Shown here: one piece after another, positions 1-64,000 of the stretch | How the letters are laid out: every line of letters begins with the position of its first letter | Numbering within the stretch: position 1 is the stretch's first letter | Assembly: GCA_024641705.1 (NCBI GenBank) | Contig: JAHECO010000001.1 | Coordinates: forward strand, 259,897-323,896 | DNA: 64,000 nt | Direction: 5' to 3' | Source of the DNA: Candidatus Kryptoniota bacterium | GTDB taxonomy: Bacteria > Bacteroidota > Ignavibacteria > Kryptoniales > JAKASW01 | Notes under the pieces: model-generated | What the model was told of the DNA's origin: nothing | Seen by the model: only the letters and a program-made list of their open reading frames with translations | Databases searched by the model: none | Made by a program: the position numbers and the translations under genes

Positions 1-1
1 A

Positions 2-424
2 TTAAGACGCATCAAGAGGCTGGAAAACTTCCGTTCGGGAGGGATAAACGTACTGGTTGCGACCGATGTCGCGGCGCGAGGCCTGCATGTTGAAGGGATC
101 AGCCATGTTGTGAACTTCACACTTCCCGAAAACCCCGAGGACTATGTGCACCGCATAGGCAGGACGGGCAGAGCCGGTGCCAGCGGGACTTCGATAAGTT
201 TCGCGACCGAGACCGACGCCTATTTCCTACCGGCTATAAAAGAATATCTCGCCGAGGATATCCCGTCGACGTATCCTGAAGACGATCTCCTCATGCCGTT
301 GCCCGAACCGAAGTTCCCTCTGCCACAGAGATCCAGCCAAAGGCGTCGCAGGCCGGGACAGGGCGGCCACGGTTCACGCGGTCAGGGGGGACACGGACAC
401 AGGAGATCGGACAGAAGGCAGTAG
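2..424 (+). CDS. DEAD-box RNA helicase, C-terminal part (5' end outside window)
   Basis: Open frame from window edge with motif V '[11 protein letters not shown]' and motif VI '[10 protein letters not shown]', followed by a basic RG/GH-rich tail; start lies outside the window. Confidence 0.93.
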
Positions 425-443
425 GAAAACCGTCCCCCTACTC

Positions 444-1031
444 CTATTCTTTTCCCGAACCTAACCTGAACATCCAGCCGCAGTAGAAATCTGCGGTTGG
501 ATCGGGAGGGCATGATATGACGGTTGTCTCAATCCTCGGGTCGATCGTCTTCGCGAACTGACTGAACTCCACGATGCCTACAGGCTTGCATGGGAAGAGA
601 GGAAGGTTTTTCCGTCTTCTGGTTGATTGGACCCGGCATTCGACCATCCTGAAAATGAGCGTGTTCTCGTCGGCACATTCGATTTCCTGCTTGTTGATTG
701 CAGAGTACATTCTGAACCTGAGTGCCTTCTCGAGAGCCTTCAGTCCTCCGTTTTCAGGTATACCCATTTCCGATTTGATCCGTTTCGCCTCTGCTACGGC
801 AAAGCGCTCCCATGATCTTGTGTCGAGCTCGACCGCGGTCTCCATCCCGTATTTCTCTTCCGCGGCGAGAAACCAGCTCCCGTCGTGAGCCAGCCAGTTC
901 TTCGCGAACATGTTTATGATCTTAAGAAGCTCTTCGCGCGTAAGATTATCGAAGTTTTCCATGCGTGCACTATAGCCAACGCGTCGGTATTCTTCAATAC
1001 GCCTCAGCGGAAAATTCAGTAGTGTCCCCAA
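444..1031 (-). CDS. DUF6125-like protein
   Basis: 195 aa; 'DNLTREELLKIINMFAKNWLAHDGSWFLAAEEKYGMETAVELD' and 'CKPVGIVEFSQFAKTIDPRIET..CPPDP' resemble DUF6125 from memory. Confidence 0.6.
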   Translation of the reverse strand: MGTLLNFPLRRIEEYRRVGYSARMENFDNLTREELLKIINMFAKNWLAHDGSWFLAAEEKYGMETAVELDTRSWERFAVAEAKRIKSEMGIPENGGLKALEKALRFRMYSAINKQEIECADENTLIFRMVECRVQSTRRRKNLPLFPCKPVGIVEFSQFAKTIDPRIETTVISCPPDPTADFYCGWMFRLGSGKE

Positions 1032-1383
1032 TATGTCCGAAATGCTGACACCACAACCTCCCTTTGTCAGAATGACATTTTACGGTTGACGGTAGACTCA
1101 TGGGAGCGTTCATCCAGCGGAGACAGGCAACATCCAAACTAGGACACCACCGAAAATTCCTTGGGTTCCTATGAAATCTGCGCAAGGATTGTTAAAATGT
1201 ACGGAACGAGGGCCTGTCCCGGATTGAAAGGGGATCCGGCCCCAGAGAGCACCTTGGTTTTGAAGAGATAGTATGGCTTTAGAAGCACAATTCACTCTCC
1301 GATTCATCACGAGGATAGGGGCGCTTAAGCCCACGGGTGATTCCATGCGAAACGCCCGTTCCCACCAAACCCCAGGAGGAAAA

Positions 1384-4125
1384 ATGTACAGAGATTCACG
1401 GATCAGCCATTTTGTTGCCCGTTGCACGGACGGGCTGTTCGGCCTCAAACGAATTTCCATGTCAGCATTTCTGCTGGCCCTGATGATGGCGGCGCTGCCC
1501 GCCGTCGTCGCCCGCGCCGGGGAAAAGAATGCGGCCTCCAACGAGACTGTACTTCGCTCGACACTGAAGAACGGGCTTCGCGTCGTGATCGTCCGCAACC
1601 CGCTCGCTCCGGTCGTAACGACGGAAATCAATTACCTGGTCGGCTCCGACGAAGCGCCGGAAGGCTTCCCGGGCACGGCACACGCGCTGGAACACATGAT
1701 GTTCCGCGGCAGTCCCGGCCTGTCGGCATCGCAGCTCGCCGACATTACTGCAGCGATGGGCGGCGACTTCGACGCGGATACTCAACAGATGGTGACGCAG
1801 TATTTCTTCACAATTCCTGCCGAGGATCTCGACGTCGCGCTGCACGTCGAGGCGATAAGGATGAAAGGCATACTGGGCACCGACAGCCTCTGGGACAAGG
1901 AGAGGGGCGCGATCGAACAGGAAGTGGCACAGGACCTGTCCAACCCGGAATATGTCTTCTTCACGAAGCTTCTCGACGCCATGTTCAAAGGAACGCCGTA
2001 CGCCCACGATGCCCTCGGCACCCGCCCGTCGTTCGACAAGACCACCGGCTCGATGCTGCAGGATTTCCACAAGAACTGGTACGTTCCGAACAACGCCATA
2101 CTCGTCATAGTAGGCGATGTGGTCCCGGAGAAGGCACTCGCGGAAGTGAAGAGACTTTTCGAGGACATCCCTTCCGGCAAAATTCCCGCGCGACCGGATT
2201 TCAATTTCACGAACGTGAAGGCGGATACTATGAATCTTACGACCGACCTTCCGTACGGACTGGCGGTCATATCGTACAGGTTTCCCGGTACGAACAGTCC
2301 AGATTACGCGGCAGGTCAGGTTCTCTCCGACGTGCTGAGCAGTCAGAGAGGAAACCTCTACGCTCTCGTCCCGCAGGGGAAAGCTTTGTACGCAGGGTTT
2401 CAATATTACGCGATGCCGAAATCGGGATTGGGATTTGCTCTCACCGCGTTCCCGAAGGGGTATGACACCGGCAACCTGGTCAAGGAGATGAGCGGTATAC
2501 TGGCGGCCGAACTGAAGAGCGGCGTCTCCGCAGATCTTGTCGAAGCCTCGAAGCGGCATGAAATATCGGACGCCGAATTCCAGAAGAACTCCGTCTCGGG
2601 ACTGGCACAGGTATGGTCGGACGCGGTCGCGGTAGAACACAGGAACTCGCCGGACGATGACCTGAAGATGATGGAAAAGGTTACGGTGGACGATGTCAAC
2701 CGCGTGGCGAGGGAGTACATAAATCCTGAGCATGCGATTATTGCAGTGCTTACGCCGCAAGCATCGGGTAAACCGGTCTCCTCCAGGGGTTTCGGCGGCG
2801 CGGAGTCGTTCGCTCCGAAGGAAACGAAAGGCGTGACGCTCCCGAAGTGGGCCGAGGCTGCGGTCGGAAGGCTCTCGATCCCGCAATCCACGGTGAAGCC
2901 CGTCGTGTCGATGCTCCCGAACGGCATCAGGCTCATAGTGCAGCCTGAGACGATCAGCAACACGGTGACAGTCATGGGAAGGATAAAGAGCAACTCCCTG
3001 CTCCAGACTCCCGGAGGGAGGGACGGAGTCAGCGGAATGCTCGACCAGCTGTTCGAATACGGGTCTACCACACTCGACCGGATCGCGTTCCGGAAAGCGC
3101 TCGACGACATAGGCGCGAACGAATCGGGCGGATCGAGCTTCTCGCTGAGCGTACTCGCGAACCACTTCGACCGCGGCGTCCAGCTTCTCGCCGACAACGA
3201 GCTTCATCCGGCGCTTCCCGAAATAGCATTCAGAATAATACAACGACAGACCGCGGCGACGGTTGCCGGCGAACTCGAAAGCCCTGACTACCTGACCAGG
3301 CGCGCGCTCCAGATCGCCTTATATCCGAAGGGGGATCCTACTCTCCGCCAAACGACTCCGGAGACGGTGGACTCGGTCACGATGGCGGATGTGAAGAGTT
3401 ATTACGAGAAGGTGTACCGCCCCGACATGACGACGATCGTCGTTATAGGGAATATCGCGCCGGCTTCGGCGAAAGCTGTCGTGATGAAATACTTTGGAGG
3501 ATGGACCGCGAGCGGCCCGAAACCTGAAACCGATCTGCCATCCGTACCGCCCAGCAAACAGTCGACTGCGGCAGTTCCCGACCAGAGCCGGGTGCAGGAC
3601 CGGGTTTACCTGGCGGAGACTCTCGGACTGACGCGCTCAAATGCCGACTATTATCGCCTGGAGCTCGGCAACCACGTGCTCGGCGGAGCTTTCTACGCTA
3701 CGAGGTTTTACAGAGACCTCCGCGAGAACGAAGGCCTCGTGTACTACGTGGGCTCCAACTTCGGGATCCATAAGACGCGCGGTACCTACGAGGTGAGCTA
3801 CGCTTGCGACCCGGACAAAGTCACGCAGGCACGGAACATCATCATACGCGACCTGAAGCAGATGCAGGACTCCGAAGTCACGGCCAAGGAGCTGAAGCAA
3901 GCGAAGGCCCTCGTGCTTCGTGAGATACCCTTATCCGAGTCGAGCGTGAACGGTGTCGCGCGCGGCCTGCTCGCGAGAGCCCTGGAAGATCTTCCGCTCG
4001 ATGAGCCGATACGTGCGGCGCACATCTACATGAAGATCGACGCGAAAGAAATTCAGAAGGCATATGTCAAATGGCTGAGGCCGGACGATCTCGTCCAGGT
4101 AACGGAAGGCCCGGCACCGAAATAA
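1384..4125 (+). CDS. M16 family zinc peptidase (insulinase-like), secreted
   Basis: HxxEH motif 'AHALEHMMFRGSPG'; two M16 halves; signal peptide after ATG 1384, which is preceded by AGGAGG. Confidence 0.93.
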   Translation: MYRDSRISHFVARCTDGLFGLKRISMSAFLLALMMAALPAVVARAGEKNAASNETVLRSTLKNGLRVVIVRNPLAPVVTTEINYLVGSDEAPEGFPGTAHALEHMMFRGSPGLSASQLADITAAMGGDFDADTQQMVTQYFFTIPAEDLDVALHVEAIRMKGILGTDSLWDKERGAIEQEVAQDLSNPEYVFFTKLLDAMFKGTPYAHDALGTRPSFDKTTGSMLQDFHKNWYVPNNAILVIVGDVVPEKALAEVKRLFEDIPSGKIPARPDFNFTNVKADTMNLTTDLPYGLAVISYRFPGTNSPDYAAGQVLSDVLSSQRGNLYALVPQGKALYAGFQYYAMPKSGLGFALTAFPKGYDTGNLVKEMSGILAAELKSGVSADLVEASKRHEISDAEFQKNSVSGLAQVWSDAVAVEHRNSPDDDLKMMEKVTVDDVNRVAREYINPEHAIIAVLTPQASGKPVSSRGFGGAESFAPKETKGVTLPKWAEAAVGRLSIPQSTVKPVVSMLPNGIRLIVQPETISNTVTVMGRIKSNSLLQTPGGRDGVSGMLDQLFEYGSTTLDRIAFRKALDDIGANESGGSSFSLSVLANHFDRGVQLLADNELHPALPEIAFRIIQRQTAATVAGELESPDYLTRRALQIALYPKGDPTLRQTTPETVDSVTMADVKSYYEKVYRPDMTTIVVIGNIAPASAKAVVMKYFGGWTASGPKPETDLPSVPPSKQSTAAVPDQSRVQDRVYLAETLGLTRSNADYYRLELGNHVLGGAFYATRFYRDLRENEGLVYYVGSNFGIHKTRGTYEVSYACDPDKVTQARNIIIRDLKQMQDSEVTAKELKQAKALVLREIPLSESSVNGVARGLLARALEDLPLDEPIRAAHIYMKIDAKEIQKAYVKWLRPDDLVQVTEGPAPK

Positions 4126-4133
4126 GTTTGGCG

Positions 4134-4166
4134 AGAAGACCGTCATCGCTGAGGTGACGGTCTTCT
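4134..4166 (+). terminator. Hairpin downstream of M16 peptidase
   Basis: Perfect 12-bp stem AGAAGACCGTCA/TGACGGTCTTCT, 9-nt loop; weak T tail. Confidence 0.55.
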
Positions 4167-4239
4167 TGCGCTTCCCCGCCTGACGGATTATTTTGCAGGT
4201 GAGAATGAGAAAGTCGTACGGAGCAAATAGTGTAGGGAG

Positions 4240-4983
4240 ATGAGCAGCTCGACGCCGAATATTCTTAAACGGGCATTCCGCCTGCATTCCTGGGAAGTCG
4301 ATCAGAGGGGAAGGGCGCGCCCGGACATTCTATTCAGCTGCATGCTCGACAGCGCGTGGGCACACGCGAACAATTCCGAGTTCAGTTACGAGGCCCTCAG
4401 GGAAGAAGGGCAGCTGTGGGTCCTGTCGCGCTTCCTGGCCGTTATCGAAGAGCTCCCGAAGTGGGACGAGGAAATAACCGTTGAGACATGGGGAAAAGGG
4501 ACCGACAAGCTCTTCGGTCTCAGGGACTTCACGGTGTATTCACAGAGCGGCAAGAAGATCATATCGGCTACGTCGGCCTGGCTCGTGATAGACAGGAAGA
4601 CTTCGCGGATACAGAGGATCGATCTGGAGCACAGCAACTTCCCGGTCCAGCTGAACAAGCATGAGATCGAGACGAAACTCGAGAAGATAGAAGAGTCCGA
4701 GACGGTCAGGACCGACTTTGAGTACGTCGTGAAGTACACAGACATCGACGTAAACAACCACGTCAATTCCTCAAGATATCTGGGCTGGGTCCTCGACAGC
4801 TTCCCGAGAAGTGTGCTGGATGAAAAAGGTCTGAAGTCGTTCGAGCTAAATTTTCTAGCCGAGGCCCAGCTCGGGGACGGCGTTCACGTGTTGTCGGCCA
4901 ACGCGGGAGACTACTACTACTGTGAAGTAGAGCGGGATAGAGACGGGGTCGAGCTGTGCAGGGCAAAGATCATCTGGGGTTGA
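4240..4983 (+). CDS. acyl-ACP thioesterase family protein
   Basis: Hotdog-type 'HSWEVDQRGRARPDILFSCMLDSAWAHANN' and 'VKYTDIDVNNHVNSSRYLGWVLDSFP'. Confidence 0.85.
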   Translation: MSSSTPNILKRAFRLHSWEVDQRGRARPDILFSCMLDSAWAHANNSEFSYEALREEGQLWVLSRFLAVIEELPKWDEEITVETWGKGTDKLFGLRDFTVYSQSGKKIISATSAWLVIDRKTSRIQRIDLEHSNFPVQLNKHEIETKLEKIEESETVRTDFEYVVKYTDIDVNNHVNSSRYLGWVLDSFPRSVLDEKGLKSFELNFLAEAQLGDGVHVLSANAGDYYYCEVERDRDGVELCRAKIIWG

Positions 4984-5122
4984 GCGCGGGTTCGCTTGCA
5001 CGGGAAATCTGAGGATCCGTCGTAATTGCCGGCGGCGGCTTCACAATTCACTCCCTATCCTAATTCAAGAACGCCGAAAGATGTTCACAATTCCGCTTGG
5101 ACATCGTGTAACCTGTTTTTAT

Positions 5123-5146
5123 CTTTATCGTAAAGATACGATAAAG
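5123..5146 (+). promoter_or_regulatory. Putative ArsR operator (perfect palindrome)
   Basis: CTTTATCGT-AAAGAT-ACGATAAAG: 9-bp arms, 6-bp spacer, 11 bp upstream of the arsR start codon. Confidence 0.75.
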
Positions 5147-5157
5147 GAAATCAACCG

Positions 5158-5514
5158 ATGCCGATAACCAAAACAGAACAGTTCAGGGCGAAGGAGATAC
5201 GGCTGTCAAGATGGGCGAAAGCGCTGGCCCATCCCGCGAGGGTGGCAATCCTGCGGACCCTGGCAAAGCGAAACGCCTGCGTTTGCGGCGAAATCGTGGA
5301 AGTATTGCCGATCGCCCAGGCCACAGTCTCTCAACATCTCAAAGAGCTCAAGGAAGCGGGCCTTGTGAAAGGAACGATCGAGGGCCCTTCCTCGTGCTAC
5401 TGCCTTGACAATGAAGCGATCACCGAAATGGCGGGCGATCTCAACGTGCTGTTTGACGAGCTTGCCGGCGGCTGTGCCGAAGCGAGCTGCTCAACGAAAG
5501 GAAAATCAAAATGA
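5158..5514 (+). CDS. arsR: ArsR family transcriptional regulator
   Basis: wHTH with 'CVCGEIVEVLPIAQATVSQHLKELKEAGLVKG'; heads the arsenic operon. Confidence 0.88.
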   Translation: MPITKTEQFRAKEIRLSRWAKALAHPARVAILRTLAKRNACVCGEIVEVLPIAQATVSQHLKELKEAGLVKGTIEGPSSCYCLDNEAITEMAGDLNVLFDELAGGCAEASCSTKGKSK

Positions 5515-5951
5515 AGATCGATTTCAGAAGTTCCACTCCCCGGGATAGAGAGAAAATCCGGGAATTGCTGATCGAAACTAAATTGCCCGTCGAAAGCGTC
5601 GAGAGTGGCGTTACTCGGTTCTATGTCGCGGAAAGCGGCGGCGGTATAGTCGGAATAGCCGGATTCGAATTCTACGGCGGCGATGCTCTCCTCAGGTCGG
5701 TTGCGATCGAGCCGGGTCTGCAGCGACATGGCCTGGGATCCGAAATCGTCGACCACATGCTGGAGGAAGCCCGGCTGAAGAAAGCGCGAAGGGTAATCCT
5801 TCTGACGGAGACCGCCGAGGACTTCTTTCTGAAAAAGGGGTTCGACGTTGTCGACAGGTCGAAACTCGGGAATGAGGAGATCAAGAAGTCCTCCGAGTTC
5901 GAATACGCCTGTCCGAAATCCGCCGTATGCATGAGCCTGGAATTGAGTTGA
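5511..5951 (+). CDS. arsN2: GNAT N-acetyltransferase, ArsN-like
   Basis: GNAT fold 'LLRSVAIEPGLQRHGLGSEIVDHMLEEARLKKARRVILLTETAEDFFLKKGF'; overlaps the arsR stop. Confidence 0.72.
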   Translation: MKIDFRSSTPRDREKIRELLIETKLPVESVESGVTRFYVAESGGGIVGIAGFEFYGGDALLRSVAIEPGLQRHGLGSEIVDHMLEEARLKKARRVILLTETAEDFFLKKGFDVVDRSKLGNEEIKKSSEFEYACPKSAVCMSLELS

Positions 5952-5982
5952 CGCAAACCATCAAGAAATAACGGAGCCTATT

Positions 5983-6789
5983 ATGAAAACCGAAGAAGAG
6001 TTGAAAACGGAAGTGAAGAACCGATACGCGTCGATAGTCGAGAAGCCGCGCGCATCCTGCGGTTGCGGAGGAAAGACCGAAGTCGTCTTCGACGTCGACT
6101 ACTCCGCCATCGAAGGTTACAATCCCGACGCTGATTACGGCCTCGGATGCGGCATCCCGACCGACGGCGCGGGGATCAGGCAGGGAGACACTGTGCTTGA
6201 CCTCGGCAGCGGCGCAGGCAATGACGCCTTTGTCGCGAGAAGACTTGTCGGAGAAACTGGGAGAGTTATCGGCATCGACATGACCGAGGCCATGATCGAC
6301 AAGGCGAATGCGAACAATGCGAGGGCAGGCTACCCGAACGTGGAGTTCCGTCTCGGCGAGATAGAAAAGATGCCTGTCGAATCAGACAGCGTGGATGTAG
6401 TCCTGAGCAACTGCGTGCTGAACCTCGTGCCCGACAAACAGCGCGCCTTCTCGGAAATATTGCGCGTGCTCAAGCCTGGGGGACACTTCAGCATCTCCGA
6501 CATAGTGACAGTCGGCACGCTCCCCGCAAAACTCAGGGAAGTGGCTGCATTATATGCCGGATGTGTCAGCGGCGCGCTTATTAAGGAAGACTATCTGGCG
6601 ATCATAGAGCGGGCTGGCTTCGACGGCATCGAGGTGAAAAGCGAGCGTCCGATCGCGGTCCCGGATGACATATTGGATGAGGTAGACCCCGCCGACGCCA
6701 GGGCGCTTAAGTTATCGGGGGCGGCGATACTGAGCATCACCGTGCGCGGGACGAAGCCGTCACGCGATGCGACACAGACCAAATACTGA
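5983..6789 (+). CDS. arsM: arsenite methyltransferase
   Basis: SAM motif 'VLDLGSGAGNDAFVARRLVG', conserved Cys contexts 'ASCGCGG', 'LSNCVLNLVPDK', 'YAGCVSGAL'. Confidence 0.92.
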   Translation: MKTEEELKTEVKNRYASIVEKPRASCGCGGKTEVVFDVDYSAIEGYNPDADYGLGCGIPTDGAGIRQGDTVLDLGSGAGNDAFVARRLVGETGRVIGIDMTEAMIDKANANNARAGYPNVEFRLGEIEKMPVESDSVDVVLSNCVLNLVPDKQRAFSEILRVLKPGGHFSISDIVTVGTLPAKLREVAALYAGCVSGALIKEDYLAIIERAGFDGIEVKSERPIAVPDDILDEVDPADARALKLSGAAILSITVRGTKPSRDATQTKY

Positions 6790-7109
6790 ACTGAATAGGC
6801 AGATTGGACGCATGACTTGACCTACGGTGCCTCCTATCTGAAATCGCCTTCCCTGCAAGAGCGAAACCGTGACTGATCCAGATGCCTGTTTTAATTGCGT
6901 CTCGCTCTGTAGAGGGGTTAAATTCTCCACCGAAGCATGGGGAAGATGGGTAAACCTGGTCGAGGTATATGACATCGGCTCTGAAGACTGATGAAGCCGG
7001 AAGGTTGCACTTCTTCACCCCACGAAATAACTTTTGCGAGTCGCGGAGGTGCGGATACCACGCACTGTCTGCAATTTAGATTTCAAAATTCACAATTTAG
7101 AATTGACAA

Positions 7110-7682
7110 ATGACCTGGCAGGAAGCCTGTCGAATACTTGAGCTGGCAAATCCGAAAACTCTGGAAGAGGTGCGTGAAGCCTTCAGTATTCAGGTGAAGG
7201 CATGGCATCCCGACCGCTTCGAGGGCGACGCCAAGATGCAGCGAATCGGAACGGCGAAGATGAAGCTGATCAACGAAGCCTTCAAATACATAAAGGATAA
7301 TTGGGGCCGGCGCGGTTCGTTTCATGCTCCATACGAATTCCCGAGGGCTGCGGAGCCCGTTGGCCGGAGAAAAACGGGTCCGCGGGATATTGTAACAGTG
7401 ATTGAGAATGGAACATCCACGGCGAAGAAGAACAAAGTCGTAATCGGCGCGCGGCGGGTCCACGAGTACCTCGGCGACGCAACGTTGACCATAACTCTGG
7501 CTGATCACCGTAGCAGGGAAGTGAAGCTGAAGGTTGGTGAGGCGACAACCGTCGAGTTCGGGAAATCTGCTCGCTTTGAAGTAAGGCTGCTGCAAGTCCG
7601 GCAGATGTTCAAATCGAAGCGCGGAATGCCGTTTCCGCTGTTCTACTCGGCTGCCGATTTGGCAGTGACAAGAATAGTCTAG
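7110..7682 (+). CDS. J-domain (DnaJ-like) protein with a separate C-terminal domain
   Basis: N-terminal 'EEVREAFSIQVKAWHPDRFEGDAKMQ...KLINEAFKYI' with HPD; no Zn-finger region. Confidence 0.8.
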   Translation: MTWQEACRILELANPKTLEEVREAFSIQVKAWHPDRFEGDAKMQRIGTAKMKLINEAFKYIKDNWGRRGSFHAPYEFPRAAEPVGRRKTGPRDIVTVIENGTSTAKKNKVVIGARRVHEYLGDATLTITLADHRSREVKLKVGEATTVEFGKSARFEVRLLQVRQMFKSKRGMPFPLFYSAADLAVTRIV

Positions 7683-7712
7683 CAAGAAAACAATTGTGGG
7701 AGGCTGCCGGAA

Positions 7713-8231
7713 ATGCGAAGACGTAGAGAATACAAACTCACGAATGCCATCGACAGAGTAGATCGTGACATCAGTGCCATATTGAGCAAGAATCAATCCG
7801 CTAGGTATTTCGAGGGGGTGATATTGATGTACAGTCTGATTGAGAATACTTTGAAATGGCTTGTCTTTGTGAAGATTCTGTGGGATAAGTCGGCAAAGAC
7901 CTTGCGAGAAGGTGAAATAATCTCCCTGAAGAATTTCTGCAACCAACAGGATTTTCATTCATCCCTTCATCTCGCTTTGATTACAGGTTTGATACCCCAT
8001 TCGTTGTTTTCCCGCATTGAGAAGATTCGGGTGGAAAGGAATGACATAGTTCACCAAGCGTACCTTTTCGTACACCGTCGGAACAAGCGCGTCTTGAGGG
8101 CCAAGCTTGAGCGATTGGTCGGCATAGCAGGAGATCTGTTTGTCCTTTTCAACGATTTGATCGATGAAACTGGTGCTGACGATTCATATGACATCTTCAA
8201 GGTTCGACGGAAGAGACAGATGATAATCTAG
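7713..8231 (+). CDS. HEPN-like hypothetical protein
   Basis: 172 aa, mostly helical; Rx4H motif in 'KIRVERNDIVHQAYLF'. Confidence 0.5.
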   Translation: MRRRREYKLTNAIDRVDRDISAILSKNQSARYFEGVILMYSLIENTLKWLVFVKILWDKSAKTLREGEIISLKNFCNQQDFHSSLHLALITGLIPHSLFSRIEKIRVERNDIVHQAYLFVHRRNKRVLRAKLERLVGIAGDLFVLFNDLIDETGADDSYDIFKVRRKRQMII

Positions 8232-8280
8232 TGACCCCTCGCGTCAAGTCAGTTCCGTGTAATTACGGCGTAGCGATTAC

Positions 8281-8502
8281 GTGGATGAACAACCACATGA
8301 GGACATAGTGGACGGCAGGAAGCGTTTCGACATAAAACCCGGTATGAAGGTCGCAATTGTCCTAAAGGAGGACCAGCGGACCGGGAAGCTTACCGAAGGA
8401 ATCGTCAAGGACATATTGACCAACTCGCCGACACATCCGCACGGTATTAAGGTGCGTTTGGAGACGGGGGAAGTCGGCAGGGTGAAGAAGATCGAAGGCT
8501 GA
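8281..8502 (+). CDS. ywbE: YwbE family (DUF2196) protein
   Basis: GTG start; 'IKPGMKVAIVLKEDQRTGKLTEGIVKDILTNSPTHPHGIKVRLETGEVGRVKKI'. Confidence 0.85.
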   Translation: MDEQPHEDIVDGRKRFDIKPGMKVAIVLKEDQRTGKLTEGIVKDILTNSPTHPHGIKVRLETGEVGRVKKIEG

Positions 8503-8818
8503 CGCGTTCCAGGCGGGCGGTTCCGCTGCCTATCAACCCGAACTGTGAGTATCCCCATTTCGAACCGTCCAGGCAATCCACCATAACCCGCCGATTGTCA
8601 TTGGAACTTTTGGTATGGTCGACATGCCCCGTCCTATCGGCTTGCACATTTCGCGTAAGATGGCTATCATCTGCAAGATATTTTGCAGTGGTACAGTTCC
8701 GAGCAGGAGTGTGATTTGATAGTGACGTTTTGTGGGGCGAGCCAAGCCAGGGGGCGAAAGGGAAACGGTTCTTACAAATCCAGAAATACAGTGGTGCGAA
8801 AACAGTACGGGAGTCGGC

Positions 8819-11800
8819 ATGAAACAAGTCTACCATCTCACAATTCTATTGCTTCTTGTTGTAGCCGCATGGACCAACAAATCAGAAGCACAATCAAATC
8901 CGATTATTTCTAATTACATAGGCTCTACACGATTTCCCTTCAGGCGGGTTGCCAAGAAGCTCCCCGGTGCTTCAACCTGGATCTCAAAGGAAACCTCGTC
9001 GAAGGAAGGACAGGCCCGCTATCCCACCCAAATCGATTTCTCCGATGTCCTGCTCGACAAATCGTTCGGAACGAATGGCACCGTGAGGACCGAAGTTTCC
9101 GGCAACGACAGCATGAGCTGCGTGGCCAAATCGGCAGTCATTCAGAGGGACGGAAAGATCCTTGTTGCCGGGTATGCATACAGCGGCTCAATTCACTTCT
9201 TCGTCGTTTTCCGCTACCTAAGTGACGGAACTGTCGACACAACTTTCGGTACGGACGGATTTGCCCTGACGGGGTTTGACAATGGGGTCGGAAACGATGT
9301 CGCCAATTCAGTGGCCCTTCAAGCTGACGGGAAGATTATCGTTGCAGGATCCTCGTCCAACAACGGCCAGGGCTCGACATTTGCGGTCGCCAGGTACGAT
9401 ACGGACGGCACGCTTGATACCACTTTCGGGACGAAAGGAACTGTCAGGACTCAGGTCAATGGCATCTATGGCAATAACGATGCTGGTTCGGCAGTTGCAG
9501 TACAGCGGGATGGGAAAATCGTGGTGGCGGGAACATCTAACGGCAGTTTCGCTCTGGCAAGGTACAATTCGGACGGAACTCTCGACAATACCTTTGGCAG
9601 CGGGGGGACTGTCAGTTCAACCTACCATGGCAGCGATGGCACGGGAGATTTCGGCCGTTCGCTGGTCATTCAGCTGGACGGGAAGATTGTGGTTGCGGGA
9701 TCGGCATATACTTTCATGGACGGCGGCAACACTTTTGCGGTCGCGCGCATCGACACTGATGGAGTTCTCGACGACACCTTCGCGGAGTTTGGTTCGGTCA
9801 AGCTGCCGCTTTTTGGATACGGTCCAAATGCACTCGGCGAATCTGTCGCGCTGGGGAGCGATGGAAGATTATATGTTGCGGGTCTCTTTAACAACGATGA
9901 CGGTCAAGGGAATGAATTTGCCCTGTACCGATTGAGGGCGGACGGAAGCCTCGACAGCACTTTCGGAACGGATGGGTTCGTGGGAAATAAGATCGACGGT
10001 GGTAACGCCGGAGATGATGAAGGAATGTCGGTGACAGTTTTGGAAGACGGCAAGGTAATGATCGGCGGTTTTTCAAAGAGCACGTCCGGCTTCGCATTTG
10101 CCGCCTGTCGTTACGATTCAACCGGCGTCGTGGACAGCACATTCGGGACATCGGGAAGCATGCGGATAAACATATACGGCGGGAGCGGTGCCGATGATGA
10201 GGCGTCGTCACTGATCATTCAGCCCGACGGGAAGTTCGTAATGGCCGGTTATTCTGTCGTCGATACCTCTCAGTTGATCGCGATAGCAAGGTGCGATAGC
10301 AACGGATCTCTCGATGACTCGTTCAACCAAACCGGGACAACGAAGACCGCTACTCCAGGTGGTTTCGGAGATGATCGAGCAACAGGCCTGGCGATTCAAC
10401 CCGATGGAAAGATCGTCGTGGCTGGAGGATCCGGCCAAAAATTCGCGGTGGCGCGCTACAATTCGGATGGCTCCCTTGACAGTCAATTCGGCAACGGTGG
10501 AAAAGCGAAGGTATCGATCTCAGGCGGGTATGGCAACGACGCTGGAGAGTCGGTTGCTATTCAATCCGACGGCAAAATCGTAGTGGCCGGTCATACAAGC
10601 AACGGATCCAAGGGAGAGTTTGCCGTTGCCCGCTTCAACCCGAACGGGACACTTGACAATTCCTTTGGAACGAGTGGGACGGCAATGGCACAAATCAACG
10701 GGAGCGACGGAACGAGCGACTTTGCTGTTTCGGTGGCGGTCCAGTCGGATGGCAAAATTGTGCTCGGCGGGTATACGCATAATTCTGACGGCTACGAAAT
10801 TGCGTTGGCACGGTTCAACACAGACGGTACCCTGGACGGCGGATTCGGAACATCCGGGACGGCGAAAGCGTCGGTGAATGGGGGCAACGGTAATGACTAC
10901 GCTTACAGTCTGGCGGTTACGCCCGGTGGGAAGATCATCGTCGCAGGTCAGTGTATCCTGGGTTCGGGTGCCGCGTTTGCGGTTGCCTGTTTCGAATCAA
11001 CCGGAACTCTGGACGACTCCTTCGGGACGAACGGAACTATTAAGACATCCATAAACGGAAGCGATGGCACGTCAGATTACGTAAAATCAATTGGCTTACT
11101 GCCGGACGGGAAATTCGTGATTGTTGGCATAGCGCATTCCTCTTTAGGGTATCGATTCGCGGCGGCCAGGTATAATGCGAGCGGCGTGCCCGACAGCACT
11201 TTCGGCAATGCGGGGACGGTTATGCTGTCGAAGAATGGTGCCGACAGCACGGATGATTTTGCCATCTCTGCTGCAATTCAAGTTGACGGAAAAGTGCTGA
11301 TCGGGGGATTTTCTCAGCAGGGCACTCTGTTCTCTTTCGCGGCAGCGAGGCTTAATTATGATGGTTCGCCGGACTTGACCTTCTGTCCCGCAGGTGTGGT
11401 CAGAAGTTCGATTGGCGGAGGTCTTGGAACGGTGGATTTGGCCAGGTCAATCGCCATCCAGCGAAATGGCAAGATCATTCTCGCAGGAAGTTCGATCTTA
11501 AGTGGACACGGGGACTTTGCTTTGTTACGCTACTTGCCTGGAAGTACAGAATTCGCAAGTGCGCTTCATGCATCCTACGTTGATACAGGCTCGGCCACAT
11601 TCCGGGGAATCGTTTATCCGTCTAACAACCCCGCACAAATCAAGTTTCTCTACGGAACAAAATCGAACATATATGCAGACAGCACCATTGCCTCCCCTTC
11701 AACAGCGTTCGGAGACACCACCACGTTAGTCGAGGCTTCATTAAGCGGTCTCCCTCCAAGTACCACGTACTATTATCGTCTCTCCTGTTTAGGCAGCTCC

Positions 11801-12448
11801 AGCGGGACTCTTTTTGTGAGTGATGAACAGAGCGTGAGAACACTGGATCCTACCCCGGCTCCTCCTCTACTAATTGCCCCCGAGGGGACGAGCGGAGTCC
11901 CTAGAAAGACAGTCCTGACATGGCACTCCTCTATGTACGCTAGCCGGTATACCATCCAGATAGGCAGAGACAGTAGTTTCTCCTCAGTTGACTTCGATAC
12001 CCTGCTAACCGATACAACCTTCAAGCTCAATAATCCGCTTTCAGCGACCACGAAATATTACTGGCACGTGAACGCGTCCGATACCTCGGGAACAAGTCCG
12101 TTCTCGACCGCAGGCTCTTTTATCACGGGGATAGGTCTTGATGCCGTGGAGGAAGCTGACGGAATTCCAAAAGAGTACGCGCTTTATCAGAACTATCCGA
12201 ACCCGTTCAACCCATCGACTATGATAAGGTTTGACCTCAAGGAAACTTCGACGGTGACACTCGACATTTATAATGTCTTGGGACAGAAAGTGGAGGAATT
12301 GCGTTATGGTATGCTTAATCCGGGGACTTATGAGAAATCAGTGAGCATGTTCCGGTTCACAAGTGGTGTATATTTTTATCGTATTACCGCGTCGAGGAAC
12401 GACGGTGGGAGATTCATTTCGGTAAAGAAATTCGAGCTGTTGAAGTAA
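8819..12448 (+). CDS. delta-60 repeat protein with T9SS C-terminal sorting domain
   Basis: Signal peptide 'MKQVYHLTILLLLVVAAW'; about 14 copies of 'D.TFGT.G...' with 'QxDGKIVVAG'; fibronectin-like region; C-term 'YQNYPNPFNPSTMIRFDL...YNVLGQKV'. Confidence 0.9.
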   Translation: MKQVYHLTILLLLVVAAWTNKSEAQSNPIISNYIGSTRFPFRRVAKKLPGASTWISKETSSKEGQARYPTQIDFSDVLLDKSFGTNGTVRTEVSGNDSMSCVAKSAVIQRDGKILVAGYAYSGSIHFFVVFRYLSDGTVDTTFGTDGFALTGFDNGVGNDVANSVALQADGKIIVAGSSSNNGQGSTFAVARYDTDGTLDTTFGTKGTVRTQVNGIYGNNDAGSAVAVQRDGKIVVAGTSNGSFALARYNSDGTLDNTFGSGGTVSSTYHGSDGTGDFGRSLVIQLDGKIVVAGSAYTFMDGGNTFAVARIDTDGVLDDTFAEFGSVKLPLFGYGPNALGESVALGSDGRLYVAGLFNNDDGQGNEFALYRLRADGSLDSTFGTDGFVGNKIDGGNAGDDEGMSVTVLEDGKVMIGGFSKSTSGFAFAACRYDSTGVVDSTFGTSGSMRINIYGGSGADDEASSLIIQPDGKFVMAGYSVVDTSQLIAIARCDSNGSLDDSFNQTGTTKTATPGGFGDDRATGLAIQPDGKIVVAGGSGQKFAVARYNSDGSLDSQFGNGGKAKVSISGGYGNDAGESVAIQSDGKIVVAGHTSNGSKGEFAVARFNPNGTLDNSFGTSGTAMAQINGSDGTSDFAVSVAVQSDGKIVLGGYTHNSDGYEIALARFNTDGTLDGGFGTSGTAKASVNGGNGNDYAYSLAVTPGGKIIVAGQCILGSGAAFAVACFESTGTLDDSFGTNGTIKTSINGSDGTSDYVKSIGLLPDGKFVIVGIAHSSLGYRFAAARYNASGVPDSTFGNAGTVMLSKNGADSTDDFAISAAIQVDGKVLIGGFSQQGTLFSFAAARLNYDGSPDLTFCPAGVVRSSIGGGLGTVDLARSIAIQRNGKIILAGSSILSGHGDFALLRYLPGSTEFASALHASYVDTGSATFRGIVYPSNNPAQIKFLYGTKSNIYADSTIASPSTAFGDTTTLVEASLSGLPPSTTYYYRLSCLGSSSGTLFVSDEQSVRTLDPTPAPPLLIAPEGTSGVPRKTVLTWHSSMYASRYTIQIGRDSSFSSVDFDTLLTDTTFKLNNPLSATTKYYWHVNASDTSGTSPFSTAGSFITGIGLDAVEEADGIPKEYALYQNYPNPFNPSTMIRFDLKETSTVTLDIYNVLGQKVEELRYGMLNPGTYEKSVSMFRFTSGVYFYRITASRNDGGRFISVKKFELLK

Positions 12449-12805
12449 AAATTGCCGCATTCGTCACGCCCATTGTTTACAAATTGTCCGCCACGGCCGC
12501 ACAAGATCTTAGGGCTCGGAAAAACGCGGTAATTTGCCGGCATAATTTTGTGCTGAACTCAGCCTGCAGACAGCACCCTTCAATCAAGCGTGGTCCTTGT
12601 CCGTTGCTTCTATGGCCATGATAGCCTAGATTCTGTTTGCATAAAAATGGCATCTACGATGCGGCAATCTCGAAATGGAGTATAAGAACCTGAAATCCGC
12701 AATAGTAGGGCGCTGCGTCCTAAGTCTCCAATCGACAAAATCTTACAGAATAAATCCCGACAAAATCGGGAGGGCATTCAAACATCATAAAAGCGAGATG
12801 ATATC

Positions 12806-14266
12806 ATGAACGAAGAAGCTATCCAGGGTCTGAAGCCGGAGAGGGTCTGGCATTATTTCCGCGAAATAAGCGCGATCCCGCGCGGGTCAAAAAACGAAAA
12901 AGCGGTCCTCGAATATATCAAGAAGACCGCCGCGGCGATGGGACTGAAAGCGAAACAGGACAAGGTCGGAAATGTCGTCGTCTTCAAACCGGCAACCCCG
13001 GGCAAGGAAGGTTCAACGACAGTCGTCCTTCAGGTCCACACCGACATGGTCTGCGAAAAGAACCGCGACGTCCAGCACGACTTCCTGAAGGACGGGATTA
13101 AGTTTCACAGAGAGGGCAACTACATCAAGGCCGACGGCACGACGCTCGGTTCCGACGACGGCATCGGCGTGGCATCGCTGCTCGCTCTTCTCGAAGACAA
13201 GTCTCTCGTGCACGGGCCGATCGAAGGCCTTTTCACCATTGATGAAGAGACGGGCCTCACGGGCGCGAACCATATCGAACCGGGCTTCATCACGGGGAAG
13301 ATAATGATGAACCTGGATTCTGAAGAGGAAGGAGTCCTCTACATAGGCTGCGCAGGCGGGCTCGACACGACGATGACCGTACCGGTGAAGAGAAAAGCCG
13401 TCACGGGAAAAGTCGCCGTACTGAACGTGATGATACGCGGCCTGAAGGGAGGCCACTCCGGCGTGGATATTCACCTCGGCCGCGCGAATGCCTTGAAGCT
13501 CCTCACCAGGACGCTAATGGCTATCGACGCGAAGACGAAGATGAGGCTCGTGTCGCTCGAAGGCGGAAGCAAGCACAATGCGATCCCGCGCGAAGCCGAA
13601 GCGACCATCGCGATCCCGGCAGCCGACGAGGCTAAGGTCGCAAAAGTCGCCGCGGAGTGCGAAGCGGCCTTCAAGAACGCCTTTGGCACGACGGATCCGG
13701 ACGTGAAGGTGCTTGTCGAGAAAGTAAAGAAGGTGAAGCCGGCATTCGACGACAAGTCGAAAGCGGCTGTGCTCGGCGTGCTGGACGCGCTGCCGCACGG
13801 CGTCATCAGGATGAGCAGCGATATACCCGATCTCGTCGAGACGTCGACGAACGTCGCCGTCCTGAAAACCTCTGCCGCCGGCGTAACGATCGTCACGAGC
13901 CAGAGAAGCTCCATCGAGTCCGAGAAGGATATGATCGCCGCCCAGGTGGCTTCGGTAGGAAGGCTTGCAGGCGCCAAGATCAAACCGAGCGACGGCTATC
14001 CCGGCTGGCAGCCGAACGTGAACTCCGCCGTCCTTGCGAGGGGCAAGGAAGTGTACAGGAACATGTACGGCAAGGAACCCGCGGTGAAGGCGATTCACGC
14101 CGGGCTCGAATGCGGGATCATCAACGACCGCGTAGGCGGGGACGTCGACACGATCTCGTTCGGTCCGACGATCATCGGTCCGCATTCGCCGGATGAATGC
14201 GTCGCCATCGACAGCGTCGAGAAGTTCTACCGGTACCTTACCGAGATCGTCAAGTCGGTAGCGTAG
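12806..14266 (+). CDS. pepD: aminoacyl-histidine dipeptidase (M20)
   Basis: 'VVLQVHTDMVCEKN', 'DGTTLGSDDGIGVA', 'IDEETGLTGA', 'GGHSGVDIHLGRANA'. Confidence 0.92.
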   Translation: MNEEAIQGLKPERVWHYFREISAIPRGSKNEKAVLEYIKKTAAAMGLKAKQDKVGNVVVFKPATPGKEGSTTVVLQVHTDMVCEKNRDVQHDFLKDGIKFHREGNYIKADGTTLGSDDGIGVASLLALLEDKSLVHGPIEGLFTIDEETGLTGANHIEPGFITGKIMMNLDSEEEGVLYIGCAGGLDTTMTVPVKRKAVTGKVAVLNVMIRGLKGGHSGVDIHLGRANALKLLTRTLMAIDAKTKMRLVSLEGGSKHNAIPREAEATIAIPAADEAKVAKVAAECEAAFKNAFGTTDPDVKVLVEKVKKVKPAFDDKSKAAVLGVLDALPHGVIRMSSDIPDLVETSTNVAVLKTSAAGVTIVTSQRSSIESEKDMIAAQVASVGRLAGAKIKPSDGYPGWQPNVNSAVLARGKEVYRNMYGKEPAVKAIHAGLECGIINDRVGGDVDTISFGPTIIGPHSPDECVAIDSVEKFYRYLTEIVKSVA

Positions 14267-14292
14267 AATTAACACTCAAGATGTTTGACTCG

Positions 14293-14349
14293 GAGACACG
14301 GAGACTCGGGGATGATGTTTGGCTATCTTCCTCAAGTCTCCCGTGTCTC
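14293..14349 (+). terminator. Long imperfect hairpin downstream of pepD
   Basis: GAGACACGGAGACT ... AGTCTCCCGTGTCTC, one bulge, 28-nt loop; no clear U tract. Confidence 0.35.
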
Positions 14350-14414
14350 TAGTCTTTATGTCCGCCCCGCGGCGAGTATCGCTTTGTCAGGAGGAATAAA
14401 ATCAGGGAGATAAA

Positions 14415-14777
14415 ATGAGGTTTGCGGGGATCTTTGGGATAACGGCCGGTATACTTATTCTGATCCAATGGATATTCTTCTTAGTGACGGCGCAGGTTCC
14501 TCAATTGGAGACGGCGCCCCTGGAGATGGTCTTTCATCTTTCTGCGGAGTTCATGACGGCGATGGTTATGTTCGTCGCCGGCGTTGCAGCGCTTCGGGGG
14601 AAACCGTGGGCAGCCCGGGTGTATTATCTCGCCTCGGGGATGTTGATTTATACCGTCATCAACAGCACGGGGTATTTCGTCCAGCTCGGTCAATGGCTGC
14701 CGGTCCTCATATTCGTGGCGCTGCTCCTTCTGACGGTGGTGAGCATCGGCAAAATGGTACATGCGGCCAGTGCGTGA
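14415..14777 (+). CDS. small integral membrane protein
   Basis: 120 aa, about 4 hydrophobic segments. Confidence 0.65.
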   Translation: MRFAGIFGITAGILILIQWIFFLVTAQVPQLETAPLEMVFHLSAEFMTAMVMFVAGVAALRGKPWAARVYYLASGMLIYTVINSTGYFVQLGQWLPVLIFVALLLLTVVSIGKMVHAASA

Positions 14778-14851
14778 TTGAACCTTTCGCGTTTGTGAGG
14801 TAATCTTTTTCGCGGCAAAGTCGGGGATCAAACGGGCAACAGCAGGCGGGT

Positions 14852-16867
14852 ATGCGGCATGCTTTCTTGTTTTTATTTACTAGCATCTTCTCATTATCAG
14901 TTCTCGGTATGGCACAGACAAAAAAGATAGGTAAGCAGAAACGGGTGTACGAGCTTGAGCGCATAGGCAACGCCAGGACGGTGCAGCTGTACGCTGACGG
15001 GTTCGAGTCACTCCCGAAGAAAGAAAAGATATTCGCCTATTACATGGCGAAAGCCGCAGTCGCAGGGAGACCGATCTCAATCGACCAGACCAACAAACAC
15101 GCGATCGAGATAATGAATCTCTGCCAGGAGGTGCTCGCCCGCCCCAAAGGCGTCCCGGTAAAGACGATAAAGGCTGTTCGTGAGTACACGAAGTTGTTCT
15201 GGATTAACAACGGCATGTACGATTACGCCACCGCGAGGAAGTTCGTCCCCGCCTGCAGTCCGCGGGAGTTCGAGGAAGCCCTCATGGCCGCCGAAAGAAA
15301 TCATGAGAAGCCCTGCCCCAACCCCGGGCAATGCATGAAAGTGTTCAAGGAGGTCGAGAGGGCGATGTTCGATCCGGACTACATGCCGACGGTGACGGAC
15401 AAAACCCCCGGCCACGATTTTATCGCGCGGAGTGCCAACAACTTTTACGAGGGACTTACCACTCCGCAGGTAGACGAGTGGGTGAAGTCGGGGAAAGAGC
15501 GAAACCCGCTTAACTCGAAGGTCACTCTCAGGGATGGTAAGATCGAAGAGATCGTCTGGCGTGCGGGCGGGGAAGGTGTGCTGCCCGGCATGTACGCCCG
15601 CGAGCTCTCGAACGTGATAGCAAATCTGGAGAAAGCGAAAGCTTATGCCGCGAACGACCGCCAGGCCCGGACCCTCGATCTGCTGATCCGGTACTTCCGC
15701 ACGGGTGATCCTTCCGATTGGGAGAAATTTAATATCAGCTGGGTGAAAGACTCTTCGAACGTGGACTTCATCCTCGGCTTCATCGAGGTTTACATGGATC
15801 CCCGGGGACAGAAAGGGAAGTTCGAGTCGGTAGTCTACTTCACGAATAAAGAGCAGACTAAACTGATGCGCAAGCTCGCAGCCAACGCGCAATACTTCGA
15901 GAACCGCGCTCCTTGGAAGGATGAATACAAAAAGAAGGATGTCAAGGCTCCGATCGCCAACGTCGTCAATGTGATCGTGGAGACGGGTGACGCAGGTCCC
16001 GTCAGTGCCATCGGTATCAATCTCCCTAACGAACAGTCGATTCGCCAGACTCGCGGTTCGAAGAGCGTGCTTCTTCACAACGTCGTCGCGGCATACAAGG
16101 CATCCGAAACGAAGGGGCTGCTCGAAGAATTCTGCTACAACCAGACGGAAGTCAAGCGCGCGAAGAAATACGGGCAGATCGCCGACGACCTTCACACCGG
16201 GATGCACGAAGTGCTGGGCCATGTATCGGGGAAGGCAAGTGACAGCCTCAAAGGCGATCCCGCCGACCACTTGCCGGGTTATTACTCCACTCTTGAAGAG
16301 GCGAGAGCCGACCTGGTCGCGTTGTGGAATGTCTTCGACCCGAAGCTGAAGCAGCTGAAGATGGTCGATACGGATGACGTCGGCAAGGAGATGTACGATG
16401 CCTATGTCAGAAACGTGTTCCTCCAGCTCCGCCGGATACCGAAGGGGGACCAGCTCGAAGAGGACCATATGAAGAACCGCCAGACGGTGGTCAACTACGT
16501 AATGCAGAACTCGGATGTCATAGAAGCCGTGAGGAAGAGGAACAAGACTTATTTTCATATCACCGACTATGGGAAGATGCACGAGATGGTCGGAAAGCTT
16601 CTCGCCGAAGTGATGAGGATAAAAGCGGAAGGCGACCTCCAGGCCGGGAAGGATTTGGTGGATACGTACGGACTGAAAATAAACACGGGGTGGCGTGACG
16701 AAGTGATGAAACGCGTCAAGAAGCTCAAGCTGTCTGCCTACACCGGTTTCGTCATGCCGGATCTGAAGCCGGTCGTCGACAAGAAGGGGAATGTGGTCGA
16801 TGCGAAGACCGAGTATCCGCTGGACTTGACAAAGCAGATGCTTGACTATTCCGCAGCTATTGAATAG
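14852..16867 (+). CDS. M49 (dipeptidyl-peptidase III-like) zinc peptidase
   Basis: Zinc motif 'HEVLGH' followed by 'EEARADLVALW', matching the M49 HExxGH...EExRAD pattern. Confidence 0.87.
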   Translation: MRHAFLFLFTSIFSLSVLGMAQTKKIGKQKRVYELERIGNARTVQLYADGFESLPKKEKIFAYYMAKAAVAGRPISIDQTNKHAIEIMNLCQEVLARPKGVPVKTIKAVREYTKLFWINNGMYDYATARKFVPACSPREFEEALMAAERNHEKPCPNPGQCMKVFKEVERAMFDPDYMPTVTDKTPGHDFIARSANNFYEGLTTPQVDEWVKSGKERNPLNSKVTLRDGKIEEIVWRAGGEGVLPGMYARELSNVIANLEKAKAYAANDRQARTLDLLIRYFRTGDPSDWEKFNISWVKDSSNVDFILGFIEVYMDPRGQKGKFESVVYFTNKEQTKLMRKLAANAQYFENRAPWKDEYKKKDVKAPIANVVNVIVETGDAGPVSAIGINLPNEQSIRQTRGSKSVLLHNVVAAYKASETKGLLEEFCYNQTEVKRAKKYGQIADDLHTGMHEVLGHVSGKASDSLKGDPADHLPGYYSTLEEARADLVALWNVFDPKLKQLKMVDTDDVGKEMYDAYVRNVFLQLRRIPKGDQLEEDHMKNRQTVVNYVMQNSDVIEAVRKRNKTYFHITDYGKMHEMVGKLLAEVMRIKAEGDLQAGKDLVDTYGLKINTGWRDEVMKRVKKLKLSAYTGFVMPDLKPVVDKKGNVVDAKTEYPLDLTKQMLDYSAAIE

Positions 16868-16939
16868 CTTAGCCGCGTAGGGCAATTATAGGGTATACTC
16901 CGTAGTACCTGGGTTCATCAGCAAGGGAGGTGTGTCCCG

Positions 16940-17398
16940 ATGAGGCGGTTTGGGCTGTTACTTTTGCTGTCCGCTGTGGCGGGGATGCTTGTCACGTGCT
17001 CGGAAAAGTCGACGGGTCCCGGCAATCAGGAAATCCGCGCAAATCTTTATCAAATCAAGGGTTGTCTCTCCGGTCTGAAGTTGACACAAGCCGGCATTGC
17101 CGATTCATGCTTCGGCTATCAGTTCGGCGATACGCTATCGGTGGAATTTTGCCTGACGGGGAATTGCTGTCCTGACTCGAATAGGTTCGCTCTCACAAGC
17201 GAACTGAAGGGCGACACTATTTTCGTCGCGGCTATGGACACGGCTGAAGCGTTGTGTTTGTGCATCTGTAACTATCGTGTGCACGCAGACTTCATGAACC
17301 TTCCGTTAAGTCGTTATGTGTTTGTGTGCACAAGGTCGGACGACAGCGGGAAGGTTTATTATAGCGAGACTGTCTCGCGGAATTCTGCAGTTCCCTGA
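16940..17398 (+). CDS. putative lipoprotein, Cys-rich
   Basis: Signal with lipobox-like 'VAGMLVTCSE'; similar to the next gene. Confidence 0.65.
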   Translation: MRRFGLLLLLSAVAGMLVTCSEKSTGPGNQEIRANLYQIKGCLSGLKLTQAGIADSCFGYQFGDTLSVEFCLTGNCCPDSNRFALTSELKGDTIFVAAMDTAEALCLCICNYRVHADFMNLPLSRYVFVCTRSDDSGKVYYSETVSRNSAVP

Positions 17399-17500
17399 AT
17401 TTCAGCGGGTTGCGCTCACGCCGGAGTGGGTTAGCGTTACTACGTTACTGGGTGAGAGGTTCTGAAGCATGCTCAACAAAACAAACGGAGGTGTGGCTTC

Positions 17501-18388
17501 ATGAAAAAGGGTGTTCTCGTATCGATCATCGGCCTGCTTGTACTCGCTTTTGAAGCGTGTTCCAACAAGTCGTCTTCTCCGATCGAAATTCAGCCCGGCG
17601 GTTCTGTCAGGCAGGTACCGGGGTGTGTATCGCACGGGCTCTCCAAGTCAAGCGCGACCGATTCCAGCTTTAATTATGAATTCAACGACATTCTTGTGAT
17701 GAATTTTCTCCTGCCGGATAATTGCACCTCTGACTCGATCCGTTTTGCCGTCTCGCAGAGAATCAGTAATGATACGATCTATGTGACTGCGGTCGACACG
17801 GCAACCGTCAATGCAAGGTGCCCGTGCACCTACCTCGTGCACGCAGAGCTCGAGGGGCTGCAGCGCGACGGGTACTTTATCCTTTGCACCAGGATCGATG
17901 ACGGAGTTGAGACTGTGGTGTGCGCTCAATATGTCTATCGCCAGGGCAGCGGAAATCAGGGCGAAACCGTGATCTATTCAAATTCCTTCGAGTCATCGGC
18001 CGATACCGTCGGATGGACAGGGTATGGCAGCATGCAGTTTAATAGTGATGTGCCTCCCGGCGGGGGAAAGCAGTCTTTGTTTGTTTCCGGAGCCTGCCTG
18101 GTTCCCCATGCTGCATATAGGATCGGGAAGGCGATGGTGGCCGGGCGTTTCGTGCTTCGTTTCTGGGGAAAAAACCTGGGCGTCGGCGGCGGTGTCGGAC
18201 TTGGTTTTGCCCCGAGTCCCGCAAGCGGAATAGGCGTCAGCGTACGGGATTCTGCTTGGACCTTCTATGAATCAGGCGACACGCTTGATTGTCCTGCTGA
18301 TTCAACTCTGTGGCTCAACATGGCAGCGGGTGGAATCATCCCGAGCGCAATGCTTGTCGACAACGTCGAAGTGGTACGGATTGGATAA
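17501..18388 (+). CDS. putative lipoprotein, paralog of the preceding gene with an extra C-terminal domain
   Basis: Lipobox-like 'LVLAFEACSN'; conserved block 'GC.S......DS.F.Y.F.D.L...F.L..NC..DS.RFA'. Confidence 0.7.
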   Translation: MKKGVLVSIIGLLVLAFEACSNKSSSPIEIQPGGSVRQVPGCVSHGLSKSSATDSSFNYEFNDILVMNFLLPDNCTSDSIRFAVSQRISNDTIYVTAVDTATVNARCPCTYLVHAELEGLQRDGYFILCTRIDDGVETVVCAQYVYRQGSGNQGETVIYSNSFESSADTVGWTGYGSMQFNSDVPPGGGKQSLFVSGACLVPHAAYRIGKAMVAGRFVLRFWGKNLGVGGGVGLGFAPSPASGIGVSVRDSAWTFYESGDTLDCPADSTLWLNMAAGGIIPSAMLVDNVEVVRIG

Positions 18389-18456
18389 AGGGCGCGGGAA
18401 TATCGATTCGTCTCTCCTTTTGCTATATTGATCGAGAAAAACAATGGGAGATCGAG

Positions 18457-19830
18457 GTGGACTATTCCAAACTCTCGCTTCACGTCGAGTCGCGAAGGGA
18501 TGCGTTTCTTGAAGAACTCGGTTCAATTCTGAGGATACAAAGCATCTCCGCCGATCCATCAAAGAAAGGGGAGATGGTCCGCTGCGCCGAGACGATTTCC
18601 GAAATGATGCGCTCGGTCGGGATCGAGAACGTTAAGTTGTTCGAAACCGATGGCAACCCACTGGTCTATGGCGACCACATCCACGCCGCGGGGAAGCCGA
18701 CGGTACTAATCTACGGCCACTACGATGTCCAGCCGGTGGATCCATTGTCCGAATGGGAGACTCCGCCTTTCGAGCCGACGGTCAGAGGCGACGACCTCTA
18801 TGCACGCGGTTCGACGGACGACAAGGGACAGCTCTTCATCCACCTCAAGGCGTTTGAATCGTACAAGCAGCTCTCCGAAGACCTTCCCATTAACCTGAAG
18901 TACATATTCGAAGGCGAGGAAGAGATAGGGAGCATCCATCTCGAACCCTTTATCCGATCTCATCGCGATCTGCTGAAAGCCGACGTGGTTGTCATTTCAG
19001 ATACCGCGATGTACGGCCGCGACATGCCGACGATCTGCTACGCGCTCAGGGGAATGGCTTATCTTGAATTGACAGTCGAAAACGCGCCGATCGATCTCCA
19101 CTCCGGTTCGTTCGGGGGAGCGGTTGCAAACCCGGCCAACGTTCTCGCCGACCTTATCGCGCGTCTCCACGACGAGCGCGGCCGCGTAACCATACCGCAT
19201 TTCTACGACGATGTGCTGGAGGTGCCGGCGGAAGAGCGCGCGGAAATTGCCAGACTTCCGTACAGCGACGAGGAATTCCTGCGGCAGTCGGGTGCTGTTG
19301 CGCCGTACGGTGAATCGGGCTACTCCTCGAACGAGCGGCTGTGGATCCGTCCGACGCTCGATGTCAACGGAATCTACGGCGGCTTCACAGGGGAGGGGGC
19401 GAAGACGATCATACCAGCGAGGGCGACCGCGAAGATCAGCATGCGCCTGGTACCGAACCAGAGTTCCGAAAAGATCCTCGATCTCTTCGCGGCCTACATA
19501 CGGCAGATCGCTCCGCCGACAGTAAAGACGACGGTGAAGAAGATGCACAGCGGCGAGCCGGCGCTGACCCCGATCGACCACCCGGCCGTGAGGGCGGCTT
19601 CGGAATCCCTCGAGACGGTCTTCGGCAAGAAACCGTTCTTCATACGCGAAGGAGGATCGATACCGGAAGTCCTGACGTTTCAGGAGGCGCTTGGAGCTCC
19701 AGTTATCCTACTCGGATTCGGGCTTCCGGACGAAAACAGCCACGCACCTAACGAGCATCTCTACCTGAGACATTTCTTCGACGGGATAAAGACGGCAGCT
19801 CTCCTGTACGACAAGCTGGCGCGAAAATAG
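18457..19830 (+). CDS. M20 family dipeptidase
   Basis: 'VLIYGHYDVQPVDPLSEWETPPFEPTVRGDDLYARGSTDDKGQ', 'FEGEEEIGS', 'LHSGSFGG'; GTG start favoured over the extended ORF start. Confidence 0.93.
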   Translation: MDYSKLSLHVESRRDAFLEELGSILRIQSISADPSKKGEMVRCAETISEMMRSVGIENVKLFETDGNPLVYGDHIHAAGKPTVLIYGHYDVQPVDPLSEWETPPFEPTVRGDDLYARGSTDDKGQLFIHLKAFESYKQLSEDLPINLKYIFEGEEEIGSIHLEPFIRSHRDLLKADVVVISDTAMYGRDMPTICYALRGMAYLELTVENAPIDLHSGSFGGAVANPANVLADLIARLHDERGRVTIPHFYDDVLEVPAEERAEIARLPYSDEEFLRQSGAVAPYGESGYSSNERLWIRPTLDVNGIYGGFTGEGAKTIIPARATAKISMRLVPNQSSEKILDLFAAYIRQIAPPTVKTTVKKMHSGEPALTPIDHPAVRAASESLETVFGKKPFFIREGGSIPEVLTFQEALGAPVILLGFGLPDENSHAPNEHLYLRHFFDGIKTAALLYDKLARK

Positions 19831-19832
19831 GA

Positions 19833-19863
19833 AGTGGCCGCCGCCCCTCAGGCGACAGCCACT
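19833..19863. terminator. Hairpin between convergent M20 and S46 peptidase genes
   Basis: AGTGGC...GCCACT stem with inner G/C pairing. Confidence 0.45.
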
Positions 19864-19876
19864 CTCTACCTTCTAC

Positions 19877-22057
19877 TTACTGCTCTATCCTGCCCGCTGT
19901 GATTTCATTGACCAGTCTGTCCGCGTGGTATATGTACTTCAATGCTTCCGGTATCGCGTCGGAATGCACGGCGACGGCACGATTGACCGATGGAACATAT
20001 ATGAAGTTGCCGGGGAGGCTTTCGATGTTTCCATCGAAGATTAGTCCTACCAGCTGACGCTTCTCGTTGATCACCGCGCTTCCGGAGTTCCCGCCGATAA
20101 TGTCGCTGGTCATCACGAAATCGAGCGGGGTGGTCAGGTTGAAGTCTGCGGGAGGATTCTGCCAGACCGAAGGAAGGCTCCAGGGATAATTCTTCCCAAA
20201 GCTGTAGTACCTGTTGTACAAGCCGTAGAAAGTCGTGTTCACGGGTGCAATTGTCCCGTTGTAGGGATATCCTTCCACGGTCCCGTCGGCGATCCTGAGT
20301 GTGAATGTCGCGTCGGGTGGTATCGACGTGCCATAGACCTCGTACAGTAAACGGCCGAGCGACAGGTTGTCCGAAGCCTCTTCGGCCGTAAGCCTCGCGT
20401 ATTGTTTCTGTATCTCCATGAATTCTCTTCGTGATTCCAGCGCGTACCGGATGAGCGGATCCTTCGAGTTCAGGATGACGCTCGGGCTATCATCCAGCAT
20501 GGCGACGACTTTGGCGCTGTCACCCAGAAACGTGGCGCTGACGATGAATTCGGCAGCGTCTTTTAGGGTCCGCCCGTTGAGGAGAGTGTTCAGCGCTTCG
20601 TTGTCAGTTCCAAGAAATGATTGGATATTTTTCAGCTGAAGCGCAAGCAGTTTCTTCTCCAATTGAGGATCTAAATCTGAGGGTAAAAACTTGGATTTGT
20701 AAGTTGCCAGTTTACCTTCCCGCATGTCCTCCGGCCGGGTCTCCTCCGGAAGCGACATGGCAGTCGCGTAGTCGATAAGTTTGGAAGCAATGCGGAAATA
20801 GGCGGAAGAGCTGTATGCGGTGAGGTTGGCTGCCAGATGCTTGTAGTAAATTCCGGCCTTCTGCTGCTCGACATTTTCGAGATCATCCCACACGTTGGCA
20901 TATTCCTCTTCGAGGGCCGGGTTCTTTTCAACCTCCGCACGCAAGTTGCGTTCGAACGCTTCCTTCCTCGCCATGAGGTATGGATCGCGAAGTCCGCCTA
21001 GAATTCCGGTATATGCCTTCAACGAGTTCGAGATACCGAACAGCCGGGTCTGATATTTCGCTTTCATCCCGGGATTGTGTACGATGTAGTCCGAGTAGAT
21101 TCCCTCCAGCTCCTTGAGAAGGTCCACGACGTAAGGATAGGTATAGTCTCTGTTGAACTTCAGCTGTGCAACGGAGATGAGCCTTCCTGTCCTCCCCGGG
21201 TTCCCTATCACAAAAACAGGGTCTCCCTGTTTCGCACCGTCGGGACTCCAGCTGAAGTAGTTGTCGGTGTGGAGCGGCTTGCCGTCACTGCCGTAAATCC
21301 TGAATAGAGCGAAATCGAGGTCGTAGCGCGGATAAGTGAAATTATCATAGTCGCCCCCGAAGTACGCTACGATCATCTGAGGCGCAAACACCAGCCTCAC
21401 ATCTGTGTACCTATGGTATCCGTAAAGCGAGTAACGCCCGCCGTTATAGAAGGTCACCACCTGGAATATCATGGAGTCGGCCGGGTCGGACTCCTTGAAC
21501 TTTGCCCGGTATTCTCCCTCGAGGCGCCGCATCTCGGCATGTCCATCGGCGATTCTCTGCTCATCCGTAGCTCCCGTCTGGAATGCCTGCTGCACTTCGC
21601 CGGTAACGTCTTTCATGAAGACCAGCTGGTCCGCGTACATCCCTTCGACTTTCCTTTCATCCTGAAGGGTCGTCGCGTAGAAACCGCTGTCGGGAAGATC
21701 CTCCCCCGGACGGTTTACTTTGTCCAGCGCATATCTCGCACAGTGGTGATTTGTGAGGACCAGTCCGTCCTGCGAGATGAATGACGCCGAACACCCGGGA
21801 AGCCTCAGAGCTGCGAGCCTTGTCCCGGCCAACCATGAGGAATCCGGTGAGAACTTGTACTCGTCCCTGAAATAGTGTACTGGGGGGAAGTCGAATGTCC
21901 ACATCTTCCCGTTGTCGAAGCTGCCAGCTGCAACCGTGTCCGGATTGAAATAGAGTTGTGAGTTTGCTCTTGTGGCCTGGTAAGACGAGCAGCCTCCCAG
22001 CAGCAGGAGAGCCGCGGTCATACTCGCGGAGACAAATTGTGCAACGATGGTTTTCAT
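19877..22057 (-). CDS. S46 family serine peptidase (dipeptidyl-peptidase 7/11-like)
   Basis: 'GCSASFISQDGLVLTNHHCARYALD' and 'TSDIIGGNSGSAVINEKRQLVGLIFDGN'; lipobox 'LLLLGGCSS'. Confidence 0.95.
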   Translation of the reverse strand: MKTIVAQFVSASMTAALLLLGGCSSYQATRANSQLYFNPDTVAAGSFDNGKMWTFDFPPVHYFRDEYKFSPDSSWLAGTRLAALRLPGCSASFISQDGLVLTNHHCARYALDKVNRPGEDLPDSGFYATTLQDERKVEGMYADQLVFMKDVTGEVQQAFQTGATDEQRIADGHAEMRRLEGEYRAKFKESDPADSMIFQVVTFYNGGRYSLYGYHRYTDVRLVFAPQMIVAYFGGDYDNFTYPRYDLDFALFRIYGSDGKPLHTDNYFSWSPDGAKQGDPVFVIGNPGRTGRLISVAQLKFNRDYTYPYVVDLLKELEGIYSDYIVHNPGMKAKYQTRLFGISNSLKAYTGILGGLRDPYLMARKEAFERNLRAEVEKNPALEEEYANVWDDLENVEQQKAGIYYKHLAANLTAYSSSAYFRIASKLIDYATAMSLPEETRPEDMREGKLATYKSKFLPSDLDPQLEKKLLALQLKNIQSFLGTDNEALNTLLNGRTLKDAAEFIVSATFLGDSAKVVAMLDDSPSVILNSKDPLIRYALESRREFMEIQKQYARLTAEEASDNLSLGRLLYEVYGTSIPPDATFTLRIADGTVEGYPYNGTIAPVNTTFYGLYNRYYSFGKNYPWSLPSVWQNPPADFNLTTPLDFVMTSDIIGGNSGSAVINEKRQLVGLIFDGNIESLPGNFIYVPSVNRAVAVHSDAIPEALKYIYHADRLVNEITAGRIEQ

Positions 22058-22320
22058 TGTAGCCCCTTTTTTGTCGGCTCAAATTTAACAGAATCTTCGG
22101 AAAAATCCCTTAACCGGAAAGGTCCGATCTGGAATGTCGAAAACCATTCCCCCTTTTTCGGCAGTGCCCGGAATTCTATGGCGTCGTTCTGCATCCGGAG
22201 GAAGATTGAATGTTGTTATTTCTGCCCGTAATTGATATATTTCCGCAGCCGAAGGATTCGCCGACTGAGCCCCTGGCCTTCGGGATAAGAGTCAGGCATA
22301 CCAAATAGAGGAGCGCAACA

Positions 22321-23337
22321 ATGAATTCAAGAACTGTTAAAGATTTTTTGATCGTTACTGTCCTGGCGGTCGCATTCGCAGCGTGTCAGAAGACCACACC
22401 TGTCCAGGTCCCCCCGCTGCAAAACTACAGGGACGGGCTGAATCTTTTTACGATCGATGTGCCGAGCGGGTGGCAGCAGTCAAGTGAACCCGGCAAACTC
22501 AATATCTACAACTCACAGGATGCCTGGAACAGATTTGCGGATCCGACTTCAAGCTCCAAGCCCGCCGTCAGAATCTACATCCATGCCGAAAGTGTCGGAG
22601 GCCAGAAGCTGCAGGATGTCGTCGAACAGTTTAAAGACAACCTGAGGCAGGAGCAATATCAGATCGATCCTGATGAACAGACAACGCTCGGCGGGGAACA
22701 GGCCGTGAAAATACCGTACGCGCTCAGGCTCGACAGCAAGAACACGATTTACGGATTTGCCGTGCTCACCGTAGCGGACAGCACGGAGTACGGTTACGAG
22801 TGTCAGGGATTCAACAAAGAATTCAAACGTTACGCTCCTGTTTTCGACACAGTGCAGACGACCTACCGGATTATCCCGAAGGCTGTCGCCAAACAACAGA
22901 TCCCCGAGGACATGATACCCTCGACTACTACCAGGACTTATGAGAACGGCTACCTTTCCATGCAGTACCCCGACAACTTCACCGCGACATCGAAGAGCGC
23001 GTCGGGCGACATCATATCGTCCGAGCTGATCAAGGGATACCGTGCCGACTGCACCGTTCAGGTGGACGTACTGGATGCTAAGAAACTGAACGTCGACAAG
23101 GTGCTCGATCAGAACAAAGGCAAGTATCCCGGCAATGCCAAGATCGAAAAGACGCAGATAGACGGGTTGGAGGCATATCAGATAAGCTACTCGCCTGTAA
23201 GAACGATAAAGAGTCGTGCCTATTTCGTGGTGAAGAACGACAAATGGATCAGGGTGACCATGAACTGGTACGAACCCATGCAGAAGGATTACCTCCCTGC
23301 CTTCGAGAAGGCGGTAGCGAGTCTGAAACTGAAATAA
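22321..23337 (+). CDS. putative lipoprotein with two PsbP/MOG1-like domains
   Basis: Lipobox 'VAFAACQK'; repeated 'YRDGLNLFTIDVPSGWQ' / 'YENGYLSMQYPDNFT' halves. Confidence 0.6.
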   Translation: MNSRTVKDFLIVTVLAVAFAACQKTTPVQVPPLQNYRDGLNLFTIDVPSGWQQSSEPGKLNIYNSQDAWNRFADPTSSSKPAVRIYIHAESVGGQKLQDVVEQFKDNLRQEQYQIDPDEQTTLGGEQAVKIPYALRLDSKNTIYGFAVLTVADSTEYGYECQGFNKEFKRYAPVFDTVQTTYRIIPKAVAKQQIPEDMIPSTTTRTYENGYLSMQYPDNFTATSKSASGDIISSELIKGYRADCTVQVDVLDAKKLNVDKVLDQNKGKYPGNAKIEKTQIDGLEAYQISYSPVRTIKSRAYFVVKNDKWIRVTMNWYEPMQKDYLPAFEKAVASLKLK

Positions 23338-23343
23338 TAGTAG

Positions 23344-23414
23344 TAGCAGTCAGCTCTCAGCAGTCGGCGATCCGCCAGGAACTGAAAGCCGACCGCTGAT
23401 TGCTGAAGGCTGAA
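23344..23414 (+). repeat. Interspersed 'CAGTCAGCTYTCAGCAGTC'-type repeat
   Basis: CAGTCAGCTCTCAGCAGTCGGC...CTGAAAGCCGACCGCTGATTGCTGAAGGCTGAA, self-complementary halves; related copy at 46632-46664. Confidence 0.6.
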
Positions 23415-24179
23415 ATGGTTCACTCACTTTTTGGAGACGGGGTACACTTTTACAACGTCGCGCACCGCGGCTTCTCCGCAGCAGCCCCGGAGAATACCAT
23501 GTCGGCTTTCGAGAAGGGGATAAAGGCCGGGGCCAACATGCTCGAGATGGACGTGATGCTGACCAGTGACGGGCAGGTCATCGTATTCCACGACTACAGG
23601 CTCGGCAGGACGACGAACGGCGCCGGGCTCGTTAACAGGCTTCCTGCATCGCACATAAGATCGCTGGACGCCGGAATCTGGTTCGACCAGAAATACCGGG
23701 AAGAGAAGGTGCCGCTCCTCGATGAAGTGCTTGAACTGGCAAAGGGGAGAGTGAGGCTCAACATCGAAATGAAGCACCGCAGGCACGACGGGGCAGCTTC
23801 ACTGGTGGAAAGATGCATCAGAGTGGTGGAACGCCATCACATGAGCGACGAGGTGATCTTCTCCTCTTTCAATCTGGAAACCCTGCGGCTTCTCCATTAC
23901 AGCAAGCCGCATCTGCGCTTCGCTCCCCTTTACAGGCATAACCTCAACCCCACTCCGCGGTCATTCCCGCTCCAGTACGGTGCGCAGGGGGTTGTCCTTA
24001 ACCACCTGTTCCTCAACAGGACCGTGGTGAGACAGCTGCATAACCTCGGCCTCAGGGTGTTCGTCTATACCGTAAACGGGCTGCGGCGGATTGAGAAGAT
24101 GATAGGTATGGGGGTTGACGGGGTGATATCCGACAATCCGGCACTTGTGAAGTCGGTGGCCGGACAAATTCTCGGCTAA
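23415..24179 (+). CDS. glycerophosphodiester phosphodiesterase
   Basis: 'VAHRGFSAAAPENTMSAFEKGIKAGANMLEMDVMLTSDGQVIVFHD'; ATG 23415 preferred. Confidence 0.92.
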   Translation: MVHSLFGDGVHFYNVAHRGFSAAAPENTMSAFEKGIKAGANMLEMDVMLTSDGQVIVFHDYRLGRTTNGAGLVNRLPASHIRSLDAGIWFDQKYREEKVPLLDEVLELAKGRVRLNIEMKHRRHDGAASLVERCIRVVERHHMSDEVIFSSFNLETLRLLHYSKPHLRFAPLYRHNLNPTPRSFPLQYGAQGVVLNHLFLNRTVVRQLHNLGLRVFVYTVNGLRRIEKMIGMGVDGVISDNPALVKSVAGQILG

Positions 24180-25240
24180 AGTTTGTTTCGCTTCGCGAAG
24201 TGCTGGTATGAGGGGAAATCTCTATAGGTTTCGGTCGTCCCGTTCATTCGCTTCACCGTAACGTTTGGCTCACCTTCATCAATTCTGCCGATCGGTCTGA
24301 TATATCCTTCGAGGGAATAAAGCTTCTGGAAATCGTTCTCGGCCATAGTGAAGAGGAGTTCGTAATCTTCTCCGCCGTACAGAGCATACGTGAGGGGATC
24401 CTCCTTGAATTCTTGGGCGGTGCGCCTGGTGATCGGATCGAGCGGTATGAACTCCTCGTCGAGAGATGCCGACACACCGCTGGCCTTGCACACGTGAAGC
24501 ATGTCGGAGACGAGACCATCGCTTACATCGATCATCGAGTGCAGCTTTATCTTGTCCGTTATCTCTCTCGAGAGCTTCACCCGCGGCTCCGGCATCAAAT
24601 GTTTCTGGAGGGCTGAGTCGTATCCCTCGAAGTCGGGCGAAAAGTCCGCCGGTTGTCCGGCCTCGACATATCTGCTCTTTTCCCTCTGGAGTACCCTGAG
24701 CCCGGCATGCGACCGACCGAGGTCCCCCGTAACGCAGACGATATCGCCCGGTCTGGCACCGCCGCGCGTCGGCAAGCGGTCTGGTTCAACTTCTCCAGCG
24801 ACGGTTATCCCCGCAAAAAAACCGATCGGCGATGCGGATGTGTCGCCGCCGGCCACAGTACATCCGAACCTGCCGAACTCGGAGGTGAGCGCATCGTAGA
24901 ACTCCTCTACCATCTCGACGCTGAGGTTCGAGTGAATCCCGAGCGAAACGAACGCCGCCGTAGGCAACGCAGACATCGCCGCGATGTCACTGAGGTTTAC
25001 AGCGGCTGCTTTCCGCCCCAGATGCTTCATGGACGTATAGGATGTGTCGAAATGGACATTCTGAACCAGAACGTCTGTCGTAACGACCGCAAGTCGTCCC
25101 TCCGTTACCTTAAGCACCGCAGCATCGTCCCCGATCGAGGTGACTACGTTGCTGTTGGGAAAACGCAAGGCGAACGACTTGAACCGGTCGATTAACCCGA
25201 ATTCGCCCACGGATGAAACAGGTGTAAATTTGATATCCAC
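24176..25240 (-). CDS. thiL: thiamine-monophosphate kinase
   Basis: 'SIGDDAAVL', 'TTDVLVQNVHFD', 'VAGGDTSASP', 'MIDVSDGLVSDMLHVC'. Confidence 0.94.
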   Translation of the reverse strand: MDIKFTPVSSVGEFGLIDRFKSFALRFPNSNVVTSIGDDAAVLKVTEGRLAVVTTDVLVQNVHFDTSYTSMKHLGRKAAAVNLSDIAAMSALPTAAFVSLGIHSNLSVEMVEEFYDALTSEFGRFGCTVAGGDTSASPIGFFAGITVAGEVEPDRLPTRGGARPGDIVCVTGDLGRSHAGLRVLQREKSRYVEAGQPADFSPDFEGYDSALQKHLMPEPRVKLSREITDKIKLHSMIDVSDGLVSDMLHVCKASGVSASLDEEFIPLDPITRRTAQEFKEDPLTYALYGGEDYELLFTMAENDFQKLYSLEGYIRPIGRIDEGEPNVTVKRMNGTTETYRDFPSYQHFAKRNKL

Positions 25241-25322
25241 TTTGGCTCCTTGAGGAAAATAGCCAATGCCGAAGTGAAATCAAATCACCCGCCGGCATTT
25301 GAGGTTCAGACGGATCGCGCCG

Positions 25323-25721
25323 CTACAAGCCAGAACTTCGGAGCTTCTTTTTGATTATTTCTGAGAGCTCAATTATGTCGAAGGGTTTGTCGAGGACTTC
25401 GCAACCCGACGTGTCGAGAAAACGTTGGAGCTTGGTGTCGACATTGCTGCCGGTAAGGAAAATGAACTTCTTTGCATATGACGGCTGTCTCTCGATGGCA
25501 CGTCTATAGAGTTCGTCCCCGTCGATTTTCGGCATATGAACATCCGACACTATCACGTCCGGCTTGTATGCGTCGAGGATCTTCAGAGCCTCCTCTCCGT
25601 CATCTACCGCCCTGACTTCATACTCCATGTCCCCCAGAATCTGAGAGAACAAATCCGTTATGGCTTTCTCGTCGTCGACAACGAGAATCTTCCTTGTTAT
25701 CCCGCTATGATCTTTTCCCAT
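25323..25721 (-). CDS. response regulator (receiver domain only)
   Basis: 'KILVVDDEKAITDLF', 'PDVIVSDVHMPKIDGDEL', 'FIFLTGSN', 'VLDKPFD'. Confidence 0.92.
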   Translation of the reverse strand: MGKDHSGITRKILVVDDEKAITDLFSQILGDMEYEVRAVDDGEEALKILDAYKPDVIVSDVHMPKIDGDELYRRAIERQPSYAKKFIFLTGSNVDTKLQRFLDTSGCEVLDKPFDIIELSEIIKKKLRSSGL

Positions 25722-26016
25722 GACAGTCCCAAGTTAACATATTGACACACCATTTGCGCAAATTCTCGCCACAAAAGCGGCCACTTTGATCGCTCGTGTG
25801 ACAGTCCTCATGTTCCCGTAATAGGTATTCTTCGGGGTTCTTCCACAGAGACTTAATCCGAGGTGATCCCCCGTTCGCTGGCCTTGCGGCAAAAACGGCA
25901 GGAATATCCGGCCGCTGACCGTGAGCAGCATGCCCGGCCGGTTGCCCGAGTTGGTCCCGACCGCAAAACCAGCCTTCGCTTCCGTCTTGAGCAGGATTCT
26001 GCATGGTGTTCACCGT

Positions 26017-27285
26017 CTAAGACCTCCCTGACAGAGTGACCGGTATCTTTATCACGAACGAGGCACCTTCGGTTCTTCCTCCGACGGCAGTTATGCTCCC
26101 GTGGTAACGATCCCTGAGTATGTCGGAGCACAGACTCAGGCCCAGCCCGGTTCCTTTGCCGGCGGGTTTCGTTGTGAAAAAAGGTTCGAAAATCTTGTCG
26201 AGTATTTCCGGCTTTATGCCGGGCCCGTTGTCGGATACGGCTGCAATTACGAAGCTCCCCTCGTATTTCAATTCTATCCGTACCTCCCCGCCGGTTCTTC
26301 CTTCGAGGGCCTCTACGGCGTTCATGACAACCATGAGGAATACCTGCTGCAGTTCGCGAGAATCTCCCTCCAAATCGGGTATCCCGTTGTGAAGCTCCTT
26401 CTCGACCTTGATGTTTGCTATCCTGAATTGATTTGCCATCAGACGGAGAACGCCGTCTATAACCTCGGCCATCTTTACTTTCTGGATTCCCTGTTTGCCT
26501 TTGCCCGCGAACGAAAGGAAATTCTCGACCGATGAAGAAAGCATCTCCGATGTGCCCTGAATGTTGTCGAGATAGGTACGCAATGCCTTGTTCCTGTTCT
26601 TAGCGCTTGCGAGTCTCGCATAACCGATGATGATGCCGAGGGGATCTCTCAGTAAATGTGTCGCTCCAACCAGGAGTTCCCCCAGAGTGACCAGCTTCTG
26701 GGATTGCAAAAGGTCTTCGCGAAGCTTCCGCAGACTGTCCGTCTTCTCCTTGAGCGCTTTGCTCAGCATGCGGTTTTCAATTGAAATTGAAAACATGTCC
26801 GCGATGCGCGCCAGGAGTCTTGCATCGGATTCTCCCCACGGCTTGTTCCCGGGTTTGCCGAGGGCAGCGACCACGCCGACGGAGACGCCGCCGACAAGAA
26901 GCGGAGCCCCGAGGTATTTATCAAAGCTGGTTCCGTTACTTGCATTGTCTAGCGTCTGGTTCCAATAGTCGTTGGTGAACACTGGGATTTGTCTGTGAAA
27001 AACGTGCTCGGATGCCCAGTCGACATGGCTGAAGGGACGATCGGCCTGGTCTTTTGAGATGCCCGACGCCCCCCGCAGTGCCAGGCCGGTCCGTCCTTCG
27101 CTTGCTGCCAGGAAGATCATGCAGCCGTCAGCTTCCAATAAGTCACAGATCGCCCCGGCAGCGCGATCGCATGTCTCCTCCTCCCGCAGATCGGTCAAAG
27201 GCTCTGCTCCGATGCTAAGAAGTCTGCTCAAGGCGTCGTGCTTTTTCTCGGGAGCTTCTTCGCCGTGGTCCGGCAAACCGTCCAT
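26017..27285 (-). CDS. GAF-domain sensor histidine kinase
   Basis: GAF region; H-box '[18 protein letters not shown]'; HATPase '[12 protein letters not shown]...[37 protein letters not shown]'. Confidence 0.88.
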
Positions 27286-27676
27286 TCTTGGCTGTCTTTC
27301 CCTTCTCTTGTGTCTCGGGAATAATTCTTGTGCGCCGGGTGGACGCGCCCTTCGGTAATAGAGTCGTTCGTCGACCTCTGCTCCGACGGAAATGCAGATG
27401 GTCCTGTCGCTAAATCGAGTTTGATGACGTGTCAGTGAAGCTCCCCTGAAAATCTGACCGATCTGCAAGAGACCTCTGTCCGATCTTTCCGAGGCAGGGC
27501 CGATGCGTGGCTTCCGCGATCTCTCCGCTGTCCTGCACCCGATCTTCGTGTCCCTCCCGGAACCAACGAAATGAAATTACGTGTGCTTGTGCGTCAGCCG
27601 CAATAATCCATTGTATGAATATGTGGTAGAATTAATTGAACAATCCGGGTCGTAGGGAATACTAAGCGTTGCCGAC

Positions 27677-28312
27677 TCATTTGATGAGTTTCTCCTCCGC
27701 GACATACCAGACTATCTGTGCGCAGGAGCGCAGACCCATCTTTGATAGAATCCTGTTCTTGTGCGTCGTTATCGTCGTGTAACTCAGTGACAACCTCTCG
27801 GACACCTCCTTCAGCGTCATTCCCTTCCCGATCATAAGCATGATCTGGAACTCCCGTGTTGTCAGCCGTTCGTGCGGCATCTTCTGTATCCCGCTGTCCA
27901 GGTAACTGGCTATCTTCTGTGTCATGGAAGGGGAAATGTACTTCTGTCCCGAATGAACCTTCTCGATGGCGGTCACCAGTTCTTCCGGTGTGCAATCCTT
28001 CTTGAGAAATCCGGCGGCTCCTTCTCTCAAGGCCCTGACCCCGAAGGTATCCTCGGATAGTCCGCTTAGGATCAGCACGGGAATGTCGGCACTGAGTGTC
28101 TTCACGAGGCGCAGTAACTCAAATCCGTCACCACCCGGAATATCCAGGTCGAGGAGGACTAGATTAACCGACGCGGTCGCCACCGCCGACCGAATTGCCT
28201 GAACCTCAGTGGTTTCGGCAGCGACGTGCATCTCCTTCTTCTGGGCGATTGCATGCTTAGCTCCCTCCCTCCAAAGAGGAAATGCATCGATGAGGAGGAT
28301 ATTTATGGCCAT
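27677..28312 (-). CDS. NarL/LuxR family response regulator
   Basis: Receiver domain plus LuxR HTH 'LTTREFQIMLMIGKGMTLKEVSERLSLSYTTITTHKNRILSKMGLRS'. Confidence 0.93.
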   Translation of the reverse strand: MAINILLIDAFPLWREGAKHAIAQKKEMHVAAETTEVQAIRSAVATASVNLVLLDLDIPGGDGFELLRLVKTLSADIPVLILSGLSEDTFGVRALREGAAGFLKKDCTPEELVTAIEKVHSGQKYISPSMTQKIASYLDSGIQKMPHERLTTREFQIMLMIGKGMTLKEVSERLSLSYTTITTHKNRILSKMGLRSCAQIVWYVAEEKLIK

Positions 28313-29411
28313 ATACTCAGATCCTTGTTAGTTCTGGTTCGACATCCTTTATATGTCAGGACTGGACGTCTGCGCCATCTTTTCGTGACGGACGTCAGTC
28401 GGGACTCTCTCCTCTTCAGGAAAGGGCTCTAGATCGATCTGCCCTTCTTAGATTGCCCAGTGCTCTGGAGCCTATCCTTTTTCCGGCAGCAACTTTTGGA
28501 TGTCGCCGGATCATGGCCGGATTTGCATCGGTCTCGTGGACGGAGCAGTTCAGCAGAAACTCTGTCGGTGCTCCGCGGCGCTGAGGTCTTTCATTTTCAG
28601 AACCCGAAGTCTCCGGAAGGTCGCTCCGCAACTCAGCCAGATTCAGAAAGTACGGAAATCGATCGATGGTGAGAAGCCCTGCTTCTGTCCAACCGCTGCC
28701 AGCCTAGTTGGAGAAAAGTCGCGTCTCGGAGGAGAGCTGGAGTGACTGCTTTTCCGACTGTCGAAGCTGATCAGCCGGCCGCGTCCGTTTGCGGGCTTAT
28801 CGCAGGCTTAGGAAACTAGTCAACGGGCCTGAACCTGCACCGGCTCGAATAGATGACCGCGATCCGATGCCACATCCACCCGCGTCGTCTCTTCCACGCA
28901 ACCTCCCGGGCATCGATGAGAACCGTAGCCGTTCTCTTTCATTGCTCCGTCCGGGCGTACGAATCGCTCTCCCTGATTGACGCCCCCTGGACCGATTAAA
29001 TCACTAACCAACCCAAATATACCTGCAATCGGTAACTGATTGCAATAGTCCTATTGACAAAATCCTCCTAGAGAAATTGACTAAAATCATGACGGACAGC
29101 CTCAGATCAATCTGGCCAAATAGCTTATGCAATCTATCCGTTCCGCTGCCCGCATGTCGTACGCTCTGGGTTGCCAGGGGGGATCCTAATTGGCCCCGGC
29201 GTTCGACGCAGACTGAAGTTCCTGAGCTTTGCTGATACCGGGGACGAAACTATGGTCGAAGTGAGGGGTTCCATTGCGGATGCCACGCTCCGTGGAGGCC
29301 TTATTTTGCGCTAAATTCAACGGCTTTGAAGATTGTGCCTCCAAGAGTTATATTTACACGCCTATAAGAGGATGTTCGAGCTGGCATATTGGCCCGCATA
29401 CAGCGTTTAGC

Positions 29412-29494
29412 GGGTAGATGGCGAAATTGGCAGACGCGCTAGCCTTAGGAGCTAGTCCCTAAACGGGATGGGGGTTCGAGTCCCCCTCTACCCA
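29412..29494 (+). tRNA. tRNA-Leu (anticodon UAG)
   Basis: Acceptor GGGTAGA/TCTACCC, anticodon stem CTAGC/GCTAG with loop CTTAGGA, T arm GGGGGTTCGAGTCCCCC, long variable arm; CCA not encoded. Confidence 0.96.
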
Positions 29495-29687
29495 CTAGAA
29501 AGCGGACATCGTCGAGGATGGCACGCGGTTTGGAGGATTCTGAAGCCATCAGGAATAGAGGCTCCGGATTTGCCGGCCGGGAGAGATTGGAAACAATAGA
29601 TCTGCGTGGCCCGGGTTGATCCCGCCAGTTCCTCGTGCAGGGAAGAATATTGAAACTCCGAAGAACCCATTCGGGAAAGGAAAGAAA

Positions 29688-30974
29688 GTGGATTACAAGA
29701 TTACAGGCCTCGGCGGATTGAAGAAACAGCTCGAGGTAACTGCAATGCCGGAAGATACCGAGGTGAAGGACAAGTTTCACTCGGCATACTCCGAATTTCA
29801 GAAGAACGCCGCCGTGCCCGGCTTCAGAAAAGGCAAGACCCCCATCGAAATTGTGAAGAAGCGATACGGTGAAGAGATCGAATCCGAATCGATACCCGAT
29901 ATTGTCAACGAGATCGTCAAAGATATATTTGAGAAGGAGAATATGAAAGTCGCGGGCGTCGTCGACTACAATTTCGAGACGCGCAAACAGGGCGACCCGT
30001 TGCATTTCTTCTTGACTTATGAAGTCGTCCCGATGATAGAGCCGCAGGGCTACACGGGGATGAAACTGGAACGTGCGATGTACAGGATACTCCCGGAAAC
30101 TGTCGACCATGAGCTCCTGCATATCCGCGAAGCAAACTCCGAGTTACAGGAGACCGAATCGCTGGCGGATGATAAGGCTGTCGTGACGATGGATCTGCAG
30201 GTACTCGACGAGCAGGGCGTTCCGTTGATAGGCCAGAGACGGGAGAACTACAAGATCGACCTCCGCAGTAAAGCGCCCGAGCTGAGCGATGTGAGAGAGA
30301 GGCTGCTAAAGTCCAAGGTCGGCGACGAGTTTAATATGGAGCTGGAAACTTTCGACAAGGCCGGGCAGCCTTCCGGAAAGAAACCGTTCAAGGTTTCGGT
30401 GAAGAAGATGCAGAAACTCGTTATGCCCGAGCTTACCGACGAGTTCGCGAAAAAAGTGTCGGGCGGCAAAATGGAGAGTCTGGAAGCGCTCAAGAAAGAT
30501 GTCGAAAGAGAACTGGAGCATTATTACGAAGATAAGGCGGAAGAGGAACTAAGGGACAAGATTGCCGCGGAGCTTCTTAAGATAAACGAGTTCGAAGTCC
30601 CCGAAAGCATGGTCGAAGATTATCTGACCGACCTCGTCGAGGAACTTAAGAAGCAGTCGAACAACCAGGAGGTGGACGAGCATTTCGTGCGGGAACGATA
30701 CCGGGAAGCCGCGGTACGGGCGGTGAAATGGAACCTGCTCGCCGCTGCCATTATCCAGAAGGAGAACCTTAAACTGGACGATTCGGTCCTGGAGAAGACC
30801 GCCGACGATGAAGCTGCAAAGTACAGGCTCGACAGGTCGAAACTCCTTGATTTCTACAAGAACTCGAGCGACGTCAAGAACAAGCTCCTGTTCAACGAGA
30901 TGTTCAATTTCGTCGTAGACAAGGCGGAAGTAACGCTCGCAGACAAAACACCGACTCACGAACACGAGGACTGA
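29688..30974 (+). CDS. tig: trigger factor
   Basis: N-term '[40 protein letters not shown]'; PPIase and C-terminal domains; adjacent to clpP/clpX; GTG start. Confidence 0.92.
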
Positions 30975-30978
30975 TAAG

Positions 30979-31650
30979 ATGGCATTCTCAGACGAAAGCA
31001 ATATCATACCCCCCGGCATCTCAAATAAGCCCGGGCGAATGGGGATCTACAACCAGCTGACGATTCCGTACGTAATCGAGCAGACGGGACGCGGCGAAAG
31101 GGCGTACGACATCTTCTCCAGGCTTCTTAAGGAGCGGATTATTTTCATCGGAACGGCGATAGACGACACCGTAGCAAGTCTGGTGATTGCCCAGCTCCTG
31201 TTCCTTGAAAGTGAAGATCCGAACAAGGACATCAACGTTTACATAAACAGCCCCGGGGGGAGCGTCTCGGCGGGTCTGGCGATCTATGACACGATGCAGT
31301 ACGTGCGGCCGGACATAGCGACGACTTGCGTCGGACTTGCAGCCAGCATGGGCGCGGTCCTGCTCACCGGCGGAAGCGCTGCGAAAAGGACTTCTCTCCC
31401 CAACGCGAGGATCATGATCCACCAGCCGTGGGGAGGCTTCCAGGGCACCGCCGCCGACATCAGCATCCAGGCTGAAGAGGTTATCAAAACCAAAAAGCGG
31501 CTGAACGAGATATTGGCCCGCCATTCGGGCAGGCCTATCGACCAAATTGAAAAAGATACGGACAGGGATTATTTTATGTCCGCCGACGAGGCTGTGAAAT
31601 ACGGTTTGATCGATAACGTTCTGGCTAAAAGAGAAAGCAAAAAGAAGTGA
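30979..31650 (+). CDS. clpP: ATP-dependent Clp protease proteolytic subunit
   Basis: '[20 protein letters not shown]', '[11 protein letters not shown]', '[13 protein letters not shown]'. Confidence 0.97.
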
Positions 31651-31677
31651 AACTAACTCGGAGTCAAAAGAAACTAT

Positions 31678-31797
31678 ATGAGCAATCTGTTACTGCTCGT
31701 AATGCTGATTTTCATTGTATTGTTTGCTATAGCGGTTCCAACCGTCATATCGGATATGAGAAACGAACGACAAAAGAATATGAATAGGGAATACTGA
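31678..31797 (+). CDS. 39-aa single-pass membrane peptide between clpP and clpX
   Basis: Hand-translated: MSNLLLLVMLIFIVLFAIAVPTVISDMRNERQKNMNREY*; ends 6 bp before clpX ATG; below the length cut-off of the supplied ORF track. Confidence 0.55.
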   Translation: MSNLLLLVMLIFIVLFAIAVPTVISDMRNERQKNMNREY

Positions 31798-31803
31798 TAG
31801 TTA

Positions 31804-33069
31804 ATGACCAAACAGCACCAGGAGGAAATGCGTTGCTCTTTCTGCGGGCGTGAGGCGAAAGAAGTAAAGAGCCTCGTTGCCGGACCGGGCGACGTTTACA
31901 TCTGCGACATATGCGTCGAACATTCTGTCGAGATTCTGCGAAGCAACATCCCCGCGTATAAGCAGCATGCCGAGGACCTCTCGGGAAGGGCACCGTTGAC
32001 CCCCGTGGAGATAAAGGCTGCGCTTGACGAGTACGTGATCGGACAGGAGCACGCAAAGAAAATCCTCTCGGTTGCAGTCTACAACCACTACAAACGGATT
32101 TCACTTCCGCACGGACTTAGCTCGGAAGACGACACCGAAATCGAAAAGAGCAACATCATTCTGATAGGTCCGACCGGGACCGGCAAGACCCTCCTGGCAC
32201 AGACTCTTGCCAAGATACTGAACGTGCCGTTTGCGATCGCAGATGCCACGACACTGACCGAGGCGGGCTATGTCGGCGACGACGTAGAGACGATCCTGGT
32301 TCACCTCCTTCAGAATACCGACTACGACGTTACGCGCGCTGAAAGAGGGATCGTCTATGTCGACGAGATAGACAAGATCGCCCGTAAGAGCGATACCCCG
32401 TCGATCACCCGCGATGTCTCCGGCGAAGGGGTCCAGCAGGCACTCCTGAAAATACTGGAGGGAACGACGGCCGGCGTTCCGCCGCGCGGCGGGAGAAAAC
32501 ACCCGGAGCAACCTCTCATCAACGTAAACACGAGGAATATTCTCTTCATATGCGGAGGTGCCTTCGAAGGGCTGGAAAAAATCATCGCCCGGCGGGTGAG
32601 CAAGAACCCCATGGGCTTCGGTGCGGAGATTCGATCGGTCAAGGACGACGAGGTCAACGAACTCCTTCCACTCGTTCAGCCGGACGACCTGCTGAAGTTC
32701 GGCCTGATCCCCGAATTTATAGGGAGGTTGCCGGTAGTCGCAACGCTCCACACCCTCAGCGACCAGGCAATGAAAGACATCCTGACGCTTCCGAAAAACT
32801 CACTTGTGAAACAGTACATGAAACTGTTCAAGCTTGAGGAGGTTGAACTCGAATTCGAGGACGAAGCACTTATGGCGATCGTCAAGAAGGCGGTGGAGCG
32901 CGGGACAGGCGCGCGCGGACTGCGTTCCATACTGGAAGAGAAGATGCTCGACATCATGTATAACCTCCCCTCGATGTCCGACGTTGCGAAATGCGTCATA
33001 ACGCGCGATGTCGTCGCGTCCGGAGCGGATCCCCTTTTCCTCAGGAAACGGAAACAGGCTACGGCCTGA
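31804..33069 (+). CDS. clpX: ATP-dependent Clp protease ATP-binding subunit
   Basis: Zinc-binding N-term '[29 protein letters not shown]', Walker A '[15 protein letters not shown]', '[12 protein letters not shown]'. Confidence 0.97.
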
Positions 33070-33075
33070 TCCGGT

Positions 33076-33768
33076 CTACCTCCCAATCAACCCCGCGAAA
33101 ACCCGTATCTGAAGCTGCGGCTGCTTGTCGCTGTTCGTCCGCACGGTGATGTAACCGTCGACGTCTCGTCCGTTCACGGGATCGATGAAGAGAGTCAGGT
33201 TGGCGAATTCCCCCGGCTTCAATACCTTCTTCGAAAGCTTGTAGGTTATCTCCTGCGTGGGGATCTCCACTCCTGTGATCTTCATTACCTCGTCGGTCGT
33301 GTTGGACAGTGTAACCTCGGTACTGTCAGGCCTGCCCACGCGCACATTGTTGAAAAGCACGTAACCGGGCGTAGGCTGAAGGGCGTAAGCAACATACCCC
33401 GTCATCTTGACCGTCACCAGCCTGTCCTTCGGAAAGGAATTCACGACATATACATACTTCGTGACTTCGCCGATGTAGCCGGTGGGATTGAATTGTATCT
33501 TGACCTCTGTCTGCTGACCGGGTGCAAGCACGCTGTCCGACAATAGAGCAGCCGTGCAGCCGCAGCTGGTAGTTACTTTCATGATCGTTACCGTATCGCT
33601 GCCGGCATTTTTCAGTGTAATCGCCTTGTGAACCATTGCACCGGTCTGGTAGATCTTCCCGAAGCTGATGGCATTCCCTTCGACAACGGTGAGCTGCGCG
33701 CTTGCGTTCTGAGCCGAGCCTCCGGCCAGAATGAGTAATGCGCAGAAGCGAATAATGTGGTTTCTCAT
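33076..33768 (-). CDS. DUF1573 domain-containing secreted protein
   Basis: 'ITLKNAGSDTVTIMKVTTSCGCTAALLSDSVLAPGQQTEVKIQFNPTGYIGEVTKYVYV'. Confidence 0.85.
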   Translation of the reverse strand: MRNHIIRFCALLILAGGSAQNASAQLTVVEGNAISFGKIYQTGAMVHKAITLKNAGSDTVTIMKVTTSCGCTAALLSDSVLAPGQQTEVKIQFNPTGYIGEVTKYVYVVNSFPKDRLVTVKMTGYVAYALQPTPGYVLFNNVRVGRPDSTEVTLSNTTDEVMKITGVEIPTQEITYKLSKKVLKPGEFANLTLFIDPVNGRDVDGYITVRTNSDKQPQLQIRVFAGLIGR

Positions 33769-34250
33769 TTCTTCTTTCCAGTAAATAGCCTTAGTAATTC
33801 CGGATCCGCCGTGCCCGTCGATTCCGGCTTTTCAGACGGGGAACCCGCCGACAACGGGCGCGCTGGGACTTTGTTTCGTACCTTCGCAAGAAAATCGGCG
33901 GTGCTCATGGTCTTGGCCCCGCACTCTCTCGCGTAGCTGACGATCGAGCGGTCGTCGGAGACCACAAGGAGCGATCGCCGCCTCGTATGCCTGCCGATCT
34001 CGCGTTTGATGGCGTCGTCGGCGGTCTCGCCGTTGGCGGTGAACCTGACCGTTACTCCGGGCGCCTCTCTGTCGGACGACGCCGTGAACCGGCCGTCGAA
34101 GAACACGGTAACCTCTTCATTTCTGAATTGGCCGGAGCCGACAATTTCGGATATGAACTCCGTGCGGCCGGCCTTGCTGTCGTTGCGGAGTCTCCTGGAC
34201 AACTTCTCATCGGAGAGAACGACGTTGAATCCGTCAACTAGCCAGCGCAT
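33765..34250 (-). CDS. NYN (YacP-like) domain RNA-binding/nuclease protein
   Basis: 'MRWLVDGFNVVLSDEKLSRRL', 'VTVFFDGRF', 'LLVVSDDRSIVSYARECGAKTMSTADFL'. Confidence 0.82.
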   Translation of the reverse strand: MRWLVDGFNVVLSDEKLSRRLRNDSKAGRTEFISEIVGSGQFRNEEVTVFFDGRFTASSDREAPGVTVRFTANGETADDAIKREIGRHTRRRSLLVVSDDRSIVSYARECGAKTMSTADFLAKVRNKVPARPLSAGSPSEKPESTGTADPELLRLFTGKKK

Positions 34251-35060
34251 ATGGAAATATAACCCCAAGCCGGGGATCATTCAAAAGAGATGAAGCGCGT
34301 GTGCGAGCCTGCTTTGAATGAGACGATGGCGAATCAAGATCCTCTCCTCTCAAAAAAGTTTCGCCTTCTCGATAAGACGCCGAGCTCGCAGAGGGATCGA
34401 GTAGTTACAATTGTCCTATGCGGCTTTTCCGAATAAATACATTCCCTTGCCGAAAAGTATCCGGCATGTTATCGGAGCACGATTTGTACCATCGAGCAGG
34501 GATATACGGCGAAGTGAGGAGAGAGGGCGGAAGCTGGGGATAATTTTCAGGGAGTTGCCTTAACAGTGGGAGCCCAAAGGGCTAGACACTCCGGATCTCG
34601 TTGCAGCGGGGAGGAGGGCGCACAAAGCGGAGGAGTGCCGGATGCCCCTCTGTATGAGGGATGTCCCCGGCCAGTTCAGAGGTTTGCCAGTCAACCATTT
34701 CGCATTTTGCGACTATTCTTCGTTAAACGCAACCGAGGCACCACTGCATCCCCCTGAAACAACACGATTTAGGGATAGATTTCCGGCACGTAATTGGAAG
34801 AGTATACACCAGTTAGATAAGATTTGGTTCCTTTAACAAGTATGAAGATCGAAGGGCGGCTTGAAGCGGCGAATTTTATCCAAAGAATTTATGAAGAGTT
34901 GCATACCCGCAAACAGCCCCCTGACATGGGAAGAAGGTCTTGCCGCTCAGTTATCCCACGCTGCCACAAATCGCGAAGCACGACTCGCATGCCCTAATGC
35001 AGCCTCCTAATTTAGCGGTCAAACCCCAAGTAAAGATTCTTCTTCCCGCTGCGGAAAACA

Positions 35061-35093
35061 GGCACTCCTGCCCGGGAGTGCCTCGTTTTTTTT
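35061..35093 (+). terminator. Rho-independent terminator
   Basis: GGCACTCC-tgcccg-GGAGTGCC followed by TCG and an 8-T run. Confidence 0.8.
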
Positions 35094-35162
35094 ACCGATA
35101 ATGCGGTTAGCGCTTTCAAAACGGCGAGGGTCGTTCTGTCGGGCAGAAAACCAAGGACTTCA

Positions 35163-35489
35163 TTGTTAGTATCGGCGGTAGAGAATACAAGGAAATTGTT
35201 TAAAACTAGAGAACAGCGCGACTTATTGTTTGGCAGCTTGATAGGTGCCACGGTAATCGCGATCATTGTCACGTCGGCGAGTCATTTCATACATGCTGAT
35301 CAGGCAGGTTTGGAAAGAATCGTCATAGGTGGTGTTTCTGGAGGATTTGGCGGAGTCGTTGGACTCCTTATAATTAGCGAGATCGTGGACCGCAAATGGC
35401 TTCGGGCGGTCCTTTTATCCGCCGCTGTTGGGATCTTGGATGGGCTTCTGGTCGGAGTTGCCGTCGCACTATTCCCATCCATGTTTTGA
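35163..35489 (+). CDS. putative small membrane protein (Gly-rich TM segments)
   Basis: 108 aa, TTG start, 3 hydrophobic segments; no recognised family. Confidence 0.45.
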   Translation: MLVSAVENTRKLFKTREQRDLLFGSLIGATVIAIIVTSASHFIHADQAGLERIVIGGVSGGFGGVVGLLIISEIVDRKWLRAVLLSAAVGILDGLLVGVAVALFPSMF

Positions 35490-35684
35490 TGAAGCACAAG
35501 ACGTGATGCTCAAGCACCTTTTGATTTTTTTCAAACCCGCCTAGTTTCCGCTTGACTAAGACTGTAACCCTTTTTAACTTCCACAGGTCGTTTACGTAGT
35601 AATTCCCGGCGAAAGCGGCTTTTTTGTCTTGCGGCATAGGTCTGCCGCGAGGCAGTTCCCTACTTCCAGATGAAGGACGTAACG

Positions 35685-36623
35685 ATGTGGAAACTCTACT
35701 ATTACTCAAAATCCGATCTTAGCTACAAATCGATCGGGGCGGGCAAGCTTTCCGTCATGATCGTATCGTTAGTGCTCGTCTCGTCTTTTCTGACGATGCT
35801 GTCGGGGTATTTTGGGGTAGATTTGTTCGGATTGAAGAGTCTGAGGGCTGACAGCATAGCGAGAGAGAATTCGGTCTTGAAGGCTCAGCTTGCTTCATTG
35901 AATCGGCGGCTTATTTCTTTTAATCGGACAATGAAATCTCTCAGCGAGAGCGATGATCAGCTGAGAACCTCGGTGAATCTGCCCGGGATACCGGCCGACA
36001 TGCGAAAGGTTGCCGTCGGCGGCGTTTCGGAGAATGCGGACTATGGGGTTTCGGCGGATGCGAGCAGGTTGATCTCACAGGCGACCGAGACGCTGGATGC
36101 TCTGAGCAGACAGGCAGCCCTGCAGGAGGAGAGCTACTCTGCGATCCTCCAGAAGTACAGGAGTAATCAGCAGTTGTTTGCACATATTCCGGCGATCGAT
36201 CCGATCCGGGAAGGGGTTATCTCGGACGGTTTCGGAATGAGGTTTCACCCCATCCTGCATATGCGCCTTATGCATGAAGGGATAGATATCGTTGCCGATG
36301 TGGGCACTCATGTCCACGTGACGGGTGACGGGGTTGTCAGCTACGTCGGGCAGCGCGGCGGATACGGTAACGTCGTAGAGATCGATCACGGGTTCGGGTA
36401 TTCGACCGTGTACGGTCATCTTGAAAAGGCGCTTGTTAGAGAAGGACAAAGAGTGAAACGGGGTCAGGTCATCGCCCTCAGCGGTGACACAGGTCTCTCG
36501 ACAGGGCCCCATTTGCATTACGAGGTCATAAAGAATGGTGTTCATGTTAACCCTGCTGCATATTTCTTTAACGGGCGCGAGTACAACGAGGCTGGATTCT
36601 ACAGCGAACTTGCAACAAAATGA
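35685..36623 (+). CDS. M23 family metallopeptidase
   Basis: LytM motif 'MRFHPILHMRLMHEGIDIVADVGTHVHVTGDGVVSYVG...HGFGYSTVYGHLEKALVREGQ...TGLSTGPHLHYEV'; N-terminal TM and coiled coil. Confidence 0.92.
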   Translation: MWKLYYYSKSDLSYKSIGAGKLSVMIVSLVLVSSFLTMLSGYFGVDLFGLKSLRADSIARENSVLKAQLASLNRRLISFNRTMKSLSESDDQLRTSVNLPGIPADMRKVAVGGVSENADYGVSADASRLISQATETLDALSRQAALQEESYSAILQKYRSNQQLFAHIPAIDPIREGVISDGFGMRFHPILHMRLMHEGIDIVADVGTHVHVTGDGVVSYVGQRGGYGNVVEIDHGFGYSTVYGHLEKALVREGQRVKRGQVIALSGDTGLSTGPHLHYEVIKNGVHVNPAAYFFNGREYNEAGFYSELATK

Positions 36624-36686
36624 ATTTGTTTTACCTGATGAAGATGCAAGGCGTTAAGCGCCGTGGAAAGAAAGGAGGTAAATGAT

Positions 36687-36911
36687 ATGATATGGACGCC
36701 GGAGCTCGCTACCTACCTTGAGGATGCTCCTTGGCCTGCGACGAAAGATGAGCTTATTGATTATGCCGTAAGAACCGGAGCACCGATAGAGGTTCTTGAG
36801 AATCTGCGTGAGCTGGAAGATACCGATGAACCATACGAGAGTATAGAGGAGATTTGGCCCGATTACCCCAGTGACGAAGATTTCTTTTACGAAGACGAGA
36901 GCGAGTACTAA
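36687..36911 (+). CDS. DUF2795-like small acidic protein
   Basis: 'LATYLEDAPWPATKDELIDYAVRTGAPIEVLENLRELEDTDEPYESIEEIW'; strong SD AAAGGAGG upstream of ATG 36687. Confidence 0.75.
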   Translation: MIWTPELATYLEDAPWPATKDELIDYAVRTGAPIEVLENLRELEDTDEPYESIEEIWPDYPSDEDFFYEDESEY

Positions 36912-36931
36912 AACAGAGCTTTATATGCATG

Positions 36932-36968
36932 AGCCCGGCTGGATTCTCGAATTCAACCGGGCTTTTTT
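36932..36968 (+). terminator. Rho-independent terminator
   Basis: AGCCCGG...CCGGGCT followed by T run. Confidence 0.7.
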
Positions 36969-36987
36969 GTATCTTTACACATATCCG

Positions 36988-38988
36988 ATGAAACGACTCG
37001 TTATTCTGTTGCTGTTTCTCACGGCGGTGCCGGCTGCGAAAGCGCAGGATAACATAATGATTCGTTCCATCTCTTTCGTGGGGAACAAGACGTTCAAAAG
37101 CGACAACCTACGGAGCATCATGCTCACCAAAGAATCTCCGGGCGCGTTCTGGCGCTTTACGTACAGCCTCGGACATGTCATAGGCGATTCCGCACAGTAC
37201 CTCGACCCGCTGGTTCTGAGAGCGGATCTCCAGAGGATCAAGCAATTCTACCTCGACAACGGTTTCATATATGCACGCGTGGATAGTTCCCTCAATTATG
37301 ACCGGGAAGACGGGAGCGTGGACATAACTGTAAACATAGACGAAGGTCCGCCGGCATATATTGCATCGGTCCACTATTTCGGTGTGGCAGACAGTACAAA
37401 AAAGTTTCTTGAACTCCTGAACGAGAAACCCAACATCTACGTCGGCGAGAGGTACTCGGCAAAGCTAGTCGACGCGGAGCTGCAGCGCGTGCTCGGCCTG
37501 CTCCAGAACGACGGCTATGCTTACGCAAGGAAGGACAGCGCTGTGGTCACCTTCAGTCCCCCAACCGATACGGTACCGACAAGTGTCAAATTCTATATCC
37601 ATTCGGGCGCGCAGTATCGCTGGGGCCAGCTTTCGGTTCTTCCTGTCGATAGCGGCAAGATCCCGTTCGAAAAACGCATTGTCCTTCGCGAAATGCTTTT
37701 CAAGCCCGGCGACGTCTACAGCGTCGCGAAGAAGGCCCAGAGCGAACAAAGGCTGTACGCGCTGAACATGTTCGAAGCGGCCAGGATAGTAACTCCCGAG
37801 AAACCCCCGGTGAAGGACTCCCTGCCGGGTGTTATTTCACTCAGGCTGAGGCCCACGCACGAAATAACCCCCGAACTCCTCGTTGACGACGAGAACAACG
37901 CGTTCAACTTCGGAGGCGGTCTCGGGTATCTCCACAGGGATTTTCTCGGCGACGCACGCCTCCTTAGTCTGAACACAAGCCTCCTCCTCCAGTCTTTTCA
38001 GCTCGTGACTTTCAGCTCCAAGGTGCTGAGCGACACGGTGACCGTGGGGAGGATCGATGCTACAGCCCAGCTCACGCAGCCATATTTCTTCTCCAACGCG
38101 ACTAGCCTGACGTGGGGTGTCTCATTCCTGGTAGACAAGCAGATGCCGTATGTCCAGCTCGTCTTGAGAAACAAGATTCGCGTCAGCGACAGGCTCGCCG
38201 AATTTACCACAGGCTACCTCGACTGGGATATTGAGCGCGCGAAAGTCGACTCCCTGCAGGCCATCCCTCTGCCGCCCGGTCTGGAGACGCCGCAGTTTAA
38301 CTCCATCCTGTCGTTCACATTACAGAGGGACAAAACCAACGATGTGTTCTCGCCGACGAGCGGATTCTTCAACCTCCTGACAATAGAAGAAGGCGGCATA
38401 CTGCCCAACCTTATCCATTCGCTCTTCAAGCACTCCGACTTTCCTTACGCGCAGTACTGGAAAGTCACGCTCCTCGGGAAGTGGTTCTTCTCACTGAACG
38501 AGAACGCGACGAACGTGTTTGCGATGAAAACGAAGATCGGGTACGCACAGGAGTATGGTACTTACCAGCAGAATCTTGAAGGCCCTATACCGCTGAACTA
38601 CAGGTACTTCGCGGGAGGATCCGGGAGTATAAGGGGATGGCGCACGCGCGAACTCGGAAACGTGCAGTCCCCGGAGTACGGCGGCAACATGTTGCTCGAG
38701 ATGAATTTCGAGGACAGGTTTCACATGGTGGGCGATTTTTGGGGCGTCTATTTCGTCGACGCTGGAAACTTGTGGAATTCTTACAGGCAAATAACCGTCA
38801 AGACGATCGCGGCGGCTACGGGGTTCGGCCTGCGTTATAATACTTTCTTCGGCCCGCTCAGGGTCGATTTCGGATTCAGACTGTACGATCCGGACGCCCC
38901 CGCCGGGCAGAACCTGATATTCGAGAAATCGGGGAAAGACTTGCTGCGCGAGATGGTTGTTCACTTCGGTATATTGCAGGCGTTCTGA
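36988..38988 (+). CDS. Omp85/BamA-TamA-like outer membrane protein with POTRA domains
   Basis: Signal peptide, POTRA-like N-term, C-term 'FAGGSGSIRGWRTRELG' and 'GPLRVDFGFRLYDP'. Confidence 0.9.
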   Translation: MKRLVILLLFLTAVPAAKAQDNIMIRSISFVGNKTFKSDNLRSIMLTKESPGAFWRFTYSLGHVIGDSAQYLDPLVLRADLQRIKQFYLDNGFIYARVDSSLNYDREDGSVDITVNIDEGPPAYIASVHYFGVADSTKKFLELLNEKPNIYVGERYSAKLVDAELQRVLGLLQNDGYAYARKDSAVVTFSPPTDTVPTSVKFYIHSGAQYRWGQLSVLPVDSGKIPFEKRIVLREMLFKPGDVYSVAKKAQSEQRLYALNMFEAARIVTPEKPPVKDSLPGVISLRLRPTHEITPELLVDDENNAFNFGGGLGYLHRDFLGDARLLSLNTSLLLQSFQLVTFSSKVLSDTVTVGRIDATAQLTQPYFFSNATSLTWGVSFLVDKQMPYVQLVLRNKIRVSDRLAEFTTGYLDWDIERAKVDSLQAIPLPPGLETPQFNSILSFTLQRDKTNDVFSPTSGFFNLLTIEEGGILPNLIHSLFKHSDFPYAQYWKVTLLGKWFFSLNENATNVFAMKTKIGYAQEYGTYQQNLEGPIPLNYRYFAGGSGSIRGWRTRELGNVQSPEYGGNMLLEMNFEDRFHMVGDFWGVYFVDAGNLWNSYRQITVKTIAAATGFGLRYNTFFGPLRVDFGFRLYDPDAPAGQNLIFEKSGKDLLREMVVHFGILQAF

Positions 38989-40130
38989 TGGGCTGGGGGC
39001 GCATAATCGGGCAGCAAAGAGTGAAGAACCTCGTCGGCCAGATCCTCTCTTCGGGCAAGATCCCGGGCGCTTTCCTCTTTGAAGGGCCGGAAGGAGTCGG
39101 CAAGGATGCTATGGCTGTCGAGTTGGCGAAAACCCTCAATTGTGAAAAAGGCGGATCGGAGCCGTGCGACCAGTGCGTATCCTGCAGACAGGCCGCTTCT
39201 CTTCAACATCCGAACATCCGCCTCGTCTTCTCGCTCCCGCGCGGCGACAGCGAGACAAAAGATGCCGGTCCTCTGGACAAGCTTGACGAAAAAACGGTCA
39301 GGAAAATCAGGGAAGAGATTTCTCTCAAGGCCCAGGACCCTTACCACCGCATCACGATCCCCCGGGCCCAGGTCATCAAGATCAGCAGCATAAGGGAGGT
39401 AATTCGGGAAGATTCTCTTTCCCTGTACCAGCATGGCCGGCGCGTCGTAATCGTCATGCAGGCCGAAGACGTCGGAACAGAATCGGCGAATGCCCTCCTG
39501 AAAGTTCTCGAGGAACCGAACCCCGGTACGGTTTTCATACTGACGACCAGCAGACGCAGCGCCCTCCTGCCAACGATCGTCTCGAGATGTCAGTCACTTC
39601 GGTTCGACCTCCTTTCCGAAGAGGAGATAGCGGAAGCCCTCGTGGAGCGGCATTCGGTCCAGCTTGCCGATGCCAAACTCAAAGCGCGTCTGGCAGCGGG
39701 TTCGTTCAGCAAGGCCGTGGAGCTTCTCGAGACCGATACGATGGAGATTCGGGACGAAGCGCTCGACATACTCCGCGACGTGGCGGTTCGCAACTACTCG
39801 CAGATTTCCTCCCGGGCGAGAAGGGCGCTTGAGTCGAAAGATATCCCGAGAGTCGAGACACTCCTCAAGATGCTCCAGATATGGCTCCGCGACGTGGCGA
39901 TCATGCATTTCGGATCACCCAGGGAAGTGATTAACCAGGATAGGGTGGACACGCTCGAGAAGATGGTCGCGAGTTTCGATACCACCCACCTGGTGGAGGC
40001 CGCCAACAGCATTGACGATTCAATTAAGCTCCTTTACGGCAATGTGAATTTAGGACTCCTTTTCGTAAATTTGTTATTGAACCTGAGCGGGTTGCTGAAC
40101 AAGAAGAAAGAGGCTCAAAATGTCGGATGA
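38988..40130 (+). CDS. holB: DNA polymerase III delta' subunit
   Basis: 'GAFLFEGPEGVGKDAMAVELAKTLNCEK', zinc site 'CDQCVSCRQ', 'NALLKVLEEPNPGTVFILTT'. Confidence 0.92.
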   Translation: MGWGRIIGQQRVKNLVGQILSSGKIPGAFLFEGPEGVGKDAMAVELAKTLNCEKGGSEPCDQCVSCRQAASLQHPNIRLVFSLPRGDSETKDAGPLDKLDEKTVRKIREEISLKAQDPYHRITIPRAQVIKISSIREVIREDSLSLYQHGRRVVIVMQAEDVGTESANALLKVLEEPNPGTVFILTTSRRSALLPTIVSRCQSLRFDLLSEEEIAEALVERHSVQLADAKLKARLAAGSFSKAVELLETDTMEIRDEALDILRDVAVRNYSQISSRARRALESKDIPRVETLLKMLQIWLRDVAIMHFGSPREVINQDRVDTLEKMVASFDTTHLVEAANSIDDSIKLLYGNVNLGLLFVNLLLNLSGLLNKKKEAQNVG

Positions 40131-41157
40131 TTTTGGCGATTTTGAGGGCCTGGAACGCCTTGAAGATAAAGACTTCGAACTGTCCGTCGAGGAAATCGAA
40201 TCCACCGCGCTGGCTGAATACGAGGGACCTTGCGGCGGATGCGCCAACTGTGCAACGGGTTCACAGCCTATCGGCGCGGGACTGGACAATACCGAATCGG
40301 CAATCGACATCACCGAGGTAGAGTTCAAGGCAAACAGATCGGCATTCTACAGGAATGAATTGGGCGGGACGCTGCACGTAGGCGCTCGTGTGGTAGTCGA
40401 AGCCGAGCGGGGTTTGGACGTGGGAAAGGTGATAGCAACCGGCGAGGCTGTACACGAGAAGCGGCGCGCGCGAGGGCTTGTGGGACAGCCGATGCGGAAG
40501 CTGCTCAGGGTCGCAGGAGAGCAGGAGTTCGCGCAGTTCGAGGAAAACCGGCGCATCGAAGAGAAGGCTGCGTCGGTCTTTATCGAAAAGTGCGCAAAGC
40601 ATAACCTCGCGATGAAACTGGTGACCGTGGAATATCAGTTCGATCATGCGCGGCTGACGTTTTATTTCACCGCGGACAGCAGAGTCGACTTCAGGGCCCT
40701 TGTCAGAGATCTCGCGAGTGTTTACAGGACGCGGATCGAGTTAAGACAGATCGGCGCACGCGATGAGGCCAAGAAAGTCGGAGGCCTCGGGATATGCGGA
40801 AGAGAAGTCTGTTGCACTACATGGATGTCCCAGATCAAGCGCGTCAATCTTGATCACGCGCGCTTCCAGAGTCTCTCTCTCAACCCGTCGAGACTTGCGG
40901 GTGCGTGCGGCAGGCTTAAGTGCTGCATACTCTTCGAAATGCAGAACTACCTCGCTACACTCAGGCAGTTCCCGGAGCTCGATTCACGGATCCTGACCGC
41001 GAAGGGTGAAGGGCTTGTCGAGAAGGTCGACATATTCAACGAACGAATCTATCTAAGGTATCAGAACACGAACATCGTGGAGCCGCTGAGCCTGGACGAG
41101 ATAAAGAAGTATCAGAACCGATCCGGAAAGGATCAGGTACAAAACTATCAACGGTGA
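40120..41157 (+). CDS. PSP1 domain-containing (RicT/YaaT-like) protein
   Basis: 'GGLGICGREVCCTTWMSQIKRVNLDHARFQSLSLNPSRLAGACGRLKCCILFE'. Confidence 0.92.
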   Translation: MSDDFGDFEGLERLEDKDFELSVEEIESTALAEYEGPCGGCANCATGSQPIGAGLDNTESAIDITEVEFKANRSAFYRNELGGTLHVGARVVVEAERGLDVGKVIATGEAVHEKRRARGLVGQPMRKLLRVAGEQEFAQFEENRRIEEKAASVFIEKCAKHNLAMKLVTVEYQFDHARLTFYFTADSRVDFRALVRDLASVYRTRIELRQIGARDEAKKVGGLGICGREVCCTTWMSQIKRVNLDHARFQSLSLNPSRLAGACGRLKCCILFEMQNYLATLRQFPELDSRILTAKGEGLVEKVDIFNERIYLRYQNTNIVEPLSLDEIKKYQNRSGKDQVQNYQR

Positions 41158-41161
41158 ACAA

Positions 41162-43252
41162 TTGCAACCTAAATTCTCGCGCACTCTTGTCACAGCAGCA
41201 CTCCCGTACGCCAACGGTCCTATCCATCTCGGTCACCTCGCCGGCGCCTACCTGCCGGCAGATATATATGTACGCTATCTTCGCCTGAAGGGCGAAGACG
41301 TAATCTTCATCTGCGGTTCGGACGAACACGGTGTTCCAATTACGATCACCGCGGAAAAGGAAGGGGTGACTCCCCAGCAGATAGTGGATCGCTACCACTC
41401 GATGAACAGGGACAGCTTCGCGAAGTTCGGGATGAGTTTCGACAATTATTCCAGGACCAGCCTGCCGATCCATCATCAGACAGGGCAGGAGTTCTTCCTT
41501 GAATTCTACCGCCAGAAGATACTCGTTGAGAAGAGCGAGAAACAGCTCTATTGTGAGAAGGACCGGATGTTCCTGGCGGACCGCTACGTCGAAGGTACCT
41601 GTCCCGTCTGCGGCAACAAGGAGGCACGCGGCGACCAGTGTGAGAAGTGCGGGACATGGCTCGAACAGACGCAGCTCATCGATCCCAAGTGCAAGATATG
41701 CGGCACGACGCCTGTCGTCCGGGAGACAAAGCACTGGTACTTTCCGCTCGGCAGGTACCAGAAGCAGCTCGAAGAGTATGTGAACTCGAAGAAGTGGAAG
41801 GAAAATGTCAGGAGCTACGTCGACAGCTGGTTGAAAGAGGGGCTTGAAGACCGGGCCGTTACGCGCGACCTGCACTGGGGTATACCGGTTCCGCTCCAGG
41901 GATATGAGAACAAAGTCCTGTATGTCTGGTTTGAGGCGGTCCTGGGGTACATATCGTCGACGAAGGAGCTCTCCCAGAAGAAGGGGGATCCGAACCTCTG
42001 GAAGAAATACTGGCAGGTCGAAGATCCCGGACAAGCGAACCAGGCGACCCGCTACATAGCTTTCATCGGGAAGGACAACATCGTATTCCATACGCTCATA
42101 TTCCCGGCGATGCTGATGGCCTGGAACGAAGGAGGAAAATCGCACTACGTTCTCCCCGATGCCGTGCCGGCGAACGAATTTCTGAACTTCGAGGGAAAGA
42201 AGTTTTCGAAGAGCAGAGGGTGGGGAATAGACCTCAGGGATTTCATCGAGGTGTTCCCGTCCGACACGCTTCGCTACGCCCTCGCACTTAATCTTCCTGA
42301 ATCGCGCGATTCGGATTTTTACTGGAAAGACTTCCAGGCACGCGTCAACAACGAGCTCGCAGACACCCTCGGGAATTTCGTCAACCGCACGCTGCAGTTT
42401 ATCCAGAGGTACTACGACGGCAAGATTCCTGCGCGGGGTAAGCTCAGCGAACTCGACAAGTGGGTTATCGGCGAAATGGAAGAAGCGCCGAAGAAGGTCG
42501 GAAAACTGTTCGAGGTGTTCAAGTTCCGGGACGGCGTCGTGGAGGCAATGTCCCTCGCGCGTTTGGCGAACAAGTACTTCAACGACTCTGAGCCGTGGAA
42601 ATCGCGGAATGAAAACCCGGTACGGTGCGCCACGACCGTGAACATTTGCGCGCAGCTCGCAAGGTCGCTGGCCGTGCTTCTCTCGCCTGTAATACCGTTT
42701 ACGTCCGAGGAGATTTGGAAGATGCTGAAGCTGGACGGGTCGGCCTCGGCAGCCGGCTGGGACTCGGCGTCGGAGATGAAGGTCGATTCCGGTAAAGAGA
42801 TTGGCCGCATAAAGATACTATTCACGAAGATAGAGGATACCACAATCGAAGAACAGATAAAGAAAACCGCCAGCGCAACGGCGCCGGAGGAAGAGCCCGC
42901 GGCACCTGCCGTTGCGCCGATAAAGTCGCAGATCTCGATAGACGACTTTCGCAAGGTGGATCTTCGCGTGGCTAAGGTTGTCAGTTGCGAGAAGGTCGAG
43001 AAATCGGAGAAGCTTCTCCGCATAGAAGTGCAGATAGGTCCGGAGAAACGCCAGATCGTCGCCGGCATCTCCAAACACTATAAGCCCGAGGACCTCGTGG
43101 GCAAGAATGTAATTGTCGTGGCTAACCTGGCTCCCGCCAAGCTGATGGGGCTCGAGTCGAACGGCATGCTTCTGGCCGCCTCCACGGAGGACGGCAAATT
43201 GACCGTGCTGACAACTGCGGCGGATATCGACAGCGGCAGCATAGTGAGATGA
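41162..43252 (+). CDS. metG: methionyl-tRNA synthetase
   Basis: 'TAALPYANGPIHLGHLAGAYLPADIYVRY', KMSKS-like 'KKFSKSRGWG', C-terminal tRNA-binding domain 'DDFRKVDLRVAKVVSCEKVEKSEKLLRIEVQIG'; TTG start. Confidence 0.96.
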   Translation: MQPKFSRTLVTAALPYANGPIHLGHLAGAYLPADIYVRYLRLKGEDVIFICGSDEHGVPITITAEKEGVTPQQIVDRYHSMNRDSFAKFGMSFDNYSRTSLPIHHQTGQEFFLEFYRQKILVEKSEKQLYCEKDRMFLADRYVEGTCPVCGNKEARGDQCEKCGTWLEQTQLIDPKCKICGTTPVVRETKHWYFPLGRYQKQLEEYVNSKKWKENVRSYVDSWLKEGLEDRAVTRDLHWGIPVPLQGYENKVLYVWFEAVLGYISSTKELSQKKGDPNLWKKYWQVEDPGQANQATRYIAFIGKDNIVFHTLIFPAMLMAWNEGGKSHYVLPDAVPANEFLNFEGKKFSKSRGWGIDLRDFIEVFPSDTLRYALALNLPESRDSDFYWKDFQARVNNELADTLGNFVNRTLQFIQRYYDGKIPARGKLSELDKWVIGEMEEAPKKVGKLFEVFKFRDGVVEAMSLARLANKYFNDSEPWKSRNENPVRCATTVNICAQLARSLAVLLSPVIPFTSEEIWKMLKLDGSASAAGWDSASEMKVDSGKEIGRIKILFTKIEDTTIEEQIKKTASATAPEEEPAAPAVAPIKSQISIDDFRKVDLRVAKVVSCEKVEKSEKLLRIEVQIGPEKRQIVAGISKHYKPEDLVGKNVIVVANLAPAKLMGLESNGMLLAASTEDGKLTVLTTAADIDSGSIVR

Positions 43253-43321
43253 AAATCCCGCCGGTTTGTCGCCGCCTTTCCGGCAGACTCTCTCCGTCTT
43301 TCCCTTACGCCTCATGCTGCC

Positions 43322-44317
43322 ATGCGTGATTCCCGGAAACGGCCGAGAATTCTCGTAACAAGAAAGATACCGGAGAACGGGAACGTCCTCCTGAAAGAGT
43401 ACTTTACGGTTGACCTCAACCGGCAGGAACGTGACCTTACGCAGCGTGAACTTCTCCGAAGACTGGACGGTGCATTCGGTGTGGTAGCCATGCTCGGGAA
43501 CAGGTTTGACCGTGAGTTCATATCGAAGCTCGGGACGGTGAAAGTAATTTCCGATTTCGCTGTCGGGTACAATAACGTCGACGTAAAAGCCGCCACCGAG
43601 AAGGGGATTGCGGTAACGAACACTCCCGGCGTCCTGACTGAAGCTACCGCAGACATGGCCTTCGGCCTGATGCTCGCTGTCGCGCGCAGGATAGCCGAAG
43701 GAGACAGGCTCGTGCGAGCAGGGAAGTTCAAGGGCTGGACGCCGATGATGATGCTCGGACATGATGTATCCGGCAAGACGATGGGCATAATCGGCGCCGG
43801 CAGGATCGGAACCGCTGTGGCGTCGCGTGCCATGGGTTTCGGAATGAGGATTATCTATTACTCGCACAGGCGTAATCCGGACATGGATGCCCTCGGTGCC
43901 GCCGCGACGACCCTGGAAGAACTCCTTCGCGAGGCAGACTTCATAAGCCTGAACGTACCTTTGAATGCGGAGACGCGGGGGCTGATCGGGAAGCGGGAGC
44001 TTGGAAAGATGAAACCCACATCCATCCTGATCAATACTGCGCGCGGCGAGGTCGTGGACGAGACCGCGTTGATCTCGGCGCTCGGGAAAAGAAGGATCGC
44101 GGGTGCCGGGTTGGACGTATACGTCAACGAGCGGAAGGTCAACCGCGCGTTCTACAAGCTTGACAATGTGGTCCTTGTGCCGCATCTTGGCAGCGCGACC
44201 ATTGAAACACGGGCAAGGATGTCCGAGCTCGCGGCATTGAACGCGATCGCGGTGCTGAAGGGGAGCCGGCCGCCGGCGATCGTCAACCCGGAAGTATTGA
44301 AGAAATCAGAAGCTTGA
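43322..44317 (+). CDS. D-isomer-specific 2-hydroxyacid dehydrogenase (glyoxylate reductase-like)
   Basis: 'GKTMGIIGAGRIGTAVASRAMGFGMRIIYY', 'INTARGEVVDETALISAL', 'VLVPHLGSATIETRARM'. Confidence 0.93.
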   Translation: MRDSRKRPRILVTRKIPENGNVLLKEYFTVDLNRQERDLTQRELLRRLDGAFGVVAMLGNRFDREFISKLGTVKVISDFAVGYNNVDVKAATEKGIAVTNTPGVLTEATADMAFGLMLAVARRIAEGDRLVRAGKFKGWTPMMMLGHDVSGKTMGIIGAGRIGTAVASRAMGFGMRIIYYSHRRNPDMDALGAAATTLEELLREADFISLNVPLNAETRGLIGKRELGKMKPTSILINTARGEVVDETALISALGKRRIAGAGLDVYVNERKVNRAFYKLDNVVLVPHLGSATIETRARMSELAALNAIAVLKGSRPPAIVNPEVLKKSEA

Positions 44318-45277
44318 TTTAGCTACGACGATGTCCCTGGCTGTCAGGATGTATATCCTGTCGCCCCGGATCGACACGTCGCTGAAGTGCCTGATGCTGG
44401 TCCCCAGGATATCCCCCCCGGAAAACTTCGCGATGAACGCCCCGTCCAGTTTGAAAAAGTAAAGCGTATCGGAATCACAGACGCCGATCTTACCCTCCCC
44501 GATGCCTATCCCTGTCGGATCATGGAGCACTCCTGCGCCTATGGAGCCGAGATAATTTCCGAAATTGTCGTACACCGCGACGCGTCCCTTGTCGGTGACA
44601 AACACATCGTCATTGGGACCGATTGCGACCTGCCGCGGCATCGTAAGCGTTCCGGCTCCTTCTCCATAACCGCCGAAGATCCGCTCCACCGTAGAAAAGG
44701 TGTTTACCTTCATGACCCTTACGTTTTCGTCATCGCAGATGAAGAGGTCGCCGAGCCTCGATACCGCCACTCCCGAAGGATAGCCGAATCTTTTCGAGTC
44801 ATCGTTGGACTGGTCTGTGGAGAGCGAGGCAACGTTGGCAAGAGTCCTGTCGAAGCGTTGAATCCTGTTGTTGTTGTAGTCCGCCACGTAGATTTCCACC
44901 CCGTTCGTCGCGCAAACGTCGTAAGGCATGTCGAACTGGAAATCCCCCCAGCCGTACCCGCCGACCTCACCCGTCGAGTCGCCCGATGAGTTGAACCGCA
45001 ATAGAAGGTCGTCGCCCGTATCCGCAACGTATATCGATCCAGCGGGGCCGACACTGATTCCCCTCGGGTTGTGAAAAGTCCCGAAGCGGAATTGCATCAC
45101 GAGTGAAGGCGGAGTTTGAAAGGAGGTCAGAGAAAGAAGGAAAACGAGGAACAGTGGAATGATGGAATAATGGAATAGTGTGCGCCGGACGAAGTTACTG
45201 AGGAGGGTCTGGGAAGAGGCGACTGCCGATCTGATTTTCATTTCATGAAATATTTCGATAATCGCCGAATCAATCAA
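44306..45277 (-). CDS. NHL-repeat (6-bladed beta-propeller) protein
   Basis: 'NPRGISVGPAGSIYVADTGDDLLLRFN', 'IYVADYNNNRIQRF' repeats. Confidence 0.85.
   Translation of the reverse strand: MIDSAIIEIFHEMKIRSAVASSQTLLSNFVRRTLFHYSIIPLFLVFLLSLTSFQTPPSLVMQFRFGTFHNPRGISVGPAGSIYVADTGDDLLLRFNSSGDSTGEVGGYGWGDFQFDMPYDVCATNGVEIYVADYNNNRIQRFDRTLANVASLSTDQSNDDSKRFGYPSGVAVSRLGDLFICDDENVRVMKVNTFSTVERIFGGYGEGAGTLTMPRQVAIGPNDDVFVTDKGRVAVYDNFGNYLGSIGAGVLHDPTGIGIGEGKIGVCDSDTLYFFKLDGAFIAKFSGGDILGTSIRHFSDVSIRGDRIYILTARDIVVAKSSF
45154..45179 (+). repeat. Short tandem 'TGGAATRA' repeat inside NHL protein N-terminus
   Basis: GTGGAATGATGGAATAATGGAATAGT. Confidence 0.6.
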
Positions 45278-46626
45278 GGGGAGGGAGAGGACGATTCCAC
45301 CGGCCTGGGCGGAGCGTGGAGGTCGAAACCGTGTTCGCTGGCGTCGTATGTCCGTTCGAGCTGGTCAACAATTCCAAAATAGACCGAGTGATATCCGAAC
45401 TTCCGGCGAATTTTGTCTACACCGTTCAAAAGCTCGCAGCGACGCGATTTTCCGGAGGCGAACAAATCGAGCTGGCGGCGTTCCTTGCTGATGTTGGTGA
45501 CGCCGATTCCTATCAGTCGAACCTTCGTACCCTTCAACCAAAGGCTCCTGAACAGGGAGAGGCCGGTGAATGCGATTTCGAACTCCGAATTCGTCGCTTC
45601 ATCAGGAGTGTAACTCTTTTGATATGTGACAAACCGGCGGTCCGCCGTCATACCGCCTTTTCTGTAGCCAAGAAGCGGTGCGCCGTCGGAATACCGCATC
45701 TTAATGGTAACCGTGGACGCCGCATCCCCGTTTCGCCGCAACTCACGTGCAATCTTTTCGGACAGATAGAAGAAGACGGAGGTAATGAACTCCTCGTCGT
45801 TTGTGTCCACGGCGAACGTCGTGCTCCGGGAGATGGATTTCGCATCCGCGTCATCATCCTGAATCTCACGCTGACCTTTCCCGTTTGCGGCGTCGTGCAG
45901 GTAGGAACCGACGACACCGAATATTCTCTCGAGTGTGCCGGGATCGGTTTCTGCGAGCGTGCCGACTTTGAATATGCCGAGGCCTTCGAGAGTTTCGGTC
46001 GTTCTCCTGCCGATTCCCGGTATAGCGGAGACCGGGAGAAGGGCGAGGAAGTTCTTCTCTCCTCCGAGGGGGATGACGAGAAGTCCATCGGGGGGACCCG
46101 TCTTGTTGTTTTTCTCCATCTCTGCCCGGGCCACTTTCTTGGAATAATCGGACGCGACTTTTGCACAGATCCTGTTTGAAGCGATGCCAATCGAGACGGT
46201 GATCCCAAGCTCTTTGAACACGGCGTGCTTTATGGCACGCGCGAGAGCTGCAGGATCATAGTCCCAGAAATGAAGACATCCGTTCGCGTCCACGTATGCC
46301 TCGTCAAGACTCACCGGCCGGACGATCGGGGAGAAGTCGTGCAGGATCTCCATGAACCGTCTCGAGTAAGTCTGGTATGTGCGGTAGCTTCCCTTCATAA
46401 AGACCGCGCCCGGGGCGAGCGCGTACGCTTTCGAGAGCGGCATCGCCGTCCTGACGCCGAGCTTCCTTGCTTCGTAATTCGGGCAGGATACTATGCCACG
46501 ATCGGATGGCAGACCTCCCACGATGACGGGCTTTCCGCGCAGGGCGGGGCAGATCGCTTCCTCCACAGATGCGAAGAAGGCGTCTATGTCGATGTGCATT
46601 ATGGTCGGGTAACGGTCGCTGTCCAT
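45274..46626 (-). CDS. dinB: DNA polymerase IV (Y family)
   Basis: 'MHIDIDAFFASVEEAICPALRGKPVIVGG', 'SLDEAYVDANG', 'GIASNRICAKVASDYSK'. Confidence 0.94.
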   Translation of the reverse strand: MDSDRYPTIMHIDIDAFFASVEEAICPALRGKPVIVGGLPSDRGIVSCPNYEARKLGVRTAMPLSKAYALAPGAVFMKGSYRTYQTYSRRFMEILHDFSPIVRPVSLDEAYVDANGCLHFWDYDPAALARAIKHAVFKELGITVSIGIASNRICAKVASDYSKKVARAEMEKNNKTGPPDGLLVIPLGGEKNFLALLPVSAIPGIGRRTTETLEGLGIFKVGTLAETDPGTLERIFGVVGSYLHDAANGKGQREIQDDDADAKSISRSTTFAVDTNDEEFITSVFFYLSEKIARELRRNGDAASTVTIKMRYSDGAPLLGYRKGGMTADRRFVTYQKSYTPDEATNSEFEIAFTGLSLFRSLWLKGTKVRLIGIGVTNISKERRQLDLFASGKSRRCELLNGVDKIRRKFGYHSVYFGIVDQLERTYDASEHGFDLHAPPRPVESSSPSP

Positions 46627-46631
46627 GGGGA

Positions 46632-46664
46632 GCTATCGGCTTTCGGTTTTCAGCAGTCAGCCGG
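46632..46664 (-). repeat. Interspersed 'GGCTGACTGCTGAAAACCGAAAGCCGATAGCT' repeat in lexA-dinB spacer
   Basis: Related to the repeat at 23344-23414. Confidence 0.55.
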
Positions 46665-47297
46665 CTATCGAAGTTTCTTGACGGTGAGCTGGTTGTCCAG
46701 AAGACGCAGGACGGCCATCACCTTTCCGATTATCTTGACGGACGACGAGTCCGAGACGATAGGTTGGAAGTCGGCGTTCTCCGGCTTGAGCACGATCCTG
46801 TCGCCCTCCTGCCTGAACCTTTTCACGGTGGCAGCCTCGTCGTCGATCAGGGCGGCGACAATTTCTCCCTGTTCCGCAGTCGATTGCTGCCGCACGAGCA
46901 CAAGATCGCCGTCAAGTATGCCGGCGTCCTTCATGCTGTTTCCTTCGACCATTAGGAGAAAATTGGTTTCGCCCCCCCGTGTAAAGGCGGGGTCGAGGAC
47001 GATCGACTCACCGATGTTCTCCACCGCAAGGATAGGCTTGCCGGCGGTTATCCGCCCGACCAGCGGAACTGGAGTCCCTGTCGTGGTCTGCGAAAGCCGT
47101 ATTCCACGGCTCTTGACCGATTCCCTCTTGATGTAGCCCTTCTTCTCGAGTGCCTGAAGATGTCTCTCGATCCCGTGGCTCCATTTCGCACCGATGTGAT
47201 CTGCGATTTCCCGTATCGTCGGCGGATATCCGTACCGATTCGCATGGCTTTCGATGAAGTTGAACACCTTTGCCTGGCGGTCAGTCAACTTGTCCAT
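46665..47297 (-). CDS. lexA: LexA repressor
   Basis: N-term 'LTDRQAKVFNFIESHANRYGYPPTIREIADHIG'; Ser/Lys catalytic regions 'VEGNSMKDAGILDGDLVLV', 'EIVAALIDDEATVKRF'-like. Confidence 0.95.
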   Translation of the reverse strand: MDKLTDRQAKVFNFIESHANRYGYPPTIREIADHIGAKWSHGIERHLQALEKKGYIKRESVKSRGIRLSQTTTGTPVPLVGRITAGKPILAVENIGESIVLDPAFTRGGETNFLLMVEGNSMKDAGILDGDLVLVRQQSTAEQGEIVAALIDDEAATVKRFRQEGDRIVLKPENADFQPIVSDSSSVKIIGKVMAVLRLLDNQLTVKKLR

Positions 47298-47312
47298 ATG
47301 CGTTTCCTTTGA

Positions 47313-47334
47313 TTAGTAGACAGATTTCTACTAA
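47313..47334 (-). promoter_or_regulatory. Putative LexA operator (SOS box)
   Basis: TTAGTAGA-CAGATT-TCTACTAA perfect palindrome, 8-bp arms, 15 bp upstream of the lexA start codon. Confidence 0.75.
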
Positions 47335-47477
47335 ATATCCGAAACGTTGAAGTGAATGTCAAGTGGAGACCTGCGCGTGTAATAGAAGCCCGGATTTTGA
47401 TATTCTGAAGGTTTCAAACGTTGTTATAGTGCTTTTAGTTAATTAGATTCAAAATGTCACATTAATCAAAACGGCGA

Positions 47478-50789
<3,312 letters not shown>

Positions 50790-50793
<4 letters not shown>

Positions 50794-51125
50794 AGAAGAA
50801 AACTTTCGAAACAGAGGTCCGCAAGGGGCATACCGTGCTCAGGCTCAACCTCGAAAAGCTCGACACCCAGGTCTCTCCGCAGCTGAAGGCGGAGTTCCTC
50901 GTCATCTGCCGTGCGCCGCTGAAGAAGCTTGTGGTGGATATGAGCGAGGTGAAGTCGTGCGATTCGTCCGGGCTGAGCGCGCTGCTCGTCGCCGAGAGGA
51001 TGATGCGCGAACTCAAGGGTGAGGTTCACCTCGTGGTACCCAATCCAGATGTCCGCAACCTCTTCAGGATCACTCAGCTCGAGAAAGTCTTCGCGATCCA
51101 CGTCTCCCCGGAGGAGCTCAACTGA
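50790..51125 (+). CDS. STAS domain anti-sigma factor antagonist
   Basis: 'LVVDMSEVKSCDSSGLSALLVAERMM'; overlaps upstream stop (ATGA). Confidence 0.9.
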
Positions 51126-51161
51126 AAAGCCGAAGAACCACGGGCGCCGTCCGGAGCCGAC

Positions 51162-52649
51162 TTGGGATTTAAAGCGATCGATTACATAATTGTCCTCGCG
51201 TACCTCTTCGGGGTAGCCGCGTTCGGCGTGATAATCGGGGGCAAGCAGAAGAATGCGGCGGACTATTTTGTCGGGGGGAGAAAGATCCCCTGGCTCGCCG
51301 TCTCGTTCGCGGTCGTAGCCACGGAGACCAGCGCGATCACCTTCATCTCGATCCCCGGGCTGGCATATCTTACCAACCTGAATTTTCTTCAGATCGCGAT
51401 CGGCTATATAGTCGGAAGAATCGCGATCGCCTTCCTCTTTATTCCGTCGTATTATCGCGGCGAGCTCGTGACCGCTTACGAGCTTCTGAAGACGCGGTTC
51501 GGCGACAAGACGAGAAACTACGCGTCGATCGTCTTCCTGGTGACGAGGACGCTTGCCACGGGGGTCAGGCTGTTCACGACCGCTATCCCGTTGGCGATCA
51601 TTTTCAAAGGCTACCAGATCTTCACAGGCTATTCGAACACATATGTCTACGCAATAGCCATCGTAGTCATCACCGTTTTCACGTTCGTCTATACATATAC
51701 GGGCGGCATAAGAGCTGTGATCTGGACCGACGTTGTGCAGATGTTCGTGTATATCGGCGGCGCATCCCTCGCGCTCTATATAATGTTGTCGCATCTTCCG
51801 CACGGTTGGGGCACGGTCGTTGCCGCCGCCGCGGCGCAGTCGAAGTTTCAGTTCATCCACTTCGGTTTCAGCGGAGGGTTCGCGCATTTCTTCACTGTGA
51901 AATACACCTTCGTCGCGAGCGTTCTCGGCGGCGCCTTCCTTTCGATGGCCTCCCACGGCACGGACCAGCTTATCGTTCAAAGACTTCTCGCGACGGATTC
52001 GCTGAAGAACAGCCAGAAGGCGGTTATAGCGAGCGGTTTCTTTGTTATGATTCAATTCCTCTTCTTCCTCCTGATCGGAGTCGCCCTCTACGCGTTTTAC
52101 AATGCCCTGCCGTTCAAGGACGGCGACCAGATCTTCCCGAAATTCATAGTGGAGCAGCTTCCGAGCGGAGTCAGCGGTATTATCGTCGCCGGTCTCTTCG
52201 CCAGTGCAATGGGTTCACTCAGCGGGTCGATAAATGCGCTTGCCTCATCGACGCTTGTAGACCTCTACAAACCTTACTTCGGCAAGCACAGCTTGGAGGA
52301 GAACGACCTCAGGCTCTCCAAGCTCTTCAGCGCCATATGGACGGTCATACTCGTCGGGACCGCTTTCATTTTCATTCATTCCACGGAATCGGTTATCGAG
52401 ATTGCACTGTCCATCGCTTCGGTGACTTACGGCGGACTCCTCGGGACGTTCCTCCTCGGCGTGCTGTTCAAGAAACCACAGCAGACCGACGCGATCATAG
52501 GATTCACGGCGGGTCTCATCATCCTGGTCTACGTGTTCTTCTTCACTCCCATCGCCTGGACCTGGTACACTATGATAGGCTCCCTAACTACGATCGGTGT
52601 GGGTCTGATCTCGTCCAGGTTCACCGGGGCTCCCGCCCGGAGGACATGA
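51162..52649 (+). CDS. sodium:solute symporter family protein
   Basis: 'ADYFVGGRKIPWLAVSFAVVATETSAITFISIPG', about 13 TM segments. Confidence 0.93.
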   Translation: MGFKAIDYIIVLAYLFGVAAFGVIIGGKQKNAADYFVGGRKIPWLAVSFAVVATETSAITFISIPGLAYLTNLNFLQIAIGYIVGRIAIAFLFIPSYYRGELVTAYELLKTRFGDKTRNYASIVFLVTRTLATGVRLFTTAIPLAIIFKGYQIFTGYSNTYVYAIAIVVITVFTFVYTYTGGIRAVIWTDVVQMFVYIGGASLALYIMLSHLPHGWGTVVAAAAAQSKFQFIHFGFSGGFAHFFTVKYTFVASVLGGAFLSMASHGTDQLIVQRLLATDSLKNSQKAVIASGFFVMIQFLFFLLIGVALYAFYNALPFKDGDQIFPKFIVEQLPSGVSGIIVAGLFASAMGSLSGSINALASSTLVDLYKPYFGKHSLEENDLRLSKLFSAIWTVILVGTAFIFIHSTESVIEIALSIASVTYGGLLGTFLLGVLFKKPQQTDAIIGFTAGLIILVYVFFFTPIAWTWYTMIGSLTTIGVGLISSRFTGAPARRT

Positions 52650-52876
52650 GGGCCGGAGCCGGACTAGTGCTCGGGACAGCGAGGCCTGTTCTCGCGACTA
52701 GACTTTTTGGAATGTGGGTTGACGTCGGTGATGCAACCCGCAAGTTCATATCCCCAGATAAAACTCAAATGTGTTCGGTTTTATAGCAAAGTAGTCGTAT
52801 AATTACTATATGACGGGTTGGCACTTGGCATACGGCACTGGCGTGGATCCCTGGTGAGATCAACGGAGCGAGTCTT

Positions 52877-53794
52877 TTGAGATTGTCTGACTACCTCCAA
52901 TCCGGTCTTCTTAGACTTGTCGGAGCCTTTCTCCGCATGTTCCCGATAGGCAGGGTTCAGAAGATGGCGGCCTCCGTCGGCCGGTTCGCCTACAGGCATG
53001 TCCGGATTCGCAGGAAGGTCGCGCTCACCAACCTCAGACTCTGTTTCCCCGAGAAGGGAAGCGAGGAACTGGAGAACATATTGGAGAGAGCATACGTGAA
53101 TATTGCCACGGTACTCTTCGAGTTTCTCTATTTCCCGAAATTTACGACAGCCAACCTGAAGGATGTGGTAGAGTTCACGGCCGAGTCCCGGTCGTTGATC
53201 GAATCCGGATTCACGAGAGGCAACGGGCTGGTCATGATTAGCGGGCACTTCTCCAACTGGGAGCTGATAGCGCTCGCGATCGGTGCTTCCTTCCCCGGAA
53301 AGATCCAGATAATCGTCCATCCTTTTCATAACAAGGGAGTCGACAGGCTCGCCGAGAGGTACAGATGTCATCTCGGCAACTCGACGGTGCCAATGGGTAA
53401 TTCGATCCGCGCAGCCCTTACACAGCTCAAGTCGAACGGCATACTCGCCCTCCTCGCGGACCAGAGCGCGGCCAGGGAGAGCGCACCGGCACGATTCTTC
53501 GGCATCGACGTCCCGACTTTCCAGGGCCCGTCCTCCTTCGCGCTGAGGACCCGTGCAGACATGCTCGCGGGATTTCTCATAAGAAGGGGGGATGGGACTT
53601 ATCTTATCGACCTGAGGAAGATCGATTTCTCCGACCTCAAGGACGATTCAGAAGAGAACGTCCGGGAGCTGACCCAGAGACATGTTTCTTTGCTTGAAGA
53701 TTTCATCAGAATGCATCCGGGAGACTGGCTCTGGTTTCACAAGAGATTCAAGCATGTTCCGGAATTCCAGAGGGCCATGGAGGAAAGCAAATGA
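52877..53794 (+). CDS. lysophospholipid/lipid A acyltransferase (HtrB/LpxL family)
   Basis: 'GLVMISGHFSNWELIALAIG', 'ALLADQSAARESAPARFFG', 'DWLWFHKRFKH'. Confidence 0.92.
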   Translation: MRLSDYLQSGLLRLVGAFLRMFPIGRVQKMAASVGRFAYRHVRIRRKVALTNLRLCFPEKGSEELENILERAYVNIATVLFEFLYFPKFTTANLKDVVEFTAESRSLIESGFTRGNGLVMISGHFSNWELIALAIGASFPGKIQIIVHPFHNKGVDRLAERYRCHLGNSTVPMGNSIRAALTQLKSNGILALLADQSAARESAPARFFGIDVPTFQGPSSFALRTRADMLAGFLIRRGDGTYLIDLRKIDFSDLKDDSEENVRELTQRHVSLLEDFIRMHPGDWLWFHKRFKHVPEFQRAMEESK

Positions 53795-54813
53795 CGCGTG
53801 TTCTCGTGATTCAAACCGCTTTTCTCGGCGATGTCATCCTGGCACTCCCTCTCGTTCAAGTGATTAAGAAATCACTCGGTGAAGTTCAGGTGGATTTCCT
53901 TGTCATTCCCGAGACGTCGGAGATCCTGGAAAAGCACCCTGATATATCAAAAGTTATCGTCTACGATAAGCACGGCAAGCATAACTCCGTTTCAGCCTTC
54001 CTGGATCTTCGGACCGGGCTGAGAAGGAGGGTCTACAACTATGTGGTCTGCCCGCACAGGTCCGCGAGAAGCGCGTTACTCGCAAGTGGAACACACGCGG
54101 GAATCAGAGTCGGATTCGACAGGTCGGCCTGGAAAAGGAGTTTTACCCATCTTATGCCGTGGAAGTTCGGGATGCATGAAATCGAACGCAACCTCTCGCT
54201 CCTTAGACCACTGGGGATCAAAGCAGGGCGTGAGAAGCCCAGGCTCTACCCTGGTGAGCAGAACAAGGATGAAGTCTCGCGCTTCTTATCGTCGAAGGGA
54301 GTTGAGTCGCCTTACGCTGTAGTCGCGCCAGGCACGGTGTGGAAGACGAAACAGTATCCTCCGGAGATGATGGCACAAGTCATAAAGGGACTCCTGGGTA
54401 GATTTTCAAATGTCGTTCTCATAGGCGGAATGAAAGACGCCGGATTGACCGCTGCATTTGCCGGGCTGGGCACGCGTGTCGTTTCCGCGATAGGCAAGTT
54501 CCCATTCATGTCATCGGCGGAGCTCACAAGGCGGGCGTCGCTTCTCGTCGCAAACGATTCTGCGCCGATCCACGTCGCCTCGGCATTTGATGTTCCGACG
54601 GTCGCCATATTCGGCCCGACCGTCAGGGACTTCGGATTCTACCCGTACCACGAGAGGTCTAGAGTCGTCGAAGCTTCCAACATGGGCTGCAGGCCCTGCA
54701 CGATCCACGGAGGAGACCACTGTCCGATAGATACCCTTGAATGCATGAGGAGCATATCCCCGGAGCGTGTCGTGACTGCGGCGCTCGAGGTCGCGGAGGC
54801 GCGGCATGCCTAA
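53791..54813 (+). CDS. ADP-heptose--LPS heptosyltransferase (GT9)
   Basis: 'VLVIQTAFLGDVILALPLVQVIK', 'LVANDSAPIHVASAFDVPTVAIFGPT'. Confidence 0.93.
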   Translation: MTRVLVIQTAFLGDVILALPLVQVIKKSLGEVQVDFLVIPETSEILEKHPDISKVIVYDKHGKHNSVSAFLDLRTGLRRRVYNYVVCPHRSARSALLASGTHAGIRVGFDRSAWKRSFTHLMPWKFGMHEIERNLSLLRPLGIKAGREKPRLYPGEQNKDEVSRFLSSKGVESPYAVVAPGTVWKTKQYPPEMMAQVIKGLLGRFSNVVLIGGMKDAGLTAAFAGLGTRVVSAIGKFPFMSSAELTRRASLLVANDSAPIHVASAFDVPTVAIFGPTVRDFGFYPYHERSRVVEASNMGCRPCTIHGGDHCPIDTLECMRSISPERVVTAALEVAEARHA

Positions 54814-55423
54814 GTACATCAGCTCAGCCAGCACAAGGAGTGTGACACTGGCGGCTCAGACAATACTGGATGGCGGCGTGATCGTCTATCCGACCGAGAC
54901 GATCTATGGTCTCGGCGCGAACGCGCTGGAGCCGAAGGTCGTGGAGAAGGTTTATGCCGTAAAGGAAAGAAGGAAGTCCAGTCCTATCCTTATTCTTGTC
55001 CCGGGCCGAGACAGTCTCGAGGAGCTTGTGACCGGGATACCGGAGGTCGCGGAGAAACTGATGGATCGTTTTTGGCCCGGCCCGCTGACGATAGTCTTTA
55101 ATGCTTCGCCGATCGTATCCCCAATCCTGACCGCCGGTTCGAAGAAAATCGGAATCAGGCTGTCGAGCGACAGTTTCTGCCGTCAGTTGCTCGACATATG
55201 CAAGATCCCCATAACGTCGACGAGCGCGAATCTCTCCGGCGAGCCCAACCCGGATTCAATCGCTATAATAGACAAGCGGGTGCTGAACTCTGTCGATCTG
55301 GTTGTAGATGCCGGTCGTCTCATGTCGCAGACGCCGTCAACGGTAGTTGACGTCACCACAGGGAAGGTGGATCTGCTGAGGGAAGGGGCGATAACATTCG
55401 CGGAGATTGAGCGCAATATCTGA
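54806..55423 (+). CDS. L-threonylcarbamoyladenylate synthase (Sua5/YrdC)
   Basis: 'GGVIVYPTETIYGLGANALEP', 'KERRKSSPILILV', 'PITSTSANLSGEPN'. Confidence 0.95.
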   Translation: MPKYISSASTRSVTLAAQTILDGGVIVYPTETIYGLGANALEPKVVEKVYAVKERRKSSPILILVPGRDSLEELVTGIPEVAEKLMDRFWPGPLTIVFNASPIVSPILTAGSKKIGIRLSSDSFCRQLLDICKIPITSTSANLSGEPNPDSIAIIDKRVLNSVDLVVDAGRLMSQTPSTVVDVTTGKVDLLREGAITFAEIERNI

Positions 55424-55534
55424 TGTATTCTAGTTGAATCTTTCGCGATAGAGATGTAGAATAGAGCAGGTTGAAATCAAATCCACCCGGCGTAGTGACG
55501 CGGAAACAGTCGCAACATTAAGGGAGAAGAATAA

Positions 55535-57031
55535 TTGCGGAGTAGTGTTGTGCAGAAGGGATCCGTGCAAGCGAAAAAGAAAACTGGCGGCGTCCGCGCT
55601 TGCAGGGCCGCCGTACGAGAAGTTGAAACAAGATACTTAGACTATCTCTCGGTAAATGAAGATCTCACAAGAGAGCTTGTCTCATTCCAGGCGAACAAGA
55701 AGGAACCTTTCTATCGCTGGTTGAAATTTAAAGAAGGTTTCTCTTCTAAACTCGTCCAATACTGCATTAATCGATTTCAGCCCTCGGTTCGGGCTACTCC
55801 AAGAATACTCGATCCGTTTGCCGGATCAGGGACAACACTTACTACAGCGACGAAGTTAGGATGGCGCGCTACGGGTATAGAGCTCTTGCCGGTCGGAACT
55901 GCCGCGATGAAGGCCCGGCTCAAAGCCGACGTCGTGAGCATCCCAATGTTTGAGCGTTGGGTTGAAGAACTCTCTTCGTGGAACTGGAACCAGAAGGGAA
56001 CTTATTCCTTCCCGCACCTCCGGATCACCGAGGGTGCTTTTCCAAAGTCGACCGAGTCCGCAATTTCAAGCTATATGATGTTCCTGGATCGCATCGATGA
56101 TCCGAATATGAGGTATCTTTTTTGGTTTGCTCTGTTATCGATACTTGAAGACGTGAGTTACACACGTAAGGACGGACAATACCTGAGATGGGACAGTAGA
56201 TCGGGAAGAGATCTGAAGTCCTCATTTGACAAGGGGTTGATTCCGGATTTTAAGCCCGCAATCCATCAGAAACTCGACATTATGCTTGAGGATATAAGGT
56301 GGCGCAACGGAGGATCATATTCCTCCAACGTTGAGATAATCGAGGCTTCTAATCTGGACATCATGCCGACTCTGACCGAGTCCTCATTTGACATGATCAT
56401 GACGTCGCCTCCGTACTGCAATCGCTACGATTATACCAGAACATATGCTCTCGAGCTCGCCTTCCTGGGGTATAGCGAGGGCGCGGTCAAATCACTTCGG
56501 CAGACCCTGGTCTCTGCAACAGTGGAGAACAAGAGCAAGCGGGCCTATCTCGAGGGACAATACCGACGAAAAAACCAGGCGGATAGGTTCGCTGCATCCG
56601 AAAACGCTTTTGAAAGTCACGATGCGCTTCAGCAGATTCTCGCGATGTTGAAACGTCTGCGCGAAAACAAAGAGCTGAATAACCCGAACATTCCGGGGAT
56701 GGTCGAGAATTACTTCTTTGAGATGAGTTGCCTCATCACTGAGATGGCACGAGTGCTTTCGCCGGGGGGTCGGGTTGTAATGATTAACGACAACGTTCAG
56801 TACCATGGGGTCGAGGTTCCCGTGGACATGATCCTTTCTGACTTCGCGCAAGGCGCCGGTTTAAGGGTCGACCAAATATGGGTCCTTCCTCGGGGCAAAG
56901 GGAACAGCAGCCAGCAGATGGGAATACACGGACGTAGGGAATTGCGGAAGTGCGTCTATGTCTGGTCCAAGCCGCAGAGTGGTGCACGATTGCAGGTATT
57001 TCATGGCAAAGGCAGGGAACGAGTACACTGA
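55535..57031 (+). CDS. type II DNA methyltransferase (amino-methyltransferase)
   Basis: Motif I 'ILDPFAGSGTTLTTATKLGWRATGIE' precedes motif IV 'DMIMTSPPYCNRYDYTRTYALELAF'. Confidence 0.88.
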   Translation: MRSSVVQKGSVQAKKKTGGVRACRAAVREVETRYLDYLSVNEDLTRELVSFQANKKEPFYRWLKFKEGFSSKLVQYCINRFQPSVRATPRILDPFAGSGTTLTTATKLGWRATGIELLPVGTAAMKARLKADVVSIPMFERWVEELSSWNWNQKGTYSFPHLRITEGAFPKSTESAISSYMMFLDRIDDPNMRYLFWFALLSILEDVSYTRKDGQYLRWDSRSGRDLKSSFDKGLIPDFKPAIHQKLDIMLEDIRWRNGGSYSSNVEIIEASNLDIMPTLTESSFDMIMTSPPYCNRYDYTRTYALELAFLGYSEGAVKSLRQTLVSATVENKSKRAYLEGQYRRKNQADRFAASENAFESHDALQQILAMLKRLRENKELNNPNIPGMVENYFFEMSCLITEMARVLSPGGRVVMINDNVQYHGVEVPVDMILSDFAQGAGLRVDQIWVLPRGKGNSSQQMGIHGRRELRKCVYVWSKPQSGARLQVFHGKGRERVH

Positions 57032-57977
57032 CGACCTTCGGAAGCTGAAGTCCCAACTCCTTGCCTCGACGCTCAAGGAGAAACGGGACGTTGCTGCCTT
57101 CAATGCAGTGAAGAAAACCAAAGCTCAGATCGATTGGGACTCGAGAAGCGATTTGATGATAGATGAGGATGTATGGAAGCATATTGTCAAACGCCTGGGG
57201 TACGATCCGAAAGAAGTCTTCTGCCACCCGAAAGTTTTGATTGAGCATCCCGCTACGGCTCTCTATTATCGCGGCCTTGCCGGTCTTTCTATCAAAGCCG
57301 CCAGGGACTATGTCGGAGCTATCGAGAATTTGGAGAGCGGGTCGGCCAAAGCAAGGCTCAGCGAAAGCAAAGCGCTTGCGATGGCGCGGACATACAACAC
57401 GTTTGTCTGCTCGATAATAAAGAACACGACCGACTGGACTCTGGAAGACGGCAAGCGAATGGTGATTGCAATGCTCGGAATCACCTTCGACGGTGTTATG
57501 CGAAACAAGGTTGGAGAGATTGCTGAGGAAAGGATTAGAACCCTGCTGGTGGAGTGGCTGGAATCAAAGAAGTTGATAGCCTGGTCGACACCTCCAAGCA
57601 TGATTCACAACAAGTCGCTCCAAAAGGAATACCAGCTTCGCGGCGGCGTGTACATGCAATTCGCCTCTGAGCCGGATGTTTCCTTCCTGAGGGACGGTGA
57701 GCTCATTGCGGTAGTGGAAATAAAGGGCGGGATCGACCCCGCCGGTGCTTTAGAGCGTTACGGTGCAGCGTTGAAATCTTTCGAGGATTCAGTTAAGAAG
57801 TCTCCAAAGTGCAAGACCTTCTATGTGGGTGGCGTCTTTACTGAAGAGCTGAAACGTCGGATGGACGCCGACAGGCTTGTCGAGAAGTCGTTCAGTGTGA
57901 TCGAGGTACTACAACAGCCTGCCGCTCGGGAGGAGTTTTTGAAGGAACTGTTTCATCATGCGCTGAGGGTGGTGTAG
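57003..57977 (+). CDS. type II restriction endonuclease, XcyI/XamI-like
   Basis: Overlaps the methylase 3' end; 'EVFCHPKVLIEHPATALYYRGLAGLSIKAA', PD-(D/E)xK-like 'EPDVSFLRDGELIAVVEIKGGIDPAGALERYGAA'. Confidence 0.72.
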   Translation: MAKAGNEYTDDLRKLKSQLLASTLKEKRDVAAFNAVKKTKAQIDWDSRSDLMIDEDVWKHIVKRLGYDPKEVFCHPKVLIEHPATALYYRGLAGLSIKAARDYVGAIENLESGSAKARLSESKALAMARTYNTFVCSIIKNTTDWTLEDGKRMVIAMLGITFDGVMRNKVGEIAEERIRTLLVEWLESKKLIAWSTPPSMIHNKSLQKEYQLRGGVYMQFASEPDVSFLRDGELIAVVEIKGGIDPAGALERYGAALKSFEDSVKKSPKCKTFYVGGVFTEELKRRMDADRLVEKSFSVIEVLQQPAAREEFLKELFHHALRVV

Positions 57978-58028
57978 TGTTATATAAAACGACACCTTCT
58001 GCGGTCTTCGTGAATAGTACCGCAGCTC

Positions 58029-58616
58029 TTGACGCAGGAAATAGAACTAATAAATAGAATGGAGCATAGAATGGTGGAAGTATTCACAATCTTGGCCATA
58101 ATCTTGGGTCCCATATTGGCCATCCAAGTAGAAAAACTGCTAGAAAAGAAACGTCAGGAAAAAGAAAGACGACTAGGAATTTTCAAAGTCTTAATGGTAA
58201 CTCGAGGCTCCGTTCTCTCGCAGGCACACGTGCAAGCACTAAATTCAATTGATATCGAATTCAATTCCGATAACGAAAAAGATAAGAATGTCAGGAATGC
58301 GTGGAAGGCATATCTGGATGAGCTGAACCATTTTCCAAATGATGGCAGCGAGGAAGACAAGAAAAGATGGAACGAAAGAGTTAATGGCCTTCTCGTTGAA
58401 TTACTAATGGTAATGTCTGTGGCTGTCGGATACGACTTTGATAAGACGTACATCAATCGGACAGCGTACGTACCTCAGAAATATGGAGAAACTGATATAG
58501 AATTGGATGTGATAAGAAAAGCGTTTGTTCAGGTTCTGGTTGGAAAAGCATCAATTCCAATTAGGGTTGTCCAACCCGAGGGATTACAGTTTACGTCGTC
58601 TGCAAATTCAGAGTAA
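58029..58616 (+). CDS. DUF6680-like membrane-anchored protein
   Basis: N-terminal TM 'VFTILAIILGPILAIQVEKLLEKKRQEKERRLGIFKVLMVTRGSVLSQAHVQALNSIDIEF'; family from memory. Confidence 0.6.
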   Translation: MTQEIELINRMEHRMVEVFTILAIILGPILAIQVEKLLEKKRQEKERRLGIFKVLMVTRGSVLSQAHVQALNSIDIEFNSDNEKDKNVRNAWKAYLDELNHFPNDGSEEDKKRWNERVNGLLVELLMVMSVAVGYDFDKTYINRTAYVPQKYGETDIELDVIRKAFVQVLVGKASIPIRVVQPEGLQFTSSANSE

Positions 58617-58681
58617 AAGGGCTTATGAGTATTGGTCGTCCCCGAGAATGAGCGGAAAATGTCATTCCGGGTATAATACAG

Positions 58682-58706
58682 ATCCGTCCATGAATCGTGG
58701 ACGGAT
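58682..58706. repeat. Perfect 9-bp stem hairpin
   Basis: ATCCGTCCA-TGAATCG-TGGACGGAT. Confidence 0.6.
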
Positions 58707-58857
58707 GGGCGCGTGGTGGAATCTTCTGCGGACTACGTAATAAGATAGATGAGGGAACCCCCCCGCATAAGATTAATCATGTCGTTGAATCATCTCGGTC
58801 CGATCTATAGTTAACAGACTTCTTTTCGCCAAATGTCTTATCTTTGGTTAGAACAGC

Positions 58858-59148
58858 ATGAACAACGTCGATTTCAATAGCGCCAAAATTCAAGCTATCT
58901 GCAAGAAGTATCACGTAGAGACCTTGCGCTTATTCGGTTCAACGGCCCGCGGCGAATCTGGACCGGATAGCGATATCGATCTTCTGGTTGCATTTTCAGA
59001 GCCGATATCACTGCTTCAATTCGTTGGGATGGGACGAGAAATGTCCGTTGCTTTAGGGCGCAAAGTTGATCTCCAGACTACCGAATCGATCAGCCCTTAT
59101 TTGAGAACTCGGATTCTGAGAGAGTCCCGCTCGGTCTATGCAGCGTGA
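58858..59148 (+). CDS. MNT-domain nucleotidyltransferase (MntA-type antitoxin)
   Basis: 'LRLFGSTARGESGPDSDIDLLVAF' (GSx10DxD-type motif). Confidence 0.9.
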   Translation: MNNVDFNSAKIQAICKKYHVETLRLFGSTARGESGPDSDIDLLVAFSEPISLLQFVGMGREMSVALGRKVDLQTTESISPYLRTRILRESRSVYAA

Positions 59149-59478
59149 CGATTCAGTCTATATCTGAAGCATATACGTGACGCGATCTTGACAATCCAAG
59201 GTTACACAAAAGGGGTTTCCGCCGCTCGCTTTCAAAAAGATAAACTCATCCGGGACGGAGTAATCCGACAAATCGAGATCATCGGGGAGGCGACCAAGCG
59301 AATTTCCGGTCAAACTCGCGAAGAAAATCCGGGTGTTCCCTGGGAGAATATTGCTGGAATGCGGGACAAATTGATTCATGATTATTTCGGTGTCGATGTT
59401 GAAAAGGTCTGGTTGACTGTGCAAAACGACATTCCTCTTCTCAAAAAGGAAGTCAACAGAATTCTCAAGAATCTCTGA
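59138..59478 (+). pseudogene. HepT-like HEPN toxin, apparently frameshifted near its N-terminus (or using an alternative start at about 59188)
   Basis: '[22 protein letters not shown]...' is continuous only if 2 bp of TATAT at 59157-59163 are removed; C-part carries Rx4HxY '[10 protein letters not shown]'. Confidence 0.65.
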
Positions 59479-59557
59479 GTTCTCACATAGTCAGAAAATG
59501 CCCGAGTTGGAATCCACAGTCTGCTGGAAACAATGACCCGCAATGCCCCGCGCTCGT

Positions 59558-59684
59558 GGCTGTCCAGAAAGTCTTGTCTGTCATGCTGAACGAAGTGAAG
59601 CATCCATTTTTCAGAACGAATAAGTGGATTCTTCAGTCGCTCCGCTCCTTCAGAATGACATTTTCCTTGTTTTGGGACAACCTC
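59558..59684. repeat. MITE-like repeat, copy 1 (127 bp)
   Basis: Base-for-base identical to 62035-62161; imperfect palindrome with terminal GRGGYTGTCC-like ends. Confidence 0.85.
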
Positions 59685-59901
59685 TACAGGGGTGGGTACC
59701 AACCCAGACTTAACATGTGTGCCGCCATATCACCTGCTCACTTGTTTCAGCGGTATTTTTGTCCGTTCCTCCATGCCTCTCAATTCATCTGTCCGCAAAT
59801 CGTGATGTTGATGAACCGACGAACTGACAAGTCTCTTCGTTGCGGGATTAGGTGGTGGGTACTGCGCGCTTTCTTTCTTTTGATGTTTTCACACACCTCT
59901 A

Positions 59902-59924
59902 AATCCCCTCTCAAGAGGGGACTT
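59902..59924. repeat. Short palindromic repeat, copy A (left of DUF559 gene)
   Basis: AAATCCCCTCT-CA-AGAGGGGACTT. Confidence 0.65.
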
Positions 59925-59940
59925 CAATCATACTAGGATA

Positions 59941-60324
59941 TCAGATGTTCTCTGCTGTATTGGTGTGTTCATCTATCCATTCTTCGATCGCAGCGACCAC
60001 CCCGTCGAGATTAGTCTTAACATCCGAATCAAGAAATCTGAGAAAATGGACCCCCAACGACTCGATCCTCTTCTGTCTGTGCTCATCGTAGGCTTCTTTG
60101 CCCATGTGGCTGAAACCGTCGATCTCGATCGCGAGGAAAAGATCTGGACAATAAAAGTCGACGATGTACTTATCGATAGGCTTTTGCCTGTGGAAGTCAT
60201 ACCCGCGCACTTGCTTCCCCTTGAGAGCACCCCAGAGTAACACTTCGGAAAGTGTGCTGCTGTTGCGAAGATTGCGGGCCAGCTTTTTCAGCTTCGGATT
60301 GTACGGAATTATTTTTCTCCGCAT
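59941..60324 (-). CDS. DUF559 (Vsr-like endonuclease fold) protein
   Basis: 'NLRNSSTLSEVLLWGALKGKQVRGYDFHRQKPIDKYIVDFYCPDLFLAIEIDGFSH'. Confidence 0.92.
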   Translation of the reverse strand: MRRKIIPYNPKLKKLARNLRNSSTLSEVLLWGALKGKQVRGYDFHRQKPIDKYIVDFYCPDLFLAIEIDGFSHMGKEAYDEHRQKRIESLGVHFLRFLDSDVKTNLDGVVAAIEEWIDEHTNTAENI

Positions 60325-60348
60325 GGGTCGATTCCTTACATATCCATA

Positions 60349-60373
60349 GATCCCTTCTCAAGGGGAGAATTTG
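60349..60373. repeat. Short palindromic repeat, copy B (right of DUF559 gene)
   Basis: AGATCCCTTCTCAAGGGGAGAATTT, a degenerate match to copy A. Confidence 0.5.
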
Positions 60374-60377
60374 AAAC

Positions 60378-60401
60378 GGCGGAAGCCTCTCGGCCTCCGC
60401 C
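60378..60401 (-). terminator. Hairpin downstream of 60422-61117 gene
   Basis: GGCGGAGGCC-GAGA-GGCTTCCGCC followed by GTTT on the minus strand. Confidence 0.5.
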
Positions 60402-60421
60402 ATCCCATTGGTTCTCTTTCA

Positions 60422-61117
60422 TTACTTCTGTGTCGTTGTTTGCTGTTGCTGATCCGACGCCGGCGGTTTCGGCGCGGCCTTGCCACGCCCCTTCGGGATC
60501 GGCTTGAACTCCTCCAGCACTGCCTTGTTCTTCGCGAATACTACCTGTGCGAGCTTCCTTGCCTTGAAGATCTCTTCCTTCAAGACAGAGAGGGCTGCAT
60601 CTCGTGTGACCGTTGAAGCGTTTCGCAGCTTCTTAGCATTCTCCTGTGAAGCATCTGCAGCAACAAGCGCCCCGTAGACAGTTGACAGCTCGCTCAGGTC
60701 ATCCTGAGTCAGCCCGTTCGCGAGAAGTTCGACGCTGTATTTTCCCGCCAAACCAGTGAAGTACTCCAGCATCGTGACGAGTCTTCCCACATTCCTCGGC
60801 TTATCAGTTCCGACCTTGAACTCCTTCAGCCTCACTTTATCCCGGCCGAAAGCTGCTTTAGCGGCGTTCTGGAATTTTGTGATCATCGCTATCGATGCAT
60901 CGATAGCCACCTCCTGGTCCTGCGTCTTTTGCAGCAATGCTGCTTGCGCCGCCTTCTGCGCGGCATCCTTCTTAAGCAGATCGTCGAGCGCCGCATCAAA
61001 CTTGCCGACCCTAGCCTCGCTGTAGCCCTTGGCCGCTAACTCGGCTTTGTACTTTTCCATTGGGCCCGTTCGAAAGGCGTTTGCATCCTGCACAACATCA
61101 TCGACTTCGATTGGCAT
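60422..61117 (-). CDS. hypothetical helical protein with internal duplication
   Basis: 231 aa, Ala/Lys-rich; two similar blocks ending 'FGRDKVRLKEFKVG' and 'FAKNKAVLEEFKPIPKG'. Confidence 0.7.
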   Translation of the reverse strand: MPIEVDDVVQDANAFRTGPMEKYKAELAAKGYSEARVGKFDAALDDLLKKDAAQKAAQAALLQKTQDQEVAIDASIAMITKFQNAAKAAFGRDKVRLKEFKVGTDKPRNVGRLVTMLEYFTGLAGKYSVELLANGLTQDDLSELSTVYGALVAADASQENAKKLRNASTVTRDAALSVLKEEIFKARKLAQVVFAKNKAVLEEFKPIPKGRGKAAPKPPASDQQQQTTTQK

Positions 61118-61482
61118 AGTATTCCTCCTGCTTTTGTTTCATGTTGCTCATTGTATATGATTCCCATCCCGGGAACATATCCGGACAAAGCAGAATCACA
61201 CGAACATCGGTACTAAGGCTGGTACTTGTTGTTCTCTCGAAAACAGGTTTTCTGGGCTTAAACCCGATCTACTCCATCACTATCCATTTACTCCGCGCGA
61301 ACCAATCGCGCCTGAAGATGATTACCTCATCTTTGCCCTAATATGCAAAGGAAAACAAAAAAGTCAAATCTTTCCTCACAGGGGCCAACGTCGGTTGCCC
61401 GGAATGCCTCAAAACAGTTCAGGGATGCACTTTTGTGCCTCGGGAAAACTTTTCGGTTCTTACCCCAACCATTTCAAAAATT

Positions 61483-61671
61483 CCCGCAAGCACTTCCCGG
61501 TTCCCTGCGAGTGCTTGCTCGACCCCTGCAACCTCCTTGGGAATTCCCTCAAGTCCGTCCGAGGTTCCCAAGAGAATTTCTGCACTTCCTGCAATCGTTC
61601 TCCCAATTCCGCTAAGCGTTTGGACCCGTCCGGCAGGTTCTTCAGAAATTCCCACGACTGCTCGCTTGCCC
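61483..61671. repeat. 21-bp period tandem array, 9 units without indels
   Basis: Units begin with CCN at 61483, 61504, 61525, 61546, 61567, 61588, 61609, 61630, 61651; minus frame encodes Gly-anchored heptads GIGRTIA-GSAEILL-GTSDGLE-GIPKEVA-GVEQALA-GNREVLA. Confidence 0.85.
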
Positions 61672-61806
61672 CTCTCTCGAAATGTTTTCTGAGAAACAAG
61701 GAGACTGCCATTTTCGCGCAGCCTCTTCCCGCCAACGGAGGGGACAACAAAACGTCGGGGTAGGCAGGTATATCACAAGAAGTGCACGAGCGCCCCAATC
61801 CTGTCA

Positions 61807-61843
61807 TTCCCGCCCCGCACTGCGGGGTAAACTCGGGCGGGAA
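61807..61843. repeat. dRS3-like palindromic element (nested)
   Basis: TTCCCGCCC ... GGGCGGGAA with inner CCCGC-ACT-GCGGG. Confidence 0.6.
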
Positions 61844-61949
61844 CAACAAGTCTGAGGGCAGGCATCCGGCCCAATATAGCGTAACCCCTCGATATTCAAA
61901 GAAGCGTTGATGGTGTGAAGGCCCGCGGAGTTCCTCTACCTCCTATGTC

Positions 61950-61969
61950 ATTCCCGCGAAAGCGGGAAT
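61950..61969. repeat. dRS3-like palindromic element
   Basis: ATTCCCGC-GAAA-GCGGGAAT. Confidence 0.7.
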
Positions 61970-62034
61970 CCACCGTCTAACTAAAGAAGACACTTGTTCT
62001 ATCCAAGGCATTCAATTACATGTGTTGTATGGGA

Positions 62035-62161
62035 GGCTGTCCAGAAAGTCTTGTCTGTCATGCTGAACGAAGTGAAGCATCCATTTTTCAGAACGAATAA
62101 GTGGATTCTTCAGTCGCTCCGCTCCTTCAGAATGACATTTTCCTTGTTTTGGGACAACCTC
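62035..62161. repeat. MITE-like repeat, copy 2 (127 bp)
   Basis: Identical to 59558-59684. Confidence 0.85.
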
Positions 62162-62350
62162 AACTCCGGCGGGAATCCAGCCTGTACAAAAAGAGAATCT
62201 GATTGAAACACCTCCTCTCCCCAAAAGTACGGGTTCACGCTCCCCACTTTCGCGGGGACAAGTTCCGCGGGAACTACAAATGACATTGATGCAGTACATA
62301 CCGAGTTTCGGGATCAACGAAGCACGATCCCTTCGCCAGCCAGCCCCGCC

Positions 62351-63403
62351 CTACTCCCCCAGCTTCTCGAACGTCAGCAGCTCCGTCATCTCCGGCACGA
62401 GCGGCTTACGCTCGAAGTAGTTGAACCTCCTGCTTGACCGCTCGGGGAGGTAGACCTTTCCGACACTCTTGTAGTTGCTTTCCAGGAACAGTCGCTGGAC
62501 TTCGTAAGGGTAGTCTGCGACCCCGGTCTCTCCGACCTGAGGAGTCACCACGACGGACACCCTGCCGCGCACCTTCAATATCCTGTTCGCCTCCCTGTAG
62601 ACAGTCTTGAACTTCATCTTGAAGTTGGAGAGCGCAACCGTCAGGTCCTCGGTCCCGGAATAGAATTCCGCCGGGAGATCGAGAAAGACAAAGTCGGCCG
62701 AGTTCGTTTCAGCCGGTATGCCGGTCAGGAAGATGTTGTTCTGCTTTATGCGCTCGTCGGACGGTTCCGAATCGTAAAGCCTGTAGCGCCGGTCGCCGAA
62801 ATACGGTATCTTGTCTATTACGTCGCCGAGTGTGCCGCTGCCTGCGAACGGGTCGACGATAAGCGCTCCCGCGTTCGAGTAATGGTAGATAGCGTTGGCG
62901 ACGATTTGTCCGGCGATTCTCCCTTTGTAACCCGGCTTTCCGAAGCGCGGGTCGGCTACCTCGAAGCTCCAGACATTCGTATTTCTCAAGTCGAATCCGA
63001 ATTTCGTCCGCTCCGATTCCCGCTCCGTTAGTGTGTCCTCGCGGATCTTCTTCCTGAGCTCTGCGATGGTCCACTTGTTCTGGATAGCGGCCTTCTCGTA
63101 TTCCCTCCGTTTGTCATCGTCGCCGACCTTGGTGGCGAGTTCGAAGTAGAAACTTTCTGGAAGCTTCCTCTTCTTCATATCGGGGTAGTAGGTGAAATAG
63201 GCCTGACACTGCCTGAGGAGGCTCGGCTGAAACTTAAAACCGGGGTAAGACGAGAGGACCTTGTAAAGCTCCTCTTCGGACAACTTGTTTGATTTCGCGT
63301 AGGGAAGGATCTTTTCTACGATGAATCTCCCCACATCCCAGAAGCTGTCGACGGAAAGGGAATTCAGTTTTTCGGCCAGTTTCTGCAGCGCATCGTTTTT
63401 CAT
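62351..63403 (-). CDS. DUF1016-N-like domain fused to class I DNA methyltransferase-like domain
   Basis: N-term 'FWDVGRFIVEKILPYAKSNKLSEEELYKVLSSYPGFKFQPSLLRQCQAYFTYYP'; motif I 'ALIVDPFAGSGTLGDVIDKI'; motif IV position reads 'FVFLDLPAEFY'; SD GGAGGGG before ATG at 63403. Confidence 0.72.
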   Translation of the reverse strand: MKNDALQKLAEKLNSLSVDSFWDVGRFIVEKILPYAKSNKLSEEELYKVLSSYPGFKFQPSLLRQCQAYFTYYPDMKKRKLPESFYFELATKVGDDDKRREYEKAAIQNKWTIAELRKKIREDTLTERESERTKFGFDLRNTNVWSFEVADPRFGKPGYKGRIAGQIVANAIYHYSNAGALIVDPFAGSGTLGDVIDKIPYFGDRRYRLYDSEPSDERIKQNNIFLTGIPAETNSADFVFLDLPAEFYSGTEDLTVALSNFKMKFKTVYREANRILKVRGRVSVVVTPQVGETGVADYPYEVQRLFLESNYKSVGKVYLPERSSRRFNYFERKPLVPEMTELLTFEKLGE

Positions 63404-63490
63404 GTCATGCCCCTCCTTTTTTTTGCACACGGAGAAAGCTGAAAGAAACGTATTCCGCTGTAAAAGGCTATCCCGCGATTTTCCCGGCGG

Positions 63491-63940
63491 TCATCTCGCG
63501 CTTTTCAGCGGAGTCTTTGAAGTGTCCTTCCAGCTCCGTATATAAGACACTATGTCTGATGTCAATGTCCCCGGCGTGAAAAGTTCTCCGACGCCGAGTT
63601 CTTTCAAAGCCTTGATATCCTTGTCCGGGATTATCCCGCCTCCGAAGAGGAGGACGTCGCCGAGTCCCTTCGCGTTCATGAGGGAGCGAACCTTCGGGAA
63701 GATGGTCATATGGGCACCGCTGAGAATGCTTATGCCGATCACGTCGACATCTTCCTGCAGCGCCGCTTCGACGATCATTTCGGGAGTTTGCCGAAGGCCC
63801 GTGTAGATAACTTCCATCCCCGCATCTCTCAGCGCCGCGGCAACGACCTTCGCTCCGCGGTCATGTCCGTCCAGTCCCGCCTTCGCGATCAGGACGCGGA
63901 TTTTCTGCCTGCCGTTGCCGGAATCGTTCCGACTTTCCAT
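63491..63940 (-). CDS. cobalamin B12-binding protein (methylmalonyl-CoA mutase C-terminal domain type)
   Basis: '[41 protein letters not shown]' (DxHxxG) and '[29 protein letters not shown]'. Confidence 0.93.
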
Positions 63941-64000
63941 CGCAATCCTTTCGTTCTTGACGGCGCAACAGCCGGGTAGGCGCTGCGCGTGTTCTATCTG

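Follow-up and report, generated by a model that had tools for sequence, protein, structure and literature searches.

Gene content and repeats of the locus

The window, the whole 64,000-nucleotide stretch of DNA that was analysed, belongs to a genome of 4.62 Mb in 95 contigs. Towards one end of it, two short direct repeats enclose a 2.35-kb segment that contains, as the sequence-only reading had indicated, a DUF559 gene and one further protein. The first is a DUF559 (PF04480) nuclease-like gene on the reverse strand (59941–60324; E = 4.9e-29), which we read as an independent, hairpin-bracketed gene and not as cargo; the second is a 231-aa protein (60422–61117) with weak similarity to the PQLLE family, below the model cut-off. 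Beside the DUF559 gene lies a hairpin with an 8-bp stem, TCCCCTCTCAAGAGGGGA (59904–59921), of a type that appears to have been replaced by copies of the repeat at several other sites, and on the far side of the gene is a degenerate direct copy of it, TCCCTTCTCAAGGGGAGA (60351–60368), equal at 15 of 18 positions as judged by eye. A dispersed palindromic repeat, TGTCATTCCCGCGAAAGCGGGAATCCA (61946–61972, forward strand), has near-identical copies elsewhere in the genome and is not part of the flanking elements. A 21-bp array described between the copies was not recovered by Tandem Repeats Finder, even at a score of 30, and is at most very degenerate. No Rfam family matched within 58800–63500, and the earlier observation that no transposase lies in the window was borne out. 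To the left, positions 55535–59478 form a likely defence region comprising a DNA methyltransferase, an XcyI-like restriction endonuclease, DUF6680 and a nucleotidyltransferase/HepT toxin–antitoxin pair.

The two repeats had been described as identical over 127 bp (59558–59684 and 62035–62161), and this 100% identity was reproduced. Comparison with other copies in the genome places the true ends two bases further out, giving a MITE of 129 bp with the ends GAGGCTGTCC...GGACAACCTC. Copy 1 (59556–59684, forward strand) reads GTGGCTGTCC...GGGACAACCTC, and copy 2 (62033–62161, forward strand) reads GAGGCTGTCC...GGGACAACCTC; the latter equals the family consensus, and the former carries a single mismatch to it at position 2, so that the first bases are GTGG and GAGG, respectively. 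The imperfect palindrome noted earlier is evident as end-to-end pairing when the element is folded as one DNA strand, with a folding energy of −21.2 kcal/mol versus −13.2 ± 2.7 kcal/mol for shuffled sequences (z = −3.0). Spurious repeat-derived open reading frames, as anticipated, run through both copies. A search of viral contigs gave no exact match to the left part of the MITE.

A 129-bp repeat family and its IS1182-family partner

The repeat is neither limited to this pair nor without consistent ends, two of the outcomes that the sequence-only reading had set against its proposal of a recently spread MITE; approximately 70 near-identical copies with sharp ends are present. This count comprises 68 left ends (within one or two mismatches) and two right ends at contig ends, and is approximate and a lower bound because several copies sit at contig ends. 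Copies occur at or across the ends of contigs C6, C33, C37, C50, C53, C73 and C91, where breaks in the assembly coincide with the repeat. At least 40 copies are 100% identical over 129 bp; the consensus sequence itself is found in 41 of 63 complete copies, and mean divergence is 0.4%. In the 12 other genomes of the genus, the only relatives are diverged and number one or two copies (best identities of 84%, 78% and 81% in three genomes), and none has a comparable expansion. From these sequence comparisons, the expansion reads as a recent, lineage-specific burst. Flanking sequences are unrelated at nearly every copy. Two copies (L007 and L093) have related flanks that represent a duplicated segment carrying the MITE, and two others (L022 and L090) entered another repeat at the same position, between CCCGACRA and GTAGTCGGGG.

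A transposase with matching ends, which the sequence-only reading had suggested seeking elsewhere in the genome, is encoded by IS1182-family elements on contigs 91 and 49. The contig-91 element (1,768 bp, with an intact-looking transposase) has the ends GAGGTTGTCCAAAAAG...CCTTGTTATTGGACAGCCTC, and the contig-49 element (1,762 bp) has the ends GAGGCTGTCCCAAAAG...CCTTGTTTTAGGACAACCAC. Set against these, the MITE ends GAGGCTGTCCAGAAAG...CCTTGTTTTGGGACAACCTC match on both the left and the right and in the same orientation, the right-hand match including the inner ACAAGG (read inward). The two transposases are 84% identical, and that of contig 49 scores 399 bits against NF033551, the NCBI model for IS1182, for which the cut-off is 270. 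The contig-49 transposase (L089 3257–4876) is a 539-aa frame that is intact except for a G in place of the second catalytic Asp (VVVGGSAYG, versus VVVGDSAYG in contig 91 and ADS in a distant third copy), whereas the contig-91 transposase retains both Asp residues and the Glu; the contig-91 copy is therefore the likely source of activity, as judged from these residues. Equally close transposases were absent from the other 12 genomes of the genus, so that among the 13 this genome (G000) alone has them, as it alone has the MITE expansion. Terminal inverted repeats shared with IS1182 elements, short length, high copy number and the absence of a transposase gene of its own are the features of an IS1182-family MITE.

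The interior of the element appears to have a separate history. By itself it is a dispersed repeat in another genome of the same class (G034), and it resembles the dispersed TGTCATTCTGAA repeats. A MITE-type start, consisting of an IS1182-like left end followed by TGTCATKCTGAA, was detected in Ignavibacteria MAGs, two Flavobacterium, Marinilabilia, another Bacteroidetes MAG and a Neomarinimicrobiota MAG, in several of which a closing end could also be recognised. The MITE seems to be chimeric, combining the ends of an IS with a palindromic repeat of older origin.

Hairpins at the insertion sites

Across 56 independent insertions, direct repeats abutting the element were not in excess over shuffled flanks, that is, no target-site duplication was found. 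The same 56 insertions showed flank-to-flank complementarity at the junction (36% versus 26% for reshuffled flanks over 8 positions; z = 5.0). We searched approximately half of the genome (2.4 Mb, with overlaps) for unfilled sites, in which both flanks are present without the element; the sites so obtained are paralogues within the same genome, several of which belong to dispersed repeats that contain hairpins in any case. Eight insertions were assessable, neither window copy being among them: seven MITE insertions and the contig-91 IS. In each, a hairpin of 17–27 nt stands at the junction of the sister site and is absent from the filled site, and all eight removed segments passed a simple hairpin test for which the pass rate was 0.40% among random intergenic segments and 0.25% among random genomic ones.

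The removed segments differ from site to site. They are ATGCTGCGAAGCGGCAT between GTTTCACCGCAA and CTCCCGCCC (L122); CTCGAATCTCGGATTCGAG between GTAGTGTCCTAAT and AGGTTAAG (L115, where the right side is nearly identical for 350 bp); AGAGCCGCGGCAGCGGCTC between GTCATTGCGA and GAAGCAATCC (L013); GTCCGTCCCGACAAAGGAGGGACGGAC between CATCGCGA and GTGGCGATCCC (L008); and CCGACTCAGCAAGCTGAGTCGGGA between AACCTTC and TGCTCTATCC (L003, in a pseudo-tRNA-Arg pair, at the place occupied by the anticodon arm in the intact neighbouring tRNA gene). At two sites the right flank has diverged and the left junction alone is exact: CTTCCCCTTGGAGGGGAAG between CCATCCTAAC and GG (L084), and CCCCTCCTTCGATAAGGAGGGG between CCCTAA and AGC (L128). 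The contig-91 IS corresponds to a sister site with CCCCTCCTTATCAAAGGAGGGG between AAGCT and TTAGGGGTGGTTG. Several left flanks of the MITE end in a CACCCTAA-like sequence that is followed elsewhere in the genome by C/T-rich hairpins, such as CCCTCTCC...GGAGAGGG. Seven further two-sided flank matches (L016, L022, L027, L029, L100, L103 and L108) were weak and were dropped as chance. Two marks of stem-loop-replacing transposition are therefore seen here—no target-site duplication, and removal of an inverted-repeat target at the eight sister sites—with one counter-example, L002, in which a hairpin next to the MITE copy persists.

Two related observations concern a tRNA cluster and a repeat family. 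On contig 93 (L003 1463–1913), an intact tRNA-Arg(TCT) gene is followed by two degenerate copies in tandem; in place of the anticodon arm, one has an unrelated 26-nt hairpin and the other the MITE. Members of the GTCATTGCGA-x-GAAGCAATCC repeat family (L195 13035–13477, L133 6523 and 14059, and L200 11599) have different and unrelated hairpins at one shared central position, a pattern that looks like the swapping of one hairpin for another.

We consider it highly probable that the repeat is a non-autonomous 129-bp derivative of an IS1182-family element, a MITE that lands by hairpin replacement, that the two window copies are independent of each other and that the DUF559 gene is not cargo. This reading builds on features established by sequence comparison: ends shared with the IS, about 70 near-identical copies, no target-site duplication, and hairpin loss at eight clear sites. 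We infer the trans action of the transposase and the chemistry of replacement. An IS1182 transposase, most likely that of the contig-91 copy, would act in trans on both MITE ends and recognise its target by the capacity to form a hairpin or cruciform; the MITE would be joined at the feet of the hairpin, which would be lost. A target-site duplication would be lacking because insertion replaces the hairpin.

The strongest competing explanation is an ordinary MITE insertion with a preference for palindromic or compositionally biased intergenic sites, in which the loss of hairpins is an artefact of paralogous repeats that differ mid-way. Some sister sites do fall in the GTCATTGCGA-x-GAAGCAATCC family, the middle hairpin of which varies between copies anyway. 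However, those outside this family comprise a tandem pseudo-tRNA pair, a duplicated stretch that is identical over most of 350 bp on one side, and hairpins surrounding the DUF559 gene of contig 91; no target-site duplication is seen, the flanks are complementary over 56 insertions, and IS1272, of the same family, behaves by hairpin replacement (PMC5678879). We regard this explanation as improbable.

The sequence-only reading had also raised the possibility that the pair acts as a mobilisable unit, which would make the two copies and the 2.35-kb segment a composite element carrying the DUF559 gene. Such an arrangement has precedent in the IS1272-based composite transposons TnSha1 and TnSha2 (PMC4923244), and the gene is indeed bracketed by two direct copies, but the spacing is that expected by chance: two adjacent spacings below 2.6 kb were seen versus 2.7 expected for about 70 copies over 4.62 Mb. 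In addition, the window copies differ at position 2 and therefore probably stem from different sub-lineages, the variant of copy 1 recurring in three other copies; the inner and outer flanks of the pair show no match by eye; and each of the four remaining DUF559 genes near an IS or MITE has a single copy next to it. As a unit, the segment was not recovered from any of the 12 same-genus genomes, where the whole region is variable. Spacing, end variants and the single copies beside other DUF559 genes led us to reject a composite transposon, which we judge very improbable. Orthologous empty sites for the window copies were likewise not found in the 12 genomes, because the stretch 58000–62350 is largely not shared with them; only the adjoining gene (62351–63430) is widely conserved, in 11 of the 12 and at approximately 72–77% identity. 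Least probable of all is a REP/BIME-like structural repeat kept at high copy number by gene conversion without transposition, which would suit the palindromic form, the extreme homogeneity and an interior like that of the dispersed TGTCATTCTGAA repeats, but is at odds with sharp ends common to a resident IS, flanks unrelated at nearly every copy, the absence of the family from most same-genus genomes and the loss of the target hairpin. Under the favoured hairpin-replacing reading, the window copies would be two independent insertions of this kind, and the surroundings of the DUF559 gene, with their flanking C/T-rich hairpins, would offer landing sites for the element.

DUF559 genes, hairpins and known systems

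Turning to the gene between the copies, five of the seven DUF559 genes in the genome have an IS or MITE copy no more than 300 bp away, and for four of these the distance is approximately 80 bp or less; among the ORFs of contig 53, taken as background, the corresponding figure is 10 of 351 (binomial P ~4e-7). This closeness is probably due to hairpins. One or more perfect hairpins, 8 bp or longer, lie within about 350 bp of 30 of 32 DUF559 genes in the genus and of 24 of 26 in a phylum-wide sample. In the genus, the density is 2.7–2.8 perfect hairpins per kb within 350 bp versus 0.24 per kb further out; with the phylum sample included, the values are 2.7–2.8 versus 0.24–0.34. The flanks often carry the same C/T-rich hairpin on both sides (L222–L286 and L344–L355, and 59904–60368 in the window), and direct repeats flank 24 of 58 DUF559 genes, versus 5 of 150 mismatched pairs and 6 of 200 random segments. 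HepT genes from the same 13 genomes, used as controls because they form an accessory family comparable to DUF559, had hairpins at 2 of 13 (0.31 versus 0.44 per kb) and no flanking direct repeats. The association extends to 12 plasmid DUF559 loci from Alphaproteobacteria, Deinococcus and Cyanobacteria (2.4 versus 0 hairpins per kb; nine with at least one). On a Deinococcus psychrotolerans plasmid (L355 1416–1915), inverted repeats of 56 bp, identical at 55 of 56 positions, enclose a DUF559 gene between paaD and paaZ, giving the appearance of a minimal mobile unit lodged in an operon. Where a DUF559 domain forms part of an open frame of more than 1,000 aa (L224 contig 23, L249, L260 and L261), C/T-rich hairpins again immediately precede or follow it, an arrangement that would fit acquisition of the nuclease domain by way of such a hairpin.

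DUF559 has been placed among the PD-(D/E)XK nucleases (PMC12907096), and it has been described as Vsr-like and as a component of recombination hotspots, with no mention of hairpins in those descriptions; our literature search found no repeat association of DUF559. The association between DUF559 and hairpins is measured here, and we hypothesise that the nuclease spreads with its hairpins. More specifically, and tentatively, DUF559 might be a hairpin-bracketed mobile, homing-like gene whose PD-(D/E)XK nuclease recognises or cuts its flanking C/T-rich hairpins as RAYT serves REPs, with IS1182 elements using the same hairpins as landing pads. Hairpin bracketing across several phyla would provide a concrete hypothesis for a nuclease family of largely unknown role. 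The parallel with REP/RAYT systems (PMC3733652, PMC6006769) lies in a nuclease-type gene bracketed by palindromic repeats; the enzymes differ, RAYT being an HUH (Y1) enzyme and DUF559 a PD-(D/E)XK nuclease. As for the 129-bp repeat itself, its ends are accounted for by the IS1182 partner.

The 129-bp element shares with the bacterial MITEs RUP, NEMIS, Nezha and ERIC (PMC3733652) a short, non-coding and foldable sequence, terminal inverted repeats in common with an IS, and high copy number; it differs in showing no target-site duplication and in taking the place of a hairpin. A literature search returned no IS1182-type MITE described as hairpin-replacing and nothing relevant on MITEs in Ignavibacteria. 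In the papers found, stem-loop-replacing transposition is represented by staphylococcal cases of a single IS. With about 70 insertions, and sister sites for some of them, the exchange of a hairpin for an element becomes testable on many insertions and with a very small substrate, and it would provide a route by which hairpins are lost from genomes, including tRNA arms, the ends of other mobile elements and possibly terminators.

The closest known counterpart is IS1272, an IS1182-family element of staphylococci that targets hairpins lacking a sequence consensus, produces no target duplication and removes the stem-loop bluntly (PMC5678879; PMC4923244); palindromic targets of other IS1182 members are treated in a review cited in PMC4923244, as that paper reports it. 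The system described here resembles IS1272/TnSha1 of Staphylococcus in its transposase family—assigned to IS1182 by NF033551 only, without alignment to IS1272—and in the absence of target-site duplications, the consensus-free hairpin target and the loss of that hairpin (PMC5678879, PMC4923244). It differs in that the mover is mostly a gene-less 129-bp MITE, in about 70 copies and in an unrelated phylum. It is apparently a new natural example of stem-loop-replacing transposition, carried out by a MITE in a phylum other than that of IS1272.
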